The notes under the pieces: model-generated
What the model was told of the DNA's origin: nothing
Databases searched by the model: none
The model's input: only the letters and a program-made list of their open reading frames with translations
NCBI RefSeq assembly: GCF_014251255.1
Contig: NZ_CP059182.1
Coordinates: forward strand, 558,001-622,000
DNA length: 64,000 nucleotides
Direction of reading: 5' to 3'
DNA from: Blattabacterium cuenoti
GTDB taxonomy: Bacteria; Bacteroidota; Bacteroidia; Flavobacteriales; Blattabacteriaceae
Program-made: the position numbers and the translations under genes
Shown here: piece by piece, positions 1-64,000 of the stretch
How positions within the stretch are numbered: position 1 is the first letter of the stretch
Layout of the letters: each line of letters opens with the position of its first letter

Positions 1-2390
1 AAATCTATTCCAAAAAATCCTATAGGAGAAAAAAACATACGAAATCCAACTCCAAAAGATTTATTCATTTTAAATGGATTAAATTTTTTATAAGAATCAC
101 TAATACTTCCTCCTTCTAAAAAGAAGGAAGTCCAAAATTTGGACAAATTTTCATTTTCATTAGAAAATGATTTAATCAAATAACGAATTTCAAAAAGAGA
201 TTTATTATAAATAATTCCTCCATCATTTGGAGTAAGATCTTCATGATCGGAATATCCTCTTAATGAAATATGATCTCTATCTTCTAATTTGTTTCCACCC
301 ATAGAAAATTTATGAAATGAAAAATAATTTTTTTCATTATTCCCTAATATTCCAAATTCTCCACCTACTTTAATTACCATTTGATCTACAATTTTTTTAT
401 ACCAATAAGAAACCATTTTAATCTTAAAAAATTCCATCCAATCTAATTGATTTTTGTTTTTATTCTTTAAAACCAAAGAATAAGGAAGAGTAAAAATTGT
501 ATCAACTTGTATTTTTGATCCATCAATAGGATAAATTAAGTCTGGATCTCCATAAAATCTTTGAAAAGAAATTAAGTAATTTAAATTATTCAATCGTAAA
601 AAAGGATCACTATGACTTTTTTTGTAAAAAAATTTATCATAACACGTCGATAATCTTATTTTAGAATAAGGATCCAAAAAAGTTAAAAATTTATCCCAAT
701 AAATAGAAGATCCTATTTTTTCTAAAAATATTTCTTCATTTTTTGGAAAAAAAGACTTATCGTTTTTTATTTTATTTTTTGAGAAATAAGTTTCAAAAGT
801 AAGAGATGTTGGATTTTTTTTCTCTATCCATGGTTCTGTAAAAGAAAGTCCATAAGATTTTTTATCTTTTCCAAATTGACTAAATAATAATAATTTTTGT
901 CCTTCTCCTTGAGGGATAGGATTCCAATTCCATTTCAAAAAATTAAGAAGAGAAAAATTTCCAAAACTTAATTTTAAGTTTCCAAGAAGTTTTCCTTTTT
1001 CATATCCTCCATGCAATTTGATTTGATTAGATCCTTTTTCAACTACATGCCATTCTATATCTACACGATCATGCTCCTTATTGGGTTTAATATATGGATA
1101 AATTTTATTTGTCTCAAACAGATTTAAATTTACCAAACGAAGTAAACTAGATTTTATTTCTTTAGGAGAAAGAAGATCTCCTGGAGAAGTGGTTAATTCA
1201 CGTCTAATAACATGATCTTTAGTGATTGTATTTCCTGATATATTTACTTTCTTTATATATACTGGATGATTTTCTTCTATTTTTATCTCTAGATGAACTT
1301 GATTTTTATTATCTATTTTTGTTTCTATAGGAACAATTTTTGCGAAAAAATATCCTCTATCTAAATAATTTGAAATAATACTATATGCATAATCTGAATT
1401 AGAAATATTGTTATTAATTCCAATTTTATCATAAGGATCTCCTTTTTTATAAACAAGAATTTTTCTCAAAAAATCTGTTTTAAAAACAGTATTTCCTATA
1501 AAATTAACATCTCCTAAAGAATATTGATTTCCTTCAATCACTTTTATTTTTATGCTATAATTGCCAGATTCTTCTTTCCATATCGTATCTAAAATCACTT
1601 TAGCATCTAGAAATCCCATTGAGAAATATTTTTCTCTAATATTTTTTAAATCATCTTTTATTTTTTCATCTACGAAAAGAAAAGGTTTTTCTATTATGGG
1701 AATATAAAATTTATTTCTAGTCTTAGTCATAAGACTCATCAACATTTTTTGACTTAAAATTTTATTTCCATCAAATAAAATACTTTCTATAAAAGTCTTT
1801 TTTCCTTTTCTCACAGAGAGATTTAAAATATTCTTCTTTTTTTTACAAAATAGAATATTTTTTTTTATATAAATTTCTTTATATCCTTTTTTAAGATAAT
1901 AATCTTTAATTTCATTATGAAGAGATTGAATTAAATCATAAGAAATTTTCTCTCCTTCACGTATTTTTTGAACAGTGTCAAATTGTGTTATTCCAGTCCC
2001 TTTTATATTTATTTTGTGAATTTCTATTGAATCTTCTAAATCAAAAAGCAAATCAATTTCATTTTCTTTTGATGAAAATCTATCCTTTTTATAAAAAATA
2101 GAAATCTTTTTAAAAAGATTACTTTTCCATAATTCTTTAATGATATCATCTATTTTTTTCCCAGGAATTTCAATCTTATCTCCAATAGAAAGATGAGACA
2201 AATTTGAAATAAAAATAGGATCATATTTTGTTTTTCCTATGATTTTAATATTTTTTACAATGAAAAAAGAATTTTTATTTTCTTGAATTCCATTTTCTAT
2301 TCCTATTTGATTTGTTTTAGCAAATAAGAAATGTATTTGTATTATTATTAAAAAGAAAAATATTCTATTTATCTTTTTTTTCATATTCAT
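1..2390 (-). CDS. bamA: BamA outer membrane assembly factor, C-terminus cut by window edge
   Basis: Beta-barrel core of the BAM machine that inserts outer-membrane proteins. About 796 residues are readable without a stop from an ATG at 2390 (or 2384) to the window edge. A lysine-rich start followed by a hydrophobic stretch to about residue 25 looks like a signal peptide. Then come repeated POTRA-type domains (to about residue 430), followed by a surface-antigen barrel carrying the LRGY form of the conserved (V/I)RGF loop motif. The final strand lies beyond base 1. It follows uppS after 38 bp, in the order nadK-uppS-bamA, which is usual in Flavobacteriia. Family assignment is by reading the translation and is firm. 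Confidence 0.93.
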   Translation of the reverse strand, partial: MNMKKKINRIFFFLIIIQIHFLFAKTNQIGIENGIQENKNSFFIVKNIKIIGKTKYDPIFISNLSHLSIGDKIEIPGKKIDDIIKELWKSNLFKKISIFYKKDRFSSKENEIDLLFDLEDSIEIHKINIKGTGITQFDTVQKIREGEKISYDLIQSLHNEIKDYYLKKGYKEIYIKKNILFCKKKKNILNLSVRKGKKTFIESILFDGNKILSQKMLMSLMTKTRNKFYIPIIEKPFLFVDEKIKDDLKNIREKYFSMGFLDAKVILDTIWKEESGNYSIKIKVIEGNQYSLGDVNFIGNTVFKTDFLRKILVYKKGDPYDKIGINNNISNSDYAYSIISNYLDRGYFFAKIVPIETKIDNKNQVHLEIKIEENHPVYIKKVNISGNTITKDHVIRRELTTSPGDLLSPKEIKSSLLRLVNLNLFETNKIYPYIKPNKEHDRVDIEWHVVEKGSNQIKLHGGYEKGKLLGNLKLSFGNFSLLNFLKWNWNPIPQGEGQKLLLFSQFGKDKKSYGLSFTEPWIEKKNPTSLTFETYFSKNKIKNDKSFFPKNEEIFLEKIGSSIYWDKFLTFLDPYSKIRLSTCYDKFFYKKSHSDPFLRLNNLNYLISFQRFYGDPDLIYPIDGSKIQVDTIFTLPYSLVLKNKNKNQLDWMEFFKIKMVSYWYKKIVDQMVIKVGGEFGILGNNEKNYFSFHKFSMGGNKLEDRDHISLRGYSDHEDLTPNDGGIIYNKSLFEIRYLIKSFSNENENLSKFWTSFFLEGGSISDSYKKFNPFKMNKSFGVGFRMFFSPIGFFGID

Positions 2391-2428
2391 TCTTGGTTCA
2401 TAAAATGAAACGCTTAATTAAGTTATCC

Positions 2429-3175
2429 TTATCCAACTTTTCCAAATCTACGTTTCCTTTTTTGATAATTTATTATAGCTTCAAAAAAATCTTTTTTACG
2501 AAAATCTGGCCATAAAACATTGGTAAAATAAAATTCTGCATAAGCAGATTGCCAAAGTAAAAAATTACTGATACGTTGTTCTCCACTAGTTCTAATTATA
2601 AGATCTACATCTGGAATATCATTAGTATATAAATGATTTTTAAAAGAAGAATGAGTTACATCATTTAATGACAAATGTCCAATTTTAACTTTTTCAGCAA
2701 TATTTTTTGTTGCTCTCAAAATCTCCTCTCTTCCTCCATAACTTAAGGCTAAAATTAAAGTTCCCGATGTATTATGTTTCGTTTTTTTTCTAAAAAAAAT
2801 CAATTCTTCTTGAATTAATTTAGAAAATTTTTCTATTTCTCCTATAGGAATAATTTTGACATTATTTTCATGAATTTCTTCTAAATGACTTTTTAAATTA
2901 ACATGAAATAGACGCATTAAATTATCTATTTCCTTTTTTGGACGATTCCAGTTTTCTGAGGAAAAAACATATAAAGTAATATAGGGAATTCCTAATTCTT
3001 TTCCAACACTTATAGTTTCTCTTACAGATTGAATTGCATTTTCATGACCAAATGTTCTTAACTTCCCTCTTTTTTCGGCCCAACGTCCATTCCCATCCAT
3101 AATAATGGCTACATGATGAGGAATATTTTTGTAATTTATTTTTTCTAACAAATTTTCCATAAAATCATAATCCAT
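2429..3175 (-). CDS. uppS: Isoprenyl transferase (undecaprenyl diphosphate synthase)
   Basis: Condenses isopentenyl diphosphate units in cis onto farnesyl diphosphate to make the undecaprenyl carrier lipid for peptidoglycan. The 248-residue protein has the signature IIMDGNGRWAEKRG near residues 24-37 with the catalytic Asp, and DLIIRTSGEQRISNFLLWQ with the substrate-binding RxSGExR near residue 190. The length is normal for the family. ATG at 3175 is taken as the start; an in-frame ATG at 3160 (MENLLEK) fits the family start equally well. It sits between nadK and bamA on the same strand, so co-transcription is likely. Confidence 0.95.
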   Translation of the reverse strand: MDYDFMENLLEKINYKNIPHHVAIIMDGNGRWAEKRGKLRTFGHENAIQSVRETISVGKELGIPYITLYVFSSENWNRPKKEIDNLMRLFHVNLKSHLEEIHENNVKIIPIGEIEKFSKLIQEELIFFRKKTKHNTSGTLILALSYGGREEILRATKNIAEKVKIGHLSLNDVTHSSFKNHLYTNDIPDVDLIIRTSGEQRISNFLLWQSAYAEFYFTNVLWPDFRKKDFFEAIINYQKRKRRFGKVG

Positions 3176-3269
3176 AGTTCTATTCGACTCTACTTAACTT
3201 TTTTAGTAGACTAATAATTAAACTAACAAATATATATAGAAAATTAAGAAAAGATAGACTGTTTTTATT

Positions 3270-4157
3270 TTAATTTCTTTGATCCATTCCCCATAATAAT
3301 TTTTCTCGTAAAGTTTTATAGTAAGTTTGTTTTTTTTCTTGAATTAAATATATATAAAAAGGAGCTTTTCTAATAGATAATTCATTCTCCTGACTTAAAG
3401 AAGTAAGCCGAGTGTCCAAAGACAAAGAATAAGATTGAACACGACTATGTATTTTTAAATGTACTTTTTGATGATCTGAAATAATTAATGGACGTGAAAA
3501 TAAATTGTGTGGAGATATAGGAGTAAGAACAAAATTTTTATTATCTGGAGTAATAATTGGCCCTCCACAACTTAAAGAATATCCGGTAGAACCAGTAGGT
3601 GTAGAGATAATTAATCCATCTGCCCAATAAGATGTTAAAAATTCATTATCTATATATGCATCTATAGTAATCATGGAAACTGTTTCTTTACGAAAAATCA
3701 CTATTTCATTTAACGCAAAATTAAAAAATAGATCATGATTTTTTATGATCGAAGTTTCTAACCATAATAAACTGCGAGGAATTAAATGAAATTTTTGATT
3801 AAAAATTTGATCTATTTTTTTTAGAAAAACATCCTTGTTAAAAGTTGCTAAAAATCCTAAATTTCCTGTATTGACTCCAACAATAGGAATTCCTGAATCT
3901 CTAATTAGAGTAATAGCAGATAATATAGTTCCATCTCCTCCAAAAGTAAACATTAAACTGAAATCTTTTGTTAATTCCTTATAATGAGAAAAAATTGGAA
4001 AATTCAAATTTTTAAATTCTTCAAAAGAAGATAAAACATTAAAAAATGATTTCTCAATATAAATTTTTATTGAATGATTTGATATATAGCCTATGAACTG
4101 TTTCATGTATGGAATATTTTTCTTAACAAATTTTTGTCCATATACGGCTATTTTCAT
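3270..4157 (-). CDS. nadK: NAD kinase
   Basis: Phosphorylates NAD to NADP. The start is set at ATG 4157 (MKIAVYGQKF), which matches the flavobacterial family. The open frame extends 22 codons further upstream, but that stretch is low-complexity and lysine-rich. The 295-residue protein shows FGGDGTILSA (the GGDGT nucleotide motif, near residue 70), NLGFLATF, and TPTGSTGYSLSCGGPI (the TGSTAY-like loop, near residue 185). It is first of the minus-strand set nadK-uppS-bamA and diverges from the mevalonate-type kinase across 136 bp. Confidence 0.95.
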   Translation of the reverse strand: MKIAVYGQKFVKKNIPYMKQFIGYISNHSIKIYIEKSFFNVLSSFEEFKNLNFPIFSHYKELTKDFSLMFTFGGDGTILSAITLIRDSGIPIVGVNTGNLGFLATFNKDVFLKKIDQIFNQKFHLIPRSLLWLETSIIKNHDLFFNFALNEIVIFRKETVSMITIDAYIDNEFLTSYWADGLIISTPTGSTGYSLSCGGPIITPDNKNFVLTPISPHNLFSRPLIISDHQKVHLKIHSRVQSYSLSLDTRLTSLSQENELSIRKAPFYIYLIQEKKQTYYKTLREKLLWGMDQRN

Positions 4158-4255
4158 TGTGTATTTACTTAATTTTTTTTTCTTAAAATAAATAAAAATT
4201 ACAAATTTTATTGATTTATTCACATTTTACTTAATTAGTTTCGTCTTAATTAAAC

Positions 4256-4263
4256 TAAATTTG
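4256..4263 (+). promoter_or_regulatory. Candidate Bacteroidetes -7 promoter element
   Basis: The octamer TAAATTTG matches the Bacteroidetes primary sigma -7 consensus TAnnTTTG and ends 31 nt before the ATG of the mevalonate-type kinase gene. No TTTG (-33) box was found at the usual spacing, so only half of the promoter is supported. Confidence 0.4.
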
Positions 4264-4293
4264 TTTTTTTTGTTTCTTTAAAAAAAGAAAACA

Positions 4294-5229
4294 ATGAAAC
4301 AATCTTTATTTCATGCTAAAGTTCTTTTGTTTGGAGAATATGGAATTTTGGAAAATTCTAGTGGACTTTCTATTCCTCATGATTCCTATCAAGGAACTTT
4401 AAAATTTCAATCTACTTCTTCTAGAGAATTTTTTTCTTCTAATTTAGAATTAGAAAAATATTTTAAATTTTTATTTTTTCTAGAAAAAAATAAAAATTTA
4501 GTTTCATTAAATCTGAAAAAATTATATGAGGATATTCAAAAAGGAATTTTTTTTTATTCAAACATTCCTCAAAAATATGGAATTGGAAGTTCAGGTGCAT
4601 TAGTTGCCGCTATTTATGAGAAATATGCTATAAGTAAATTGAAAAAATGTACAAAAAAACACGAAAACATAATAAATTTAAGGAAAATATTTAGTCAAAT
4701 GGAATCTTTTTTTCACGGAAAAAGTTCTGGAATTGATCCTTTAATTTGTTACTTAAATATTCCTTTGCTTATTCGTTCAGAAACGAATATCTCTTCTATA
4801 AGAATTCCTACAAAAAGAATAAAAAAAGGAAAAGGAGCTATTTTTTTACTAGATTCAGGAAAACCCAGTAAAACATCATCCATGATAAAATTTTTTTTAG
4901 AAAAATTAAAACATGATAAATTTAGAAAAATATTGAAAGAAGAATTTATAAAATATAATGAAAAATGTATAGAAACTTTTCTTAAAGGAGATTTTAAAGT
5001 TTTACTAAAACACGTCAAGTTACTTTCCGCTTGGGTTTTTCATCATTTTCGTCCTATGATTCCAAAAAATTTTTTGAAAATATGGGAAGAAGGACTTTTC
5101 ACGAACATACATTATCTAAAATTGTGTGGTTCTGGAGGAGGAGGTTTCTTATTAGTATTTACTCCAAATTATGATTTATCTATAAAAAAACTAAAAAAAT
5201 ATACAACAGAAGTTCTTTTTCGTTTTTAA
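4294..5229 (+). CDS. GHMP-family kinase, mevalonate kinase-like
   Basis: Small-molecule kinase of the GHMP superfamily, 311 residues, probably acting on mevalonate in isoprenoid synthesis as in Flavobacteriia. Visible motifs are an N-terminal KVLLFGEYGIL strand, the ATP-binding glycine-serine loop YGIGSSGALVAA near residue 95, GKSSGIDPLI near residue 145 with the catalytic Asp, and a C-terminal glycine-rich CGSGGGGFLLVF. The following rluB-family gene 16 bp downstream is also its common flavobacterial neighbour. Other mevalonate-pathway genes are not in the window, so the exact substrate rests on family resemblance. Confidence 0.8.
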   Translation: MKQSLFHAKVLLFGEYGILENSSGLSIPHDSYQGTLKFQSTSSREFFSSNLELEKYFKFLFFLEKNKNLVSLNLKKLYEDIQKGIFFYSNIPQKYGIGSSGALVAAIYEKYAISKLKKCTKKHENIINLRKIFSQMESFFHGKSSGIDPLICYLNIPLLIRSETNISSIRIPTKRIKKGKGAIFLLDSGKPSKTSSMIKFFLEKLKHDKFRKILKEEFIKYNEKCIETFLKGDFKVLLKHVKLLSAWVFHHFRPMIPKNFLKIWEEGLFTNIHYLKLCGSGGGGFLLVFTPNYDLSIKKLKKYTTEVLFRF

Positions 5230-5245
5230 AGAAAAAAAGTTGATA

Positions 5246-5989
5246 ATGAACAAAAAAAAAGATGGGTTTATACGATTAAATCATTACTTATCTAATGCAG
5301 GTATTTCTTCAAGAAGAAAATCTGATCAATTGATTCAATCAGGAGTTGTAGAAGTGAATGGAAAATATGTTTCAAAACTAGGAACTATAATTCACGTAAA
5401 TGATATTGTCAAATTACATGGACATCGCATTAAAAATAAAAAAAAAATATATATACTTCTTAATAAACCAAAAGGAGTTATCACTTCTACAAGTGACAGA
5501 TATAAAAGAAAAACAGTTATGGATTTAATACCAAATTTTTCTAATAATCGAGTCTTCCCTGTAGGAAGACTCGATCGTTTAACCACAGGAGTCTTACTTC
5601 TTACAAATGATGGATCTCTCACTGAAAAATTAACTCATCCAAAATATAATATTAAAAAAATATATCATGTTTTATTAAACAAAAAAATTAAACCCCAAGA
5701 TATTGATCTCATTAGAAAAGGAAAGATATCTCTTTATGAAGGAAGAATCAAAGTTGATTTTATTTCCTGCGGAAATAGAAAAAATAGAATAAAAATAGGA
5801 TTACATATAGGATGGAATAGAGTGATTAGACGCCTTTTTAAAAAACTAACTTATCAAGTTATACAACTAGACAGAGTGAATTTTGGAGGATTCACTAAAA
5901 AAAATCTTAAAGTAGGATGTTGGTGTTTTTTAAATAAAAAAGAAATAAATAACACAATAAAAATTCATGAAAAAAATAAGCATTATTAA
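5246..5989 (+). CDS. rluB: rRNA pseudouridine synthase, RluB/RsuA family
   Basis: Isomerises a uridine of rRNA (23S in RluB). An N-terminal S4 RNA-binding domain (RLNHYLSNAGISSRRKSDQL, residues about 8-27, then VVEVNGK) is followed by the catalytic domain with FPVGRLDRLTTGVLLLTNDG, whose Asp is the nucleophile, and LTHPKYNIKKIYHV. The start is ATG 5246; an in-frame TTG six bases earlier is not needed. The C-terminal 23 nt overlap the start of aroQ in another frame, so the two genes are probably co-translated. RsuA and RluB are hard to separate by eye; RluB is preferred by length and neighbourhood. Confidence 0.87.
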   Translation: MNKKKDGFIRLNHYLSNAGISSRRKSDQLIQSGVVEVNGKYVSKLGTIIHVNDIVKLHGHRIKNKKKIYILLNKPKGVITSTSDRYKRKTVMDLIPNFSNNRVFPVGRLDRLTTGVLLLTNDGSLTEKLTHPKYNIKKIYHVLLNKKIKPQDIDLIRKGKISLYEGRIKVDFISCGNRKNRIKIGLHIGWNRVIRRLFKKLTYQVIQLDRVNFGGFTKKNLKVGCWCFLNKKEINNTIKIHEKNKHY

Positions 5990-6391
5990 TGGTCCTAATT
6001 TAAATCTTTTAGGAAAAAGAGAACCAGAATTATATGGAACTGAAAGTTTTGTATACTTCCTGAAAAAATTGAAAAAAAAAAACTTTTTTGTGATATAGAT
6101 ATCACTTATTATCAAAGTAATCACGAAGGAAAAATTATAGACATTTTACATGTTGTTGGATTTCAATCAGATGGAATTGTAATTAATGCGGGAGCTTACA
6201 CTCATACATCTTTAGGGATTGCTGATGCTATTAAATCAATCCCAGCTCCAGTTATAGAAGTTCATATTTCTAATGTCCATTCAAGGGAATCTTTTAGAAA
6301 AAGATCATTTTTATCTTCTGTATGCAAAGGAACTATTTTTGGATTTGGATTAAAATCTTATGAGTTGGGAATAATCAGTTTTTTTTTATAA
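5967..6391 (+). CDS. aroQ: 3-dehydroquinate dehydratase (type II), frameshifted at A11
   Basis: Third step of the shikimate pathway (dehydroquinate to dehydroshikimate). The protein opens correctly (ISIINGPNLNLLGKREPELY, with the active-site loop and Tyr) but after residue about 40 meets TAG at 6096-6098. If the run of eleven A at 6072-6082 is read as twelve, the frame continues through DIDITYYQSNHEGKIIDILH, INAGAYTHTSLGIADAI, EVHISNVHSRESFRKRS and on to the stop at 6389-6391. That gives 141 residues, the normal type II length with all family motifs. Selection therefore still acts on the downstream part. Either transcriptional slippage restores the frame, or the gene is a young pseudogene or carries a sequencing error. 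Confidence 0.85.
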
Positions 6392-6394
6392 AAT

Positions 6395-6984
6395 TTATTT
6401 CAAATTATGAAATTTTTCAATAAAACGAATAATTTTTTCTTTTCCATATTTTTTCTTTACAGAAACTTGAAAACATTTAGGAATTGAAAAAAATTTTTTT
6501 TCAATTTTTTTTTTATGTAAAAAAATATTTTTATTAAGATTTCTTTTATTTAATTTATCTGTTTTTGTAAAAATAATACAAAAATGAATTCCAAATATTT
6601 TCAATTTTTGCATGAAATCTATATCCATTTTTTGTAGTGTAATTCTGCAATCAATTAATAAAAACAAACAAGTAAAATTTTTATGAAAAATGTAGTCTTT
6701 GATTAATTTATCTGTTTTTTTTTTTCTCTCTTTTTTTTAGTAGAATACCCATATCCGGGTAAATCTATTAAATACCATTGATGATTTATTAAAAAATAAT
6801 TAATAAATTCTGTTCTTCCAGGATGGGAAGAAACTCTGGCAAGTTTTTTTCCAATAATAAGATTAATTAAACTAGATTTTCCTACATTAGAACGTCCAGC
6901 AAAAACATATTTAGGGAAATCAGAAAAAAAGAATTGATTTGAAGTGACCATACTTCCTTTAAATTGTGCTGAAAGAATTTTCAT
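6395..6984 (-). CDS. engB: Ribosome biogenesis GTPase EngB/YsxC, frameshifted at A11
   Basis: GTPase needed for assembly of the large ribosomal subunit. The start is ATG 6984 (MKILSAQF); ATG 6999 is upstream in frame. The first frame gives [16 protein letters not shown] (G1), [12 protein letters not shown] (G2) and [14 protein letters not shown] (G3). It then stops at 6703 just after a run of eleven A on the coding strand (plus-strand T at 6715-6725). One added A joins it to the frame with [12 protein letters not shown] (G4, TKTD) and the conserved C-terminal helix, ending at 6395. Every G motif is preserved across the two frames, so the break is recent or corrected during expression. Confidence 0.85.
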
Positions 6985-7747
6985 AGTTTTTTTTTTCAAA
7001 TTTAGAAAGCCATTTTTCTAATATTTCTATAAATTTTTTTGGATGTTCCATCATAGGAACATGTCCGCATTTGTCTATCCAATGTAATTCAGAATGAGGA
7101 AGCAGCCTATAAAATTCTTTCGCTACTTCTGGAGGGGTTACATGATCTTGTTTTCCCCAAATTAAACAAATAGGCTGATGAATCATAGACAAATCTTTTG
7201 ACATATTGTATTTCATAGCGCTTCTTGCAAGATACAAAGTTTTAATTCCTTTTTTCTTATCATTCACAATATGAAATACTTCATCTACTAATTTTTTAGT
7301 AGCAATTTTAGGATTAAAAAATACTTCCTGTGATTTTTTTTTAATATATTCGTAATTTTCTCTTTTAGGAAAAGCATCTCCAAAAGATTTTTCAAATAAA
7401 CCTGAACTTCCTGTAAGAACAACAGAGTGAACTAAATCCAATCTTTTTTTTGCTATTATTAAAGCAATATGTCCTCCAAGAGAATTCCCTATTAATGTCG
7501 ATTTTTTAACACCTATCTCACTTAAAAATTGAGCAATATATTTAGATAAACTATAAATATTTGTAAGAAATAAAGGCCTATTATAAAGAGGAAGTGAAGG
7601 AATAATCACTTGATATCCTTTTTTTGGAAAAAAATCTAAAAGAGCATTAAAATTGCTTAATCCTCCCATCAACCCATGAAGTAGTATTAAGGGATGACCT
7701 TTTCCCTTTTTTATATAAGAATACTTTTTTTCTTTTTGAATACACAT
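6959..7747 (-). CDS. Alpha/beta-fold hydrolase
   Basis: Serine hydrolase of the alpha/beta fold, 262 residues, substrate unknown. An oxyanion HGLMGG lies near residue 25, the nucleophile elbow is GNSLGGH near residue 90, the acid is in [10 protein letters not shown] near residue 196, and the catalytic His is in [12 protein letters not shown] near residue 230, so the triad is complete. It lies 4 bp after rnc and overlaps the start of engB, in an apparent acpP-fabF-rnc-hydrolase-engB unit. The last nine residues after a coding-strand A10 run look frameshifted (see findings). Homologues beside engB in Bacteroidetes are annotated only as hydrolases. Confidence 0.85.
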
Positions 7748-7751
7748 AAAA

Positions 7752-8540
7752 TCATATGTTTTTATTATTAAGTTGTTTTTTTTTCCATTTTTCTTGAATT
7801 AAAAAATAGGCTTTTTTAGCTGCAATTTCTTCTGATTTTTTTTTTGACGGACCTCTTCCTTTAGTTTTTATTCCATATTTAGAAACGGTAAATTCAGACA
7901 GATAAGTAATTATCTGTTTATTTTTTTCTGAAACTCCTTTTTCTTCTCTAAAAGTGTTAAAATTTATAAAAAATTTGTTTTTTTGAGACCATTCTATAAT
8001 CCATACTTTGTAACTAAAAATCTCCTTTTGCAACTTTGCAACATTAACATGAGAATGTAATATTTTTTTATATACAAAATCTTTGCAACCTTTGTATCCT
8101 ATTTCTAAATAAATGAATCCTATTAAAGCTTCAAGAATATTTCCTAATATATTATCTGATATAATTGTATTTTCTTTTTTTAAAAAAATATCTGTAAGAG
8201 TTAATTTTTTAGAAATTTCATTTAAATTTCTTCTACATACGATTTTAGATCGTACTTGAGTTAATTCCCCTTCTTTTTTTTCAGGAAGTCTTTCACATAA
8301 AAAATGTGAAATAATGGAATTTAATACAGCATCTCCCAAGAATTCTAATCTTTGAAAATCAAAAAAATAATTCTTTTTATCAAAATTTCTTTTTTTTGTT
8401 GAAAAGCTATGAATAAATACCTTTTTCAACAATTTTAAATTATTAGGACAAAAACCCAATATTTTTTTTAATTTACTAATTAAAACAGAATCATCATTTT
8501 CATCATTTTTTTTCATCAAAAAAATGTTATTAAATAACAT
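7752..8540 (-). CDS. rnc: Ribonuclease III
   Basis: Double-strand-specific endoribonuclease that processes rRNA precursors. An N-terminal nuclease domain carries the signature QRLEFLGDAVLNSII near residue 65 and the second acidic site NILGNILEALIGFIYLE near residue 135. A C-terminal dsRNA-binding domain ends in GRGPSKKKSEEIAAKKAY near residue 240. The 262-residue length is normal. ATG 8540 overlaps the end of fabF by 11 nt; ATG 8516 (MKKNDEN) is a possible alternative. The acpP-fabF-rnc order is conserved in Bacteroidetes. Confidence 0.94.
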   Translation of the reverse strand: MLFNNIFLMKKNDENDDSVLISKLKKILGFCPNNLKLLKKVFIHSFSTKKRNFDKKNYFFDFQRLEFLGDAVLNSIISHFLCERLPEKKEGELTQVRSKIVCRRNLNEISKKLTLTDIFLKKENTIISDNILGNILEALIGFIYLEIGYKGCKDFVYKKILHSHVNVAKLQKEIFSYKVWIIEWSQKNKFFINFNTFREEKGVSEKNKQIITYLSEFTVSKYGIKTKGRGPSKKKSEEIAAKKAYFLIQEKWKKKQLNNKNI

Positions 8541-9798
8541 CTATTTTCTTAAATAAAATACAAACATTGTGTCCTCCAAAACCAAAAGTATTACATATAC
8601 TAATTTTTACTTCTCTTTTTATAGCTTTGTTTGGTGTAAAACTAATTTTTGGATCTATCTTCTCATCTAGATGAAATAAATTAATAGTTGGCGGAATTAT
8701 TTTTTTTGTTAAAGGAAGAATAGAAGCTATTGCTTCTATTGCTCCTGATGCTCCTAATAAATGTCCTGTCATAGATTTTGTAGAATTAATATCAATATTA
8801 TATATATTATCATGAAAAACTTCTTGAATTGCTCTCACTTCAGCAAGATCTCCTAAAATAGTAGAAGTTCCATGAGAATTAATGTGATCTACTTCACAAT
8901 ATTCAATTCCAGCATCTTGAATTGCTGTTGTCATTGCTAAAACAATCCCTTTTCCTTCTGGATGAGGAGCCGTGATATGATAAGCATCTCCAGACATTCC
9001 TACTCCTCCTATTTCTGCATAAATAGTAGCTCCTCTTTCTTTAGCATGTTGATATTCTTCAAGAATTAGACATCCAGATCCTTCTCCTAAAACAAATCCA
9101 TCTCTATCCTTATCGAAAGGCCGTGAAGCGGTTTGATAATCTTCATTTCTAGTAGATAATGCATGCAAAGCATTAAATCCTCCTACTCCACTTTGCGTAA
9201 TAGCTGCTTCGGAACCACCAGCAACCATAATATCTGCCTTACCCAAACAGATTAAATGATAAGCATCTACTATTGCATTAGATGATGAAGCACAAGAAGA
9301 TACAGTTGCATAATTAGGTCCATGAAGACCATAATTCATAGAAATAAATCCAGCTGTAATATCTATGAGCATTTTAGGAATAAAAAATGGACTAAATCTA
9401 GGATATCTTCCCCCGTTAACATAATCTGAAATAGATTTTTCTAAATTTAAAAGACCTCCTATTCCAGAAGACCAAACAACACCTATCCGTTCTTTTTTTT
9501 CATTAGAAAAATTTATTCCACTATTTTTAACAGCTTCTTCAGAAGCTAAAATCCCATATTGAGCACACGGATCTAATTTTCTTCTTTCTTTTTTACTAAA
9601 AAAAACACTCGGATCATAATTTTTCAATTCACAAGCAAATTTAGTTTTATATTTTTTTGTGTCAAAATATGTAATAGGAGCAGCTCCGCTTTTTCCCTTA
9701 ATAAGGGATATCCAATACTCTTCTACATTATTTCCTATTGGATTAATAGAACCAATTCCAGTAACGACGACTCTCTTTAATTCCTCTATACCTCCCAT
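8530..9798 (-). CDS. fabF: Beta-ketoacyl-ACP synthase II
   Basis: Elongating condensing enzyme of fatty acid synthesis; joins malonyl-ACP to acyl-ACP. The thiolase-fold triad is complete: Cys in TVSSCASSSNAIVDAY near residue 165, His in HINSHGTSTILGD near residue 305, and His in STKSMTGHLLGASGAIEA near residue 340. ATG 9798 is chosen; a TTG two codons earlier is less likely. The 422 residues are a normal length. It lies 39 bp after acpP and overlaps rnc. Confidence 0.96.
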   Translation of the reverse strand: MGGIEELKRVVVTGIGSINPIGNNVEEYWISLIKGKSGAAPITYFDTKKYKTKFACELKNYDPSVFFSKKERRKLDPCAQYGILASEEAVKNSGINFSNEKKERIGVVWSSGIGGLLNLEKSISDYVNGGRYPRFSPFFIPKMLIDITAGFISMNYGLHGPNYATVSSCASSSNAIVDAYHLICLGKADIMVAGGSEAAITQSGVGGFNALHALSTRNEDYQTASRPFDKDRDGFVLGEGSGCLILEEYQHAKERGATIYAEIGGVGMSGDAYHITAPHPEGKGIVLAMTTAIQDAGIEYCEVDHINSHGTSTILGDLAEVRAIQEVFHDNIYNIDINSTKSMTGHLLGASGAIEAIASILPLTKKIIPPTINLFHLDEKIDPKISFTPNKAIKREVKISICNTFGFGGHNVCILFKKIDVI

Positions 9799-9837
9799 AA
9801 ACAAAATAATAAATATTATTATTCATTTTTCTTTTTT

Positions 9838-10128
9838 TTAAGAATCAGGAACTTCACCTTTTTTTTCTTGATTTTTATTCATCTTTTCTTTCTCATTTAA
9901 AAGATCTTCTATTGCCTGTATAGCTTCACCGACAGTAGTAATTTTCTCCGCTTTTTCATCAGAAATACTAATATTAAATTCTTTTTCGAACTCCATAATA
10001 AGTTCCACTATATCTAAGGAATCTGCACCTAAATCATTAGTAAAGCTAGCTGTTGGAAGAATTTCATTTTCTTCTACACTTAATTTTTCTACGATAAGAG
10101 CATTGACTCTTGATGCAATATCAGACAT
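9838..10128 (-). CDS. acpP: Acyl carrier protein with C-terminal extension
   Basis: Carries acyl chains in fatty acid synthesis on a 4'-phosphopantetheine attached to Ser in [19 protein letters not shown] near residue 36. The core (about 77 residues) is typical. A charged tail (roughly [20 protein letters not shown]) makes it 96 residues, longer than the usual 75-80. It is first gene of acpP-fabF-rnc and diverges from pckA. A -7-like element lies 33 nt upstream. Confidence 0.95.
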
Positions 10129-10160
10129 AGAATCTATAGTTTTTGTTTTTTTTTATGATA

Positions 10161-10168
10161 CAAAATTA
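10161..10168 (-). promoter_or_regulatory. Candidate -7 promoter element for acpP
   Basis: On the minus strand this reads TAATTTTG, matching TAnnTTTG, and lies 33 nt before the acpP ATG. No TTTG (-33) box at the expected spacing was recognised. It shares the 97-bp divergent gap with the pckA element. Confidence 0.4.
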
Positions 10169-10190
10169 GTAAACTTTTGTAAATCATATA

Positions 10191-10198
10191 TAAATTTG
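10191..10198 (+). promoter_or_regulatory. Candidate -7 promoter element for pckA
   Basis: TAAATTTG fits the Bacteroidetes TAnnTTTG consensus and ends 28 nt before the pckA start. A TTTG occurs at 10176-10179, but the spacing is too short for a standard -33 box. Confidence 0.4.
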
Positions 10199-10225
10199 TC
10201 TTTCATAGAAATTCAATAACAAAAT

Positions 10226-11815
10226 ATGAGTTCTCTTTCTATAGAAAATTACGGAATCCTAAATTCTTCAAATTATTGTCAATTATCTCCTGATGAATTA
10301 CAAAACATAATTATTAAAAATGGAATGGGAATGGAAACAAAATCAGGAGTATTGGCTATTAATACTGGTTCTTTTACTGGAAGATCTCCTAAAGATAGAT
10401 TTATTGTTAAAGATCGTATTACAGAAAATAAAATTTGGTGGGATGAAAAATTTAATCAATCATTTGATCAAAAAAAATTTGATAATTTGTATCAAAAACT
10501 CGTTCATTATTTATCTGGTAAAAAATTATATGTAAGAGATGGTTATCTTTGCTCGGATAAACGTTATCAGCTGAATATTCGTTCTATTAGTGAATATCCT
10601 TGGTCTGATCTATTTATACATAATCTTTTTTTAAGGATTCCAAAAATTGGAAGAATCCTTCCAGATTGGTTATTGTTATGTGCTCCTGGATTTTATGCTA
10701 ATCCAATAACGGATGGAACACGGAAAAAAAATTTTTCTATATTAAATTTCTTAAAAAAAATTATATTAATTGGTGGATCTGGATATACAGGAGAAATAAA
10801 AAAATCCATTTTTTCTGTTCTAAATTTCATACTTCCTACATATAAAAATGTATTTCCTATGCATTGTGCTGCAAATGTAGGAATTCATAAAAAAGATACT
10901 GCTCTTTTCTTTGGATTATCTGGAACTGGAAAAACAACTATTTCCAGTGGAGATAAGAATAGAAAATTAATAGGAGATGATGAACATGGATGGACATATG
11001 ACAACATTATTTTTAATTTTGAAGGAGGTTGTTATGCAAAAATATTGGGAATTTCTAAAGAAAAAGAACCAATGATTTATCATGCAATAAAAAAAGGAGC
11101 TATGTTGGAAAATGTAGTTTTTAAAAAAGGAACAAAAGAAGTTGATTATTTCAATGATTCTATCACGCAAAACATGCGAATCAGTTATCCTATTTTTTTT
11201 GTAAAGAATATTGAAAAAAAATTGTTATCTTCCAATATAAGAAACATTTTTTTTCTAACTTATGATGCTTTTGGAGTATTGCCTCCTATAGCAAAATTAA
11301 ACAAAGCACAATCTGCTTATTATTTTTTATTGGGATACACTTCTAAAGTCGCTGGAACAGAATTAAATATAAAAAAACCACAAGCAACTTTTTCTTCTTG
11401 TTTTGGAGCTCCATTTATGCCTCTACATCCTATTCAATACACAAATATGCTAATAGATAAATTAAATAAGACGGAAATAAGCGTATGGATGGTTAATACC
11501 GGATTTATATCTGGAGAAGATTCCCTAGGAGGATTTCGAATCCAATTAAAAGATACACGTAAACTTGTAAAATCTGCCTTGGATGGATGTTTATCTAAAG
11601 TTCCTTATGAAAAAGATCCTATTTTTAATTTTAAAATTCCAAAATATTGTCCGGGAATATCTTCTGATATATTAAATCCCAAAGAAACATGGAAAGATAA
11701 AAAAATGTATCAAATTCAAGTAGAAAAACTTGTAAAAAAATTTATTAAACATTTTGATAAATACAGAAAATACACAAATAAAAGTCTCTCATCTGGAGAA
11801 CCTAAAATATTATAA
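10226..11815 (+). CDS. pckA: Phosphoenolpyruvate carboxykinase (ATP)
   Basis: Interconverts oxaloacetate plus ATP with PEP, CO2 and ADP; links the TCA cycle to gluconeogenesis. The 529-residue protein has the kinase P-loop GLSGTGKTTISSG near residue 232, followed by LIGDDEHGWTYDNIIFNFEGG with the metal-binding Asp, and an N-terminal NTGSFTGRSPKDRFIV substrate loop near residue 52. The length is normal. Its 3' end overlaps the convergent ribE by 6 nt. In a symbiont fed amino acids this enzyme would supply sugar precursors; that role is inferred. Confidence 0.96.
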   Translation: MSSLSIENYGILNSSNYCQLSPDELQNIIIKNGMGMETKSGVLAINTGSFTGRSPKDRFIVKDRITENKIWWDEKFNQSFDQKKFDNLYQKLVHYLSGKKLYVRDGYLCSDKRYQLNIRSISEYPWSDLFIHNLFLRIPKIGRILPDWLLLCAPGFYANPITDGTRKKNFSILNFLKKIILIGGSGYTGEIKKSIFSVLNFILPTYKNVFPMHCAANVGIHKKDTALFFGLSGTGKTTISSGDKNRKLIGDDEHGWTYDNIIFNFEGGCYAKILGISKEKEPMIYHAIKKGAMLENVVFKKGTKEVDYFNDSITQNMRISYPIFFVKNIEKKLLSSNIRNIFFLTYDAFGVLPPIAKLNKAQSAYYFLLGYTSKVAGTELNIKKPQATFSSCFGAPFMPLHPIQYTNMLIDKLNKTEISVWMVNTGFISGEDSLGGFRIQLKDTRKLVKSALDGCLSKVPYEKDPIFNFKIPKYCPGISSDILNPKETWKDKKMYQIQVEKLVKKFIKHFDKYRKYTNKSLSSGEPKIL

Positions 11816-12406
11816 TTCATTTTTTTTACTCAAAATATACTTTCCTAAAATATCAAATTCCACATTAACAATGTCTCCAATTTTTAAATATTTAAAATTT
11901 GTTTTTTCATATGTATAAGGAATAACCGATGTGCTAAATCTGAATTTAGCACATTTTATTATAGTCAGACTGATTCCATTTATGGCAATAGATCCTTTTT
12001 CTACAACCACATTGTATAAACTTTTTTTAGAAAGAAAAGAAAAAATCCAACTTCCATTTTTGTTTTCTATTTCAATGATTTTAGCTGTTGTATCTATATG
12101 TCCTTGTACGATATGACCGTTTAATCTTTCATTAATTTTCATTCCACGTTCTAAATTTACTTCATCATTTATTTTTAATACATTTAAATTAGTACGATAG
12201 AAAGTTTCTTCAGAAGCAATTACTGAATAAATTTTTTTATTGTGATTTATATTTATTATGGTAAAACATATTCCATTATGAGAAATACTTTGATTAATTT
12301 TTATTTCGTTATATAAAAATGGATTATTCAAAGTGATACAAAGATTATTTTTATCTCGATATAATCTATGGACTTTTGTTGTACATTCTATGACTCCAGT
12401 AAACAT
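11810..12406 (-). CDS. ribE: Riboflavin synthase alpha chain
   Basis: Dismutates two lumazine molecules into riboflavin plus a pyrimidine. The 198 residues show the tandem barrel repeat of the family: MFTGVIECTTKV at the N-terminus, ISHNGICFTI then LNGHIVQGHIDTTAKI, and in the second half GSIAINGISLTII near residue 140 and VNVEFDILGKY near the end. The length is normal. It converges on pckA and diverges from pdxA. With ribF in the same window it supports riboflavin and FAD provision. Confidence 0.95.
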   Translation of the reverse strand: MFTGVIECTTKVHRLYRDKNNLCITLNNPFLYNEIKINQSISHNGICFTIININHNKKIYSVIASEETFYRTNLNVLKINDEVNLERGMKINERLNGHIVQGHIDTTAKIIEIENKNGSWIFSFLSKKSLYNVVVEKGSIAINGISLTIIKCAKFRFSTSVIPYTYEKTNFKYLKIGDIVNVEFDILGKYILSKKNEL

Positions 12407-12468
12407 ATAAAAAATAATTTATTTTTTTTAATAAAAAATATAATTTAAAATAATTTTTAAATGCTTTT

Positions 12469-13503
12469 ATGAAAAATAGAAAAATTAGAGTGGGAATCTC
12501 TACTGGAGATCTCAATGGAATAGGAATGGAAATATTTCTAAAGGTATGCCGTAAAAAAAAACTTTTAGATTTTTTTACACCTATACTATTTGGATCTAAA
12601 AAATTGTGTTCTTATTATAAGAAGATTCTAAATATCGAAGTTAGCAATATACGAGAAATAAAAAGTTTCAAAGAGATTGTTGATTATAAAATCAATGTTT
12701 TAAATATTTGGAAAGAAGATATTAAATTTGATTCTATTGGAATTAATCCTGATTCAGGAAAATATCCTATTTTATCTTTAAAAAAAGCAACTAAAGCTTT
12801 AAAAGAAGATAAAATAGATGTTCTTGTAACAGCTCCAGTAAACAAAAATTGGATGAACATCAAAGGATTTCCTTTTTTTGGTCATACCGAATATTTCCAA
12901 AATGTTTTGGAAGGAGAATCATTAATGATAATGATTCATGATACTTTAAAAATTGCCTTAGTTACTAATCATTTACCATTGAAAAAAGTGAGTTCAGAAC
13001 TCACTTTAGAAAAAATTATAAAATCTGTACAGATTTTACATAAATCTTTATTAATAGATTTCTCTATAGAAAAACCTAAAATGGCAGTGTTAGGATGTAA
13101 TCCTCACTCAGGAGAAAATGGTTTAGTTGGAGATGAAGAAAAAACAAAAATTAAACCAGCTATTGATTATTTATTTCAAAAACAAAAATTATTAGTTTTT
13201 GGTCCTTATTCTCCAGATGGATTTTTTGGAAATCATAGTTATCGTTATTTTGATGCTATTTTAGCAATGTATCACGATCAAGGGTTAATTCCTTTTAAAA
13301 CATTAACCTTTAATGAAGGAGTCAATTTTACTGCAGGACTTTCTCATATACGAACTTCCCCAGACCATGGAGTAGCATATGATATTGCCAAAAAAGGAAT
13401 TGCTAATGAAAAATCTTTTGAAGAAGCTATTTTCAGTGCAATAAAAATATTCAAAAATAGAAAAGAACATATGAAAATTTCAAAAGAAAAAGATCTTTCA
13501 TAA
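12469..13503 (+). CDS. pdxA: 4-hydroxythreonine-4-phosphate dehydrogenase
   Basis: NAD-dependent oxidation in the DXP-dependent pyridoxal phosphate pathway. The 344-residue protein opens with VGISTGDLNGIGMEIFLK. It has VTAPVNKNWMN, FFGHTEYFQ (metal His), GCNPHSGENGLVGDEE and MYHDQGLIPFKTLTF (second metal His), then SPDHGVAYDIA near residue 302. The length is normal. The end overlaps atpC convergently by 6 nt. Together with pdxH at 42.8 kb it suggests that vitamin B6 is made. Confidence 0.95.
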   Translation: MKNRKIRVGISTGDLNGIGMEIFLKVCRKKKLLDFFTPILFGSKKLCSYYKKILNIEVSNIREIKSFKEIVDYKINVLNIWKEDIKFDSIGINPDSGKYPILSLKKATKALKEDKIDVLVTAPVNKNWMNIKGFPFFGHTEYFQNVLEGESLMIMIHDTLKIALVTNHLPLKKVSSELTLEKIIKSVQILHKSLLIDFSIEKPKMAVLGCNPHSGENGLVGDEEKTKIKPAIDYLFQKQKLLVFGPYSPDGFFGNHSYRYFDAILAMYHDQGLIPFKTLTFNEGVNFTAGLSHIRTSPDHGVAYDIAKKGIANEKSFEEAIFSAIKIFKNRKEHMKISKEKDLS

Positions 13504-13731
13504 AAGAATAAAAACAATATTCTTTTTTACTTGTAACAAACCTCCATTTATTTTAATAATAAAATTTTTCTTCTTAAAAGAAGATAATTTTAGGAATCCT
13601 CCTCCTAGGAGAGAGATCATTGAATCATGATTTTCTAATATTTGAAAAAATCCATTTAATCCAGGAGCTGTTATAGATGTTGCGCTATCTTGATAGAAAA
13701 CTTTTTCATAATTAATAATTGTAACCTGCAT
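13498..13731 (-). CDS. atpC: ATP synthase epsilon subunit (short)
   Basis: Central-stalk subunit of F1 ATP synthase. At 77 residues it covers only the N-terminal beta-sandwich domain (PGLNGFFQILENHDSMISLLGGGFLKL); the C-terminal helical hairpin that regulates ATPase in many bacteria is absent, as is common in Bacteroidetes. It lies 35 bp after atpD on the same strand. The other subunits are not in this window. Confidence 0.88.
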   Translation of the reverse strand: MQVTIINYEKVFYQDSATSITAPGLNGFFQILENHDSMISLLGGGFLKLSSFKKKNFIIKINGGLLQVKKNIVFILL

Positions 13732-13766
13732 TGTTTTGTATATTTTTTTTTTATTATTTATCTATT

Positions 13767-16273
<2,507 letters not shown>

Positions 16274-16284
16274 TAATCATTATT

Positions 16285-19041
16285 GTGATAAATCAAGTAG
16301 ATCAAATTATTCAACATATACTTAAAAAAAAAGAAGAAAATATAAAAAAAAAACTTTTATTAGTATCATTTGATAGTTGTATTATAAAATATATACAAAG
16401 AAAATATACTAAAGAATTTAGTGCTTCTAACAAAACAGTAATCATTTACACAATAGAAAAGTTTTTAGAAAAAATTTCTGGTTTATCTCTATCTCATATA
16501 GATTATATTCTTTTGTTTTTTTTTGAAATATTAAAAAAAAAAAATAGTGTTTTAGCAAAAAATTTTAATGATTTTTTAAAATGGGCTCCTAATATATTGA
16601 ATGATTTTCATGATTTGGATATTAATTTAATTAAATTAAAATCTTTTTTTTCTTATATCATTTCTACAGAAAAAATAAAAGAATGGAATCCAAATATTTT
16701 AGAAATAGAAAAAAAAAATTTCTTTTTTTGGGAAGAAATTTACAAAATTTACTACATTCTTCAATGTCAACTTTTAAAAAAAGGAAAAGCTTATTTCGGA
16801 ATGCTTTTTAGAATTTCTTTTCTTAAATTAAGAAATTTTTTTTCTAAAAACAGAAATATACAAATAGTATTTTTTCTTACAAAATCTCATTTTGTTAATG
16901 AATGCGAAAAAAAGTTCATAAATAAAATGATTCAGTTGAATCAAGAATCTCTTCTAATATATAATTTATTTTCTAGTAATAATAAGAAGAAAAAAAATTT
17001 GTTCTTAAAAAAGAATTATTATGATTTTTTCATTCAAAAGAAATATGAACCAATATCAAAAAAAATTCTCCATTTAGAGAAGATAAAAATAATCAGTGTT
17101 TCTAAAGAAATAGAACAAATACATATTGTAGAAAAAATAATTTCTAGACTTATTAAAAATGGAAAAAAACCACATAAAATAATTATAATGTTAGGAGATA
17201 ACTATTTATCTATTCCTTTGTTTCATTCTCTAAAAAAAATTACAGGAGTTCATTTATCCATTATGAATTATCCATTCAAATTCCTTCCAATTCACTCGAC
17301 TTTTTATTCAATTTTTCAATTGCTTTTAAGAAAAGAAAAATTCAAAAATTTTCATAAAGAAGATATAATGAGAATATTATCTGATGGATATATACAAAAG
17401 ATTTTTTTAAGAAAAAAATTATTATTAGAAATATTTAACACAAAAAATTTAGATTTTATATCTGAATCTATGATAAATAAATATTTATCAAAAAACGATT
17501 TAGAAATCATTTTTAAAATACAAACTAATAAAACTAAAAAATGCATTATTGGCATTATTAGTTTCATAAAACTATTGAAAACCTTTTTTTTCCTGTTTCC
17601 AGAAAAACATCTATTAGAATTAAAATTTTTATCAGTTCTAGAAATTTATATGAAAAAAATGAAGATTTTAGTAAGAAAAACAAAAAATAGTTTTTTTTTG
17701 GGAATAAAAGATGTATTCAATCTATATCAACAATTTATAAACACAGAAAAAATACAATATAAACAACCTCATCCCCAAGGATTATCCATGATAGGATTTA
17801 TGGATCCATATTTTGGAGATTTTGAAACAACAATTATAACTTCCGTTAACGAAGGAATTATTCCACCAGATAAAAAAAAATATAATACTTTCATCCCCTT
17901 AGATATTCGTAAAAAATTAAATCTTCCTATTTTTCAAGAAAACGAAGAAATCTATCAACATCATTTGATAAATATTTTGCAAACATCAAAAAATGTTTAT
18001 TTGATATATAAAAATCAACCAGATGAACTAAATTCTGGAGAAAAAAGCCGTTTTATTTATCAAATAGAAATGAACTGTAATAATTTTACAACTGAAAAAA
18101 AAGAAAATATTCCATTATTTATTTCAAAAAGATCTCCTATTGTTATAAAAAAAACGGAATCTATAATCAGACGATTAGATGAACTTTCTCGTCACGGATT
18201 TTCTCCTTCTTCTATTCATTTATATAATTGTAATCCACTTTTATTTTATTATAAAAAAATTATTGGATTAAAGAATCCAGAAGAAATTTCTTTCAAACAA
18301 AAAATAGGAAAAATAGTCCACAAAATATTGGAAATATTATATAAACCTATTAAAGGTCGTTTATTAACGATTGATTTTATTAATACAATAAAAAAAGATT
18401 ATGAATTTACCACAAAAAAATTTCTTTTAGAAGAAGAAACTCAAACAACTTTTCTTCCTTATCCAAAAGGAAGGAAAATGTTACTACTATCTATAGTAAA
18501 AACTTACATAAAAAATTTTATTTCATGGGATGAAAAACTAATTCAGAAAGGTCATCAAATTTTTATGAAAGAATTAGAATATAGTATTTCAACAGAATTA
18601 GAAGACATTCGATTTCAAAAAGTAAATTTATACGGAATTATAGATCGTATAGATGAATTCGATGGAACTACACGTATTATTGATTACAAAATAGGAATAC
18701 AAAAATTGAAAAGATTTCATATTTCTTTGAATAAAATTGCAAATATATTTCATGATCCTAATCATGTAAATATAATGCAATTGTTAATTTACGTTTATTT
18801 GTGGTTTAAGTCTTCTAAATTTGTAGGATACAAAGAAAAACCCCCAATCATTGGAATCGTTTCTCCAGAAAAAGGAGTAGAAAACTCTATTTTAACAACT
18901 CCTATAATTTTTAAAAAAACAATGAATATTTCTTATAAAAATTATGTAGAAAATTTTTTTCCCCATCTAGTTAATAGAATTTTTGAAATTTTAGATCCAA
19001 AAATTCCTATTATAGAAAATACTAATTTTAGCGATTTTTGA
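16285..19041 (+). CDS. PD-(D/E)XK nuclease, AddB-like inactivated helicase
   Basis: A 918-residue protein resembling the AddB/RecB-family nucleases of Bacteroidetes used in double-strand break repair. The N-terminal part has helicase-like layout but no readable Walker A GxGKT. HPQGLSMIGFMDP and TSVNEGIIPPDKK in the middle resemble UvrD-type motifs. The C-terminal nuclease domain has a conserved entry helix (LSRHGFSPSSIHLYNCNPL), KIGKIVHKILE, and catalytic IDRIDEFDG followed by RIIDYKIG (DxK). The start is GTG 16285, 11 bp after ribF. Coding base use is very A-rich and the run 16533-16544 is twelve A in frame. An AddA partner is not in the window. Confidence 0.72.
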   Translation: MINQVDQIIQHILKKKEENIKKKLLLVSFDSCIIKYIQRKYTKEFSASNKTVIIYTIEKFLEKISGLSLSHIDYILLFFFEILKKKNSVLAKNFNDFLKWAPNILNDFHDLDINLIKLKSFFSYIISTEKIKEWNPNILEIEKKNFFFWEEIYKIYYILQCQLLKKGKAYFGMLFRISFLKLRNFFSKNRNIQIVFFLTKSHFVNECEKKFINKMIQLNQESLLIYNLFSSNNKKKKNLFLKKNYYDFFIQKKYEPISKKILHLEKIKIISVSKEIEQIHIVEKIISRLIKNGKKPHKIIIMLGDNYLSIPLFHSLKKITGVHLSIMNYPFKFLPIHSTFYSIFQLLLRKEKFKNFHKEDIMRILSDGYIQKIFLRKKLLLEIFNTKNLDFISESMINKYLSKNDLEIIFKIQTNKTKKCIIGIISFIKLLKTFFFLFPEKHLLELKFLSVLEIYMKKMKILVRKTKNSFFLGIKDVFNLYQQFINTEKIQYKQPHPQGLSMIGFMDPYFGDFETTIITSVNEGIIPPDKKKYNTFIPLDIRKKLNLPIFQENEEIYQHHLINILQTSKNVYLIYKNQPDELNSGEKSRFIYQIEMNCNNFTTEKKENIPLFISKRSPIVIKKTESIIRRLDELSRHGFSPSSIHLYNCNPLLFYYKKIIGLKNPEEISFKQKIGKIVHKILEILYKPIKGRLLTIDFINTIKKDYEFTTKKFLLEEETQTTFLPYPKGRKMLLLSIVKTYIKNFISWDEKLIQKGHQIFMKELEYSISTELEDIRFQKVNLYGIIDRIDEFDGTTRIIDYKIGIQKLKRFHISLNKIANIFHDPNHVNIMQLLIYVYLWFKSSKFVGYKEKPPIIGIVSPEKGVENSILTTPIIFKKTMNISYKNYVENFFPHLVNRIFEILDPKIPIIENTNFSDF

Positions 19042-20089
19042 TATATTTTTCTATATAATTTCCAACTTCTTCAGTTGTTACTAAAGAAGAATCTATTATA
19101 TCTGGTGTACAAATTTTTTTTTCAATAGAGCTTTTTACTGCTTCTTCTAAAAGAATTTTTTCTTTGCACATTCCAAAATATTCTAACATCATAGATACAG
19201 AAAGAATACATCCTAATGGATTTGCTATATTCTTTCCTTCTGCTTGAGGATAAGATCCATGAACTGGTTCAAATAAAGATTTATTATTAACTCCAATAGA
19301 AGCTGATGGAAGTAATCCCAAAGAACTAGTAATAACACTTGCCTCATCTGAAAGAATATCTCCAAACATATTATCCGTTAGAATAATATCAAATTTTTTA
19401 GGATTCATAATAATTTGCATAGCAGCATTATCTATATATAAAAACTCCAAATCCACATTTGGATAATTTAATGACATTTCCTTAATAACTTCACGCCATA
19501 ATCTAGAAGTTTCTAAAACATTAGCTTTATCCACTAAAGAGATTTTTTTCTTACGAGAAAGTGCTGCTTGAAAAGCTATTTTTCCAATTTTTTCAATTTC
19601 TTTTTTGGAATAAATACAATAATCATAAGCTTCTTCTTTATTTTGAGAACGACCTTTTTTTCCAAAATAAATTCCACCAGTTAATTCTCTAAATATCAAA
19701 AAATTAACATTTTCTAATCTTTCTTTTTTTATAGGAGATTTATTTATTATTTCTGAATAAGTAATTATCGGACGGATGTTGCAATATAATCCCATTTTTT
19801 TTCTAAGTTTTAATAAACCATCTTCTGGTCTCATTCCTCTTGGATAATGATCGTATTTTGAATTTCCTATAGATCCAAATAAAACAGCATCTGATTTTAA
19901 ACAACTATCTATAGTTTCTTTTGGCATAGGATCTCCAAACATTTCTATAGCTTTAGATCCTGCTATCATTTTTTTATAAAGAAAATTATGAGAAAATTTT
20001 TCTTCAATAGAATTCAAAACTTTTATTGCTTGTTTGATTACTTCAGGTCCAATTCCATCTCCTTCTATTACTACTACATTTTTTTTCAT
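19028..20089 (-). CDS. leuB: 3-isopropylmalate dehydrogenase
   Basis: Oxidative decarboxylation of 3-isopropylmalate in leucine synthesis. The 353 residues show VVIEGDGIGPEVIKQA at the N-terminus, FRELTGGIYFG near residue 130, the metal and substrate site LTDNMFGDILSDEASVI near residue 238, and FEPVHGSYPQAEGKNIANP near residue 268. The length is normal. It is last in leuA-leuC-leuD-leuB, 2 bp after leuD, and its 3' end overlaps the convergent AddB-like gene by 14 nt. Confidence 0.96.
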   Translation of the reverse strand: MKKNVVVIEGDGIGPEVIKQAIKVLNSIEEKFSHNFLYKKMIAGSKAIEMFGDPMPKETIDSCLKSDAVLFGSIGNSKYDHYPRGMRPEDGLLKLRKKMGLYCNIRPIITYSEIINKSPIKKERLENVNFLIFRELTGGIYFGKKGRSQNKEEAYDYCIYSKKEIEKIGKIAFQAALSRKKKISLVDKANVLETSRLWREVIKEMSLNYPNVDLEFLYIDNAAMQIIMNPKKFDIILTDNMFGDILSDEASVITSSLGLLPSASIGVNNKSLFEPVHGSYPQAEGKNIANPLGCILSVSMMLEYFGMCKEKILLEEAVKSSIEKKICTPDIIDSSLVTTEEVGNYIEKYIKNR

Positions 20090-20091
20090 AA

Positions 20092-20694
20092 TTAAAAAAA
20101 GTTAAAAAACAATCTTTTTTCTTCAAAAAATTTTATCTCTTTTTGAAGAGAAACTAAAAAATCTATATCATCATATCCATTTATAAAACAATTTTTTTTA
20201 TATGGATGAATATAGAATTTTTCCAATTCTCCTGTTTCTAATATTTTAACAAATTGTTCAATTAAATTAACTTGAACATTTGTATGTGGATTTTTTTCAA
20301 CTGTATCAAATAATTTTGATAAAAAAGATTCGGAAACTTCTATAGTTAACAATCCATTATTTAATGCATTTTCTTTAAAAATATCTGCAAAAAAACTAGA
20401 TATAACGACTTTAAATCCATAATCATAAATTCCCCATACTGCATGTTCACGACTCGATCCACATCCAAAATTTCTTCCTGATAAAAGAATCTTTCCAGAA
20501 AAAACAGAATTATTTAAAATAAAATTTTTTTTTAAAGACCCATCTTTTTCATAACGCCAATCTCTAAAAATATTTTTTGCACATTCTTTACGTTTTGTTT
20601 CTTTCAAAAAACGAGCTGGCATAATTTGATCTGTATCTATATCTTCCATAGGAAAGGGAACAATTCTACTAGTTAGTAGAGTAAATTTTTTCAT
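20092..20694 (-). CDS. leuD: 3-isopropylmalate dehydratase small subunit
   Basis: Small subunit of the aconitase-type isomerase of leucine synthesis. The 200 residues contain VPFPMEDIDTDQIMPARFLK near the N-terminus and the substrate-contact loop LLSGRNFGCGSSREHAVWGI near residue 75. The start overlaps the leuC stop by 4 nt (ATGA), which indicates translational coupling between the two subunits. Confidence 0.96.
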   Translation of the reverse strand: MKKFTLLTSRIVPFPMEDIDTDQIMPARFLKETKRKECAKNIFRDWRYEKDGSLKKNFILNNSVFSGKILLSGRNFGCGSSREHAVWGIYDYGFKVVISSFFADIFKENALNNGLLTIEVSESFLSKLFDTVEKNPHTNVQVNLIEQFVKILETGELEKFYIHPYKKNCFINGYDDIDFLVSLQKEIKFFEEKRLFFNFF

Positions 20695-22085
20695 AAGTAT
20701 TTCTTTATATCTACAATTTTTCCTTCTATGGCGATAATAGAAGCTGTCAAAGGACTTACGAGTAAAGTCCGAACTCCTGTTCCTTGTCTTCCTTCAAAAT
20801 TTCTGTTAGATGTAGAAACACAATATTCTCCCATAGGAATTTTATCTTCATTCATTCCTAAACACGCAGAACATCCTGGTTGACGAAATTCAAATCCAGC
20901 ATTTTTTAAAATTTTGTCTAATCCTTCTTTCTTTGCTTGTTGAATAACTTTCTGTGATCCAGGAACCACCATTACTCTTACATGATTCGCCTTTTTTTTT
21001 CCTTTCACTATCAATGCAACTAATCTTAAATCTTCTATTCTAGAATTAGTACAACTTCCTATAAAAATATAATTGATCGTTTTTCCTATTAATGATTCTC
21101 CAGGAGAAAAACCCATATAATTTAAAGATCTTTTATCATTTTCAGAAAGTGATTTTTCTGGAATGCGTTCAGAAATTTTCATACTCATTCCTGGAGTTGT
21201 TCCATAAGTGATCATTGGTTCTATATCTTCTGCATGAAGAAGATATTTTTTATCAAAAATTGTATTCTTATCTGTCTTCAAAGTAGACCAATACTCTATG
21301 TTTTTTTTGTGATGTTTTTCTTCATTTTTTAATAAATACTTTTTACACTTTTTGATGTAATCAAAAGTAATTTCATCTGGAGCTATTAATCCTCCCTTTG
21401 CTCCCATCTCAATACTCATATTACAAATTGTCATTCTTCCTTCCATACTCATATTTCTAATGACTGATCCCGTATATTCTATAAAATGTCCTATTCCCAC
21501 ATCTACTCCTAATTTTGAGATTATATACAAAATAACATCTTTTGGAGTTACTCCTTTTTTTAAATTTCCCTCTAATTGAATTTTCATTTGTTTAGGTTTA
21601 GAGAGCAATAAACATTGGCTTGCCATAACCATAGCAACTTGACTAGTTCCAATACCAAAAGCAATACTTCCAAAAGCTCCATGAGTAGATGTATGACTAT
21701 CTCCACAAACTATTGTCATTCCAGGCAAAGTTAGCCCCAATTCAGGACCAATCACATGAACAATTCCATGATTTTCATGCCCAAGTCCATAAAACGTAAT
21801 TCCAAATTTTTTACAATTTTTTATTAAAAAATTTATTTGTTTTCTAGAAAGAGGATCTGAAATAGGTAAATGTTGATTTTTTGTAGGAACATTATGATCT
21901 ACAGTAGCTATAATTTGTTTGGGTCTAAAAACAGAAAAACCTCTTTTTTTTAATTCTAAAAAAGCTTGAGGACTCGTAACTTCATGTATATAATGTCTAT
22001 CAATATAAAGTACATCTAACTTATTTTCCAATTTTTTTATTGTATGAGATTCCCAAACTTTATCAAATAAAGATTTTTTAGACAT
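20691..22085 (-). CDS. leuC: 3-isopropylmalate dehydratase large subunit
   Basis: Catalytic [4Fe-4S] subunit; partner of LeuD. The 464 residues have VCGDSHTSTHGAFGSIAFGI near residue 128, IFIGSCTNSRIEDL near residue 345 with the first cluster Cys, and FRQPGCSACLGMNED near residue 402 with the other two. The length is typical. It lies 2 bp downstream of leuA. Confidence 0.97.
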   Translation of the reverse strand: MSKKSLFDKVWESHTIKKLENKLDVLYIDRHYIHEVTSPQAFLELKKRGFSVFRPKQIIATVDHNVPTKNQHLPISDPLSRKQINFLIKNCKKFGITFYGLGHENHGIVHVIGPELGLTLPGMTIVCGDSHTSTHGAFGSIAFGIGTSQVAMVMASQCLLLSKPKQMKIQLEGNLKKGVTPKDVILYIISKLGVDVGIGHFIEYTGSVIRNMSMEGRMTICNMSIEMGAKGGLIAPDEITFDYIKKCKKYLLKNEEKHHKKNIEYWSTLKTDKNTIFDKKYLLHAEDIEPMITYGTTPGMSMKISERIPEKSLSENDKRSLNYMGFSPGESLIGKTINYIFIGSCTNSRIEDLRLVALIVKGKKKANHVRVMVVPGSQKVIQQAKKEGLDKILKNAGFEFRQPGCSACLGMNEDKIPMGEYCVSTSNRNFEGRQGTGVRTLLVSPLTASIIAIEGKIVDIKKYL

Positions 22086-22087
22086 GT

Positions 22088-23302
22088 TTAAACAACATTT
22101 ATTCTTCTTCTAATGTGTTGTAATCTATTTTTATTATTGTTTCCTTTATTATTGGCTTCTTCTAAAATAATTTTTAATTCTTGATCAGATATCTCCTTTT
22201 TTTTATCAGCATATCTTAAAAAAATAGAATAAACTAAATCTAAAGAATTTTTATTTAAAAAATGTCCCAATTTTTTATAACGATAATCCAAAGCTGCCCT
22301 TCCACTTCTAGCTGTTAAAATAATTGAAGAATGGTTATGAATTCCAACATCTTCTGGATTAATGCTTTCATAAGTTTCTCTTTTCTTTATTATTCCATCT
22401 TGATGAATTCCTGATGAATGAGAAAAAGCATTCATTCCTACAATCGCTTTATTTGCCTGTACTTTCATTCCTGTACATTCAGAAACTAAATGACTTATTG
22501 AAGAAATAAGTTTTGTTTTTATATTTGTAAATAAATTCAAATGAGAATTTTGTTTAATGATCATAACGATTTCTTCTAATGAAGTATTTCCAGCTCTTTC
22601 CCCAATTCCATTAATAGTACATTCTACTTGTTGTGCTCCATTTATTATTCCAGATAAAGAATTTGCAGTAGCCAATCCCAAATCATTGTGACAATGAGTC
22701 GATAATGTAATATTATGGATTCCCTTAACATTTTCCTTAAGAAATTTAATTTTTATACCATATTCTTCTGGTAAACAATAACCTGTAGTATCAGGAATAT
22801 TAATAACTGTTGCTCCATATTTAATTACAGCTTCACAAACTTTTGCTAAAAAATCGTTATTTGTACGTCCTGCATCTTCTGCATAAAATTCTACATCTTC
22901 TACAAATTTTTTTGCATATTTTACAGCTTGTATAGCTCTTTCTATAATTTTTTCTGGAGTACTATTAAATTTATAACGAATATGGCAATCAGAAGTTCCT
23001 ATTCCAGTGTGAATTCTAGATCTTTTTGCATATTTTAAAGCACTTCCTGCTATTTTTATATCTTTTTCTACAGCTCTAGATAAAGCACAAATAATAGGTT
23101 TTGAAATAGATTTACAAATTTCTTGAACAGATTGATAATCTCCTGGACTCGAAGTTGGAAACCCTGCTTCAATGACATCTACTCCCAAATATTCTAGTTG
23201 TTTCGCTATTTTTATTTTTTCTTTAGTATTTAGTTTACATCCTGGAACTTGTTCTCCATCACGCAACGTTGTATCAAAAATATGAATTCTTTTCTTTTCC
23301 AT
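22088..23302 (-). CDS. leuA: 2-isopropylmalate synthase, short form
   Basis: Commits 2-oxoisovalerate to leucine by condensation with acetyl-CoA. The catalytic TIM barrel is complete: [17 protein letters not shown] at the N-terminus, metal-binding [16 protein letters not shown] near residue 200, [14 protein letters not shown], and [11 protein letters not shown] near residue 295. The protein stops at 404 residues, so the C-terminal leucine-sensing domain of about 500-residue LeuA enzymes is absent. Short forms also occur in free-living flavobacteria. It is first gene of the leu operon and has a TAGTTTTG element 28 nt upstream. Confidence 0.93.
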
Positions 23303-23329
23303 ACTATTTGGATTATTTTAATTCCATTT

Positions 23330-23337
23330 CAAAACTA
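23330..23337 (-). promoter_or_regulatory. Candidate -7 promoter element for leuACDB
   Basis: On the minus strand the octamer is TAGTTTTG (TAnnTTTG), 28 nt before the leuA ATG. No leader peptide, T-box or attenuator could be recognised in the 147-bp gap, so regulation of the operon, if any, is not visible. Confidence 0.4.
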
Positions 23338-23449
23338 TCTCTTACAAAAAAAAAATAATATAAAATAATTTTTATATTTACAATGTATAAAAATACAAAA
23401 TATTTTATATTTTTCTGTTTATCAAGCTTAATAACTTGAAAAAATTACA

Positions 23450-25015
23450 ATGTTAACAAAAATGAATAATAAGAAAATGGATCATCTTCTTCTATTAATT
23501 CAATCTCTATCTAAATCCGAAAAAAAGAATTTTAAACTTTATGCAAATAGAATAAAAAAAAACAAAAACGCTAAGTTCATAAAACTTTTTGAAATAATGA
23601 GCAAAATAAATTCTTATCAAGAAAAAGAAATATTGGAAAATACATTCATAAAAAAAATTCAATTATCTAATATGAAAGCTCATTTATATAAACAGATTTT
23701 GATTAGTCTTAGACGACAGCAGAAGCATATTCTAGAAAATTATGATATACAAATACATGAATTTTTAGATTTTGCTAAAATATTATACGATAAAGGTCTT
23801 TATCTACAAAGCTTAAAATTTTTAAAAAAAGCAAAAGTTATAGCTAAATGTAATGAATCAAACACAATTTTGTTAGAGTTAGTAGAATTTGAAAAAATGA
23901 TAGAATCTCAACATATTACCAGAAGTATTTATTCTAGATCTGGAGAATTATCTTTAGAATCTAAAGAATTAATTGAAAGAGTTCAATGTCATAATGCTTT
24001 ATCTAGTCTATCTTTAGAATTATACGGATTATATTTAAAAGTAGGATATGTAAGAAATGAAAAAGACAAAATATTTATAGAAACATATTTTCGTACAAAT
24101 CTTACAAAATTTGATATAACTAAACTTAGTTTTTATGAAAAATTGTTTTTATATCAAGCTCAAGTATGGTACCATTATATTAGACAAGATTTTATCATGT
24201 GTTATAGGTCATCTTGTAAATGGGTTGAGCTGTTTCAAAATCATGAAAAAGCAAAAAAAATAGCTCCTGTCAGTTATTTAAAAGGATATCATTATTTACT
24301 AGATACTTTATTTTACTTGAACCATTACTCTAAATTCAAAAACGTTTTAGAAAAATTTGAAAAAGAAGTTCAAAATGGAGATATTATTTTAAATGGAAAT
24401 ACAAAAATATTAATTTTTATGTACAAATATACTAATCGTATTAATAAACATTATATGGAAGGAACTTTTTCTGAAGGGGTAAAAAATATTCTTCCTTCTT
24501 TATTCCAAGATTTAAATAAAATTTCTACTCGTTTAGACTCTCATTATATTATGGTACTTTATTATAAAATTGCTTGTTTATATTTTGGAAGTGGAGACAA
24601 TAAAAATACCATTAGATATTTACTAAAAATTATGGAAAATAAAGAAAAAAATTTAAGACAAGATTTACAATGTTTTGCTCGACTTTTACATTTAATTGCT
24701 TGTTACGAAAGTGGATTAGATGAAAATATGGATCGTAAAATACAATCTGCATACAAATTTTTTATTCAAATGGATGATTTATACATTGTACAAAAAAAAA
24801 TTATTCATTTTTTCAAAAACCTAGGAACTTTTTATCCACATCAAATTAAAGGACAATTTAAAAAATTAAGAGAAAAATTAATTAAATATTCTGATCATCC
24901 TTATGAAAAAAGAACTTTTCTATATCTAGATATCATTTCATGGTTAAATTCAAAAATAGAAAATAAATCCATTGAAATAATTATAAAAGAAAAATTTTTA
25001 AAAAATCATTGTTAA
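23450..25015 (+). CDS. Conserved helical-repeat protein of unknown function
   Basis: A 521-residue protein that I do not recognise beyond a resemblance to uncharacterised flavobacterial proteins. It has no signal peptide or membrane segment. Most of it is predicted helix with spaced aromatic and alanine-rich pairs (FAKILYDKGLYLQSLKFLKK; ACLYFGSGDNKNTIRYLLKI), which suggests TPR-like repeats and a scaffold or adaptor role. The start is ATG 23450, with in-frame ATGs at residues 5 and 10 as alternatives. It diverges from leuA and overlaps the next minus-strand gene by 4 nt. Its retention at full length in a reduced genome argues for function. Confidence 0.7.
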   Translation: MLTKMNNKKMDHLLLLIQSLSKSEKKNFKLYANRIKKNKNAKFIKLFEIMSKINSYQEKEILENTFIKKIQLSNMKAHLYKQILISLRRQQKHILENYDIQIHEFLDFAKILYDKGLYLQSLKFLKKAKVIAKCNESNTILLELVEFEKMIESQHITRSIYSRSGELSLESKELIERVQCHNALSSLSLELYGLYLKVGYVRNEKDKIFIETYFRTNLTKFDITKLSFYEKLFLYQAQVWYHYIRQDFIMCYRSSCKWVELFQNHEKAKKIAPVSYLKGYHYLLDTLFYLNHYSKFKNVLEKFEKEVQNGDIILNGNTKILIFMYKYTNRINKHYMEGTFSEGVKNILPSLFQDLNKISTRLDSHYIMVLYYKIACLYFGSGDNKNTIRYLLKIMENKEKNLRQDLQCFARLLHLIACYESGLDENMDRKIQSAYKFFIQMDDLYIVQKKIIHFFKNLGTFYPHQIKGQFKKLREKLIKYSDHPYEKRTFLYLDIISWLNSKIENKSIEIIIKEKFLKNHC

Positions 25016-25362
25016 TTTAACAATAAAATGATTTTAAAAAAAAGAACCAAAAAATATGAAAAAACAAAATTAATGAATGTGACAAACATATTTGAAATAT
25101 CATATTTCATGATCAAATAAAAAAGAAAAAAAATACTAAAAAATAACTTTAAAATTGTCTCTATCACATAGAGAGAAATAATTGATCTAGGTTTTTTATT
25201 AAAAATAAAAAAAAATAATAAAAAAAAACTATTAATAAGAAACAGAAATACATATCCTATTATGAAATAGGAAAAATCCCTTTCATAAAAAAAATTACAA
25301 ATTATATGTATAAATAATATAAACGAAAAAAAAACTACCAGTTTAAATTTTTTAATTATCAT
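25012..25362 (-). CDS. Small integral membrane protein, four predicted helices
   Basis: A 116-residue, strongly hydrophobic protein with about four membrane segments (residues 8-25, 32-53, 62-85 and 92-114). No catalytic motif is seen. Its size and topology resemble the small protein found upstream of atpB in flavobacterial ATP synthase operons (AtpI-like), but no such neighbour is here and the resemblance is weak. Base composition (long runs of T and A) makes any hydrophobic frame easy to keep open, so the call is moderate. Confidence 0.5.
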   Translation of the reverse strand: MIIKKFKLVVFFSFILFIHIICNFFYERDFSYFIIGYVFLFLINSFFLLFFFIFNKKPRSIISLYVIETILKLFFSIFFLFYLIMKYDISNMFVTFINFVFSYFLVLFFKIILLLN

Positions 25363-25432
25363 TAGTTTGAAAAATAAATAAAAAAAAAAACATAAAAATA
25401 AAATTAATCAAAATGTTCTTTAATAAAAAAAC

Positions 25433-26713
25433 ATGCAAAACATTATTGATGAACTTTCTTGGAGAGGTTTAATTCAAAATAAAGTTCCTGGAGTAGAAGA
25501 ACAACTAAAAAAACGTACGACTATATATATTGGATTTGATCCAACATCTAATTCTTTACATTTGGGAAGTTTGCTTCCTATTATTATGTTGATTCATTTT
25601 CAAAAAATGGGACATCAATCTTTAGCATTGATTGGAGAAGCTACAGGAATGATAGGAGATCCATCGTATAAATATGATCGTAGAATTTTTTTGAATCAAA
25701 AAACTTTACAAAAAAATACAAAATCTATCAAAAATCAACTTTCTAAACTATTAAATTTTCATTCTGAAAAAGTAGAATTATTAAACAATTTTAATTGGAT
25801 GAAAAATATTTCCTTTTTAAAATTTATCCGTGATATAGGAAAACATTTCTCTATAAATTATCTGATATCTAAAGATTCTGTAAAAAAACGTGTTAAAAAT
25901 AAAAATGACGGAATTTCTTTTACTGAGTTTTCTTATTCTCTCATACAAGGATATGATTTTCTCTATTTAAATCAAAAAAAAAATTGCTTTATTCAAATTG
26001 GAGGATCAGATCAATGGGGAAACATTACTGCGGGAATAGAGCTTATTAGAAAAAAAACAGGAAAAAAAGCATATGGAATCACTTTTCCTTTGGTAACAAA
26101 ACCTAATGGAAAAAAATTTGGAAAGAGTGAAAAAGGAGAAAATATATGGTTAGATAAAAATCGCACTTCTCCATACAAATTTTATCAATTTTGGATAAAT
26201 GTATCTGATATGGATATTGAAAAATTTATTAAAATTTATACCTTTCTTCCTAAGGAAAAAATCAATACATTAATTTTAAAACATAGAAATAATCCAAAAA
26301 AGAGATTACTACAAAAAAAACTAGCATGTGAAATGACAAAATGGGTTCATGGAAATGAAGCTTATGAAAAAGCTATAAATATTTCAAATATTTTATTTGA
26401 AAAAAAGTATACAAATACTTTTTTACAATCTTTAGATGAAAAAACTATATTTTCCATATACAAAAATATACCACATATGCTCTTTCCTAAAAAAGAGTTT
26501 GAAAAAGGTATTTATTTATTAGATTTTTTAAAAAAAAGCAGTTTTTTTTCTTCTAAAAGTCAAGCAAATCGTGCTTTAAATGCAAATTCAATTTTTATCA
26601 ATAAAATATCTATCAAAGAAAACATATTATTAAATAAAGAAAATGTAATAGGAAAAAAATACATTTTACTTCAATTTGGAAAAAAAGAATTTTTTCTTAT
26701 AAAACTTAAATAA
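25433..26713 (+). CDS. tyrS: Tyrosyl-tRNA synthetase
   Basis: Charges tRNA-Tyr. The class I catalytic domain shows YIGFDPTSNSLHLGSLLPII near residue 33 (HIGH-equivalent HLGS), GSDQWGNITAGIELIR near residue 190, and KKFGKSEKGENIWLD near residue 230 (KMSKS-equivalent KFGKS). The C-terminal S4 domain is KSSFFSSKSQANRALNANS near residue 372. The 426-residue length is normal. Confidence 0.96.
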   Translation: MQNIIDELSWRGLIQNKVPGVEEQLKKRTTIYIGFDPTSNSLHLGSLLPIIMLIHFQKMGHQSLALIGEATGMIGDPSYKYDRRIFLNQKTLQKNTKSIKNQLSKLLNFHSEKVELLNNFNWMKNISFLKFIRDIGKHFSINYLISKDSVKKRVKNKNDGISFTEFSYSLIQGYDFLYLNQKKNCFIQIGGSDQWGNITAGIELIRKKTGKKAYGITFPLVTKPNGKKFGKSEKGENIWLDKNRTSPYKFYQFWINVSDMDIEKFIKIYTFLPKEKINTLILKHRNNPKKRLLQKKLACEMTKWVHGNEAYEKAINISNILFEKKYTNTFLQSLDEKTIFSIYKNIPHMLFPKKEFEKGIYLLDFLKKSSFFSSKSQANRALNANSIFINKISIKENILLNKENVIGKKYILLQFGKKEFFLIKLK

Positions 26714-26723
26714 TAAAGTAGAT

Positions 26724-27629
26724 TTAATATCCAAAACTTTTTAATTTATTGTAATTTGAACGCCAATTTTTACATACTTTTACATCTAATTTTAGAGAGA
26801 CTTTCTTTTTAAAAAAATCCTCTATTTCTTTTATAGAAAAAAATCTTAATTTTCGAACAGAATTTCCATTATTTCCAATGAGAATATTTTTTTGAGAATC
26901 ACGTTCCACGTATATAGATGAAAAAATATCTATTTCAATTTCATTTTTATTAAATTTTTCTGTAAAAACCTCAACGGAGTAAGGAATTTCTTTATAATAG
27001 AAAAAAAATATTTTTTCTCTAATAATTTCATTAACAAAAAATCGTTCCGACTTATCACTTAAAATTCCTTTGGGATAATAAGGAGGGTGTTCAGATAACA
27101 ATCCTAAAATTTTATTCATTAATAAATCTTGATTTATTTTTTTTAATGCAGATATAGGTAATATTTCTGAATTAGGAATAAATTTATGCCAATAATCTAT
27201 TGTCTCATAGAATAATTTTTCACTATATTCTATCCCTATTTTATCTATTTTATTTATTAAAATAATGATAGGAATATTTCTATTTTGAATAGGATTCAAT
27301 ATAAAAGAAAAATATTTTTTTTCCATGAAATGGAATTTTCTCATTTCTGTCATAAATAAAACAATATCAGCATCTTCTAAAGATTTTTCCACATATTGCA
27401 TCATTATTCTTTGCATAGGAGAAATTGGGTTTATAATAATTCCTGGAGTATCAGAAAAAATAATCTGAAAATCAGACTCATCAATAATTCCTAATATTCT
27501 ATGACGAGTGGTTTGTGGTTTTTTCGTAATAATAGAAATTTTTTTTCCTACAAGAGAATTTATTAATGTTGATTTTCCTACATTTGGAAATCCTATAATA
27601 TTAACAAAACTAGACTTATGAATAATCAC
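26724..27629 (-). CDS. era: GTPase Era
   Basis: Ribosome-assembly GTPase acting on 16S rRNA. The GTPase motifs are complete: GFPNVGKSTLINSLVG (G1) near residue 14, QTTRHRILGI (G2), FSDTPGIIINP (G3), and ILINKIDKIG (G4) near residue 128. The C-terminal KH domain runs from about residue 205 (SIYVERDSQKNILIGNNGN). The start is GTG 27629, because no ATG lies before the G1 loop. It follows clpB by 16 bp on the same strand. Confidence 0.94.
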   Translation of the reverse strand: MIIHKSSFVNIIGFPNVGKSTLINSLVGKKISIITKKPQTTRHRILGIIDESDFQIIFSDTPGIIINPISPMQRIMMQYVEKSLEDADIVLFMTEMRKFHFMEKKYFSFILNPIQNRNIPIIILINKIDKIGIEYSEKLFYETIDYWHKFIPNSEILPISALKKINQDLLMNKILGLLSEHPPYYPKGILSDKSERFFVNEIIREKIFFFYYKEIPYSVEVFTEKFNKNEIEIDIFSSIYVERDSQKNILIGNNGNSVRKLRFFSIKEIEDFFKKKVSLKLDVKVCKNWRSNYNKLKSFGY

Positions 27630-27645
27630 TCAATAAAAATATTGT

Positions 27646-30273
27646 TTATTGTATTTTTACCGTTTTTGATTCTGATTTTCTAAATACAATTCCTTTTTCT
27701 TTAAAAAAATCTACTAATATTTTAGTATTGTTATGTATTTCTCCTTGAATAATTTTTTTAGAAAGTTGATTTAAAATATCATGTTGAATTACTCTTTTTA
27801 ATGGTCTAGCCCCAAAATGAGGATCATATCCTTTTTCAGATAAATATGCTATTGCTTCATTTGTCGCTTCTATAGAAATATTTTTCTTTGACAATAAGAA
27901 TCCTAATTTTTTCATTTGTAATTTTACAATTTCTTTAATCTCTTTTCTAGAAAGAGGTTTAAACAAAATTATTTCGTCAATACGATTAATAAACTCTGGT
28001 CTTACTATATTTTTTAATAAATCTATCAAAGACTTTTTTATGGATTCTATTCCATTAGAATAATGAACTTCTTGGTTTAATTTTTCTTGAATCATATCTG
28101 CTCCTATATTGGAAGTCATAATAATGATTGTATTGGTAAAATTTGCTGTACGACCTTTATTATCTGTCAATCTTCCATCATCTAATACCTGTAAAAGGAT
28201 ATTAAATATATCTGAATGAGCTTTTTCAATTTCATCTAATAATATAACACTATAAGGACGACGACGTATGGATTCTGTTAGTTGTCCACTTTCTTCATAT
28301 CCAACATAACCTGGAGGAGCTCCAATCAATCTACTTATTGAATGACTTTCTTGATACTCACTCATATCTATACGAACCATATTATTTTCATTATCAAAAA
28401 GATATTCTGCTAACGTTTTAGCCAATTCCGTTTTTCCTACTCCTGTACTTCCCATAAAAAGAAAAGATCCTATAGGTTTTTTTTCATCTTGAAGTCCAGC
28501 TCTAGAACGTCGTATAGCATTTGCCACAGATTGAATAGCATTTTTTTGACCTATAACTCTCTTATGTAATTTTTTCTCTAGAGATAACAATTTTTCTTTT
28601 TCACTTTGTAACATTTTAGTAATTGGAATTCCAGTCCACTTAGAAACAACTTGAGCAATATCTTCTCTAAAAACTTCTTCTTGTATCATTTTTTTTCCAT
28701 TTTCATTTTGTTTTTTTAATTTTTCTTCAAATAATTTAACTTTCTTTTCTTCTTCTTTAATTTTCCCATATCTTAATTCAGCTACTTTTCCATAATCTCC
28801 TAATCGTTCTGCTTGTTCTGCTTCAAACTTAAAATTTTCTATTTTATCCTTAGATTTTTGTATTCCTTCAACCAAATCCTTTTCACTTTGCCATTGATTT
28901 TGTAATTTTTTTCTTTTTTCATTCAATTTCGCCAATTCCTTCTTTAATAAAATTAGTTGTTTTTCATCATTTTCTCTTTTTATAGCTTCTATTTGTATTT
29001 CCATTTGCATTATTTTTCGATGTAAAACATCTAATTCTTCAGGTTTTGAATTAATTTCCATTCTTAGTTTTGATGCAGCTTCATCAATAAGATCAATAGC
29101 TTTATCAGGTAAAAATCGTTCGTTAATATAACGTTGAGATAATTCTACAGCAGCAATAATAGATTCATCTTTAATTCTTACTTTATGATGACTTTCATAT
29201 TTTTCTTTAATTCCACGTAATATAGATATAGCATCTGTCACAGATGGTTCATCAACATATACTTGTTGAAATCTTCTTTCTAAAGCTTTATCTATTCTAA
29301 AATATTTCTGGTATTCATTTAAAGTAGTTGCTCCTATTGCGCGAAGTTCTCCTCTTGCTAATGCAGGTTTTAAAATATTTGCTGCATCTATAGATCCTTC
29401 TCCTCCTCCTGTACTGACTAAGGTATGTATTTCATCAATAAATAAAATAATATCTCCATTTGAAAAAGTCACTTCTTTTATAACGCCTTTAAGACGTTCT
29501 TCAAATTCCCCTTTATATTTGGCTCCTGCAATAAGAGATGCCATATCTAAAGAGTAAACTTGTTTATTTTTTAAATTATCTGGAATATCTCCATTAATAA
29601 TACGATGAGCTAATCCTTCAGCAATAGCTGTTTTTCCAACTCCAGGTTCTCCAATTAAAATTGGATTATTTTTTGTTCTTCTAGATAAAATTTGTAAAAC
29701 TCTACGTATTTCTTCATCACGTCCAATAACAGGATCTAATTTTCCTTTACTTGCCCATTCATTAAGATTTTTTGCATATTTTTCTAAAGAAGCATTAGAA
29801 GAGTTTTCTGTCATTTGAGAAACGACATTTCCACTTTCTTTTCTTATATCCTTAATGATTTTCTTTATATCTTCTTCAGTAATTCCTTGATCTTTCAATA
29901 ATTGAGATGTATAATCAGAATTCATAAAAATAGCATAAAAAAGATGTTCAATAGAAATAAATTTATCTTTTAAACTATTAGCATAGATTTCTGCTCTATT
30001 TAACATTTGTATTACATGATTACTTAAATGTTGACTAATTGGCTTACTTAATATTCTAGGATAAGTAGAAATAATACGATCTACTCCTATCATTAGGATT
30101 TTATGATTGATATTTAATTTTTCTAAGATAAAAGAAATAATATTATCTTCTTTTTCTAGTAAAGATTTCAATATATGTGCATTTTCAATAGATTGTTGGT
30201 TATTTTTTAATGCAATTTGTTGTGCTTTTTGTATAATATTTTGAGATTTTATAGTAAATTTATTAGAATTCAT
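27646..30273 (-). CDS. clpB: ATP-dependent chaperone ClpB
   Basis: Hexameric AAA+ disaggregase working with DnaK. The 875-residue protein has the N-domain (residues 1-145), the first AAA module with [20 protein letters not shown] near residue 205, a coiled-coil middle domain of about residues 400-525, and the second module with [21 protein letters not shown] near residue 605 and [11 protein letters not shown]. It diverges from prfB across 130 bp. No recognisable promoter or heat-shock operator was found there. Confidence 0.97.
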
Positions 30274-30403
30274 AAAATAATGAAATTTGTTTATCCTAAT
30301 CTGGATACTGAGTTAATATTAAACTAATAAGTTCCATTTTTTTTTTTTTACAATATAAAAAAAACATATTTATGTTAATATTTACTTTCGTGTTTTTATT
30401 TTT

Positions 30404-31516
30404 ATGATAAAAAAAGAAGAAATACAATCTCTTTCAGAAAGAATTAATAGAATTCATGATGTTCTAAACATTCAAAAAATGAAAATCTTTCTTGAAAAAG
30501 AACAAGAAAGATTTTTTCATCCTAGTTTTTGTAAAAATTACAAAAAATATAAAAATTTCGTAAAACGTTTACATGTTATGAAAACATGTATAAAAGATTT
30601 TTTTGAATTAAAAAATGCTATGGAAGAACTAGAAATTCTTTTTTCTCTTTCTAAAGAAGAAAACGAAGAGAGTATTGAAATTGAAAAAGAACTTCATCTT
30701 CAATTTAGTAAGACTAAAAAATTATTATCAAACATAGAATTAAAAAATCTTCTTTCTAAAGAAGAAGATGTTTTGAATGCTATATTACAAATTTCTTCTG
30801 GAGCAGGAGGAACTGAAAGTTGTGATTGGACATCTATGTTAATGAGAATGTATGTGATGTGGGCTGAAAAAAAGAAATATTCCGTTAAAAAAATTCATCA
30901 TCTTCCTGGAGATATTACAGGGATGAAATCCGTGACTTTAGAACTGAATGGATTGTATGCATTTGGATATCTAAAAGGAGAAAATGGAGTTCATAGGTTA
31001 ATACGAATCTCTCCATTTGACAATAACTCAAAACGACATACTTCTTTTTCTTCTGTTTATGTCTATCCTTTAATAGATAAAAAAAATATTGATATTGATA
31101 TTAAATCTTCAGATATCCAATGGGAAACTTTTCGTTCTGGAGGAGCAGGGGGACAAAATGTTAATAAAGTAGAAACAGGAGTTAGATTACGTCATCTCCC
31201 AACAGGAATTATGATAGAAAATACAGAATATCGTTCACAAATACAAAATAGACAAAAAGCTTTACAACTTTTGAAATCTAGATTATTTGAAATAGAAATC
31301 ATTAAAAAAAATGAAAAAAAAAATCAGATAGAATCTGAAAAAAAAAAGATAGAATGGGGATCTCAAATACGAAATTATATCATGCATCCTTACAAATTGG
31401 TAAAGGATTTAAGAACAGGTTATGAAACTAATCAAATTCATTCTGTCATGAATGGAGAAATAGATATTTTTTTAAAAAAATTTTTAGTCTATAATAAAAA
31501 AAGAGAAGAAAAATAA
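30404..31516 (+). CDS. prfB: Peptide chain release factor 2, no programmed frameshift
   Basis: Releases peptides at UGA and UAA. The 370-residue reading frame is continuous. The discriminator tripeptide SPF lies in [12 protein letters not shown] near residue 205 (RF2 type) and the catalytic GGQ in [16 protein letters not shown] near residue 250. Around codons 20-30, where many prfB genes have an in-frame UGA preceded by CUU, the frame simply reads through [10 protein letters not shown]. Self-regulation by frameshifting is therefore absent. Confidence 0.95.
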
Positions 31517-31541
31517 AGAAAAAAATTTAAAATTTTTTCTT
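31516..31541 (+). terminator. Weak inverted repeat after prfB
   Basis: Nine-base arms AAGAAAAAA and TTTTTTCTT are perfectly complementary around an 8-nt A/T loop immediately after the prfB stop. The stem has only one G-C pair and lacks a clear T tail on its 3' side, so terminator function is doubtful in so AT-rich a genome. Confidence 0.25.
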
Positions 31542-31602
31542 AGTTATTGATTTTTTTTTTAAATAAAAAAAAAAGATCATTAATTCTTCTATTTTTCGAT
31601 TG

Positions 31603-32994
31603 ATGAAAATTCGTTACGCTGATCTTATAGATCAAACTTTTGATTTTCCTACAGAGGAATTTTCTATTAAAAATAATCTGTTAGAGTTTCATGGAATTCC
31701 ACTAATGAACCTTATTAAAAGATATGGAACTCCATTGAAATTTACTTTTTTGCCAAAAATCTCTCAAAATATACAAAAAGCTAGAAAATGGTTTGAAAAA
31801 GCTATTCATTCTAATCAATATAATAACAAATATACTTATTGTTACTGTACAAAAAGTTCTCATTTTTCTTTTGTTTTAGAAGAAGCGTTGAAAAATAATA
31901 TTAGCATTGAAACTTCATATGCTTATGATATAGAAATTGTTAAAAATCTTTATCAAAAAGGAAAAACAAATAAAAATATTGAAGTAATCTGTAATGGATT
32001 TAAAACTCATAATTACATAGAAAATATATCAAAATTGATTAATAATGGTTTTTATAATACTATCCCCATATTAGATAATTCAGATGAATTAGATAAATTA
32101 AACTTATTTATCAATTATCCATTTAAATTAGGAATACGAATTGCTTCTGAGGAAGAACCAAAATTTGAATTCTATACTTCTCGTTTAGGTATTGGATATA
32201 AAGATATTATTGTTTTTTATTTAAACAAAATAAAAGATAATCCTAAAGTGGAATTAAAAATGTTACATTTTTTTATCAATACGGGAATTAAAGATACAGC
32301 TTATTATTGGAATGAACTTTTTAAATGTTTACACATTTATGCGAGACTAAAAAAAATAGCTCCGGAATTAGATATTTTAAATATAGGAGGGGGATTTCCC
32401 ATTAAAACATCTATGTCTTTTGAATATGATTACGAATATATGACTAATGAAATTGTTTATCAAATTAAAAAATTTTGTCAAGAAGAAGATATTTCAGAGC
32501 CACATATATATACAGAGTTTGGAGCTTACACAGTTGGAGAAAGTGGAGGAATTTTATATAAAATTCTTAATCAGAAACGTCAAAATGACAGAGAAAAATG
32601 GAATATGATAGATAGTTCATTTATGACGACTCTTCCTGACACTTGGGCTATAAGAAGTAGATTTATTATGATGGCTATCAATCGTTGGAATGATTCATAT
32701 GAAAGAGTTTTTTTAGGAGGATTAACATGTGATAGTGATGATTATTATAACTCAGAACAACATATGAATGCTATTTATCTTCCTTGTTTTCGTGAAAATA
32801 TCCCACTTTACATTGGTTTTTTTAATACTGGAGCATATCAAGATACAATTAGTGGATATGGAGGAGTTCATCATTGTTTAATTCCTCAACCTATTCATAT
32901 TTTAATAGATCATGATAATAAAAAAAACTTTGTCTATAAAATATTTCGTAATTCACAAAGTCCTGAAGAGATTTTAAAAATATTAGGCTATTAA
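31603..32994 (+). CDS. speA: Arginine decarboxylase (PLP-dependent, SpeA-type)
   Basis: Converts arginine to agmatine. A 463-residue fold III PLP enzyme: the lysine that binds PLP is probably in YCYCTKSSHFSFVLEEAL near residue 84. ILNIGGGFPIK near residue 262 is the phosphate-binding glycine loop, and FLGGLTCDSDDYY near residue 373 has the substrate Cys-Asp. ATG 31603 is chosen over a TTG three bases upstream. The gene is shorter than E. coli SpeA (about 630 residues), as in flavobacteria. It is followed by agmatinase 29 bp later, which supports agmatine as the product. Confidence 0.88.
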   Translation: MKIRYADLIDQTFDFPTEEFSIKNNLLEFHGIPLMNLIKRYGTPLKFTFLPKISQNIQKARKWFEKAIHSNQYNNKYTYCYCTKSSHFSFVLEEALKNNISIETSYAYDIEIVKNLYQKGKTNKNIEVICNGFKTHNYIENISKLINNGFYNTIPILDNSDELDKLNLFINYPFKLGIRIASEEEPKFEFYTSRLGIGYKDIIVFYLNKIKDNPKVELKMLHFFINTGIKDTAYYWNELFKCLHIYARLKKIAPELDILNIGGGFPIKTSMSFEYDYEYMTNEIVYQIKKFCQEEDISEPHIYTEFGAYTVGESGGILYKILNQKRQNDREKWNMIDSSFMTTLPDTWAIRSRFIMMAINRWNDSYERVFLGGLTCDSDDYYNSEQHMNAIYLPCFRENIPLYIGFFNTGAYQDTISGYGGVHHCLIPQPIHILIDHDNKKNFVYKIFRNSQSPEEILKILGY

Positions 32995-33023
32995 TTTTTT
33001 TTTATTAAAAAAATAAAATATTT

Positions 33024-33890
33024 ATGAATAAAAAAACTTTTGCAGGAATTCCTAAAAAATACGCCTTACTTGAAAAATCCAAAATTGTACTTATTCCTGT
33101 TCCATATGATTATACAGGAACATGGAAAAAAGGATCTAAAAAAGGTCCAAAAGCTTTCTTATCTGCATCAGAACATATGGAATTATATGATATTGAAACT
33201 AATTCAGAAGTATACAAAAAAGGAATTTTTATTGTCCCATCACCTATTGTCAATTCTTCAATTCCTTCCAAGGAGATGATTAAAAAAGTATACGATATTA
33301 CAAAAAAATATCTTTTTAAAAAAAAATTTGTTACTCTCATAGGAGGAGAACATTCTATTTCAATAGGGAGTATTCGAGCGTTTGGAGAAACATATACGAA
33401 TATGAGTATTCTTCATATGGATGCACATGCAGATTTACGTCCTATGTATAATGGAGATCCTTATAATCACGCTTGTTCCATGTATGAAGCATCAAAAAAA
33501 TATCCTGTTATACAAATTGGAATTCGAAGTATGGATATACTAGAAAAAAAATATATAAAAAAAGAAAATACATTTTATATCCATGATATTTATAAAAATG
33601 ATTTATGGATGAAAAAAGCAATTCAGAAATTATCTAAAAATGTGTTTCTTAGCATAGATATAGATGTTTTTGATCCAAGTATAGCCCCTTCTACAGGAAC
33701 TCCAGAACCAGGTGGAATGTTCTGGTACAAAACTTTAAAATTCTTAAAAATGGTATTCAAAAATAAGAAAGTTATAGGATTTGATATTGTGGAACTCTTG
33801 CCAAATGAAAAAGAATCTTCTACAGATTTTTTAGTAGTTAAACTATATTACAAACTATTGTCATATAAATTTTCACTACATAATACATAA
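33024..33890 (+). CDS. speB: Agmatinase (ureohydrolase)
   Basis: Hydrolyses agmatine to putrescine and urea. The binuclear manganese site is complete: TLIGGEHSISIGS near residue 105, LHMDAHADLRPMYNG near residue 128, and LSIDIDVFDPSIAPSTGTPE near residue 210. The 288 residues are a normal length. It pairs with the upstream arginine decarboxylase. Arginase shares these motifs; the neighbour favours agmatinase. The urea produced could feed urease in a nitrogen-recycling symbiont; urease is not in this window. Confidence 0.88.
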   Translation: MNKKTFAGIPKKYALLEKSKIVLIPVPYDYTGTWKKGSKKGPKAFLSASEHMELYDIETNSEVYKKGIFIVPSPIVNSSIPSKEMIKKVYDITKKYLFKKKFVTLIGGEHSISIGSIRAFGETYTNMSILHMDAHADLRPMYNGDPYNHACSMYEASKKYPVIQIGIRSMDILEKKYIKKENTFYIHDIYKNDLWMKKAIQKLSKNVFLSIDIDVFDPSIAPSTGTPEPGGMFWYKTLKFLKMVFKNKKVIGFDIVELLPNEKESSTDFLVVKLYYKLLSYKFSLHNT

Positions 33891-33895
33891 TTATT

Positions 33896-34624
33896 ATGAA
33901 TCAAAATCAAAAAATCATTATAGCTATAGATGGATATTCTTCTTCCGGAAAAAGTACTCTTGCTCAAAAGATATCTAAAATACTGAAATATACTTATATA
34001 GATACAGGGGCCATGTATAGAAGTATTGCTTTATTAGCGATTCAAAAAAATGTTTTTAACAGTGATTTATGGAATCTTACTAATTTAATTCCTTTTTTGA
34101 AAAATATTGATTTTCAATTTCAATGGAATAAAATATTAAATAGAACAGATTTTCTTTTTAATAAGAAAAATGTTCAATATGAAATTCGTTCAAAAGAAGT
34201 TACAAATAAAGTAAGTTTAATAGCTAGAATCCCAGAAGTTCGTGAAATATTGACAATGAAACAGAGAAACTTTGTAAAAAATATTCCTCTTAATAAAGGA
34301 ATTATTATAGATGGAAGAGATATAGGGAATATTGTTTTTCCTCAATCAAAATTAAAAATTTTTATGACAAGTTCTATAGAAATTCGTTCCTACAGAAGAT
34401 ATAAAGAAATTAAAAAAAGAGGAGAATTATCTTCTTATGAAGAAATAAGGAAAAATATTCTGTATAGAGATATGATAGATATTTCTAGAAAAATTTCTCC
34501 ATTAAAAAAACCTATAGATTCCATAGAAATAGACAATACATTTCTTAACACTGAAAAACAATTAATGCTTGTCCTTCAATTGATAAAAAAAAATATAATA
34601 AAAAAGAAAAAAAATCATATATGA
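33896..34624 (+). CDS. cmk: Cytidylate kinase
   Basis: Phosphorylates CMP and dCMP. P-loop IDGYSSSGKSTLAQKI near residue 11, YIDTGAMYRSIALLAI near residue 35, IIIDGRDIGNIVFP near residue 140, and the LID-type RRYKEIKKRGE. The 242 residues are slightly long, with a lysine-rich tail. The stop overlaps the fabG start by 4 nt (ATGA). Confidence 0.93.
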   Translation: MNQNQKIIIAIDGYSSSGKSTLAQKISKILKYTYIDTGAMYRSIALLAIQKNVFNSDLWNLTNLIPFLKNIDFQFQWNKILNRTDFLFNKKNVQYEIRSKEVTNKVSLIARIPEVREILTMKQRNFVKNIPLNKGIIIDGRDIGNIVFPQSKLKIFMTSSIEIRSYRRYKEIKKRGELSSYEEIRKNILYRDMIDISRKISPLKKPIDSIEIDNTFLNTEKQLMLVLQLIKKNIIKKKKNHI

Positions 34625-35358
34625 AACTTTTAAATGGAAAAATCGCAATAGTAACAGGAGGTTCAGGAGACATTGGAAAATCTATTGTGAAAACATTTGT
34701 AAAACATGGCGCTTATGTTATTTTTACATTTTTTTTTTCAAAAAAAAATGCTATAAAATTATCCAGTGAATTGGGAAATTCAGTAGAAGCACATAAAATA
34801 GATCTTACAGATTTTGATTCTTCACAAAACTTTGTGAAAAAAGTTATGGAAAAATTTGGAGGAATAGATATATTAGTAAACAATGCTGGAATAATAAAAG
34901 ACAATTTATTGCTTAGAATGTCTGAAGAAGATTGGGATAAGGTTATTCGAACTAATATTTATTCTATTTTTTATCTTACAAAATATGTAATTAGTTATTC
35001 TATGATAAAAAAAAAAAATGGAAGCATTATTAATATGAGTTCTGTTATAGGAATGACGGGAAATTCTGGACAGTCTAATTATGCAGCATCTAAAGCAGGA
35101 ATTATTGGATTTACTAAATCAGTTGCTAAAGAATTCGGAAAAAAGAACATTCGTTGTAATGTTATAGCTCCTGGATACATTGATACAAAAATGAATTCTC
35201 ATTTTCAATCCAAAATAAAGGAAAATTGGATTAGAAATATTCCCTTAAAAAGACCTGGAATTCCTCAAGATGTAGCCAATTGTAGTCTATTCCTTGCGTC
35301 TGATCTTTCCAATTATATTACTGGAGAAGTATTAAATGTTAATGGAGGATTAATTTAA
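34621..35358 (+). CDS. fabG: 3-oxoacyl-ACP reductase
   Basis: NADPH-dependent ketoreductase of fatty acid synthesis. IAVTGGSG-type cofactor loop (IVTGGSGDIGKSIV) near residue 11, NNAGIIKDNLLLRM near residue 89, and the catalytic Ser-Tyr-Lys in NMSSVIGMTGNSGQSNYAAS near residue 140. The 245-residue length is normal. A twelve-A run at 35007-35018 lies in frame and encodes lysines, yet the frame is open. It is the middle gene of cmk-fabG-menD, with menD 1 bp downstream. Confidence 0.95.
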   Translation: MKLLNGKIAIVTGGSGDIGKSIVKTFVKHGAYVIFTFFFSKKNAIKLSSELGNSVEAHKIDLTDFDSSQNFVKKVMEKFGGIDILVNNAGIIKDNLLLRMSEEDWDKVIRTNIYSIFYLTKYVISYSMIKKKNGSIINMSSVIGMTGNSGQSNYAASKAGIIGFTKSVAKEFGKKNIRCNVIAPGYIDTKMNSHFQSKIKENWIRNIPLKRPGIPQDVANCSLFLASDLSNYITGEVLNVNGGLI

Positions 35359-35359
35359 T

Positions 35360-37057
35360 ATGTTATATTCAAATAAAAAAATTGTTCAAAGTTTAGGAGA
35401 AATTCTAATAGCAAAATCTATTATACATATAATAATTTCTCCAGGATCTAGAAATGCTCCTCTTATCATTCATTTTACACAACATATGTCTTTTAAAACT
35501 TATAGTGTTGTAGATGAACGTTGTGCAGGATTTTTTGCTTTAGGAATTTCACAACAAATAAAAAAACCTGTAGTCCTTAGTTGTACCTCTGGATCCGCAG
35601 TAGTGAACTATTATCCTGCAGTTACAGAAGCTTTTTACCAAAATATTCCTCTTATTTTTCTCACTGCAGATCGTCCTAAAGAAATTATAGATGTTTTTGA
35701 AGGACAGTCTATTCATCAGGAAAATATTTTTCAAAAACACGTAGAAACATCTATTCAACTAACAGAAGATGAATCTAAATCAGGATTATGGTATAATGAT
35801 AGATTGATGAATGAATCTATTAATAGATGTATTTTAAAAAAAAAACCTATACATATTAATATTCCTTTTTCAGAACCTCTTTATGAAACAACAAACTATT
35901 TACAAGTAAAACCTAAAATTATAAAAACTATCTCCGTTGAGAATAATTATATTGAAAAAAATAAATATAAAAAAGAAAAATATATATGGAAAAAATCTAA
36001 AAAAAAAATGATTTTACTAGGATTGTTTTTTCCAGAAAGAAACATGGAAAGGATTTTAAAAAATTTAAGTATAGATCCTTCTATAGTCATTTTCACAGAA
36101 ACAACATCTCATATATATGGAAAATTTTCTTTTCCTATAGATCCGCTTATTCTTAGCATGAAATCTAAAGAATGGCTTCAACTGAAGCCTAATCTTTTGT
36201 TGACTATTGGAATCAATATTATATCAAAAAAAATAAAATTTTATTTAAGAAAATATCCACCAATGTATCATTGGCATATAGGAGATCATCAAAATAATTA
36301 CCCAGATACCTATTACAAATTAACGACCTATTGGGCTATTAAACCAGAAACTTTTCTAAAAAAATTTTTTTGTACTAACAAAAATAATAATGTGAATAAT
36401 TCTCATTCACAATTATCAAATTATAGATATCTATGGGAAAAATTAAGGAAATTTAGAATAAAAAAACAAAATTCTTTTTTAAAAAAAGAAAAAAGTTTTT
36501 CAGATATTCAAGTTTTATTTTTTATATTTAAATCTATTCCTAATCATTCTATTTTACAATTAGGAAACAGCACCATTATACGATATTATCAACTTTTCTA
36601 TAAAAAAAAATATTCTGTTAAATCTTATTGTAATCGTGGAACTTCTGGAATAGATGGATGTGTTTCTACAGCTATAGGTTCTGCTGTTAGCAGTAAAAAA
36701 ATTGTGACACTAATTATAGGAGATATAAGTTTTTTTTATGATAGTAATGCTTTATGGAACAATTATATTCCAAATAATTTTAGAATTATACTTATCAACA
36801 ATGAAGGAGGAAATATATTTAGATTTTTTTCAAATAAAATTCCTAAGAAAAGTTTTAATTTTTTTGAAACAAAACATTCTTTTACTGCAGAAAAAATTTG
36901 TGAAATGCATAATTGGAAATATGAAAGAGTTTCAGATAAATTTTCTTTGAAAAAAAGTTTATATATTTTTTGGAACAAATCCGATATTCCTTCTTTATTA
37001 GAAATAAAGACTCAAAAATCCAATAACGCAAAAATATTGAAAAGATATTTATCTTAA
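35360..37057 (+). CDS. menD: SEPHCHC synthase (menaquinone pathway)
   Basis: Thiamine diphosphate enzyme that joins 2-oxoglutarate to isochorismate at the start of menaquinone synthesis. The 565-residue protein has IISPGSRNAPLIIHF near residue 27, VVDERCAGFFALGIS with the conserved Glu near residue 52, and LIIGDISFFYDSNALWN, the ThDP-metal motif, near residue 453. Its presence indicates that menaquinone is the respiratory quinone. It ends 4 nt inside the convergent SanA-like gene. Confidence 0.95.
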   Translation: MLYSNKKIVQSLGEILIAKSIIHIIISPGSRNAPLIIHFTQHMSFKTYSVVDERCAGFFALGISQQIKKPVVLSCTSGSAVVNYYPAVTEAFYQNIPLIFLTADRPKEIIDVFEGQSIHQENIFQKHVETSIQLTEDESKSGLWYNDRLMNESINRCILKKKPIHINIPFSEPLYETTNYLQVKPKIIKTISVENNYIEKNKYKKEKYIWKKSKKKMILLGLFFPERNMERILKNLSIDPSIVIFTETTSHIYGKFSFPIDPLILSMKSKEWLQLKPNLLLTIGINIISKKIKFYLRKYPPMYHWHIGDHQNNYPDTYYKLTTYWAIKPETFLKKFFCTNKNNNVNNSHSQLSNYRYLWEKLRKFRIKKQNSFLKKEKSFSDIQVLFFIFKSIPNHSILQLGNSTIIRYYQLFYKKKYSVKSYCNRGTSGIDGCVSTAIGSAVSSKKIVTLIIGDISFFYDSNALWNNYIPNNFRIILINNEGGNIFRFFSNKIPKKSFNFFETKHSFTAEKICEMHNWKYERVSDKFSLKKSLYIFWNKSDIPSLLEIKTQKSNNAKILKRYLS

Positions 37058-37651
37058 TTTTCCATTTTATATTTACTAAAATAAGTAAAAAAAATATCAT
37101 AAATAGCTTTAATTCTAGCAAGAATTTCTCTGAACTGTATTTTGGAATCAAAAGATAGACTTTTTGCATTAAACCCTATAACATCTAATCCTAAACAATT
37201 TCCTATAAAAATAGCTCTCTCATTATGAAATTTTTGAGAGATGATAGTAAATTTTTTTTGATTAAAAATTTTGTGAACTCTTATCACAGAATGTAAAGTA
37301 CTAATTCCTGAAAAATCTTCATATATAAAAGATGAAGGAATTCCTTTTTTCATTAATTCTTTTTTCATCATTTTTGGTTCATTATAATTCCTCTCTCTAT
37401 TATCTCCACTAACAATTATATAACGAATTTTTTTATGAAAAAAAAGAAAATAAGCCGCATCCATTCTATATTTAAAATAAGCGTTTATTCCTCCTCCATG
37501 CAAATATTTAGAAGTACCTAAAACAACTCCAAATGTATTATATGGAATGTCATTGACATGATCATAACTTTTTCTTATTGACCATAAACTGATTCCAAAA
37601 TACAAAGAATAAAACAATAAAATAATAAAAAAAAATATACGTTTTATTTTT
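37054..37651 (-). CDS. SanA/YdcF (DUF218) family envelope protein, no ATG start
   Basis: DUF218 protein similar to SanA/ElyC, linked to envelope integrity. The family core is readable: FGVVLGTSKYLHGGG, YRMDAAYFLFFHKKIRYIIV, SGDNRERNYNEPKMM, and SQKFHNERAIFIGNCLG. A membrane anchor is encoded from about 37651 (KIKRIFFFIILLFYSLYFG), but the frame has no ATG or GTG there. The first usual start codon is TTG 37617, inside the anchor. The end given is the furthest in-frame position after the upstream stop, and the true start may be TTG 37617. It follows secA on the same strand. Confidence 0.72.
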
Positions 37652-37672
37652 AATTAATGCAATAATCGTATT

Positions 37673-40600
37673 CTACGAATAATAAAAAGAATCATCTTCA
37701 ATTACCCATTCCCCCTTTTCCAAAAAAAATTCTACTTGTTTAAATTTTATGTTTTTAGTTTCTCCAGTAACTAGATGACGAATATTAATTCGATTATTTC
37801 TTCCTAACTTTTTTTCTCCTTTCATTATAGGATCAATCATCATCTTGTTTTTATTGGAAATATTATATAAAACATCACTTCTCATAAGAGTAGATTTAAG
37901 TAAAAAAGAAATAACTTTTTTGTTTATTTCATAAACTTTTTCTTGAAATAAATTAAAAGCATTCTGCTTATAAACTATTAAAGGATCTTTTTGTTCAAAA
38001 ACAGCATTTTGAACTGAAGATCGTAAACTATCCATTTCTCGTAAATGTTCTTTCCATTTTTCATCTAGAAAACACAATATAGTCTTTTTTTCAAACATAG
38101 ATAATAAAGATCTTCCCTGACTCTCATAAATTTCTTTCAAACTTGATCCAAAACAAATATTAGTTATTCCATCTGTAAATATGATTTGAATTTGATAATT
38201 TTCATAATTTCTTTCAAAAAGATTCGAGATATTAGTAGATATAATAGGAAAAAAGTTCTTAGAAATCATTTTTTCTTTTTTCTTTTCATAAAAAGAAATG
38301 ATCTTATCATGAAGTAAATTGATACAATCACGTTCTTTATACGAAAAGAATTCACTTTTTTGTATAGGAAAATGAATTCCGAAAATTTGAAAAAATTCAA
38401 ACTCAAAATTATTGAAAGATTTCTTCCCTAGTAAAATCATTATCTCTAACAAGAGATAGACCATATTAGATATATCTAAACTTAATTCATTTTCACAACA
38501 TAACGCATTTTTACGTTTTTTATAGATAAACTCTCGTTGTTTATTAATCACATCATCATAATCTAGTAAACGTTTACGTATACTAAAATTATTATCCTCT
38601 ATTTTTTTTTGCGCTCTTTCTATAGACCTTGTTAATAAAGGATGTTGAATAATATCTCCTTCCTTATGACCAAAACGATCCATTAATTTTGACAATCTTT
38701 CTGAATCTATAAATAAACGAATTAAATTATCTTCTAGAGATACATAAAATTGAGAAGTTCCTGGATCTCCTTGACGCCCAGAACGTCCTCTTAATTGATT
38801 ATCGACTCTTCTAGAATCATGTCTTTCAGTTCCTAAAACAGCTAATCCCCCATATTTTACTACTTCTTTAGAAAGTTTTATATCCGTTCCACGACCAGCC
38901 ATATTTGTTGCTATAGTTACAGCACCAGGAAGACCTGCTTTTGCTATGATTTCTGCTTCTTTGTCGTGTAATTTAGCATTTAAAACATTATGTGAAATTT
39001 TTCTAAATTTCAAAGCTCTACTTAGAAATTCAGAGACTTCAACAGAAGTAGTTCCAACAAGAACTGGACGTTTTTCATTTTTAGAAAAATGAATAATTTT
39101 TTCTAAAATAGCATTATATTTTTCACGTTGTGTTTTAAAAACAAAATCTTGTAAATCTTTTCTTTTTGTAGGTTTATGAGTAGGAATCACTACTACATCC
39201 AATTTGTATATATGCCAAAATTCTCCAGATTCCGTTTCTGCTGTTCCTGTCATTCCAGATATTTTTTTGTACATTCTAAAATAATTCTGCAAAGTGATTG
39301 TAGCAAGAGTTTGACTAGAGGATTCTATTTTTACATGTTCTTTCGCTTCGATAGCTTGATGAAGTCCATCAGAATAACGTCTTCCTTCCATAATACGACC
39401 AGTTTGCTGGTCCACTATTTTAACTCTTCCTCCTAAGACTACATAATCGACATCTCTCTCAAAAAGAGTATAAGCTTTAAGAAGCTGATTAATAATATGT
39501 ATACGTTGTGATTTTACAGAAAAATTTTTTAATTTTTTTTCTTTTTCTCTAATTTCTTCTTCTTTAGAAAAATTTTTCTTTTCTAATTCTGTTATTTCCA
39601 CATTTATATCAGGAAGGACAAAAAAACCTATATCTTCTACATTTTTAGATAAAAACTCAATCCCTTTATCTGTCAATTCTACAGTATTATTTTTTTCATC
39701 TATTACAAAATAAAGATCTTTATCTACTCTATACATGGCCCTCCCATTATCCTGTAATAAATACTGACTTTCTATCTTTTGTAAAATTAAACGAATATTA
39801 TCTTCACTTAAAAATTTAATTAAAGATTTTTTCTTTGGTAACCCACGATATGCTTGAAAAAGTTTAAATCCTCCTATTTTTTTGTCTCCAGATTTTATTA
39901 AGCTCTTAGCTTCATAAAAAAAATTACTAACTATTTTATTTTGTTGATTAACAAGATCTTCTACTTTATCTTTTAAAAATTTAAATTCATCTTTATTATC
40001 TTTATCAGGTTGAACAGAACCTGAAATGATTAAAGGAGTACGGGCTTCATCTATTAACACAGAATCAATCTCATCTATTATAGCATAATTTAACTCTCTT
40101 TGAACCAGTTCTTCTTTAGAACTTGCCATATTATCACGCAAATAATCAAACCCGAACTCATTATTCGTTCCATAAGTTATATCAGCTTGATAAGCTTTTT
40201 TACGTAAATAGAGATTAGAAGATAGATAATTATCAATACAATCCACTTTTAATCCATGAAATTCCATTAAAGGAGACATCCAACTCATATCTCTTTTAGA
40301 TAAATAATTGTTTACTGTCACAATATGGACTCCTCTTCCAGAAAGAGCATTTAAATAAGCTGATAAAGTCGCAACAAAAGTTTTTCCTTCTCCTGTCGCC
40401 ATTTCAGCTATTTTTCCTTGATGAAGAACGACACCTCCCATTAATTGAACGTCATAATAAACCATATCCCAAATGATGGATTTTCCATGAGCATCCCATT
40501 CATTTCTCCAAATAGCCATGTCTTTGTGCAAAAAAACATAAGGCTTTATTTTTGAAATTTCTTCATCAAATAATGTGGATTTGACTATAAGTTCTTTTTT

Positions 40601-40978
40601 TTCTTTAAACCTTTTTGCTGTTTCTTTCATCACAGAAAAAGCTTTTGCTAAAATATTTGTTAATATTTTTTGTTCTTCTTTATAACATTCTTCTTGTAAT
40701 TTTTCTAAATGAGAGTAATTTTCCTCTAGAGTACTTAGAGTACAAGATTTTTCTTTTATTTTATTTAGTATTAATTTTTCTTCTTCATAAAATTTTTTTG
40801 TAGATATTTTTATGAGATTCTTAAATTCTTTAGTTTTATTTCTTAATTCATCATCTGATAATAATGAGATTTTTTTCTCTTCTTCTTTGATATGAATCAA
40901 AATTTTTCTAACCTCTTTAAGATCTTTTTCATTCTTATTTCCTAAGAACTTCTTTAAAAGATTTCTAAAAAAATTCAT
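37673..40978 (-). CDS. secA: Preprotein translocase ATPase SecA
   Basis: Motor of the Sec secretion pathway. At 1101 residues it is the long Bacteroidetes form. Walker A lies in GEGKTFVATLSAYLNALSGR near residue 205, Walker B-like IIDEIDSVLIDEARTPLIIS near residue 300, the helicase motif GRGTDIKLSKEV near residue 700 and RGRSGRQGDPGTSQF near residue 735. No cysteine-rich zinc tail is present; the protein ends in an acidic stretch. The ATG 40978 start matches the family. Confidence 0.97.
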   Translation of the reverse strand: MNFFRNLLKKFLGNKNEKDLKEVRKILIHIKEEEKKISLLSDDELRNKTKEFKNLIKISTKKFYEEEKLILNKIKEKSCTLSTLEENYSHLEKLQEECYKEEQKILTNILAKAFSVMKETAKRFKEKKELIVKSTLFDEEISKIKPYVFLHKDMAIWRNEWDAHGKSIIWDMVYYDVQLMGGVVLHQGKIAEMATGEGKTFVATLSAYLNALSGRGVHIVTVNNYLSKRDMSWMSPLMEFHGLKVDCIDNYLSSNLYLRKKAYQADITYGTNNEFGFDYLRDNMASSKEELVQRELNYAIIDEIDSVLIDEARTPLIISGSVQPDKDNKDEFKFLKDKVEDLVNQQNKIVSNFFYEAKSLIKSGDKKIGGFKLFQAYRGLPKKKSLIKFLSEDNIRLILQKIESQYLLQDNGRAMYRVDKDLYFVIDEKNNTVELTDKGIEFLSKNVEDIGFFVLPDINVEITELEKKNFSKEEEIREKEKKLKNFSVKSQRIHIINQLLKAYTLFERDVDYVVLGGRVKIVDQQTGRIMEGRRYSDGLHQAIEAKEHVKIESSSQTLATITLQNYFRMYKKISGMTGTAETESGEFWHIYKLDVVVIPTHKPTKRKDLQDFVFKTQREKYNAILEKIIHFSKNEKRPVLVGTTSVEVSEFLSRALKFRKISHNVLNAKLHDKEAEIIAKAGLPGAVTIATNMAGRGTDIKLSKEVVKYGGLAVLGTERHDSRRVDNQLRGRSGRQGDPGTSQFYVSLEDNLIRLFIDSERLSKLMDRFGHKEGDIIQHPLLTRSIERAQKKIEDNNFSIRKRLLDYDDVINKQREFIYKKRKNALCCENELSLDISNMVYLLLEIMILLGKKSFNNFEFEFFQIFGIHFPIQKSEFFSYKERDCINLLHDKIISFYEKKKEKMISKNFFPIISTNISNLFERNYENYQIQIIFTDGITNICFGSSLKEIYESQGRSLLSMFEKKTILCFLDEKWKEHLREMDSLRSSVQNAVFEQKDPLIVYKQNAFNLFQEKVYEINKKVISFLLKSTLMRSDVLYNISNKNKMMIDPIMKGEKKLGRNNRINIRHLVTGETKNIKFKQVEFFLEKGEWVIEDDSFYYS

Positions 40979-41027
40979 TAGTATAAAATGTTATAAAACA
41001 TATTTTTTTTTATTTTTGAATTTGAAA

Positions 41028-41261
41028 TTAAAGTTCATATTCATCTCTATTCCAATAAAAATCTTCATCATCACGTGGATAATCTGCCCATATATCTTCT
41101 ATAGATTCAAAAACTTCTCCTTCTCCATTCTCTAACTGCTGAAGATTTTCCACGACTTCTAATGGAGCACCAGTACGGATAGCAAAATCAATTAATTCTT
41201 CTTTTGTTGCAGGCCAAGGAGCATCTTCTAAATGAGAAGCTAATTCTAAAGTCCAATACAT
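41028..41261 (-). CDS. DUF2795 family small protein
   Basis: A 77-residue conserved Bacteroidetes protein of unknown function. The N-terminal part (MYWTLELASHLEDAPWPATK) and the middle (RTGAPLEVVENLQQLE) match the DUF2795 pattern. It ends in an acidic region (IWADYPRDDEDFYWNRDEYE). No membrane segment is present. It lies 49 bp after... secA begins on its downstream side, so both read on the minus strand with this gene first; it diverges from fmt across 151 bp. Confidence 0.85.
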   Translation of the reverse strand: MYWTLELASHLEDAPWPATKEELIDFAIRTGAPLEVVENLQQLENGEGEVFESIEDIWADYPRDDEDFYWNRDEYEL

Positions 41262-41412
41262 ATTATATATTATTGATATTGATTTGTTTTACTGAATTTT
41301 ATTTGAAAAATAATGAACTTTTTCATAAAATTACAAGATAAAATTAGTGAATTTAAATTACAAATAATTTGAGATTATTAGAATTCGGATCTATTTATTA
41401 TTCTTTATCCAT

Positions 41413-42390
41413 ATGAAAAAATTTCCTAGAATTGTGTTTATAGGAGGAACACATTTTTCTCTTTTTTCTTTAAAGGAATTATTTATGAATCAATATAATA
41501 TTGTAGGAATAATTACAAATCCTGATGATTCCTTAAAAAGAAGAGGAAAAGACCCATTTACTAATAAAATAAATCCTATAAAAAAGTATGCATTAGAAAA
41601 TCATATTCCTTTTTTACAACCAAAAAATCTTCTTGATTCTTTTTTTTTAAAAAATTTGAGAATTTGGAATGCAGATATACAAATAGTTGTTTCATTCAAA
41701 ATCCTACCTAAAAAAATATGGAAAAATTCAAAAATAGGAACTTTCAATTTGCATGCATCTCTTCTTCCTCAATACAGAGGAGTTTCTCCCATAAATTGGA
41801 CCATTATAAATGGAGAAAAAAAAACTGGATTAACTACTTTTTTTCTATCTAATCAAATAGATTCTGGAAATATTCTCTTACAAAAAGAAATAGAAATAGA
41901 AAAAAAAGAAACAGCAGGAGAACTAGAAAATAAATTAAAAAAAATGAGTGGATCTATAGTCATAGAAACATTAGAAGGAATTATTCAAAAAAAAATAAAA
42001 CCTATTTCACAAGAAAAAATTACTAATTCTTTTCCATTAAAATATGCTCCAAAAATATCTACTAAAGATTGTAGAATCTGTTGGGAAAAAACTTCTATAG
42101 AAGTCATTTACAATAAAATTAGAGGACTTAGTCCTTATCCAACTGCATGGACTCTATTATTTTTTAATCAAAAAAAATTTGTTAGATTCAAAATTTTTGT
42201 TGTTGAACAAATACGAAAAAAACATTCTTTTCCAATTGGACTAGTAATTATTTCATTATTCAAAATGAAAATTTCCGTAAAAGGAGGTTTTATATCTATT
42301 ATTGAAGGACAAATAGAAGGGAAAAAAAAAATGAATATAAAAAATATCATCAACGGAATGAAAATCAGAAAAAATCTTTTTGTTTACTGA
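41413..42390 (+). CDS. fmt: Methionyl-tRNA formyltransferase
   Basis: Formylates initiator Met-tRNA. The 325-residue protein has the N-terminal FIGGTHFSLFSLKELF, the catalytic core FNLHASLLPQYRGVSPINWT near residue 112 (HxSLLP), and TFFLSNQIDSGNIL with the conserved Asp. The C-terminal tRNA-binding barrel follows RGLSPYPTAW near residue 240. The length is normal. Confidence 0.95.
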   Translation: MKKFPRIVFIGGTHFSLFSLKELFMNQYNIVGIITNPDDSLKRRGKDPFTNKINPIKKYALENHIPFLQPKNLLDSFFLKNLRIWNADIQIVVSFKILPKKIWKNSKIGTFNLHASLLPQYRGVSPINWTIINGEKKTGLTTFFLSNQIDSGNILLQKEIEIEKKETAGELENKLKKMSGSIVIETLEGIIQKKIKPISQEKITNSFPLKYAPKISTKDCRICWEKTSIEVIYNKIRGLSPYPTAWTLLFFNQKKFVRFKIFVVEQIRKKHSFPIGLVIISLFKMKISVKGGFISIIEGQIEGKKKMNIKNIINGMKIRKNLFVY

Positions 42391-42436
42391 AACAGTATTT
42401 TTTTTGTTAACATATTTTTATCCATTATAAATATTT

Positions 42437-42444
42437 TATATTTG
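42437..42444 (+). promoter_or_regulatory. Candidate -7 promoter element for the HU gene
   Basis: TATATTTG matches TAnnTTTG and ends 44 nt before the HU ATG, in a 97-bp gap. A TTTG at 42403-42406 is too far upstream to be a regular -33 box. Confidence 0.35.
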
Positions 42445-42487
42445 TTTCTTACAAAGAGAGTACATAATAAAAAAAATCTAATCATCC

Positions 42488-42754
42488 ATGAATAAAATAG
42501 AATTAGTAAATTCAATAGCTGAAAAAACCGGAATCACCAAAATAAAAGCTAAAAATGTAACAGATGCATTTATTGATACAATAATTGAATCTCTAAAAAA
42601 AGGAGATAAAGTTACATTAGTAGGATTTGGAACCTTTTCTGTTGTGGAAAGAAATCCCAGAAATGGAATTAATCCGAGAACAGGAAAAAAAATTCATATT
42701 CCAGGAAAAAAGGTCGCTAAGTTCAAAATAGGAGCAGAATTAACTAAATTGTAG
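42488..42754 (+). CDS. HU family DNA-binding protein
   Basis: Nucleoid-associated histone-like protein, 88 residues. The DNA-binding arm RNPRNGINPRTGKKIHIPGK (residues about 55-74) and the dimer core KAKNVTDAFIDTIIESLKKG are typical. It lies alone with its own promoter-like element. HU cannot be separated from IHF-like relatives by eye, but the length and NPRTG arm favour HU. Confidence 0.93.
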   Translation: MNKIELVNSIAEKTGITKIKAKNVTDAFIDTIIESLKKGDKVTLVGFGTFSVVERNPRNGINPRTGKKIHIPGKKVAKFKIGAELTKL

Positions 42755-42811
42755 TCCTATCATGTAAGAAAAGGAATAAGGGATAGTGTAATTTTTTCCT
42801 TATAAAAACTT

Positions 42812-43462
42812 TTATGGGGATAATCTATGGAATTTCCACTTATTTTCTTCATATAAATTGTAAACCAATCTATCATGAAGTCTGTTTGGTTGTCCTTTCC
42901 AAAATTCCATTCGATATGGTTTTACAATGTACCCCCCCCAATAAAAAGGTCGTTTGATCTTGTTTTTTTCAAAAAAATTACTCCATTTTTTATATTGATT
43001 TAATAAATATTCTTTGGATGAAATGATTGTACTTTGTTTTGATGCCCAACATCCTATTTGATTTTCTTTAGGTCTTTTATAAAAGTATTCGTCTGATCTA
43101 TTTCTTGAAAGTTTAATAACATTTCCCTTAATAATTACTTGTCTTTCTGTATTTGGCCAATAAAAAGAAATACAAGCTTTTGGTTTTTTTTTTATGGCTG
43201 TTCCTTTGAAACTTAAATAGTTTGTATAAAAAATAAAACCTTCTTTAGAATACATTTTTAATAAAACAATTCTCGTTTCTGGAACTCCATCTTCTCCTAT
43301 GGTTGAAATAGACATAGCATTAGGTTCTTCATTTATTTGATGAATATTTTTTTCCTCTTGAAACCAAGAATGAAATAATATTAAGGGATCCAAAGGAATA
43401 TCATATTCCATTAGTGAATTTTTTTTATAATTTTTTCTATAATGACTTAAATCAAAAATCAT
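42812..43462 (-). CDS. pdxH: Pyridoxamine 5'-phosphate oxidase
   Basis: FMN enzyme making pyridoxal 5'-phosphate, the last step of vitamin B6 synthesis. The 216-residue protein shows NAMSISTIGEDGVPETRIVL near residue 46, FYTNYLSFKGTAI (FMN contact), RQVIIKGNVIKLSRNRSDEY near residue 107, and MEFWKGQPNRLHDRLVY near residue 190 (substrate contact RxHDR). A coding-strand G8 run inside the gene is in frame. A TATTTTTG element lies 30 nt upstream. Confidence 0.95.
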   Translation of the reverse strand: MIFDLSHYRKNYKKNSLMEYDIPLDPLILFHSWFQEEKNIHQINEEPNAMSISTIGEDGVPETRIVLLKMYSKEGFIFYTNYLSFKGTAIKKKPKACISFYWPNTERQVIIKGNVIKLSRNRSDEYFYKRPKENQIGCWASKQSTIISSKEYLLNQYKKWSNFFEKNKIKRPFYWGGYIVKPYRMEFWKGQPNRLHDRLVYNLYEENKWKFHRLSP

Positions 43463-43491
43463 AATTTTATATCATAAAATGATTTATCAAA

Positions 43492-43499
43492 CAAAAATA
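43492..43499 (-). promoter_or_regulatory. Candidate -7 promoter element for pdxH
   Basis: The minus strand reads TATTTTTG, matching TAnnTTTG, 30 nt before the pdxH ATG. The spacing is that of the other candidates in this window. Confidence 0.4.
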
Positions 43500-43559
43500 T
43501 ACTACCTTTAGTCTTAAAATTCTTTTTAAGAAGCATATTTTTTTTATAAAAAAAGAGAA

Positions 43560-43633
43560 GGCGTGATAGCTCAGTTGGTTAGAGCGTTGGATTCATAACC
43601 CAGAGGTCGGGGGTTCAATTCCCCCTCACGCTA
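43560..43633 (+). tRNA. tRNA-Met (CAT), elongator type
   Basis: A complete cloverleaf of 74 nt without encoded CCA. The acceptor stem GGCGTGA pairs with TCACGCT (G1-U72 wobble), the D arm contains AGCTCAGTTGGTTAGAGC, and the T arm is GGGGG-TTCAATT-CCCCC. The anticodon CAT is at 43594-43596 in the loop TTCATAA. The anticodon stem has an A31-C39 mismatch and only two G-C pairs, so it lacks the three consecutive G-C pairs of initiator tRNA. Elongator Met is therefore preferred. Confidence 0.88.
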
Positions 43634-43665
43634 TTTATTTAAAAAAAAAATAAAACATGTAAAAC

Positions 43666-44850
43666 ATGTATTTTTCTGTTTCTAACATTTCTCTTTTACA
43701 AAAATTACGCCTTTTACATAGAATTATTAAATCTAATAAAAATTCAGAACATTTTATTTTTGAAATTTTTGGAGAAAAATTAATTATTATGTTCTCCGAT
43801 TCCGATTCAGAAAATATAATTAAGACAGAAATACAAGTATATGTAAAAAAATATTCAAAAGAAAAAGTCTCTGTCCATTCCCAATTGATAATAGATATTT
43901 TATCTACATTTTTAGATGAAATTATTCTCATCAAATTCATAAAGGAAAAAAAAATACTAAATATTTGTTCAAAACAAGGAAACTACGATATTCCTATTCT
44001 TCTTTGGGATAAGAATCATATTCTTAATGATTTTTTTAAAAATTTAAAAGAAATTGAAAAAGAAACTAAAAAAATAACTATATTTTCTAATGTTTTTTTT
44101 AATATTTTAAAAAAAACTTCTTTTATTATTGAAAATAAAGAAGAATTACCAAGTGTTATAAATGGAGTTTTTTTTCAATTTTCTTCAGAGAGATCTACTT
44201 TTGTAGCTACAGATACTTACAAATTAGTAAAATATACAATAAATCATATTCAATTAGACCAATTGATTGAATTTATTCTTCCAAAAAAATCCATTGAAAT
44301 CCTTAAAAAATTTTTATTAGTAAATAAACCCAATAAAAAAAGTAAAGTAACTATTGAATATAGGAATAAAATTGACATAAAATTTCATTTTATGAATGAA
44401 ACTTTTTCATGCTTATTAAGCAACAAAAAATATCCAAATTATAATTCGGTTATTCCTATTCATAAATATGATGTCTTATTTATTATAAATCGTGTTTTAT
44501 TCCTAAATTCTATAAAAAGAATATCTCTTTTATCGAATTTAAATAAAAAAAAAACAAGTTTTATTCGTTTTTATTTTGATAAAAAATTAAAAATTTATGA
44601 AGAATACGATGAAAATATTTATAGCTTTTTAACAATTCAATATGAATTTATTGATAATAGTTTACAAAAAAAAGAAATAAAAATAGGATTTAATTCAAAA
44701 TTTCTAATTGAAATATTATCTTCTTTTAATGAAGATTTTGTTAGTTTTGAATTGTATACTTCAAATAAAGTAGGTATTTTGAGACCAATTAATAATCAAA
44801 ATAAAAGAAAAGAATCAATTTTAATATTGATTATGTCTGTAATAATATGA
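43666..44850 (+). CDS. dnaN: DNA polymerase III sliding clamp (beta subunit)
   Basis: Ring clamp that tethers the replicative polymerase. The 394-residue protein is divergent but keeps the three-domain pattern: MYFSVSNISLLQKLRLLHRI at the start, SVINGVFFQFSSERSTFVAT DTYKLV near residue 165 and SCLLSNKKYPNYNSVIP near residue 245. FNSKFLIEILSSFNEDFVSFEL lies near residue 345, and the C-terminus ILILIMSVII replaces the usual MPVR-like end. It follows tRNA-Met and overlaps pheT by 4 nt (ATGA). Confidence 0.88.
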   Translation: MYFSVSNISLLQKLRLLHRIIKSNKNSEHFIFEIFGEKLIIMFSDSDSENIIKTEIQVYVKKYSKEKVSVHSQLIIDILSTFLDEIILIKFIKEKKILNICSKQGNYDIPILLWDKNHILNDFFKNLKEIEKETKKITIFSNVFFNILKKTSFIIENKEELPSVINGVFFQFSSERSTFVATDTYKLVKYTINHIQLDQLIEFILPKKSIEILKKFLLVNKPNKKSKVTIEYRNKIDIKFHFMNETFSCLLSNKKYPNYNSVIPIHKYDVLFIINRVLFLNSIKRISLLSNLNKKKTSFIRFYFDKKLKIYEEYDENIYSFLTIQYEFIDNSLQKKEIKIGFNSKFLIEILSSFNEDFVSFELYTSNKVGILRPINNQNKRKESILILIMSVII

Positions 44851-46958
44851 GAATCTCATATAATTGGATAAAAAAATATATTTCTATTGATCTTAGTATA
44901 GAAAAAATATCTAGTATTCTTACTGATATTGGGTTTCCAGTAAAAAGGATAAAAAAGATCTTCATAGAAAAAGAAAATCATATAGAAGATGAAGATAATA
45001 TCTTAGATATAGAAATAACTCCTAATCGTGCTGATGCTATGAGTCATTATGGGATAGCTAGAGATTTATACGCTGTTTTAACATTTCGTGGATACAAAAA
45101 GGTACATTTATTAAAACCAATAATAAATAATAGTTATCAAAAAGATATATCCAATAACAAATATTGTTTTCAAATTTTTATTGAAGAAAAGAAAAAATGT
45201 ATTAGATATTCTGGAATTGTGATTTCTAAAATCAAAATAAATCCATCTCCAAATTGGTTAAGTTTTAGATTAAAATCAATTGGGATCAACCCTATTAATA
45301 ATATAATTGATGTTACGAATTTTGTAATGCATGAATTAGGACAACCTATCCATATTTTTGATATGGATCAAATAGAGGGGAAAAAAATTATAATAAGAAA
45401 TGCAAAAAATCACACAATTTTCGAATCTGTTGATAATAGAAAGAGAAAATTAAACGAAAAAGATTTAATTATCCATGATACGAAAAAACCTTTATCAATA
45501 GCTGGGATTATAAATAGTAAAAATTCAAATATTAATTCCAAAACTAAAAATATTTTTTTGGGAAGCGCTTATTTTGATCCTATGACTATCCGTTCTATTG
45601 GAAAAAGACATTTTATAAAAACAGATGCAAAATTTAGATTTGAAAGAGGAGTAGATCCTCATCAAATTGTATATGCGTTACAAAGAACTGCTATTCTTAT
45701 AAAAAAAATTACAAAAGGAAAGATTGGTTCCGATATAATTGATATTTGTTCTCAACCTATATTTCCTTTTAAAATTCAACTTCGTTATAAAAAAATTAGA
45801 GAAACTATAGGAAAATCTATTTCAAAAGAGAAAATTAAAAAAATTTTATTCTTACTTGAAGTCATTATTGTTTCTGAAAATGAAAAATTTTTATTAGTTC
45901 TTGTTCCACCTTATAGAATTGATGTACAAAGAGAAATTGATTTAATAGAAGAAATATTACGTATTTATGGAATAAATAATATAAAAATATCTAACAATAA
46001 TAATATAAGAATATCTCCATTTCCTAACTTTTTTCATAAAACAAAAGAAGAAATACAGAAAATCATTTCTAAACAATTGGTTTGTCATGGATTTCAAGAA
46101 GTTATAAATTATTCTATGAACAAAAAAAATGAATATTCTTGTTTATTAAATTCTTTTTTTAATAGAAAAGAAATTAATATCATTAATCCTACAAATAAAT
46201 TTTATAATTCAATGCGTTCTAGTTTATTATTTGGAATGATAAATTGTATAAAGTATAATCATAACAGAGGAAATATAAAAATAAGATTTTTTGAAATTGG
46301 AAAAATATATTTTCAAGAAAATAATAAATTTTTAGAAAAAACCTTCTTAAGTCTTTCTATGTCAGAAACAGAAAAGAAAAGAATGATAGATCCAATAAAT
46401 TCTTCTTCTTTCTTTTATTTAAAAGGAATTATTGAACAAATTTTTCAAATTTGTGGAATTAACAACTATTCACAAATATTATTTTCACATCCTCTTTTAG
46501 AAAAAAGTATATCAATTCAATATAAAAATAAAAATCTTGTTTTTTTAGGAAAAATAAAAGAAGAATTTTTTCTTCAAAAAAAAGAAATATTCTATGCAGA
46601 AATTGATTGGGAATATTTAATATCTTTTATTCAAGAAAAAAAAGTTCTATATGTTCCATACTCTAAATATCCTACTTCAAAACGAGATTTATCATTTTTA
46701 ATAGATAAAACTATTTCTTTTGAAAAAGTTTATCAATTAATGAAAAAGAAAGAAAAAGGTTTTATTAAAAAAATTGAAATATACGATTTATATGAAGGAA
46801 GAAACTTACCAAAATCAAAAAAATCTTATACCATAAGTTTTTTCTTTGAAAGCAAAAAAAAGACATTAACTGATATCATTATCAATAAAATAATGAAAAA
46901 AATAGAAGAATTTCTGAAAAAAGAACTAGGAGCAAAAATAAGAGAATTATCTCAATAA
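44847..46958 (+). CDS. pheT: Phenylalanyl-tRNA synthetase beta subunit, EMAP-like domain missing
   Basis: Large subunit of the (alpha beta)2 enzyme charging tRNA-Phe. The 703 residues are shorter than the usual 790-810. The first 40 residues (MRISYNWIKKYISIDLSIEK) run almost directly into LDIEITPNRADAMSHYGIAR. The roughly 90-110-residue tRNA-binding (EMAP/OB) domain that normally lies between them is absent. Editing-domain residues, the B5 domain and the C-terminal ferredoxin-like anticodon domain (YPTSKRDLSFLIDKTISF near residue 610) are present. The alpha subunit gene is not in the window. Confidence 0.93.
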   Translation: MRISYNWIKKYISIDLSIEKISSILTDIGFPVKRIKKIFIEKENHIEDEDNILDIEITPNRADAMSHYGIARDLYAVLTFRGYKKVHLLKPIINNSYQKDISNNKYCFQIFIEEKKKCIRYSGIVISKIKINPSPNWLSFRLKSIGINPINNIIDVTNFVMHELGQPIHIFDMDQIEGKKIIIRNAKNHTIFESVDNRKRKLNEKDLIIHDTKKPLSIAGIINSKNSNINSKTKNIFLGSAYFDPMTIRSIGKRHFIKTDAKFRFERGVDPHQIVYALQRTAILIKKITKGKIGSDIIDICSQPIFPFKIQLRYKKIRETIGKSISKEKIKKILFLLEVIIVSENEKFLLVLVPPYRIDVQREIDLIEEILRIYGINNIKISNNNNIRISPFPNFFHKTKEEIQKIISKQLVCHGFQEVINYSMNKKNEYSCLLNSFFNRKEINIINPTNKFYNSMRSSLLFGMINCIKYNHNRGNIKIRFFEIGKIYFQENNKFLEKTFLSLSMSETEKKRMIDPINSSSFFYLKGIIEQIFQICGINNYSQILFSHPLLEKSISIQYKNKNLVFLGKIKEEFFLQKKEIFYAEIDWEYLISFIQEKKVLYVPYSKYPTSKRDLSFLIDKTISFEKVYQLMKKKEKGFIKKIEIYDLYEGRNLPKSKKSYTISFFFESKKKTLTDIIINKIMKKIEEFLKKELGAKIRELSQ

Positions 46959-46960
46959 TT

Positions 46961-48445
46961 TTATTGATTGATTGATTGTTTAGATAATTTTATCAAAATA
47001 TTTTTAAGTCCAGTTTCATTTTCTATCATTTTAGAAATATTATTTATATGAACTCTTTTTTGTAACATAGTATCTCTATATCTCATTGTGACTGTGTTAC
47101 TTTTTAAAGTATCATGATCTATAGTAAAACAAAGAGGAGTTCCAATAGCATCTTGTCTACGATAAAGTTTTCCAATAGATTTTTTTTGATCATAAATCAA
47201 TCTATAATCTATTTTTAAATCATTAAAAATTTTTTTTGCAATTTCTGGTAATCCATCTTTTTGAACCAATGGAAATATAGCAGCTTTTATAGGAGATAAA
47301 TAAGGTGGGATTTTTAATACAATACGTTGATTTCCATTTTTTAATTTTTCTTTTTTAAGAGAAGAAGAAAATATGGCTAAAAAAAGACGATCTAATCCTA
47401 AAGAAGTTTCTATAACATAAGGAATATAACTTTCTAATTTATTTTTTTCACAAAAAATTCTTAATTTTTTCTTTGAAAAAATTTCATGATTTTTTAGATC
47501 AAAATCTCTACGGGAATGAATTCCTTCCATTTCTCTAAATCCAAAAGGAAAATGAAATTCTATATCCGAACCAATACTTGCATAATGAGCGAGTTTATTT
47601 TCATGATCACGTAATTTATATTTTTCATTTCCTAAATTTAATTCTAAATGCCATTTTAAACGAATTTTTTTCCAATATTCATACCATTTCATTTCTTCTT
47701 TAGGAAGAATAAAAAATTGCATCTCCATTTGTTCAAACTCACGCATACGAAAAATAAACTGTCTTGCAATCATTTCATTTCGAAATGATTTTCCTATTTG
47801 AGCTATTCCAAATGGAATTTTCATTCTATTAGATTTTTTAATATTTAAAAAATTAGAAAATATTCCTTGAGCAGTTTCTGGACGAAGAAATAAATCTCCT
47901 TTTTCTTCTTTGACTTTAAACATCATATTAAAAGGACGAATGTTTGTCCAATTTTTAGAACCACATATGGGATCATATATATTTAATTCGTCAATTAAAA
48001 CACGAATGTCTGAAAAATCATTTTTTTTAAAAGATTGATCTAAACGAGATAATATTTCGTTTTTTTTACTATGAGACATTTTTTTAGAACACTTTTTTTG
48101 CATAAAGGTTACATATTCTTTAATTAATTTTTCTGGATTATATCTTTTTTTAGAATCTTTGTTATCAATTAAAAATTCATTAAATTTGTCAATATGTCCA
48201 GATGCTTTCCAAACATTAGAATGCATAAGAACAGAGGAATCCAATCCTACTATATTTTCATGTATTTGAGTCATAGATTTCCACCAATATTCTTTAATAT
48301 TGTTTTTTAATTCTACTCCATATTGACCATAATCGTAAACTGCATTTAATCCTCCATAAATTTCACTAGAAGGAAAAACAAATCCATAAGTTTTAGCGTG
48401 AGAAATCAAAAAATGAAAAAAATGACCGTTTTTTTTTTCTTTCAT
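46961..48445 (-). CDS. glyS: Glycyl-tRNA synthetase (class II, dimeric type)
   Basis: Charges tRNA-Gly; homodimeric type. The 494 residues contain YGFVFPSSEIYGGLNAVYDY at the N-terminus, the class II motif 2 FRNEMIARQFIFRMREFEQM near residue 217, and motif 3 ETSLGLDRLFLAIF near residue 352. A C-terminal anticodon-binding domain starts near residue 380 (SPIKAAIFPLVQKDGLPEIA). The length is normal for the eukaryote-like bacterial form. Confidence 0.95.
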   Translation of the reverse strand: MKEKKNGHFFHFLISHAKTYGFVFPSSEIYGGLNAVYDYGQYGVELKNNIKEYWWKSMTQIHENIVGLDSSVLMHSNVWKASGHIDKFNEFLIDNKDSKKRYNPEKLIKEYVTFMQKKCSKKMSHSKKNEILSRLDQSFKKNDFSDIRVLIDELNIYDPICGSKNWTNIRPFNMMFKVKEEKGDLFLRPETAQGIFSNFLNIKKSNRMKIPFGIAQIGKSFRNEMIARQFIFRMREFEQMEMQFFILPKEEMKWYEYWKKIRLKWHLELNLGNEKYKLRDHENKLAHYASIGSDIEFHFPFGFREMEGIHSRRDFDLKNHEIFSKKKLRIFCEKNKLESYIPYVIETSLGLDRLFLAIFSSSLKKEKLKNGNQRIVLKIPPYLSPIKAAIFPLVQKDGLPEIAKKIFNDLKIDYRLIYDQKKSIGKLYRRQDAIGTPLCFTIDHDTLKSNTVTMRYRDTMLQKRVHINNISKMIENETGLKNILIKLSKQSINQ

Positions 48446-48461
48446 GAAAAATTAGTATTAA

Positions 48462-49421
48462 TTATTTTTTAAATTCTAAATTTAGATACTTTTCTAAATC
48501 TAAAGCCGCCATACAACCGCTTCCAGCAGAAGTAATCGCTTGACGATAAATAGGATCTTGCACATCTCCTGCAGCAAATACTCCCGGTTTATTAGTACGA
48601 GTACTTCCTTTTTCTACAAGAATATATCCTTTTTTATCTAAGTCAAGTTTCTTTTTAAAAATGTCTGTATTAGGAGAATGACCTATAGCTATAAATAATC
48701 CACTCAAAACAATCTTACTTGTTTGATTATTATTATTAATTATTTTAATTCCTTCCAAAAAATGATTTCCAATAATTTCTATAATTCTATGTCCAAATAA
48801 TATGTTTATGTTTTTCTTATTTAAAATACTATTTTGTAATGCTTTAGAAGCTCTAAAATAATTTTTTCTAACTAATAAATATACATTTTTACAAATATTT
48901 GATAAATAATTAGCTTCTTCTAAAGCTGTATCTCCTCCTCCTACAACAGCAACATTTTTTCCTTTATGAAAAAAACCATCACAAGTAGCGCAAAAAGAAA
49001 TTCCTAATCCTGTCAATTTTTTTTCTTTTTCTATTCCTAAAAACTTAGGACGAGAACCTGTAGCTATAATAATTCCTTTACTTTCGATACTTTCTTTGCT
49101 TTCCAAATCAATACGATGTATTTCCCCTTTTTGATGAGAAAAATGAACTTCACTTACACTTTTATGTATAATTACAGCGTTGAAACGTTCTGCTTGTTTT
49201 TTACAATTTTCCATAAGGACTTTTCCACTAACTCCTAAAGGAAATCCAGGATAATTGTCTACATTTGTTGTAGATGTCAATTGACCTCCAGGTTGGAATC
49301 CAGAAAAAATAATAGGATTTAAATCTGCACGTGCAGCATATATAGCTGCAGAATACCCTGCTGGACCAGATCCTATAATGACGCAATCTACTATTTTTTT
49401 ATAAAAATTATTAATTATCAT
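48462..49421 (-). CDS. trxB: Thioredoxin-disulfide reductase
   Basis: NADPH-dependent FAD enzyme keeping thioredoxin reduced. The FAD loop is IIGSGPAGYSAAIYAARADL near residue 15. The redox site CATC is in GISFCATCDGFF near residue 145, the NADPH loop GGGDTALEEANYL follows near residue 165, and VFAAGDVQDPIYRQAITSAG lies near residue 288. The 319-residue length is normal. It diverges from the next gene across only 5 bp. Confidence 0.96.
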   Translation of the reverse strand: MIINNFYKKIVDCVIIGSGPAGYSAAIYAARADLNPIIFSGFQPGGQLTSTTNVDNYPGFPLGVSGKVLMENCKKQAERFNAVIIHKSVSEVHFSHQKGEIHRIDLESKESIESKGIIIATGSRPKFLGIEKEKKLTGLGISFCATCDGFFHKGKNVAVVGGGDTALEEANYLSNICKNVYLLVRKNYFRASKALQNSILNKKNINILFGHRIIEIIGNHFLEGIKIINNNNQTSKIVLSGLFIAIGHSPNTDIFKKKLDLDKKGYILVEKGSTRTNKPGVFAAGDVQDPIYRQAITSAGSGCMAALDLEKYLNLEFKK

Positions 49422-49426
49422 ATTTT

Positions 49427-49864
49427 ATGTCCTTTTTTCATTTTTTTCTTAATTATTTGCATTTAAAAAAAATAAAAAACAAAACTTATATATATTGTGA
49501 AATTAGAAAAAAATTTTATTCTTTTACTAAAGAAGAAGTCATCAGACAATATATAATTTTTTTATTAAAAAAAGTAAAAAATTACAAAAACTCAAACATA
49601 TGGGTAGAAGTTCCTTTTCAAATAAATAAATTAAATAAACGATTAGACCTTTTAGTTCATTTAGAAAAAAAACCCTATATTCTCATAGAATGTAAAGCTC
49701 CAAATGTTTCACTCACACAAAGAACCTTTAACCAAATTTCTTATTATAACAAAAAAATAAAAGCTCCCTATTTAATGATCAGTAATGGGATTAAAAATTT
49801 TATTTTTCAAACAGATACAGATAAATACAAAAAAAAATTGATTTTTTTAAATTATATTCCATAA
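49427..49864 (+). CDS. Orphan HsdR N-terminal (PD-(D/E)XK) domain protein
   Basis: A 145-residue protein resembling the N-terminal nuclease domain of type I restriction HsdR subunits, without helicase or methylase partners. KLNKRLDLLVHLEKKPYILI with the following ECKAPN near residues 68-92 gives the D-(E/C)xK core of a PD-(D/E)XK nuclease, preceded by YCEIRKKFYSFTKEEVIRQY. It is a conserved stand-alone protein in Bacteroidetes, of unknown role. It diverges from trxB with a 5-bp gap and converges on gapA. Confidence 0.72.
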   Translation: MSFFHFFLNYLHLKKIKNKTYIYCEIRKKFYSFTKEEVIRQYIIFLLKKVKNYKNSNIWVEVPFQINKLNKRLDLLVHLEKKPYILIECKAPNVSLTQRTFNQISYYNKKIKAPYLMISNGIKNFIFQTDTDKYKKKLIFLNYIP

Positions 49865-49876
49865 TGATCTTCATCA

Positions 49877-50887
49877 TCATAATAAATGATGCATATAATC
49901 AATGAGATCCAATAATTTAGTAGAATAAGCAACTTCATTATCATACCATGAAACTATTTTTATAAAAGTAGGACTTAACATAATACTAGAATTTGCATCA
50001 AAAATAGAAATTCTTTGATCTCCTATAAAATCCGTAGAAACAACAGCTTCTTCTGTGTATCCTAGAATTCCTTTTAATGTAGTTTCAGATGCATTTTTCA
50101 TATAATATTTAACCTGATTATAATTAGTACGATTTTTTAAACAAACAGTTAAATCTAATACAGAAACATTAGAAATTGGAACTCTAAAAGCCATTCCTGT
50201 CAACTTTCCATCTAAACTTGGAATAATTTTTCCAACTGCTTTTGCAGCTCCTGTAGATGAAGGAATAATATTAGTTAATGAAGATCTTCCAGATCTCCAA
50301 TCTCTACTAGAAACAGAATCTACTATTTTTTGAGTAGCAGTGGCAGCATGTATCGTCGTCATCAATCCTTTTGACACTCCAAAATTATCATTTAATACTT
50401 TAACTATTGGAGCCAAACAATTCGTAGTACAGGAAGCATTGGATATAATTCTTTCATGAGATTTCATCATTTTATGATTGACTCCCATTACATACATTGG
50501 AATATCATCTTTTGGAGGAGCAGATAATACAACTTTTTTAGCTCCTGATTGTAAATGACTTTCTGCTAAGTCCTTTGTTAAGAAAAGACCGGTAGATTCC
50601 ACCACATAATTGACATTTAAATTTCCCCATTCTAAATTATTAGGATCTTTTTCATTACTTACTTTAATTCTTTTTCCATTCAAAATTATATAATTGTCAT
50701 TTTCTATGGAAATATCTCCTTTAAAAAAACCATGGACAGAATCATATTTTAATATATATGCTAAATACTCAGTATTGACTAAATCATTTACAGAAACAAT
50801 TTCAATGTTGTTTCTCTTTAAAGCAGACATTAAAACCAATTTTCCTATCCTACCAATACCATTGATTCCTATTTTAATTATTGACAT
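49877..50887 (-). CDS. gapA: Glyceraldehyde-3-phosphate dehydrogenase
   Basis: Glycolytic and gluconeogenic NAD-dependent enzyme. The 336 residues have the Rossmann start [19 protein letters not shown], the catalytic [20 protein letters not shown] near residue 152, and [20 protein letters not shown] near residue 193. The length is normal. It lies 22 bp after lepA on the same strand. With pckA it supports central carbon flux. Confidence 0.96.
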
Positions 50888-50909
50888 ATTTAACTTTTTT
50901 TTTATGAAA

Positions 50910-52721
50910 TTAATTTTTAACTTTTAAAAAAGTCATAAAAGTAGATGAAGGGATTTCAACTTTCCCTATTTGACGCATTTTTTTCTTTCCTTTTTTTTGT
51001 TTCTCCAAAAGTTTCCGTTTTCTAGAAATATCTCCTCCATAACATTTTTCTATGACATTTTTTCTTAAAGCTTTAATTGTTTCTCTTGCAACAATTTTTC
51101 CAGAAATAGAAACTTGAATAGGGATACTAAATTGATGTTTCGGAATTAAAATAGATAATTTTTTACATATTTTTCTTGCCATAAAAAAAGCATTGTCTTG
51201 ATGGACTAAAAGGGATAATGGTTCTACTTTTTGATAATTAATTAATACAGTTAATTTTTTTAAATCAGAGTTTCTATAACCTAAAAAATTATAATCAAAA
51301 GAAGCATATCCACTAGATATTGTTTTTAATTTATCATAAAAATCGAATATTATTTCAGCTAAAGGCATTTCAAACATAATTTTAACTCTTCCAGAGGTTA
51401 AATAATGTTGATTTTCAATCATTTTTCCACGTTTTTCAATACATAAAGATATCACATTCCCTATATATTTTTCTTTTGTCAAAATAGAAACAAAAACATA
51501 AGGTTCTTCTATTTTATGTATTTTTTCTGTTTCTGGAAAAAATGAAGGATTACTCACTTCTATGACTTTTTTAGTCAATGTTTTTTTCATAAAAACTCTA
51601 TAAGAAACATTAGGAATAGTAACAATCACAGAAATTCCATATTCACGTTCAAGACGATCTCTAACTACTTCCATATGAAGAAATCCTAAAAAACCACAAT
51701 GAAATCCGAATCCTAAAGCAGGAGAAGATTCTGTTCTAAAAGTAAAAGCAGAATCATTCAACTGTAATTTTTCCATAGAAGAACGTAATTCTTCATATTG
51801 ATCAGAATTCACTGGATAAATACTAGAAAAAACCATAGGTTTAGCTTCTTCGAATCCACTTATTGTTTTTAAAGCTGGATTTTTTGCATCAGTAATAGTA
51901 TCTCCCACTTTTACTTCAAAAGTATTTTTTATTCCAGAAACAACATATCCGACATCTCCTGTTTCAATTTTATTTTTAGAAATATGTTTTAATTTTAAAA
52001 TTCCTATTTCATAAGCATAATAAATTTTTTTTGTAGACATAAATTTCAATTTTTGTCCTTTTTTCATACATCCATTTTTTATTCTAAAATATGCCTCTAC
52101 TCCTGTAAATGGATTATATAAAGAATCAAAAATCAATGCTTGAAGAGGAGATTCTGGATCTCCATTTGGAGGAGGAATTTTTGTCACAATTTGATCTAAA
52201 ACTTTTTCAATCCCCAATCCATTCTTTGCACTTACAGAAATAATATCTTTAGGAGTACATCCCATTAATTCTACCATTTCTTCTATTACACATTCTGATC
52301 TTGAATCAGACAAATCTATTTTATTTAAAATAGGAATGACTACAAGATTTTTTTTTAATGCTAAATAAAGATTAGATACAGTTTGTGCTTGCACACTCTT
52401 CGTACAATCCACAACCAATAAAGCTCCTTCACATGCAGAAATAGAACGAGATACTTCATAAGAAAAATCAACATGTCCTGGAGTATCAATTAAATTTAAT
52501 ACATATATTTTATTTTTGTATTTGTATTCCATTTGAACTGCATGACTCTTAATAGTAATTCCACGTTCTCTTTCTAAATCCATATTATCAAGTAACTGAT
52601 GTTGATTTCTTTTTGTGTTGTAGGAAACAGTTTTTGTAAATTCTAATAAACGATCTGCTAAAGTACTTTTTCCATGATCTATATGTGCAATGATACAAAA
52701 ATTACGAATATAATGAATCAT
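50910..52721 (-). CDS. lepA: Elongation factor 4 (LepA)
   Basis: Ribosome-associated GTPase. The 603-residue protein has the G1 loop [20 protein letters not shown] near residue 11, [16 protein letters not shown] (G2), [19 protein letters not shown] (G3) near residue 78 and LNKIDLSDS (G4). The family C-terminal domain ends in [20 protein letters not shown]. The length is normal. It follows tRNA-Arg(CCG) by 32 bp. Confidence 0.96.
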
Positions 52722-52753
52722 AAAGAAATAAAAATTTAATAATTATTTTTAAA

Positions 52754-52826
52754 TGACCTTGAAGGGATTTGAACCCATGCCATAGGAATCGGAGTCCTAT
52801 ATTCTATCCAATTAAACTACAAGGTC
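52754..52826 (-). tRNA. tRNA-Arg (CCG)
   Basis: A 73-nt cloverleaf on the minus strand without encoded CCA. The acceptor stem GACCTTG pairs with CAAGGTC, discriminator A. Anticodon CCG (complement at 52790-52792) sits in the loop CTCCGAT between the stem arms TAGGA and TCCTA. The T arm is GGG-TTCAAAT-CCC. It lies between pth and lepA. Confidence 0.93.
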
Positions 52827-52843
52827 TAATTTTTTTTTGAAAA

Positions 52844-53426
52844 TTAATTTATTTTGTTAAATAAGTTCATAGTTTTTTGTAACCCATTTAAAATAAATGA
52901 AAATATTATATCAATTCCTATTGATAATCTTTTTAATAAATTTTGATATTCTTTTTCATTCCAATTTCCTAAGACATAATTTACTTTGTTCATTTTTTTT
53001 TGATATGAAAAAAGAAAATCATGACCAATACCGAAACGAAGACGGGCATAATGAGATGTTCCTAATTTTTCCTCAATATTTTTTAATCCGTTATGTCCTC
53101 CATTTCCTCCTTTTCCTCTTAAAAGAAAACGACCAAAATGAAGATAAATATCATCAGATATGATGAGAATATTTTCTAAAGAAATATTCTCTTTATTCAT
53201 CCAGTGTTTAACAGAAATTCCAGAAAGGTTTACATAAGTTGAAGGTTTTAAAAAGAAAATTTTTTTTTTTAAAATTTAAAATTGAAACAAAACCTAATTT
53301 TTTTTCTGAAAAAGAAAAAAAATACTTTTTTGCAATTTGATCTAAAATTAAAAATCCAAAATTATGTCTTGTATTTTTGTACAATGACCCTGGATTCCCT
53401 AATCCAGTTATTAAAAATTTTTCCAT
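52844..53426 (-). CDS. pth: Peptidyl-tRNA hydrolase, frameshifted at A11
   Basis: Releases peptides from prematurely dropped peptidyl-tRNA. The N-terminal frame (from ATG 53426) has [20 protein letters not shown] with the catalytic His. It then enters a coding-strand run of eleven A (plus T at 53260-53270) and stops at 53208. Removing one A restores [20 protein letters not shown], then [20 protein letters not shown] and GGHNGLKNI, ending at 52844. Joined, the protein has normal Pth length (about 193 residues) and all catalytic residues. This is the same A11 break as in aroQ and engB, but with the opposite correction. Confidence 0.86.
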
Positions 53427-53431
53427 TTTTT

Positions 53432-54316
53432 TTATTTTTCTAAATGAAGAACTTCATCTACCTTTATTCCTATTTCTGCAGGAGATTTGACTATGTGAAT
53501 TCCGCATTCTTCCATAATATTCATTTTTACTTGTGCTGTTTCTTTTTCCCTTCCTATAATAGCTCCAGCATGTCCCATAGTACGGCCTTTAGGTGCAGTT
53601 TGACCTGCAATAAAACCTATTATTGGTTTTTTCTTTTTTGATTTTTTTATCCATTTCGCCGCTTCAATTTCTAATTGTCCTCCTATTTCTCCAATCATAA
53701 CAATACATTCTGTCTCATCATCTTTCAAAAAAAGATTTACAATTTCTTTCATATTCATTCCAATAATACTATCCCCCCCTATTCCAATGGCCGTAGAAAT
53801 TCCATATCCTTTTTTTACTATTTGATCTGCTGCTTCATAAGTAAGTGTTCCAGATCTAGAAACAATTCCTATTGTTCCTTTTTTATTAAAAACTAAATTA
53901 GGCATGATTCCTACTTTTGCTTTTTGTGAAGAGATAATTCCAGGACAATTAGGTCCAATTAATCGTGATTTTTTCCCTTTTAAAAAATGTTTTACTAAAA
54001 CCATATCTGAAACAGGAATTCCTTCAGTTATACATACAATCATTTCAATGTTTATACTAATTGCTTCTAAAATGGCATCTGAAGCAAATAAAGAAGGAAC
54101 AAAAATAACACTAATATTTCCTCCTGTATTATGAACGGCTTCATACATAGTATTAAAAATAGGAATTCCTAAATAAACTTCTCCACCTTTTCCTGGTGTC
54201 ACTCCTCCCACTATAGAAGTTCCGTAATTCATCATTTGTTCAGTATGAAATAACCCTTCTTTTCCCGTTAATCCCTGAACAATCACTTGAATGTTTTCAT
54301 CTATTAAAATACTCAT
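53432..54316 (-). CDS. sucD: Succinyl-CoA ligase alpha subunit
   Basis: Alpha subunit of the TCA-cycle enzyme interconverting succinyl-CoA and succinate. The 294-residue protein shows [19 protein letters not shown] near residue 10, [19 protein letters not shown] near residue 118 and [20 protein letters not shown]. The phosphorylated His is in [12 protein letters not shown] near residue 245. The length is normal. The beta subunit gene is not here. In flavobacteria sucD follows efp, and a remnant of efp lies just upstream. Confidence 0.95.
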
Positions 54317-54374
54317 AATTAATTCTTTATATTTTTTCTAAAAATTTTTTATTTGTTTTTTTGACAGTTATGAA

Positions 54375-54450
54375 CTAACATTAACTTCAGCATTTCCTTT
54401 TTCGGGGAAAAACATGGAAAAAATCAGTAACTTTGTATATGTTATGACAT
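54375..54450 (-). pseudogene. efp: Remnant of elongation factor P gene
   Basis: Between lpxC-fabZ and sucD the minus strand encodes NIYKVTDFFHVFP in one frame and then PEKGNAEVNV in the neighbouring frame. Together these match the EF-P start (DIYKVIEFLHVKPGKGPAFV type): Y-K-V, F-x-H-V and the P-x-K-G core that carries the modified residue in EF-P. Stops surround the match and nothing else of the gene is recognisable. The position agrees with the flavobacterial order lpxC/fabZ, lpxA, efp, sucD. Inference from a short match. Confidence 0.55.
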
Positions 54451-54484
54451 TAGAATTAGATATGTCATCTAAATTTTTATTTTT

Positions 54485-55765
54485 CTAATATTCATCTGTT
54501 TTAGATTCATTCATTTTTACTATTTTTGCCATTACTTCTGCTTCCATAACTAATTTTCTATTAACATAACCTTTCCCTTTCATATGAACTATTCCTCTTT
54601 TTATAGGTTCTAGTAAATCTACTTGAAATATTAATAAATCTCCAGGAATTACTTTTTTTTTAAATTTTACTTTATCTATTTTTAAAAAATATGTAGAATA
54701 CAATTCTGGATTTTTCATTTTATTTAATACTAAAATACCACCTACTTGTGCGATAGCTTCTATTTGTAATACTCCAGGCATAATTGGTTCTTTGGGAAAA
54801 TGTCCTATAAAAAAAGGTTCATTCATAGTAACATTTTTTATTCCTATAACTCTATTTTCTGTTAATTCTATAATTTTATCTACTAGCAAAAATGGAGGTT
54901 TATGTGGCAAAATCTTCATAATCCTTTTAATATCAAAAATAGGTTCTTTTGTTAAATCAAATTCAGGAATATTTTTTTTGAAAAATGTTTGAATTTGAAT
55001 GCTTTTCACTAATTTTTTTGCAAATTGGACATTTGCATGATGACACGGATTGTAAGCAATTATTTTTCCTTTTAATTTGACTCCTATTAAAGTCAAATAT
55101 CCCATAATATCTAAAAGATAATGCTTAGCCACTTCATTTTCATGATTGTTAATTTCTCTTTTTTTTTCTTCATAAAAAGAAAGAGAACAAAAAGTCCTTG
55201 ATTTTGCTATTTGTTGCTTAAATTGATCTAAATGTTTAAGAACAGCATTTTGTGTACAAATAAATTTTGAATCAAAATCAACCATAATTGCAATTTCAAA
55301 TCTTTGAGCTGGCAAAGCTAAAATTTCTACTCCTGTTTTTGTATCAGAATATGATATTATTTTTTTTACTGAAAAATATTCTCTTTCTGCATTTTGTTCT
55401 ACAATTCCTACTTTTTCAATTGCCTCCACAAAATATTTAGAAGAACCATCCATTATAGGAAATTCTATGTTATCTAATTCTACAATCACGTTGTCTAAAT
55501 CCATTCCTGCAAAAGCCGCCAACACATGTTCACTTGTACAAATTTTTAACCTATTTTTTTCTAGAAGAATAATTCCTCTATTTGTTTCATTAATCAATGA
55601 AATATGTGCTTTCATACAAGGGTTTCCTTTTATATCTGTCCTTACAAAAAGAAATCCCGTATGTACAGGTGCTGGCTTTAAAGTAATAGTAACGTTTTTT
55701 TCAGTATATAATCCAATTCCTTTCAAGGAAATTTGCGTTGCAATAGTTTTCTGCTTTTCAAGCAT
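54485..55765 (-). CDS. lpxC/fabZ: Bifunctional LpxC-FabZ, LpxC half internally deleted
   Basis: Fusion of UDP-3-O-acyl-GlcNAc deacetylase (lipid A) and 3-hydroxyacyl-ACP dehydratase (fatty acids), as usual in Bacteroidetes. LpxC zinc ligands His80 (TSEH), His215 and Asp219 (KHYLLD), and the catalytic His242 (NPCHHANVQF) are visible. However, the sequence jumps from RTFCSL (190-195) to NENEVAKH. That loses about 35-45 residues that normally hold the second inserted element lining the acyl passage, and the usual Lys next to the zinc His is Tyr216. The FabZ half is intact (PFFIGHFPKEPIMPGVLQIE, His322 and Glu336). Total 426 residues against about 460 normally. Confidence 0.9.
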   Translation of the reverse strand: MLEKQKTIATQISLKGIGLYTEKNVTITLKPAPVHTGFLFVRTDIKGNPCMKAHISLINETNRGIILLEKNRLKICTSEHVLAAFAGMDLDNVIVELDNIEFPIMDGSSKYFVEAIEKVGIVEQNAEREYFSVKKIISYSDTKTGVEILALPAQRFEIAIMVDFDSKFICTQNAVLKHLDQFKQQIAKSRTFCSLSFYEEKKREINNHENEVAKHYLLDIMGYLTLIGVKLKGKIIAYNPCHHANVQFAKKLVKSIQIQTFFKKNIPEFDLTKEPIFDIKRIMKILPHKPPFLLVDKIIELTENRVIGIKNVTMNEPFFIGHFPKEPIMPGVLQIEAIAQVGGILVLNKMKNPELYSTYFLKIDKVKFKKKVIPGDLLIFQVDLLEPIKRGIVHMKGKGYVNRKLVMEAEVMAKIVKMNESKTDEY

Positions 55766-55877
55766 ATTTCTTAATAAAATATTTTTTAACTAAAATTTGA
55801 AAAAAATATGAGAAATTATTTTTTAAATAATAAAAAACTTTATGTAATTTATTATTATGATTGTTCATAATTGAATT

Positions 55878-55955
55878 ATGAGTTTTTATAGACGTTTTAT
55901 TTTTTTTTTAACAGGTTTTATTATTGGAATTATAATTCTATTATTTTGTTCTTAA
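55878..55955 (+). CDS. Possible 25-residue membrane peptide upstream of rpmH
   Basis: A short frame begins ATG 55878 and ends TAA 55953-55955: MSFYRRFIFF followed by a glycine-isoleucine membrane segment and CS. It lies 45 bp before rpmH. Its start resembles small flavobacterial membrane proteins of about 80-100 residues, so it could be a truncated remnant or chance. No ribosome-binding evidence is available. Confidence 0.22.
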   Translation: MSFYRRFIFFLTGFIIGIIILLFCS

Positions 55956-56000
55956 ATAAAAATAAATAAAGAACAACATACATACAAAATTATTAAATGA

Positions 56001-56153
56001 ATGAAAAGAACTTATCAACCTTCTAATAGAAAAAAAGTAAATGTTCATGGGTTTCTAAAAAGAATGAGAACAAAAAACGGAAAGAACATTCTCTCTAGAA
56101 GGAGAAAAAAAGGAAGAAAAAAATTAACAGTTTCTAATTTTAAAAAATTTTAA
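56001..56153 (+). CDS. rpmH: Ribosomal protein L34
   Basis: Large-subunit protein, 50 residues. The translation opens [20 protein letters not shown] and continues [20 protein letters not shown], the invariant L34 signature. The length is normal. Its last 14 nt overlap the convergent M14 peptidase gene. Confidence 0.96.
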
Positions 56154-57324
56154 ATAATAACTCTCTATCTCCAATCTCTGGAAAATTTCTAACTTCTTTT
56201 CCATTATAATGAAACTTTTTTCCATGAGTAATGATCTCTTCATATGCAAAAAAATTAGACAAATCTCCTATATCAACTATTTTTGAAATAAAATTAATTT
56301 TCTTTTGAAAAGGATCAAATTCTTCATATCTCATAATCCCTATATCAACTAGAAACTTTTTTTTTCCTTTCTGTATTTGAACCTCTCTATAAATTTTATC
56401 AAATAGATTTTTTTTATTTTCAGGAATGAAAAAATAAGATTTGTAATTCTTCTCAATAGATTTTTCTTTAGTAGAAAAAAAATAAAATCCTGCAAGAATA
56501 GATAAAGTATTATATTTTTTAATAATTTCTTTTTGACTATCTTTGGGATAAAATCCTGCTTCAAAAAGAATGCAAGGATAACCTTTTTCTTGTAAATTAT
56601 CTCCAGTAGCTGTAGGAAATAATTCATCAGAATATCTTCCTATTGATCCTATTTTTGGTAACACTTTTTTCATACTATTTGTAATAGAATAGATTAATCC
56701 CATGGCTTTTTTTCTTTCTTTAGTAACTTTTGTAGGTCCTTTTACAGAAGGTGCTAAAAAAGATAAAATAGCTGGATTAAAAAATTTATCTCCAATATTA
56801 TAAATACTTCTTTGATCATGTAAATTAAATAAAATATGAGGGTGATTTTTTTCTATTTCAGATAATAAGATCCTAATTTCTGGAGATTGCAAACGAAGAA
56901 CATCTCGATTCAAATCAATATTCACAGAGTTACGTCTTTTAAATTTATTAGATCCATCAGGATTTAACATAGGAATAAAAAAAATGGTTAAATTTTTTCT
57001 TAAAAATCTAACTAGATCATATTCTTCTTTTTTTTTAAAAAAATGAAAAATATCAAACATCGCTCTTGTTCCTGTAGTTTCATTTCCATGCATTTGGGAC
57101 CAAATAAAAATTTTTATCTTTCCTGTCCCCCATTGAAATTTAAAAATTTTCCTTCCCTCTACAGAAATTCCTACAGGAACAATGGAACATATATTTTCAT
57201 ATTTTTTTATCATTTTTAGTAGTTGAGAATATCTGAAAAAAATTCTAGAATGATTTAGACTTTTTTTGTCTAAGAAAAAAAATTCATAATTTTTAAACAA
57301 AAAATGGATATCAAAATTTATCAT
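56140..57324 (-). CDS. M14-family zinc carboxypeptidase-like protein
   Basis: Putative metallocarboxypeptidase, 394 residues. The zinc HxxE is in [17 protein letters not shown] near residue 76, the substrate Arg-like NRDVLRL follows, the third zinc ligand is in [14 protein letters not shown] near residue 172, and the general-base Glu is in [14 protein letters not shown] near residue 258. ATG 57324 is used; a TTG just upstream is not needed. No clear signal peptide is present, so it is probably cytoplasmic. The substrate is unknown; family members in Bacteroidetes may act on peptides or cell-wall peptides. Confidence 0.82.
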
Positions 57325-57546
57325 CAAATTTTTATTTATTTTTAAAAAAATTATTTGATTAAATCATAAAAAAAAATACAAAAAGTAAAAAATGATAAAA
57401 AATATGCTTTACTTTGTAAGTAGTAAAAGAAAAATAAACGATAAAATTTATTTTATATGAAAAAAAATGTTAAAATCTATAGCAGAAAACAAAGATATAA
57501 AATAATTTTTTTATATATATAATAACGAATTTTTATTTTTTATGAT

Positions 57547-58341
57547 ATGAAGAACTATTTCAAAATAAATTATATTGAATCATTTTTATTAATTTTATCT
57601 TTTACTGCTTTAAATTTATTCAATTTCATTTTTAGAAAGTTATTGATTGTTATAAACTTACCTGAAAGTATGATATTTGCCATATCATATACAATTCCTT
57701 TTATTTTTTTATTTCTTTTAATTTCTCATCAAGCTAAAAAAAAAAATCTTCTCATTGAATTCTCATTTAAAATTTCTCCATGGTATATTTATCTTGTCAC
57801 TTCTTGTGTGATGTTTTGTCTGATCATACTTAATGACTGTATTACTTCATTTGTTCCAAAAGAAGGACCATTATTAGGAGATATGTATAAAGAAATAGAA
57901 GATTTTATGAAAGAAGAATCTAAAAATACAATTCCATTTCTTTCTACTACCGTTTTATTAGCGCCTATATGCGAAGAAGTTCTTTTTAGAGGAATTATTT
58001 TAAATGGAATGTTAAAAAATAAAATACATCCAATAAAAGCTATTCTTTTTTCCTCTTTTTTATTTGGACTAACTCACATGAATCCTTGGCAATTTGTAGG
58101 AGGTTTTTTAATTGGAAATTTTATAGGATTCATATATTTTACAACTAACTCTATACTGGATTGCATTTTATGGCATATTTTTAATAATGCTCTTGCTATT
58201 GTTACTATGTTTTTTTTCAATGAAGAAATACTTTCAAATCAATCAAATTTTAATAGCATCATTTTATCAATTTTAATAATTAGTTGTTTAGTTATTCCAG
58301 CAGGTTGTGTTTTTCTTTTCAAAAAAAGAAGAAAAATATGA
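57547..58341 (+). CDS. CPBP (CAAX/Abi) family intramembrane protease
   Basis: Membrane protein of 264 residues with about seven hydrophobic segments. The CPBP signature is present: APICEEVLFRGIILNGML near residue 140 (EExxxR) and LFGLTHMNPWQF near residue 174 (FxxxH). HIFNNALAI near residue 216 is the third motif (HxxxN/B). The substrate is unknown. Its stop overlaps the ATG of the rdgB remnant by 4 nt. Confidence 0.88.
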   Translation: MKNYFKINYIESFLLILSFTALNLFNFIFRKLLIVINLPESMIFAISYTIPFIFLFLLISHQAKKKNLLIEFSFKISPWYIYLVTSCVMFCLIILNDCITSFVPKEGPLLGDMYKEIEDFMKEESKNTIPFLSTTVLLAPICEEVLFRGIILNGMLKNKIHPIKAILFSSFLFGLTHMNPWQFVGGFLIGNFIGFIYFTTNSILDCILWHIFNNALAIVTMFFFNEEILSNQSNFNSIILSILIISCLVIPAGCVFLFKKRRKI

Positions 58342-58510
58342 AACAAATTGTTTTTGCTACAAAAAAATTCTTTAAAACAGGATTTTTTTTCAAAAAAACA
58401 AGAAATATGTTTTTTTGACTCTTAAGAATAGAATATTTAGATGGAACTCCTGGAATCTATTCCTACAGATATCCTTCCCTTGATAGAAAGGATAGAAGAA
58501 AAAATTGAAT
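58338..58510 (+). pseudogene. rdgB: Remnant of non-canonical purine NTP pyrophosphatase gene
   Basis: The ATG at 58338 overlaps the stop of the CPBP gene and opens MKQIVFATKKF, the RdgB/HAM1 start (MKxxFATNNxxK). The frame ends after 26 codons. Around 58419-58475 another frame reads LLRIEYLDGTPGIYSYRY, matching the RdgB segment DTGLEIEYLNGxPGVYSARY. The intervening half is deleted and stops follow. The rest of the 275-bp gap before rnz shows no recognisable gene. RdgB removes ITP and XTP, so its loss may raise mutation risk. Confidence 0.65.
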
Positions 58511-58615
58511 GAAAATATTTCTAAAAAAATTATTGTTAAAGAAATGAATCTATAGAATTCAAGCTTTTAAAAAGCTTATTAAGCTTATTCATCTAATATA
58601 GAGATAAATAAAATA

Positions 58616-59539
58616 ATGAGAAGACCTTCATTAACTATATTGGGTTGTCATTCTTCAATTCCAACAGATAAATTTTATCCTACAGCTCAAATATTGGAGA
58701 TGAAGGGATATTCTTTTCTCATTGATTGTGGAGAAGGAACTCAAGTTCAATTAAGAAAAGCAAAAATAAAATTTAATAGAATAGTGCATATATTTATATC
58801 TCATTTACATGGAGATCATTTTTTTGGTCTTATAGGACTCCTATCAACTTTTCATTTATTAGGAAGAGAAAAATCAGTAAGTATTTATGCTCCAAAAGGA
58901 TTAAAAGAAATTATTGATACTCATTTTAAATGGTCTTATACAAAACTTAAATATTGTATTGATCACATCGAATTATCTTCTGAAAAAGAAGAAAAAATTA
59001 TGGAAAATGAAAAAATAGAAGTATATACCATTCCACTAAAACATAGAATTTATACAAATGGATTTCTTTTCAAAGAAAAACCAAATAATAATAGAAAATT
59101 AAACATGAAAGAAATTCAAAAAATTCCAGACATTAAAATTATAGATTACAAAAACTTAAAACTTGGAAAAGACTTTATGACAAATGAAGGAAAAATTATT
59201 CCTAATTGTCAACTAACGTTCGATCCTTCTAAAATATTATCTTATGCTTTTTGTTCAGACACCTCTTATTATTTACCTATTATAGAACAGATAAAATCTG
59301 TAGATTTATTATATCATGAATCCACTTTCTTAAAAAAAGAAGAAAATAGAGCAATTAATACAGGACATTCTACGGCAAAACAAGCTGCTTATATGGCGAA
59401 AAAAGCCAAAGTGAAAAAATTACTATTAGGACATTATTCTAATAGATTTCCAAACATTAAAGAATTTGAAAAAGAAGCAAAAGAAATTTTTTCTAATGTA
59501 GAAGCATCAGAACCTTTAAAAAGGTATTTTTTAGATTAA
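58616..59539 (+). CDS. rnz: Ribonuclease Z
   Basis: tRNA 3'-end processing endonuclease of the metallo-beta-lactamase fold. The zinc site HIFISHLHGDHFFGLIGLL (HxHxDH) is near residue 61, with further ligands in CSDTSYY near residue 217 and TGHSTAKQAAYMA near residue 255. LLGHYSNRF is near residue 283. The 307-residue length is normal. Processing matters here because none of the tRNAs encodes CCA. Confidence 0.95.
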   Translation: MRRPSLTILGCHSSIPTDKFYPTAQILEMKGYSFLIDCGEGTQVQLRKAKIKFNRIVHIFISHLHGDHFFGLIGLLSTFHLLGREKSVSIYAPKGLKEIIDTHFKWSYTKLKYCIDHIELSSEKEEKIMENEKIEVYTIPLKHRIYTNGFLFKEKPNNNRKLNMKEIQKIPDIKIIDYKNLKLGKDFMTNEGKIIPNCQLTFDPSKILSYAFCSDTSYYLPIIEQIKSVDLLYHESTFLKKEENRAINTGHSTAKQAAYMAKKAKVKKLLLGHYSNRFPNIKEFEKEAKEIFSNVEASEPLKRYFLD

Positions 59540-60708
59540 AAATATCTCTTCCTATAAGAAAGGAAAGAGACAATAATTCCCACAAAAAAAATAACAGGTG
59601 TTATAAGAAAAAAATCTTCTATTGTAAATTTTAAGGGAAAAGGAATTTTCTCTACAATCATAAAAATATGATATGTTTTTTGTAAGAAAAAAACGATGTA
59701 AGAGACAAAAATTCCAGTAACCCATCCAAAAAAAGTAATAAGAATTCCTATATAAAAAAAAATTTTTTTTATATCATATAATGAATACCCAAAACTCCAT
59801 AATACAAAAAGTTGATTTTTTTTATCTATTTGCAAAATATAAATGGCACTCATTAAGTTGAATCCAGTAATTAATGCAATTAAACTGAATAAAAAATAAA
59901 TGAATATTTTTTCCGTATTTATAACTTTATAAAAAGCTTTTTCCTCTTCTATACGTGTTTTTATTAAAAACTGAGATCCCAATTTTTTTTTCAATATTCT
60001 TTTTATTTGTTCGACATTTTCATTCTTACTAATTTTTATTTCTAATGTCTGAAAAACATTTCTTTTTATTAAATTTTGAATCTCATAAAGATCACAAAAT
60101 AAATATTTATGATCAGTTTGTTGATTGAATTTAAAAAATCCTTTTATTTTTGCTTTTTTTTCTATAAAAAAAGGAACTAAATGTTTATTTTTTTTAAAAA
60201 AATAAAAAAATTTAATTTTTACAGGAAGAAATGACAAATAATGAATTATCGGAAAAAATAAACTGACATATATATTCATTTTATCATTTTTTGTATTTTT
60301 GTTTATGATAATTTTTTGAAAAATATTCATAACTTTTTGGTATTCAGAATCGACCCCTTTTAAATAAAATAAATAGACATCATCTTTATAGTGGAAATAA
60401 ACTTTTTTTTCCATAGTTTTAGAAAAAGCCAAAATACCTTTTGTATCTTTTATTTTTTTCAATAGAATATTGTCATTAACATGAATTTCTTTCTCATTAG
60501 AATTAGAAGAAATAGTAATATCAGGATAATGAGTCTTGTAAAATTTTACATTTAAATCTTTTAATCCAGAAAATACAGATAAAATTATAGATAAGGTCAA
60601 TGTAGATATAGTAAGAGAGAGAGTCGATAAAAAAAGAATAATATTAACAATATTTGTTTTTTTTTTAGAAAAAAAATATCGTATTGATATATAAAAAGAA
60701 GTTTTCAA
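59536..60708 (-). CDS. LolC/LolE-type ABC transporter permease
   Basis: Membrane subunit of a lipoprotein-releasing or FtsX-like ABC exporter, 390 residues. An N-terminal membrane segment (residues about 20-45) after MKTSFYISIRYFFSKKKTNI is followed by a large periplasmic MacB-like domain, then three further segments (about residues 265-380) typical of FtsX permeases. It is coupled to rbfA (4-nt overlap), an arrangement common in Bacteroidetes. The ATPase partner is not in the window. Confidence 0.82.
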   Translation of the reverse strand: MKTSFYISIRYFFSKKKTNIVNIILFLSTLSLTISTLTLSIILSVFSGLKDLNVKFYKTHYPDITISSNSNEKEIHVNDNILLKKIKDTKGILAFSKTMEKKVYFHYKDDVYLFYLKGVDSEYQKVMNIFQKIIINKNTKNDKMNIYVSLFFPIIHYLSFLPVKIKFFYFFKKNKHLVPFFIEKKAKIKGFFKFNQQTDHKYLFCDLYEIQNLIKRNVFQTLEIKISKNENVEQIKRILKKKLGSQFLIKTRIEEEKAFYKVINTEKIFIYFLFSLIALITGFNLMSAIYILQIDKKNQLFVLWSFGYSLYDIKKIFFYIGILITFFGWVTGIFVSYIVFFLQKTYHIFMIVEKIPFPLKFTIEDFFLITPVIFFVGIIVSFLSYRKRYF

Positions 60709-61046
60709 AAATTATAAAAAAATTTTTTTTCTTTTTTTTCCATAATTTCTAAAGATTTATCCAAACAAAAATCTAATTCTGGAATTTTTTTAACGCGATA
60801 TCTAAGTTTTTTAGATAATAATTTTCTGTAAAAACCAGAATTTAAACGAATTTTTTTTAAAATATTTTTATCTAAAAAAGGATATATTGCTATATATCCC
60901 ATTATGAAACTCATATCACATGAAAGATAAACTCTAATTAAAGTAACTAAATAATTACTACTACTATTATTAAATTCTTTGTGTAAAATTTCTGCAATTT
61001 CTGTATAAAATACTGAAGATAATTTTTTATTTCTAATAGTATCCAT
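60705..61046 (-). CDS. rbfA: Ribosome-binding factor A
   Basis: Assists 30S subunit maturation. The 113-residue protein has the N-terminal helix RNKKLSSVFYTEIAEILHKE, the KH-type middle LVTLIRVYLSCDMSFIMGYI near residue 34, and KLRYRVKKIPELDFCLDKSL near residue 80, the conserved end of the family. It precedes the LolC/E-type permease gene with a 4-nt overlap. Confidence 0.9.
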   Translation of the reverse strand: MDTIRNKKLSSVFYTEIAEILHKEFNNSSSNYLVTLIRVYLSCDMSFIMGYIAIYPFLDKNILKKIRLNSGFYRKLLSKKLRYRVKKIPELDFCLDKSLEIMEKKEKKFFYNF

Positions 61047-61203
61047 TTCTAATATGATTTTTTAATCAACATTCAATAATAATAAAAAAACAAAGAATGG
61101 ATCATTTTTGAATTTGAAATCAAAAAAAAATTTGTAATAGGTTAAATATTGTTGTAACATTGCATTTATATATTCAAATTTATCTTCATCATTATTATTA
61201 TTG

Positions 61204-61277
61204 GGTCCCATAGCTCAGTTGGTTAGAGCACCTGACTCATAATCAGGGTGTCGCTGGTTCAAATCCAGCTGGGACCA
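61204..61277 (+). tRNA. tRNA with CAT anticodon, probably tRNA-Ile2
   Basis: A 74-nt cloverleaf. The acceptor GGTCCCA pairs with TGGGACC, discriminator A, no encoded CCA. Anticodon CAT at 61238-61240 lies in the loop CTCATAA with stem CTGA/TCAG. The C4-G69 and C5-G68 pairs and the overall sequence (GGTCCCATAGCTCAG, GCTGGTTCAAATCCAGC) match tRNA-Ile2, whose C34 is modified to lysidine by TilS. The other CAT tRNA at 43560 looks like elongator Met. Automatic calls would label this Met. Confidence 0.85.
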
Positions 61278-61287
61278 TTTTAATAGA

Positions 61288-61361
61288 TGACCGGGGGGGG
61301 ATTCGAACCCACAACTTACAGTTTAGGAAACTGTTGCTCTATCCTATTGAACTACCCAGTC
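61288..61361 (-). tRNA. tRNA-Arg (CCT)
   Basis: A 74-nt cloverleaf on the minus strand, without encoded CCA. The acceptor GACTGGG pairs with CCCGGTC (one U-G wobble), discriminator A. Anticodon CCT (complement at 61325-61327) is in the loop TTCCTAA with stem ACAGT/ACTGT. The T stem GTGGG against CCCCC has a U50-C64 mismatch inside a run of eight C (see findings). It faces tRNA-Ile2 tail to tail, 10 bp apart. Confidence 0.9.
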
Positions 61362-61382
61362 AATGTCAATAAAAAAAATTAA

Positions 61383-61649
61383 TCAATTTTCCTGTTCCTG
61401 TTGTATAACAGATACAAATGATCTGTTTTTTCTTTTCTTTTTAAAGAGAACAAAACCATTTTTTACAGCATACAAAGTATGATCCTTTCCTATTTTTACA
61501 TTTTTTCCAGGATGATGTTTTGTTCCTCTTTGACGAATAATTATTCCTCCAGATTTAACATATTGGTTTCCATATATTTTTACTCCTAATCTTCTTCCTT
61601 TTGAATCTCTTCCATTTCTAGAACTTCCTGAACCTTTTTTATGAGCCAT
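61383..61649 (-). CDS. rpmA: Ribosomal protein L27
   Basis: Large-subunit protein near the peptidyl transferase centre. The 88 residues begin [20 protein letters not shown] and continue [20 protein letters not shown] and [11 protein letters not shown], the invariant L27 pattern. It overlaps the rplU stop by 11 nt; the rplU-rpmA pair is universal. Confidence 0.97.
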
Positions 61650-62022
61650 TCAATGAAAATTTATTATTATTCTCTTCTATTTTTTCTTTAGAAACAGATT
61701 TTTTTTCTAAAAAAGAAATTACTTTAATTTTTGTAAAAAAAGGTCTAAATCCATTTTTTACTTGATATCCTTTTCTTCTTTTTTTTTTAAAAATAATTAT
61801 TTTATTTCCTTTTAAATGTTTCAAAATTTCTACTTGAACATTTATATCTTCCAAAAAAGGAGTTCCTATTTTAGAAAAACCGTTTTTATAAAAAAAAAGA
61901 ACTTTGTTCAAAATAATTTTTTCTCCTAAATTTATAGAAGAAGAAAGGGAAGGAACATATACATATTGGTTTTCAATCAATTTGAATTGTTTTCCCAAAA
62001 AATAAACAATAGCATATATCAT
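61639..62022 (-). CDS. rplU: Ribosomal protein L21
   Basis: Large-subunit protein, 127 residues. [20 protein letters not shown] at the start, and the conserved basic end with [20 protein letters not shown] then PFFTKIKV, fit L21. A lysine- and asparagine-rich tail of about 20 residues extends past the usual end. It lies 12 bp after sufS on the same strand. Confidence 0.93.
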
Positions 62023-62033
62023 AAAAAATTTCT

Positions 62034-63269
62034 TTAAGACTTAAACAAAAACTTTTTTGCTTTTAAAAGACCATCAAACAAATAATCTATTTCTTTAAAA
62101 GTATTATATACAGAAAAACTTACACGAATCATTCCTGTTACATTAAAAAAACTCATTAGAGGGTGAGCACAAAGATGGCCCGTTCTAACAGCAATTCCTA
62201 AACGATCTAAAACACTTCCTACATCAAAACAATGCAATTTACTTAAATTAAATGAGATGATACTAGATTTTTCTTTAGGATCATTATTTCCATATAATTG
62301 AATTCCATCAATATCATTTAATCGTTTTATAGCATAAATTAAAAGTTTTTCTTTATAAGATTGGATATTTTTTATTCCTATTTTCTCTACAAAATCTATA
62401 GCAGCTCCCCAAACAATAATTCCTTCTATATTGGGAGTTCCAGCTTCAAATTTGAATGGTAAGTCTGAGTAAATAGTTTTTTTAAAACTTACTTTCTTTA
62501 TCATTTCTCCACCTCCTTGATAAGGAGAAAGATTTTCTAATATTTTCTCTTTTCCATATAAAACTCCAATTCCAGTAGGTCCATACATTTTATGCGCAGA
62601 AAAAACATAAAAATCCGTATTTAGATCTTGTACATTTAAACATAAATTGGACATAGCTTGTGCTCCATCAATCAAAACTAAAGCTCCATATTCGTGAGAT
62701 TTATCAATAATCTTTTTAATAGGATTAATTATTCCTAAAACATTAGATATATGATTAATAGCTACAATTTTTGTTTTCTCTGAAATTAAAAATTCAAAAT
62801 GTTCTAACTGCAAAATTCCATTTTTATTAATAGGAATAATCTTTAATAATGCTTCTTTTTTCTCACAAAGAATTTGCCATGGAACAATATTTGAGTGGTG
62901 TTCAAGATAAGAAATAATAATTTCATCTCCTTTTTTGATTAAAGGAGTTATGCTATATGCTACTAAATTAATAGATTCTGTAGCTCCCTTTGTAAAAATA
63001 ATTTCTGAAGGAGATTTTGCATGAATAAATCTTTGAATTTTTTTTCTGACTTTCTCTACATGAAAAGTGGCTTTTTGACTAAGGAAATGAAATCCACGAT
63101 GGATATTAGAATTCATTGTAGAATAATAATTTTCAGAAGCCCGAATCACTTGTAAAGGTTTTTGAGTAGTTGCTGCATTATCTATATAGACTAAAGGATT
63201 AGAATCAATTTTTTGATTCAAAATTGGAAATTGATTCCTAATTTTTTGAATTTTTTCTTGTGAAAGCAT
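62034..63269 (-). CDS. sufS: Cysteine desulfurase SufS
   Basis: PLP enzyme providing sulfur for Fe-S cluster assembly. The 411-residue protein has VYIDNAATTQKPLQVI near residue 27, PLP lysine in VFSAHKMYGPTGIGVLYG near residue 226 and catalytic Cys in GIAVRTGHLCAHPLM near residue 361, the SufS pattern rather than IscS. It is 9 bp after sufD, which agrees with a suf operon. LeuC is one client that needs Fe-S clusters. Confidence 0.95.
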   Translation of the reverse strand: MLSQEKIQKIRNQFPILNQKIDSNPLVYIDNAATTQKPLQVIRASENYYSTMNSNIHRGFHFLSQKATFHVEKVRKKIQRFIHAKSPSEIIFTKGATESINLVAYSITPLIKKGDEIIISYLEHHSNIVPWQILCEKKEALLKIIPINKNGILQLEHFEFLISEKTKIVAINHISNVLGIINPIKKIIDKSHEYGALVLIDGAQAMSNLCLNVQDLNTDFYVFSAHKMYGPTGIGVLYGKEKILENLSPYQGGGEMIKKVSFKKTIYSDLPFKFEAGTPNIEGIIVWGAAIDFVEKIGIKNIQSYKEKLLIYAIKRLNDIDGIQLYGNNDPKEKSSIISFNLSKLHCFDVGSVLDRLGIAVRTGHLCAHPLMSFFNVTGMIRVSFSVYNTFKEIDYLFDGLLKAKKFLFKS

Positions 63270-63278
63270 ATATTATGA

Positions 63279-64000
63279 TTAATATATATCTAATTTTTTT
63301 TTCATTTTTTTTAAAAGTAAATTTTTCAGTTTAAAAATATTAATAGATTTCAATATTTCTTCTAAAAAAGAAAATAGCAATAAAGCTCTACTTTTTGTTT
63401 CTGGAATCCCTCTTGATTGAAAATAAAACAAATCAGAATCATGAATATTTCCAACAGTACAACCATGCGAACATTTTACATCATCAGAAAAAATTTCCAA
63501 TTGAGGATTAGTATATATGCAAGCTTCATTAGAAAGAAGAATATTATTGTTTCTTTGAAACGCATTAATTCCTTTGATCCATTTATTTACAATAATTTTC
63601 CCATTAAAGATTCCTTTAGATTTTCCCCATAAAATATTTTTGTATAACTGAAAACTAATAGAATTAGAATAGAGATGATCTACTAAAGTATGATGGTCTA
63701 TCAATTGATTTTCTGATAAAAGAGATATTCCGTATAAATAAGAAGAAGCGGATTCTCCATGAGAATAAACATTTAAATTATTTCTAATCAATTTTCCTTG
63801 AAGAGAAAAAGTATAAATTGAACATTTACTATAAAGTTTTTGTTTAAAAAAAGTGTTATCGATCATGGAATGTTCTTTCAAATCATCTTGAATCTTATAA
63901 AATTCTATTTTGCTATTATAAAAAGCATAAATTTCACTGGTTGAATTGATCAATCCCAAATATTTTTTTAAACATCTATGATGTTCAACTATTTTAACAG
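63279..64000 (-). CDS. sufD: Fe-S assembly protein SufD, N-terminus cut by window edge
   Basis: Scaffold partner of SufBC. The frame stays open through base 64000, so about 240 C-terminal residues are seen. VKCSHGCTVGNIHDSDLFYF near the end, followed by QSRGIPETKSRALLLFSFL, is the SufD/SufB signature. The upstream frame (KIVEHHRCLKKYLGLINS) continues past the edge, so the TTG at 63959 is not a start. sufS follows after 9 bp. Confidence 0.92.
   Translation of the reverse strand, partial: VKIVEHHRCLKKYLGLINSTSEIYAFYNSKIEFYKIQDDLKEHSMIDNTFFKQKLYSKCSIYTFSLQGKLIRNNLNVYSHGESASSYLYGISLLSENQLIDHHTLVDHLYSNSISFQLYKNILWGKSKGIFNGKIIVNKWIKGINAFQRNNNILLSNEACIYTNPQLEIFSDDVKCSHGCTVGNIHDSDLFYFQSRGIPETKSRALLLFSFLEEILKSINIFKLKNLLLKKMKKKLDIY

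What the first reader, a model, noticed from the sequence alone, without database searches (positions are those of the whole stretch)
44847..45010. PheT without its tRNA-binding EMAP-like domain
The first 40 residues connect almost directly to the LDIEITPNRAD block, so the whole OB-fold insertion is missing while the rest is conserved. This is a clean domain deletion in an essential enzyme, suggesting that the domain is dispensable when only one tRNA-Phe must be charged slowly.
Basis: partly seen in the sequence, partly recalled or inferred. Interest (0 to 1): 0.55.

Follow-up and report, generated by a model that had tools for sequence, protein, structure and literature searches.

The report
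Cockroach symbiont's slimmed-down phenylalanine-tRNA synthetase
The enzyme that loads phenylalanine onto its tRNA in this cockroach symbiont has cleanly lost one RNA-binding domain and key residues of its proofreading pocket, one of several signs that these bacteria have given up part of the error-checking in protein synthesis.

Summary
Confirmed: the 703-residue PheT has no B2 (EMAP II-like, PF01588) domain. Between residues 38 and 53 stand 14 residues, against 119-128 in 17 comparison PheTs; no PF01588 is found in the 632-kb genome. The genome is a Blattabacterium, and 49 of 49 genus genomes share the deletion. In the wider symbiont family 57 of 68 lack B2, 9 hold 67-75 unplaced residues there, 2 keep it; G067 lost it independently.

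The proofreading pocket is altered: Glu334 and Gly318 (E. coli numbers) are absent in 49 of 49 Blattabacterium, present in 17 of 17 comparison PheTs. Domain B3/4, slowest in the comparison set, is fastest here (2.45-fold relative shift, 1.84-3.02). ThrRS lost its editing domain (11 of 11 sampled) and LeuRS Asp345 (8 of 8).

Best reading: a functional, proofreading-impaired minimal PheRS in a lineage with relaxed translation quality control. Editing loss in host-restricted bacteria is known, and a dispensable PheRS RNA-binding domain was published; a natural, genus-wide, recurrent B2 deletion did not appear in my searches. No activity was measured.

The parts
44847..46958 (+). pheT, phenylalanine-tRNA ligase beta subunit, 703 aa, no B2 domain
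   Evidence: ORF; NCBIfam TIGR00472 572.3 bits, cut-off 402.65; Pfam domains
44847..44960 (+). B1 domain, first half (residues 1-38)
   Evidence: PF18262 weak, residues 3-75; alignment
44961..45002 (+). 14-residue linker at the deletion (residues 39-52), standing where 119-128 residues including B2 stand in other bacteria; predicted hairpin of strands 32-42 and 45-55
   Evidence: AlphaFold2 model, mean pLDDT 58 for residues 41-50
45003..45146 (+). B1 domain, second half (residues 53 to about 100; the end is my own estimate), starts with LDIEITPNRAD
45195..45713 (+). B3/4 (editing) domain, residues 117-289
   Evidence: PF03483 204 bits
45513..45515 (+). Asn223, at the place of E. coli Gly318 (G318W abolishes editing, PMC4066437)
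   Evidence: passages
45561..45563 (+). Gly239, at the place of Glu334, which recognises the tyrosine OH
   Evidence: passages of PMC3275996 and PMC12447630
45774..45971 (+). B5 domain, residues 310-375
   Evidence: PF03484
46044..46568 (+). catalytic-like module (B6/B7), residues 400-574
   Evidence: PF17759
46662..46943 (+). anticodon-binding B8 domain, residues 606-699
   Evidence: PF03147

Best explanation
This is a working beta subunit of a heterotetrameric PheRS from which the B2 EMAP II-like domain was removed as a unit; the two halves of B1 are re-joined by a short turn. Charging continues through the alpha-subunit catalytic core and its N-terminal domain and through B8, which are all retained. 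The enzyme has probably lost most or all proofreading of Tyr-tRNA-Phe: a domain reported to help editing is gone and the editing pocket has lost Glu334 and Gly318. It persists because Blattabacterium tolerates relaxed translation quality control; ThrRS and LeuRS show losses in their editing parts too, while the editing motifs of IleRS, ValRS and AlaRS are kept. Shown here: the deletion, its spread and recurrence, the lost residues, the relative acceleration of B3/4, the ThrRS truncation and the LeuRS substitution. Inferred: loss of editing activity, continued charging, and the link between B2 loss and editing loss.
For: Deletion in 49 of 49 genus members, open frames; PheS retained with core and N-terminal domain (PF01409, PF02912), B5 and B8 retained. 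E334 kept in 17 of 17 comparison PheTs and 0 of 49 Blattabacterium; G318 17 of 17 against 0 of 49. Six editing residues all intact in 16 of 17 comparison PheTs, in G053 (B2 kept), and in 0 of 66 genomes with B2 gone or replaced by 67-75 residues. Branch length of B3/4 relative to the rest: 0.58 in the comparison set, 1.48 in 14 of the 49 Blattabacterium; ratio of ratios 2.45, 1.84-3.02 in 100 bootstraps. ThrS lacks the first 210-227 residues in 11 of 11 Blattabacterium sampled; the editing residues HHCH are kept in 13 of 13 other genomes with a full-length gene. LeuS Asp345 is Ser in 8 of 8. Title of Roy & Ibba 2006 (reference list). E. coli pheT G318W grows like wild type in several stresses and in high p-Tyr, and is impaired by m-Tyr or oxidants (passages).
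Against: No activity was measured. G067 lost B2 but keeps His265, Gly318 and Glu334 (only Thr253 became Pro among the residues tested), and G066 keeps a B2 (43.8 bits, cut-off 27) while its pocket has changed, so the two losses are not strictly tied. No PF01588 is left in MetG either, which has nothing to do with PheRS editing and fits plain erosion. In Blattabacterium positions 334 (Gly 47 of 49) and 318 (Asn 43 of 49) are conserved in their new state, and His265 (43 of 49) and Gly315 (46 of 49) are mostly kept, which is not what a fully dead pocket should look like. Glu334 is kept in 7 of the 19 non-Blattabacterium family genomes whose Gly318 or other residues changed or whose B2 is gone or weak, G067 included. 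Archaeal and eukaryotic beta subunits, which I recall lack B2, do edit.
Confidence: 0.7

Rival explanations
1. Plain reductive erosion: accessory tRNA-binding domains are deleted because drift and deletion bias remove anything non-essential; B2 loss has no special link to editing, and both decay in parallel under weak selection.
For: No PF01588 in any protein of 66 of 68 family genomes; the own MetG is 576 aa (MetG of the others was not examined); B2 was completely deleted at least twice; G067 has no B2 but keeps most editing residues.
Against: Acceleration is confined to B3/4: summed branch lengths of Blattabacterium over the comparison set are 1.35 for B3/4 and 0.47-0.60 for B1, B5, CLM and B8, so decay is aimed at proofreading. 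Motifs that I recall for Ile, Val and Ala editing are kept.
Confidence: 0.45
2. One reading: B2 became dispensable because only one tRNA-Phe has to be charged slowly.
For: One tRNA-Phe(GAA) gene in the genome; reduced, host-dependent lifestyle.
Against: All anticodons but CAT are single copy, so it predicts nothing special for PheRS; it does not explain the editing-pocket substitutions or the ThrRS truncation. tRNA-Phe was not counted in relatives.
Confidence: 0.1
3. The missing domain is supplied in trans by a host protein.
For: None found; a review discusses how smaller symbiont genomes cope without synthetase genes (PMC11020763, passages).
Against: No PF01588 in the genome; a short turn closes B1 in the model; Blattabacterium encodes PheS and PheT itself. 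Host proteins were not searched.
Confidence: 0.03

Closest known systems
PheRS with its dispensable RNA-binding domain removed (Roy & Ibba 2006, Biochemistry 45:9156; title only, in reference lists; that it is E. coli B2 is recalled)
   Same: PheRS without the RNA-binding domain; the title calls the domain dispensable and a contributor to editing.
   Different: Here it is natural, fixed in a genus, and the editing pocket is altered as well.
Mycoplasma synthetases with lost editing (LeuRS, PheRS, ThrRS; PMC7373986, PMC10057733, PMC4014445, passages read)
   Same: The same three enzymes (Leu, Phe, Thr) show lost or decayed editing parts in reduced genomes.
   Different: M. pneumoniae PheT still has B1-B2-B1 (PMC12494982, passage). 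PMC7373986 says that genomes lacking two of these activities exist in Mycoplasma but none is known with three or more; here all three look lost in one genome.
Host-restricted bacteria with degenerate editing sites (Melnikov et al. 2018 PNAS; not held, known through passages)
   Same: Editing-site decay in host-restricted organisms, in many synthetases.
   Different: Whether that paper covers Blattabacterium PheT or B2 could not be checked.
Archaeal/eukaryotic cytosolic PheRS beta subunit (TIGR00471, 551 positions; 3l4g_B, 589 aa)
   Same: Shorter beta subunit; from memory, also without B2.
   Different: Separate lineage; this protein scores 91.7 bits on TIGR00471 (cut-off 282.65) and 572.3 on bacterial TIGR00472; it keeps B8, which I recall the eukaryotic form lacks.

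Membership tests
bacterial PheRS beta subunit (PheT, TIGR00472) | scores above the curated NCBIfam cut-off | tested here: met
   572.3 bits against 402.65
bacterial PheRS beta subunit (PheT, TIGR00472) | B3/4, B5, catalytic-like module and B8 domains | tested here: met
   PF03483, PF03484, PF17759, PF03147 above cut-off
bacterial PheRS beta subunit (PheT, TIGR00472) | B2 EMAP II-like domain inserted in B1 (usual, not decisive for the family model) | tested here: not met
   no PF01588; 14 aa where 119-128 stand. I therefore file it as a variant of PheT; the curated cut-off is passed without B2
bacterial PheRS beta subunit (PheT, TIGR00472) | alpha subunit partner present in the genome | tested here: met
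   PheS core at G000:C1:281013-281729; PF01409 and PF02912
editing-deficient PheRS | loss of conserved editing-pocket residues | tested here: met
   E334 and G318 replaced here; absent in 49 of 49. His265, Gly315, Thr253, Asn254 and Thr354 are kept in this PheT
editing-deficient PheRS | no hydrolysis of Tyr-tRNA-Phe | not testable with these tools
   needs biochemistry
editing-deficient PheRS | relaxed constraint on the editing domain | tested here: met
   B3/4 to rest 1.48 against 0.58; ratio 2.45, 1.84-3.02

The most novel reading that the evidence does not exclude
Bacteria keep B2 in PheRS mainly for proofreading (holding or recapturing mischarged tRNA), so B2 and the editing pocket are lost together, repeatedly, once proofreading is no longer selected. 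This symbiont family would be a natural deletion series: B2 and pocket intact (G053), B2 weaker with pocket changed (G066), B2 gone with pocket nearly intact (G067), both gone (Blattabacterium and others).
Probability: 0.25. Interest if true: 0.65.

Novelty: new variant of a known kind. Interest (0 to 1): 0.5.

Why it matters
It gives a natural, stable counterpart to a laboratory domain deletion, with at least two independent losses, so the purpose of B2 can be tested by comparing enzymes from relatives that differ in B2 and pocket state. It also suggests that one Blattabacterium genome has lost Thr, Leu and Phe proofreading together; a review (PMC7373986, passage) says no example of three or more is known in Mycoplasma and takes this as an upper limit to tolerated mistranslation, whereas another (PMC10057733, passage) says most host-restricted bacteria lost editing in many synthetases.

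Tried and rejected
Separate gene for the domain: none. Free-living relatives also lacking it: none among the 17 comparison PheTs that include the N-terminus; the 15 order genomes without PF01588 have no PheT match (12) or fragments only (3). The 67-75 residues that nine 200-kb relatives (g6, Karelsulcia-like by size; not named by any search) carry in the place of B2: profile comparison with B2 gave no support for homology (probability 0.2% or less), so I call them unplaced, not a proven relic; my notebook entry called them eroded B2 and is superseded. Tighter specificity of the synthetic site as compensation: PheS keeps Ala at position 294 like E. coli, so no sign there; other residues were not examined. 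Exact number of B2 losses: at least two complete ones (G067 separate from the other B2-less genomes, the separating branches starred in both trees); more if the g6 stretch is a relic, but long branches make the placement of g6 uncertain. B2 loss in other phyla was not searched. The AlphaFold model has fair local confidence (mean pLDDT 79) but weak domain arrangement (pTM 0.56; rmsd about 16 A over whole chains), so only the local B1 closure is used. Literature: the listings showed no paper on a natural B2 loss in bacterial PheT or on synthetase editing in Blattabacterium. Some listings were capped (15 of 18, 25 of 12,421 and 10 of 53 papers), the library misses most subscription papers, and Patino-Navarrete 2013 on Blattabacterium was not held. 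One Karelsulcia paper (PMC12016543, passages) reports presence or absence of pheT, not its domains.

For ThrS, 28 genomes were searched: G055 and G061 gave only weak matches and G057 a partial one, all dropped; the G056 row printed was a neighbouring ORF and is disregarded; its real ThrS frame is 405 aa and matches the profile only from position 161. The single Cys that one search prints for G034 lies before the first covered position and is taken as alignment noise. For LeuS, 12 regions were examined: 8 gave a full-length gene, G030 and G006 only partial ORFs, G023 and G015 no hit in the stretch taken. The PheT tree and rate test used 14 of 49 Blattabacterium; the RpoB tree 28 of the 30 genomes searched, 4 of them Blattabacterium (G060 and G081, whose matches were split, left out). 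The point estimates use LG+F+G4, the bootstraps LG+G4 (medians 1.35 and 0.55).

Full report
What was checked. The window lies at 558001-622000 of a single-contig genome of 632,233 bases. It is a Blattabacterium: a genome with the same genus code, G027, matches the window's PheT at 85% and has the contig length (639,415) of B. cuenoti EUPOLsin, NZ_CP059203.1. PheT runs from 44847 to 46958 on the + strand, 703 aa, starting in a 4-base overlap with the end of an ORF that has DNA polymerase beta-clamp domains. The stretch between residues 38 and 53 holds 14 residues, where 17 of 17 comparison PheTs (15 from the same order, one Flavobacteriales MAG, one E. coli) hold 119-128. Pfam finds every other PheT domain, B1 only weakly, but no PF01588, and the genome has no PF01588 match at E<=10, although the same search rings in 14 of 14 control genomes.

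How widespread it is. 49 of 49 genomes of the genus have a PheT in an open frame and 4-14 residues at the junction. Of the 19 other genomes of the family, eight (G049, G050, G051, G052, G054, G055, G065, G067) have 4-11, nine of 200 kb (group g6) have 67-75, and two, G053 (1.3 Mb) and G066, have 128 and 124. PF01588 is found in 2 of 68 family genomes, these two. Outside the family 229 of 244 sampled order members have PF01588 somewhere; of the remaining 15, 12 have no PheT match and 3 fragments. In trees of PheT (junction columns left out, 49 rows) and RpoB (28 rows), G053, G066 and G067 form a supported clade apart from all the other family members, so the B2-less G067 lost the domain independently: at least two complete deletions. 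The branching inside that trio differs between the two trees. The g6 stretch could not be shown to be related to B2.

Anatomy after the deletion. The predicted structure (18-row alignment, mean pLDDT 79, pTM 0.56) closes B1 with a hairpin, strands 32-42 and 45-55, at moderate confidence (mean 58 for residues 41-50). The whole chain matches solved bacterial beta subunits from end to end (Z 45.9, 653 residues aligned to 6oz5_D), with large rmsd (16 A) because the domain arrangement is not reliable. The partner PheS is present with its catalytic core and N-terminal domain, and B8, which contacts the anticodon loop (PMC3275996, passages), is kept. Charging therefore most likely continues; this is inference.

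The editing site. Published structures place Glu334 and Gly315 at the tyrosine OH, and His261, Asn250 and Thr249 (T. thermophilus) near the ester bond (PMC3275996; PMC12447630; passages). In E. coli, G318W ablates editing of both Tyr isomers; that strain grew like wild type in several stresses and in high p-Tyr but was impaired by m-Tyr and by oxidants (PMC4066437, passages). Mapping through E. coli PheT, Glu334 is Glu in 17 of 17 comparison sequences and in 0 of 49 Blattabacterium (Gly 47, Leu 2); Gly318 is Gly in 17 of 17 and in 0 of 49 (Asn 43, Ser 2, Pro 2, gap 2). Over the family Gly318 is kept only in G053 and G067, and Glu334 in 8 of 68. None of the 66 genomes with B2 gone or replaced has all six tested residues (Thr253, Asn254, His265, Gly315, Gly318, Glu334), nor has G066; G053 has them, as have 16 of 17 comparison PheTs. 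G067 fails only at Thr253. In the window's own PheT only 318 and 334 of the eight listed positions are changed. These genomes are related, so the counts are not independent.

Rates. On a fixed tree the editing domain B3/4 has 0.58 times the branch length of the rest in the comparison set and 1.48 times in 14 Blattabacterium, 1.44 in g6, 1.00 in G053/G066/G067, and 0.83, 0.93 and 1.22 in the pairs g5, g2 and g3. With 100 column bootstraps the Blattabacterium-to-comparison ratio of ratios is 2.45 (1.84-3.02). Summed branch lengths of Blattabacterium over the comparison set are 0.47-0.60 for B1, B5, CLM and B8 and 1.35 for B3/4. This is the pattern of relaxed constraint on proofreading. Against a simple dead pocket, positions 334 and 318 are well conserved in their new state, and His265 and Gly315 are mostly kept, so some structural or altered role may remain.

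Context in the genome. ThrS is 415-444 aa in 11 of 11 Blattabacterium sampled and starts near E. coli residue 211-228, so the N-terminal and editing domains are gone; 13 of 13 full-length genes from other genomes keep His73, His77, Cys182 and His186 (that these serve editing is recalled except Cys182, which the abstract of PMC4041444 names). One g6 genome, G056, also has a short ThrS (405 aa). A 403-residue stretch of the 426-residue own ThrS shows only the core and anticodon-binding domains, and the editing-domain family PF07973 is found once in the genome, in an 899-residue frame that carries the AlaS motifs. In LeuS the residue at E. coli Asp345 is Ser in 8 of 8, and the TTRPDT motif is altered in 8 of 8; that these positions serve editing is recalled. 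IleS, ValS and AlaS keep the motifs I recall for editing. MetG is 576 aa without PF01588. Thus three proofreading functions (Thr, Leu, Phe) look lost and three kept. A review states that Mycoplasma genomes with three or more such losses are not known (PMC7373986, passage); another says that most host-restricted bacteria lost editing in many synthetases (PMC10057733, passage).

Verdict. The proposed cause is not supported as the driver; the deletion belongs with decay of proofreading and erosion of accessory domains. Whether B2 loss and editing loss are causally linked is open: G067 and G066 show that either can come first.

Noticed in passing
G000:C1:188488-189696 (-), outside the window; L221: Threonyl-tRNA synthetase has lost its N-terminal and editing domains in 11 of 11 Blattabacterium sampled.
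   Followed up: yes
G000:C1:521821-524019 (+), outside the window; L231: Leucyl-tRNA synthetase has Ser at the place of E. coli Asp345 in 8 of 8 Blattabacterium with a full-length gene in the stretch taken.
   Followed up: partly
G000:C1:326708-327463 (-), outside the window; L196: Methionyl-tRNA synthetase is 576 aa and has no PF01588 tRNA-binding domain, the family of PheT B2.
   Followed up: partly
L058-L066 (group g6), PheT between the B1 halves: Nine 200-kb relatives carry 67-75 residues in the place of B2 with no detectable likeness to it: eroded domain or new insert.
   Followed up: partly
44847-44850: The clamp ORF (43666-44850) and pheT overlap by four bases (ATGA), which suggests coupled translation; pheS lies far away at about 281 kb.
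   Followed up: no
L158 (G081:C1:1594355-1598031): rpoB of this 2.8-Mb genome (96% complete) is split over several frames: possibly sequencing errors.
   Followed up: no
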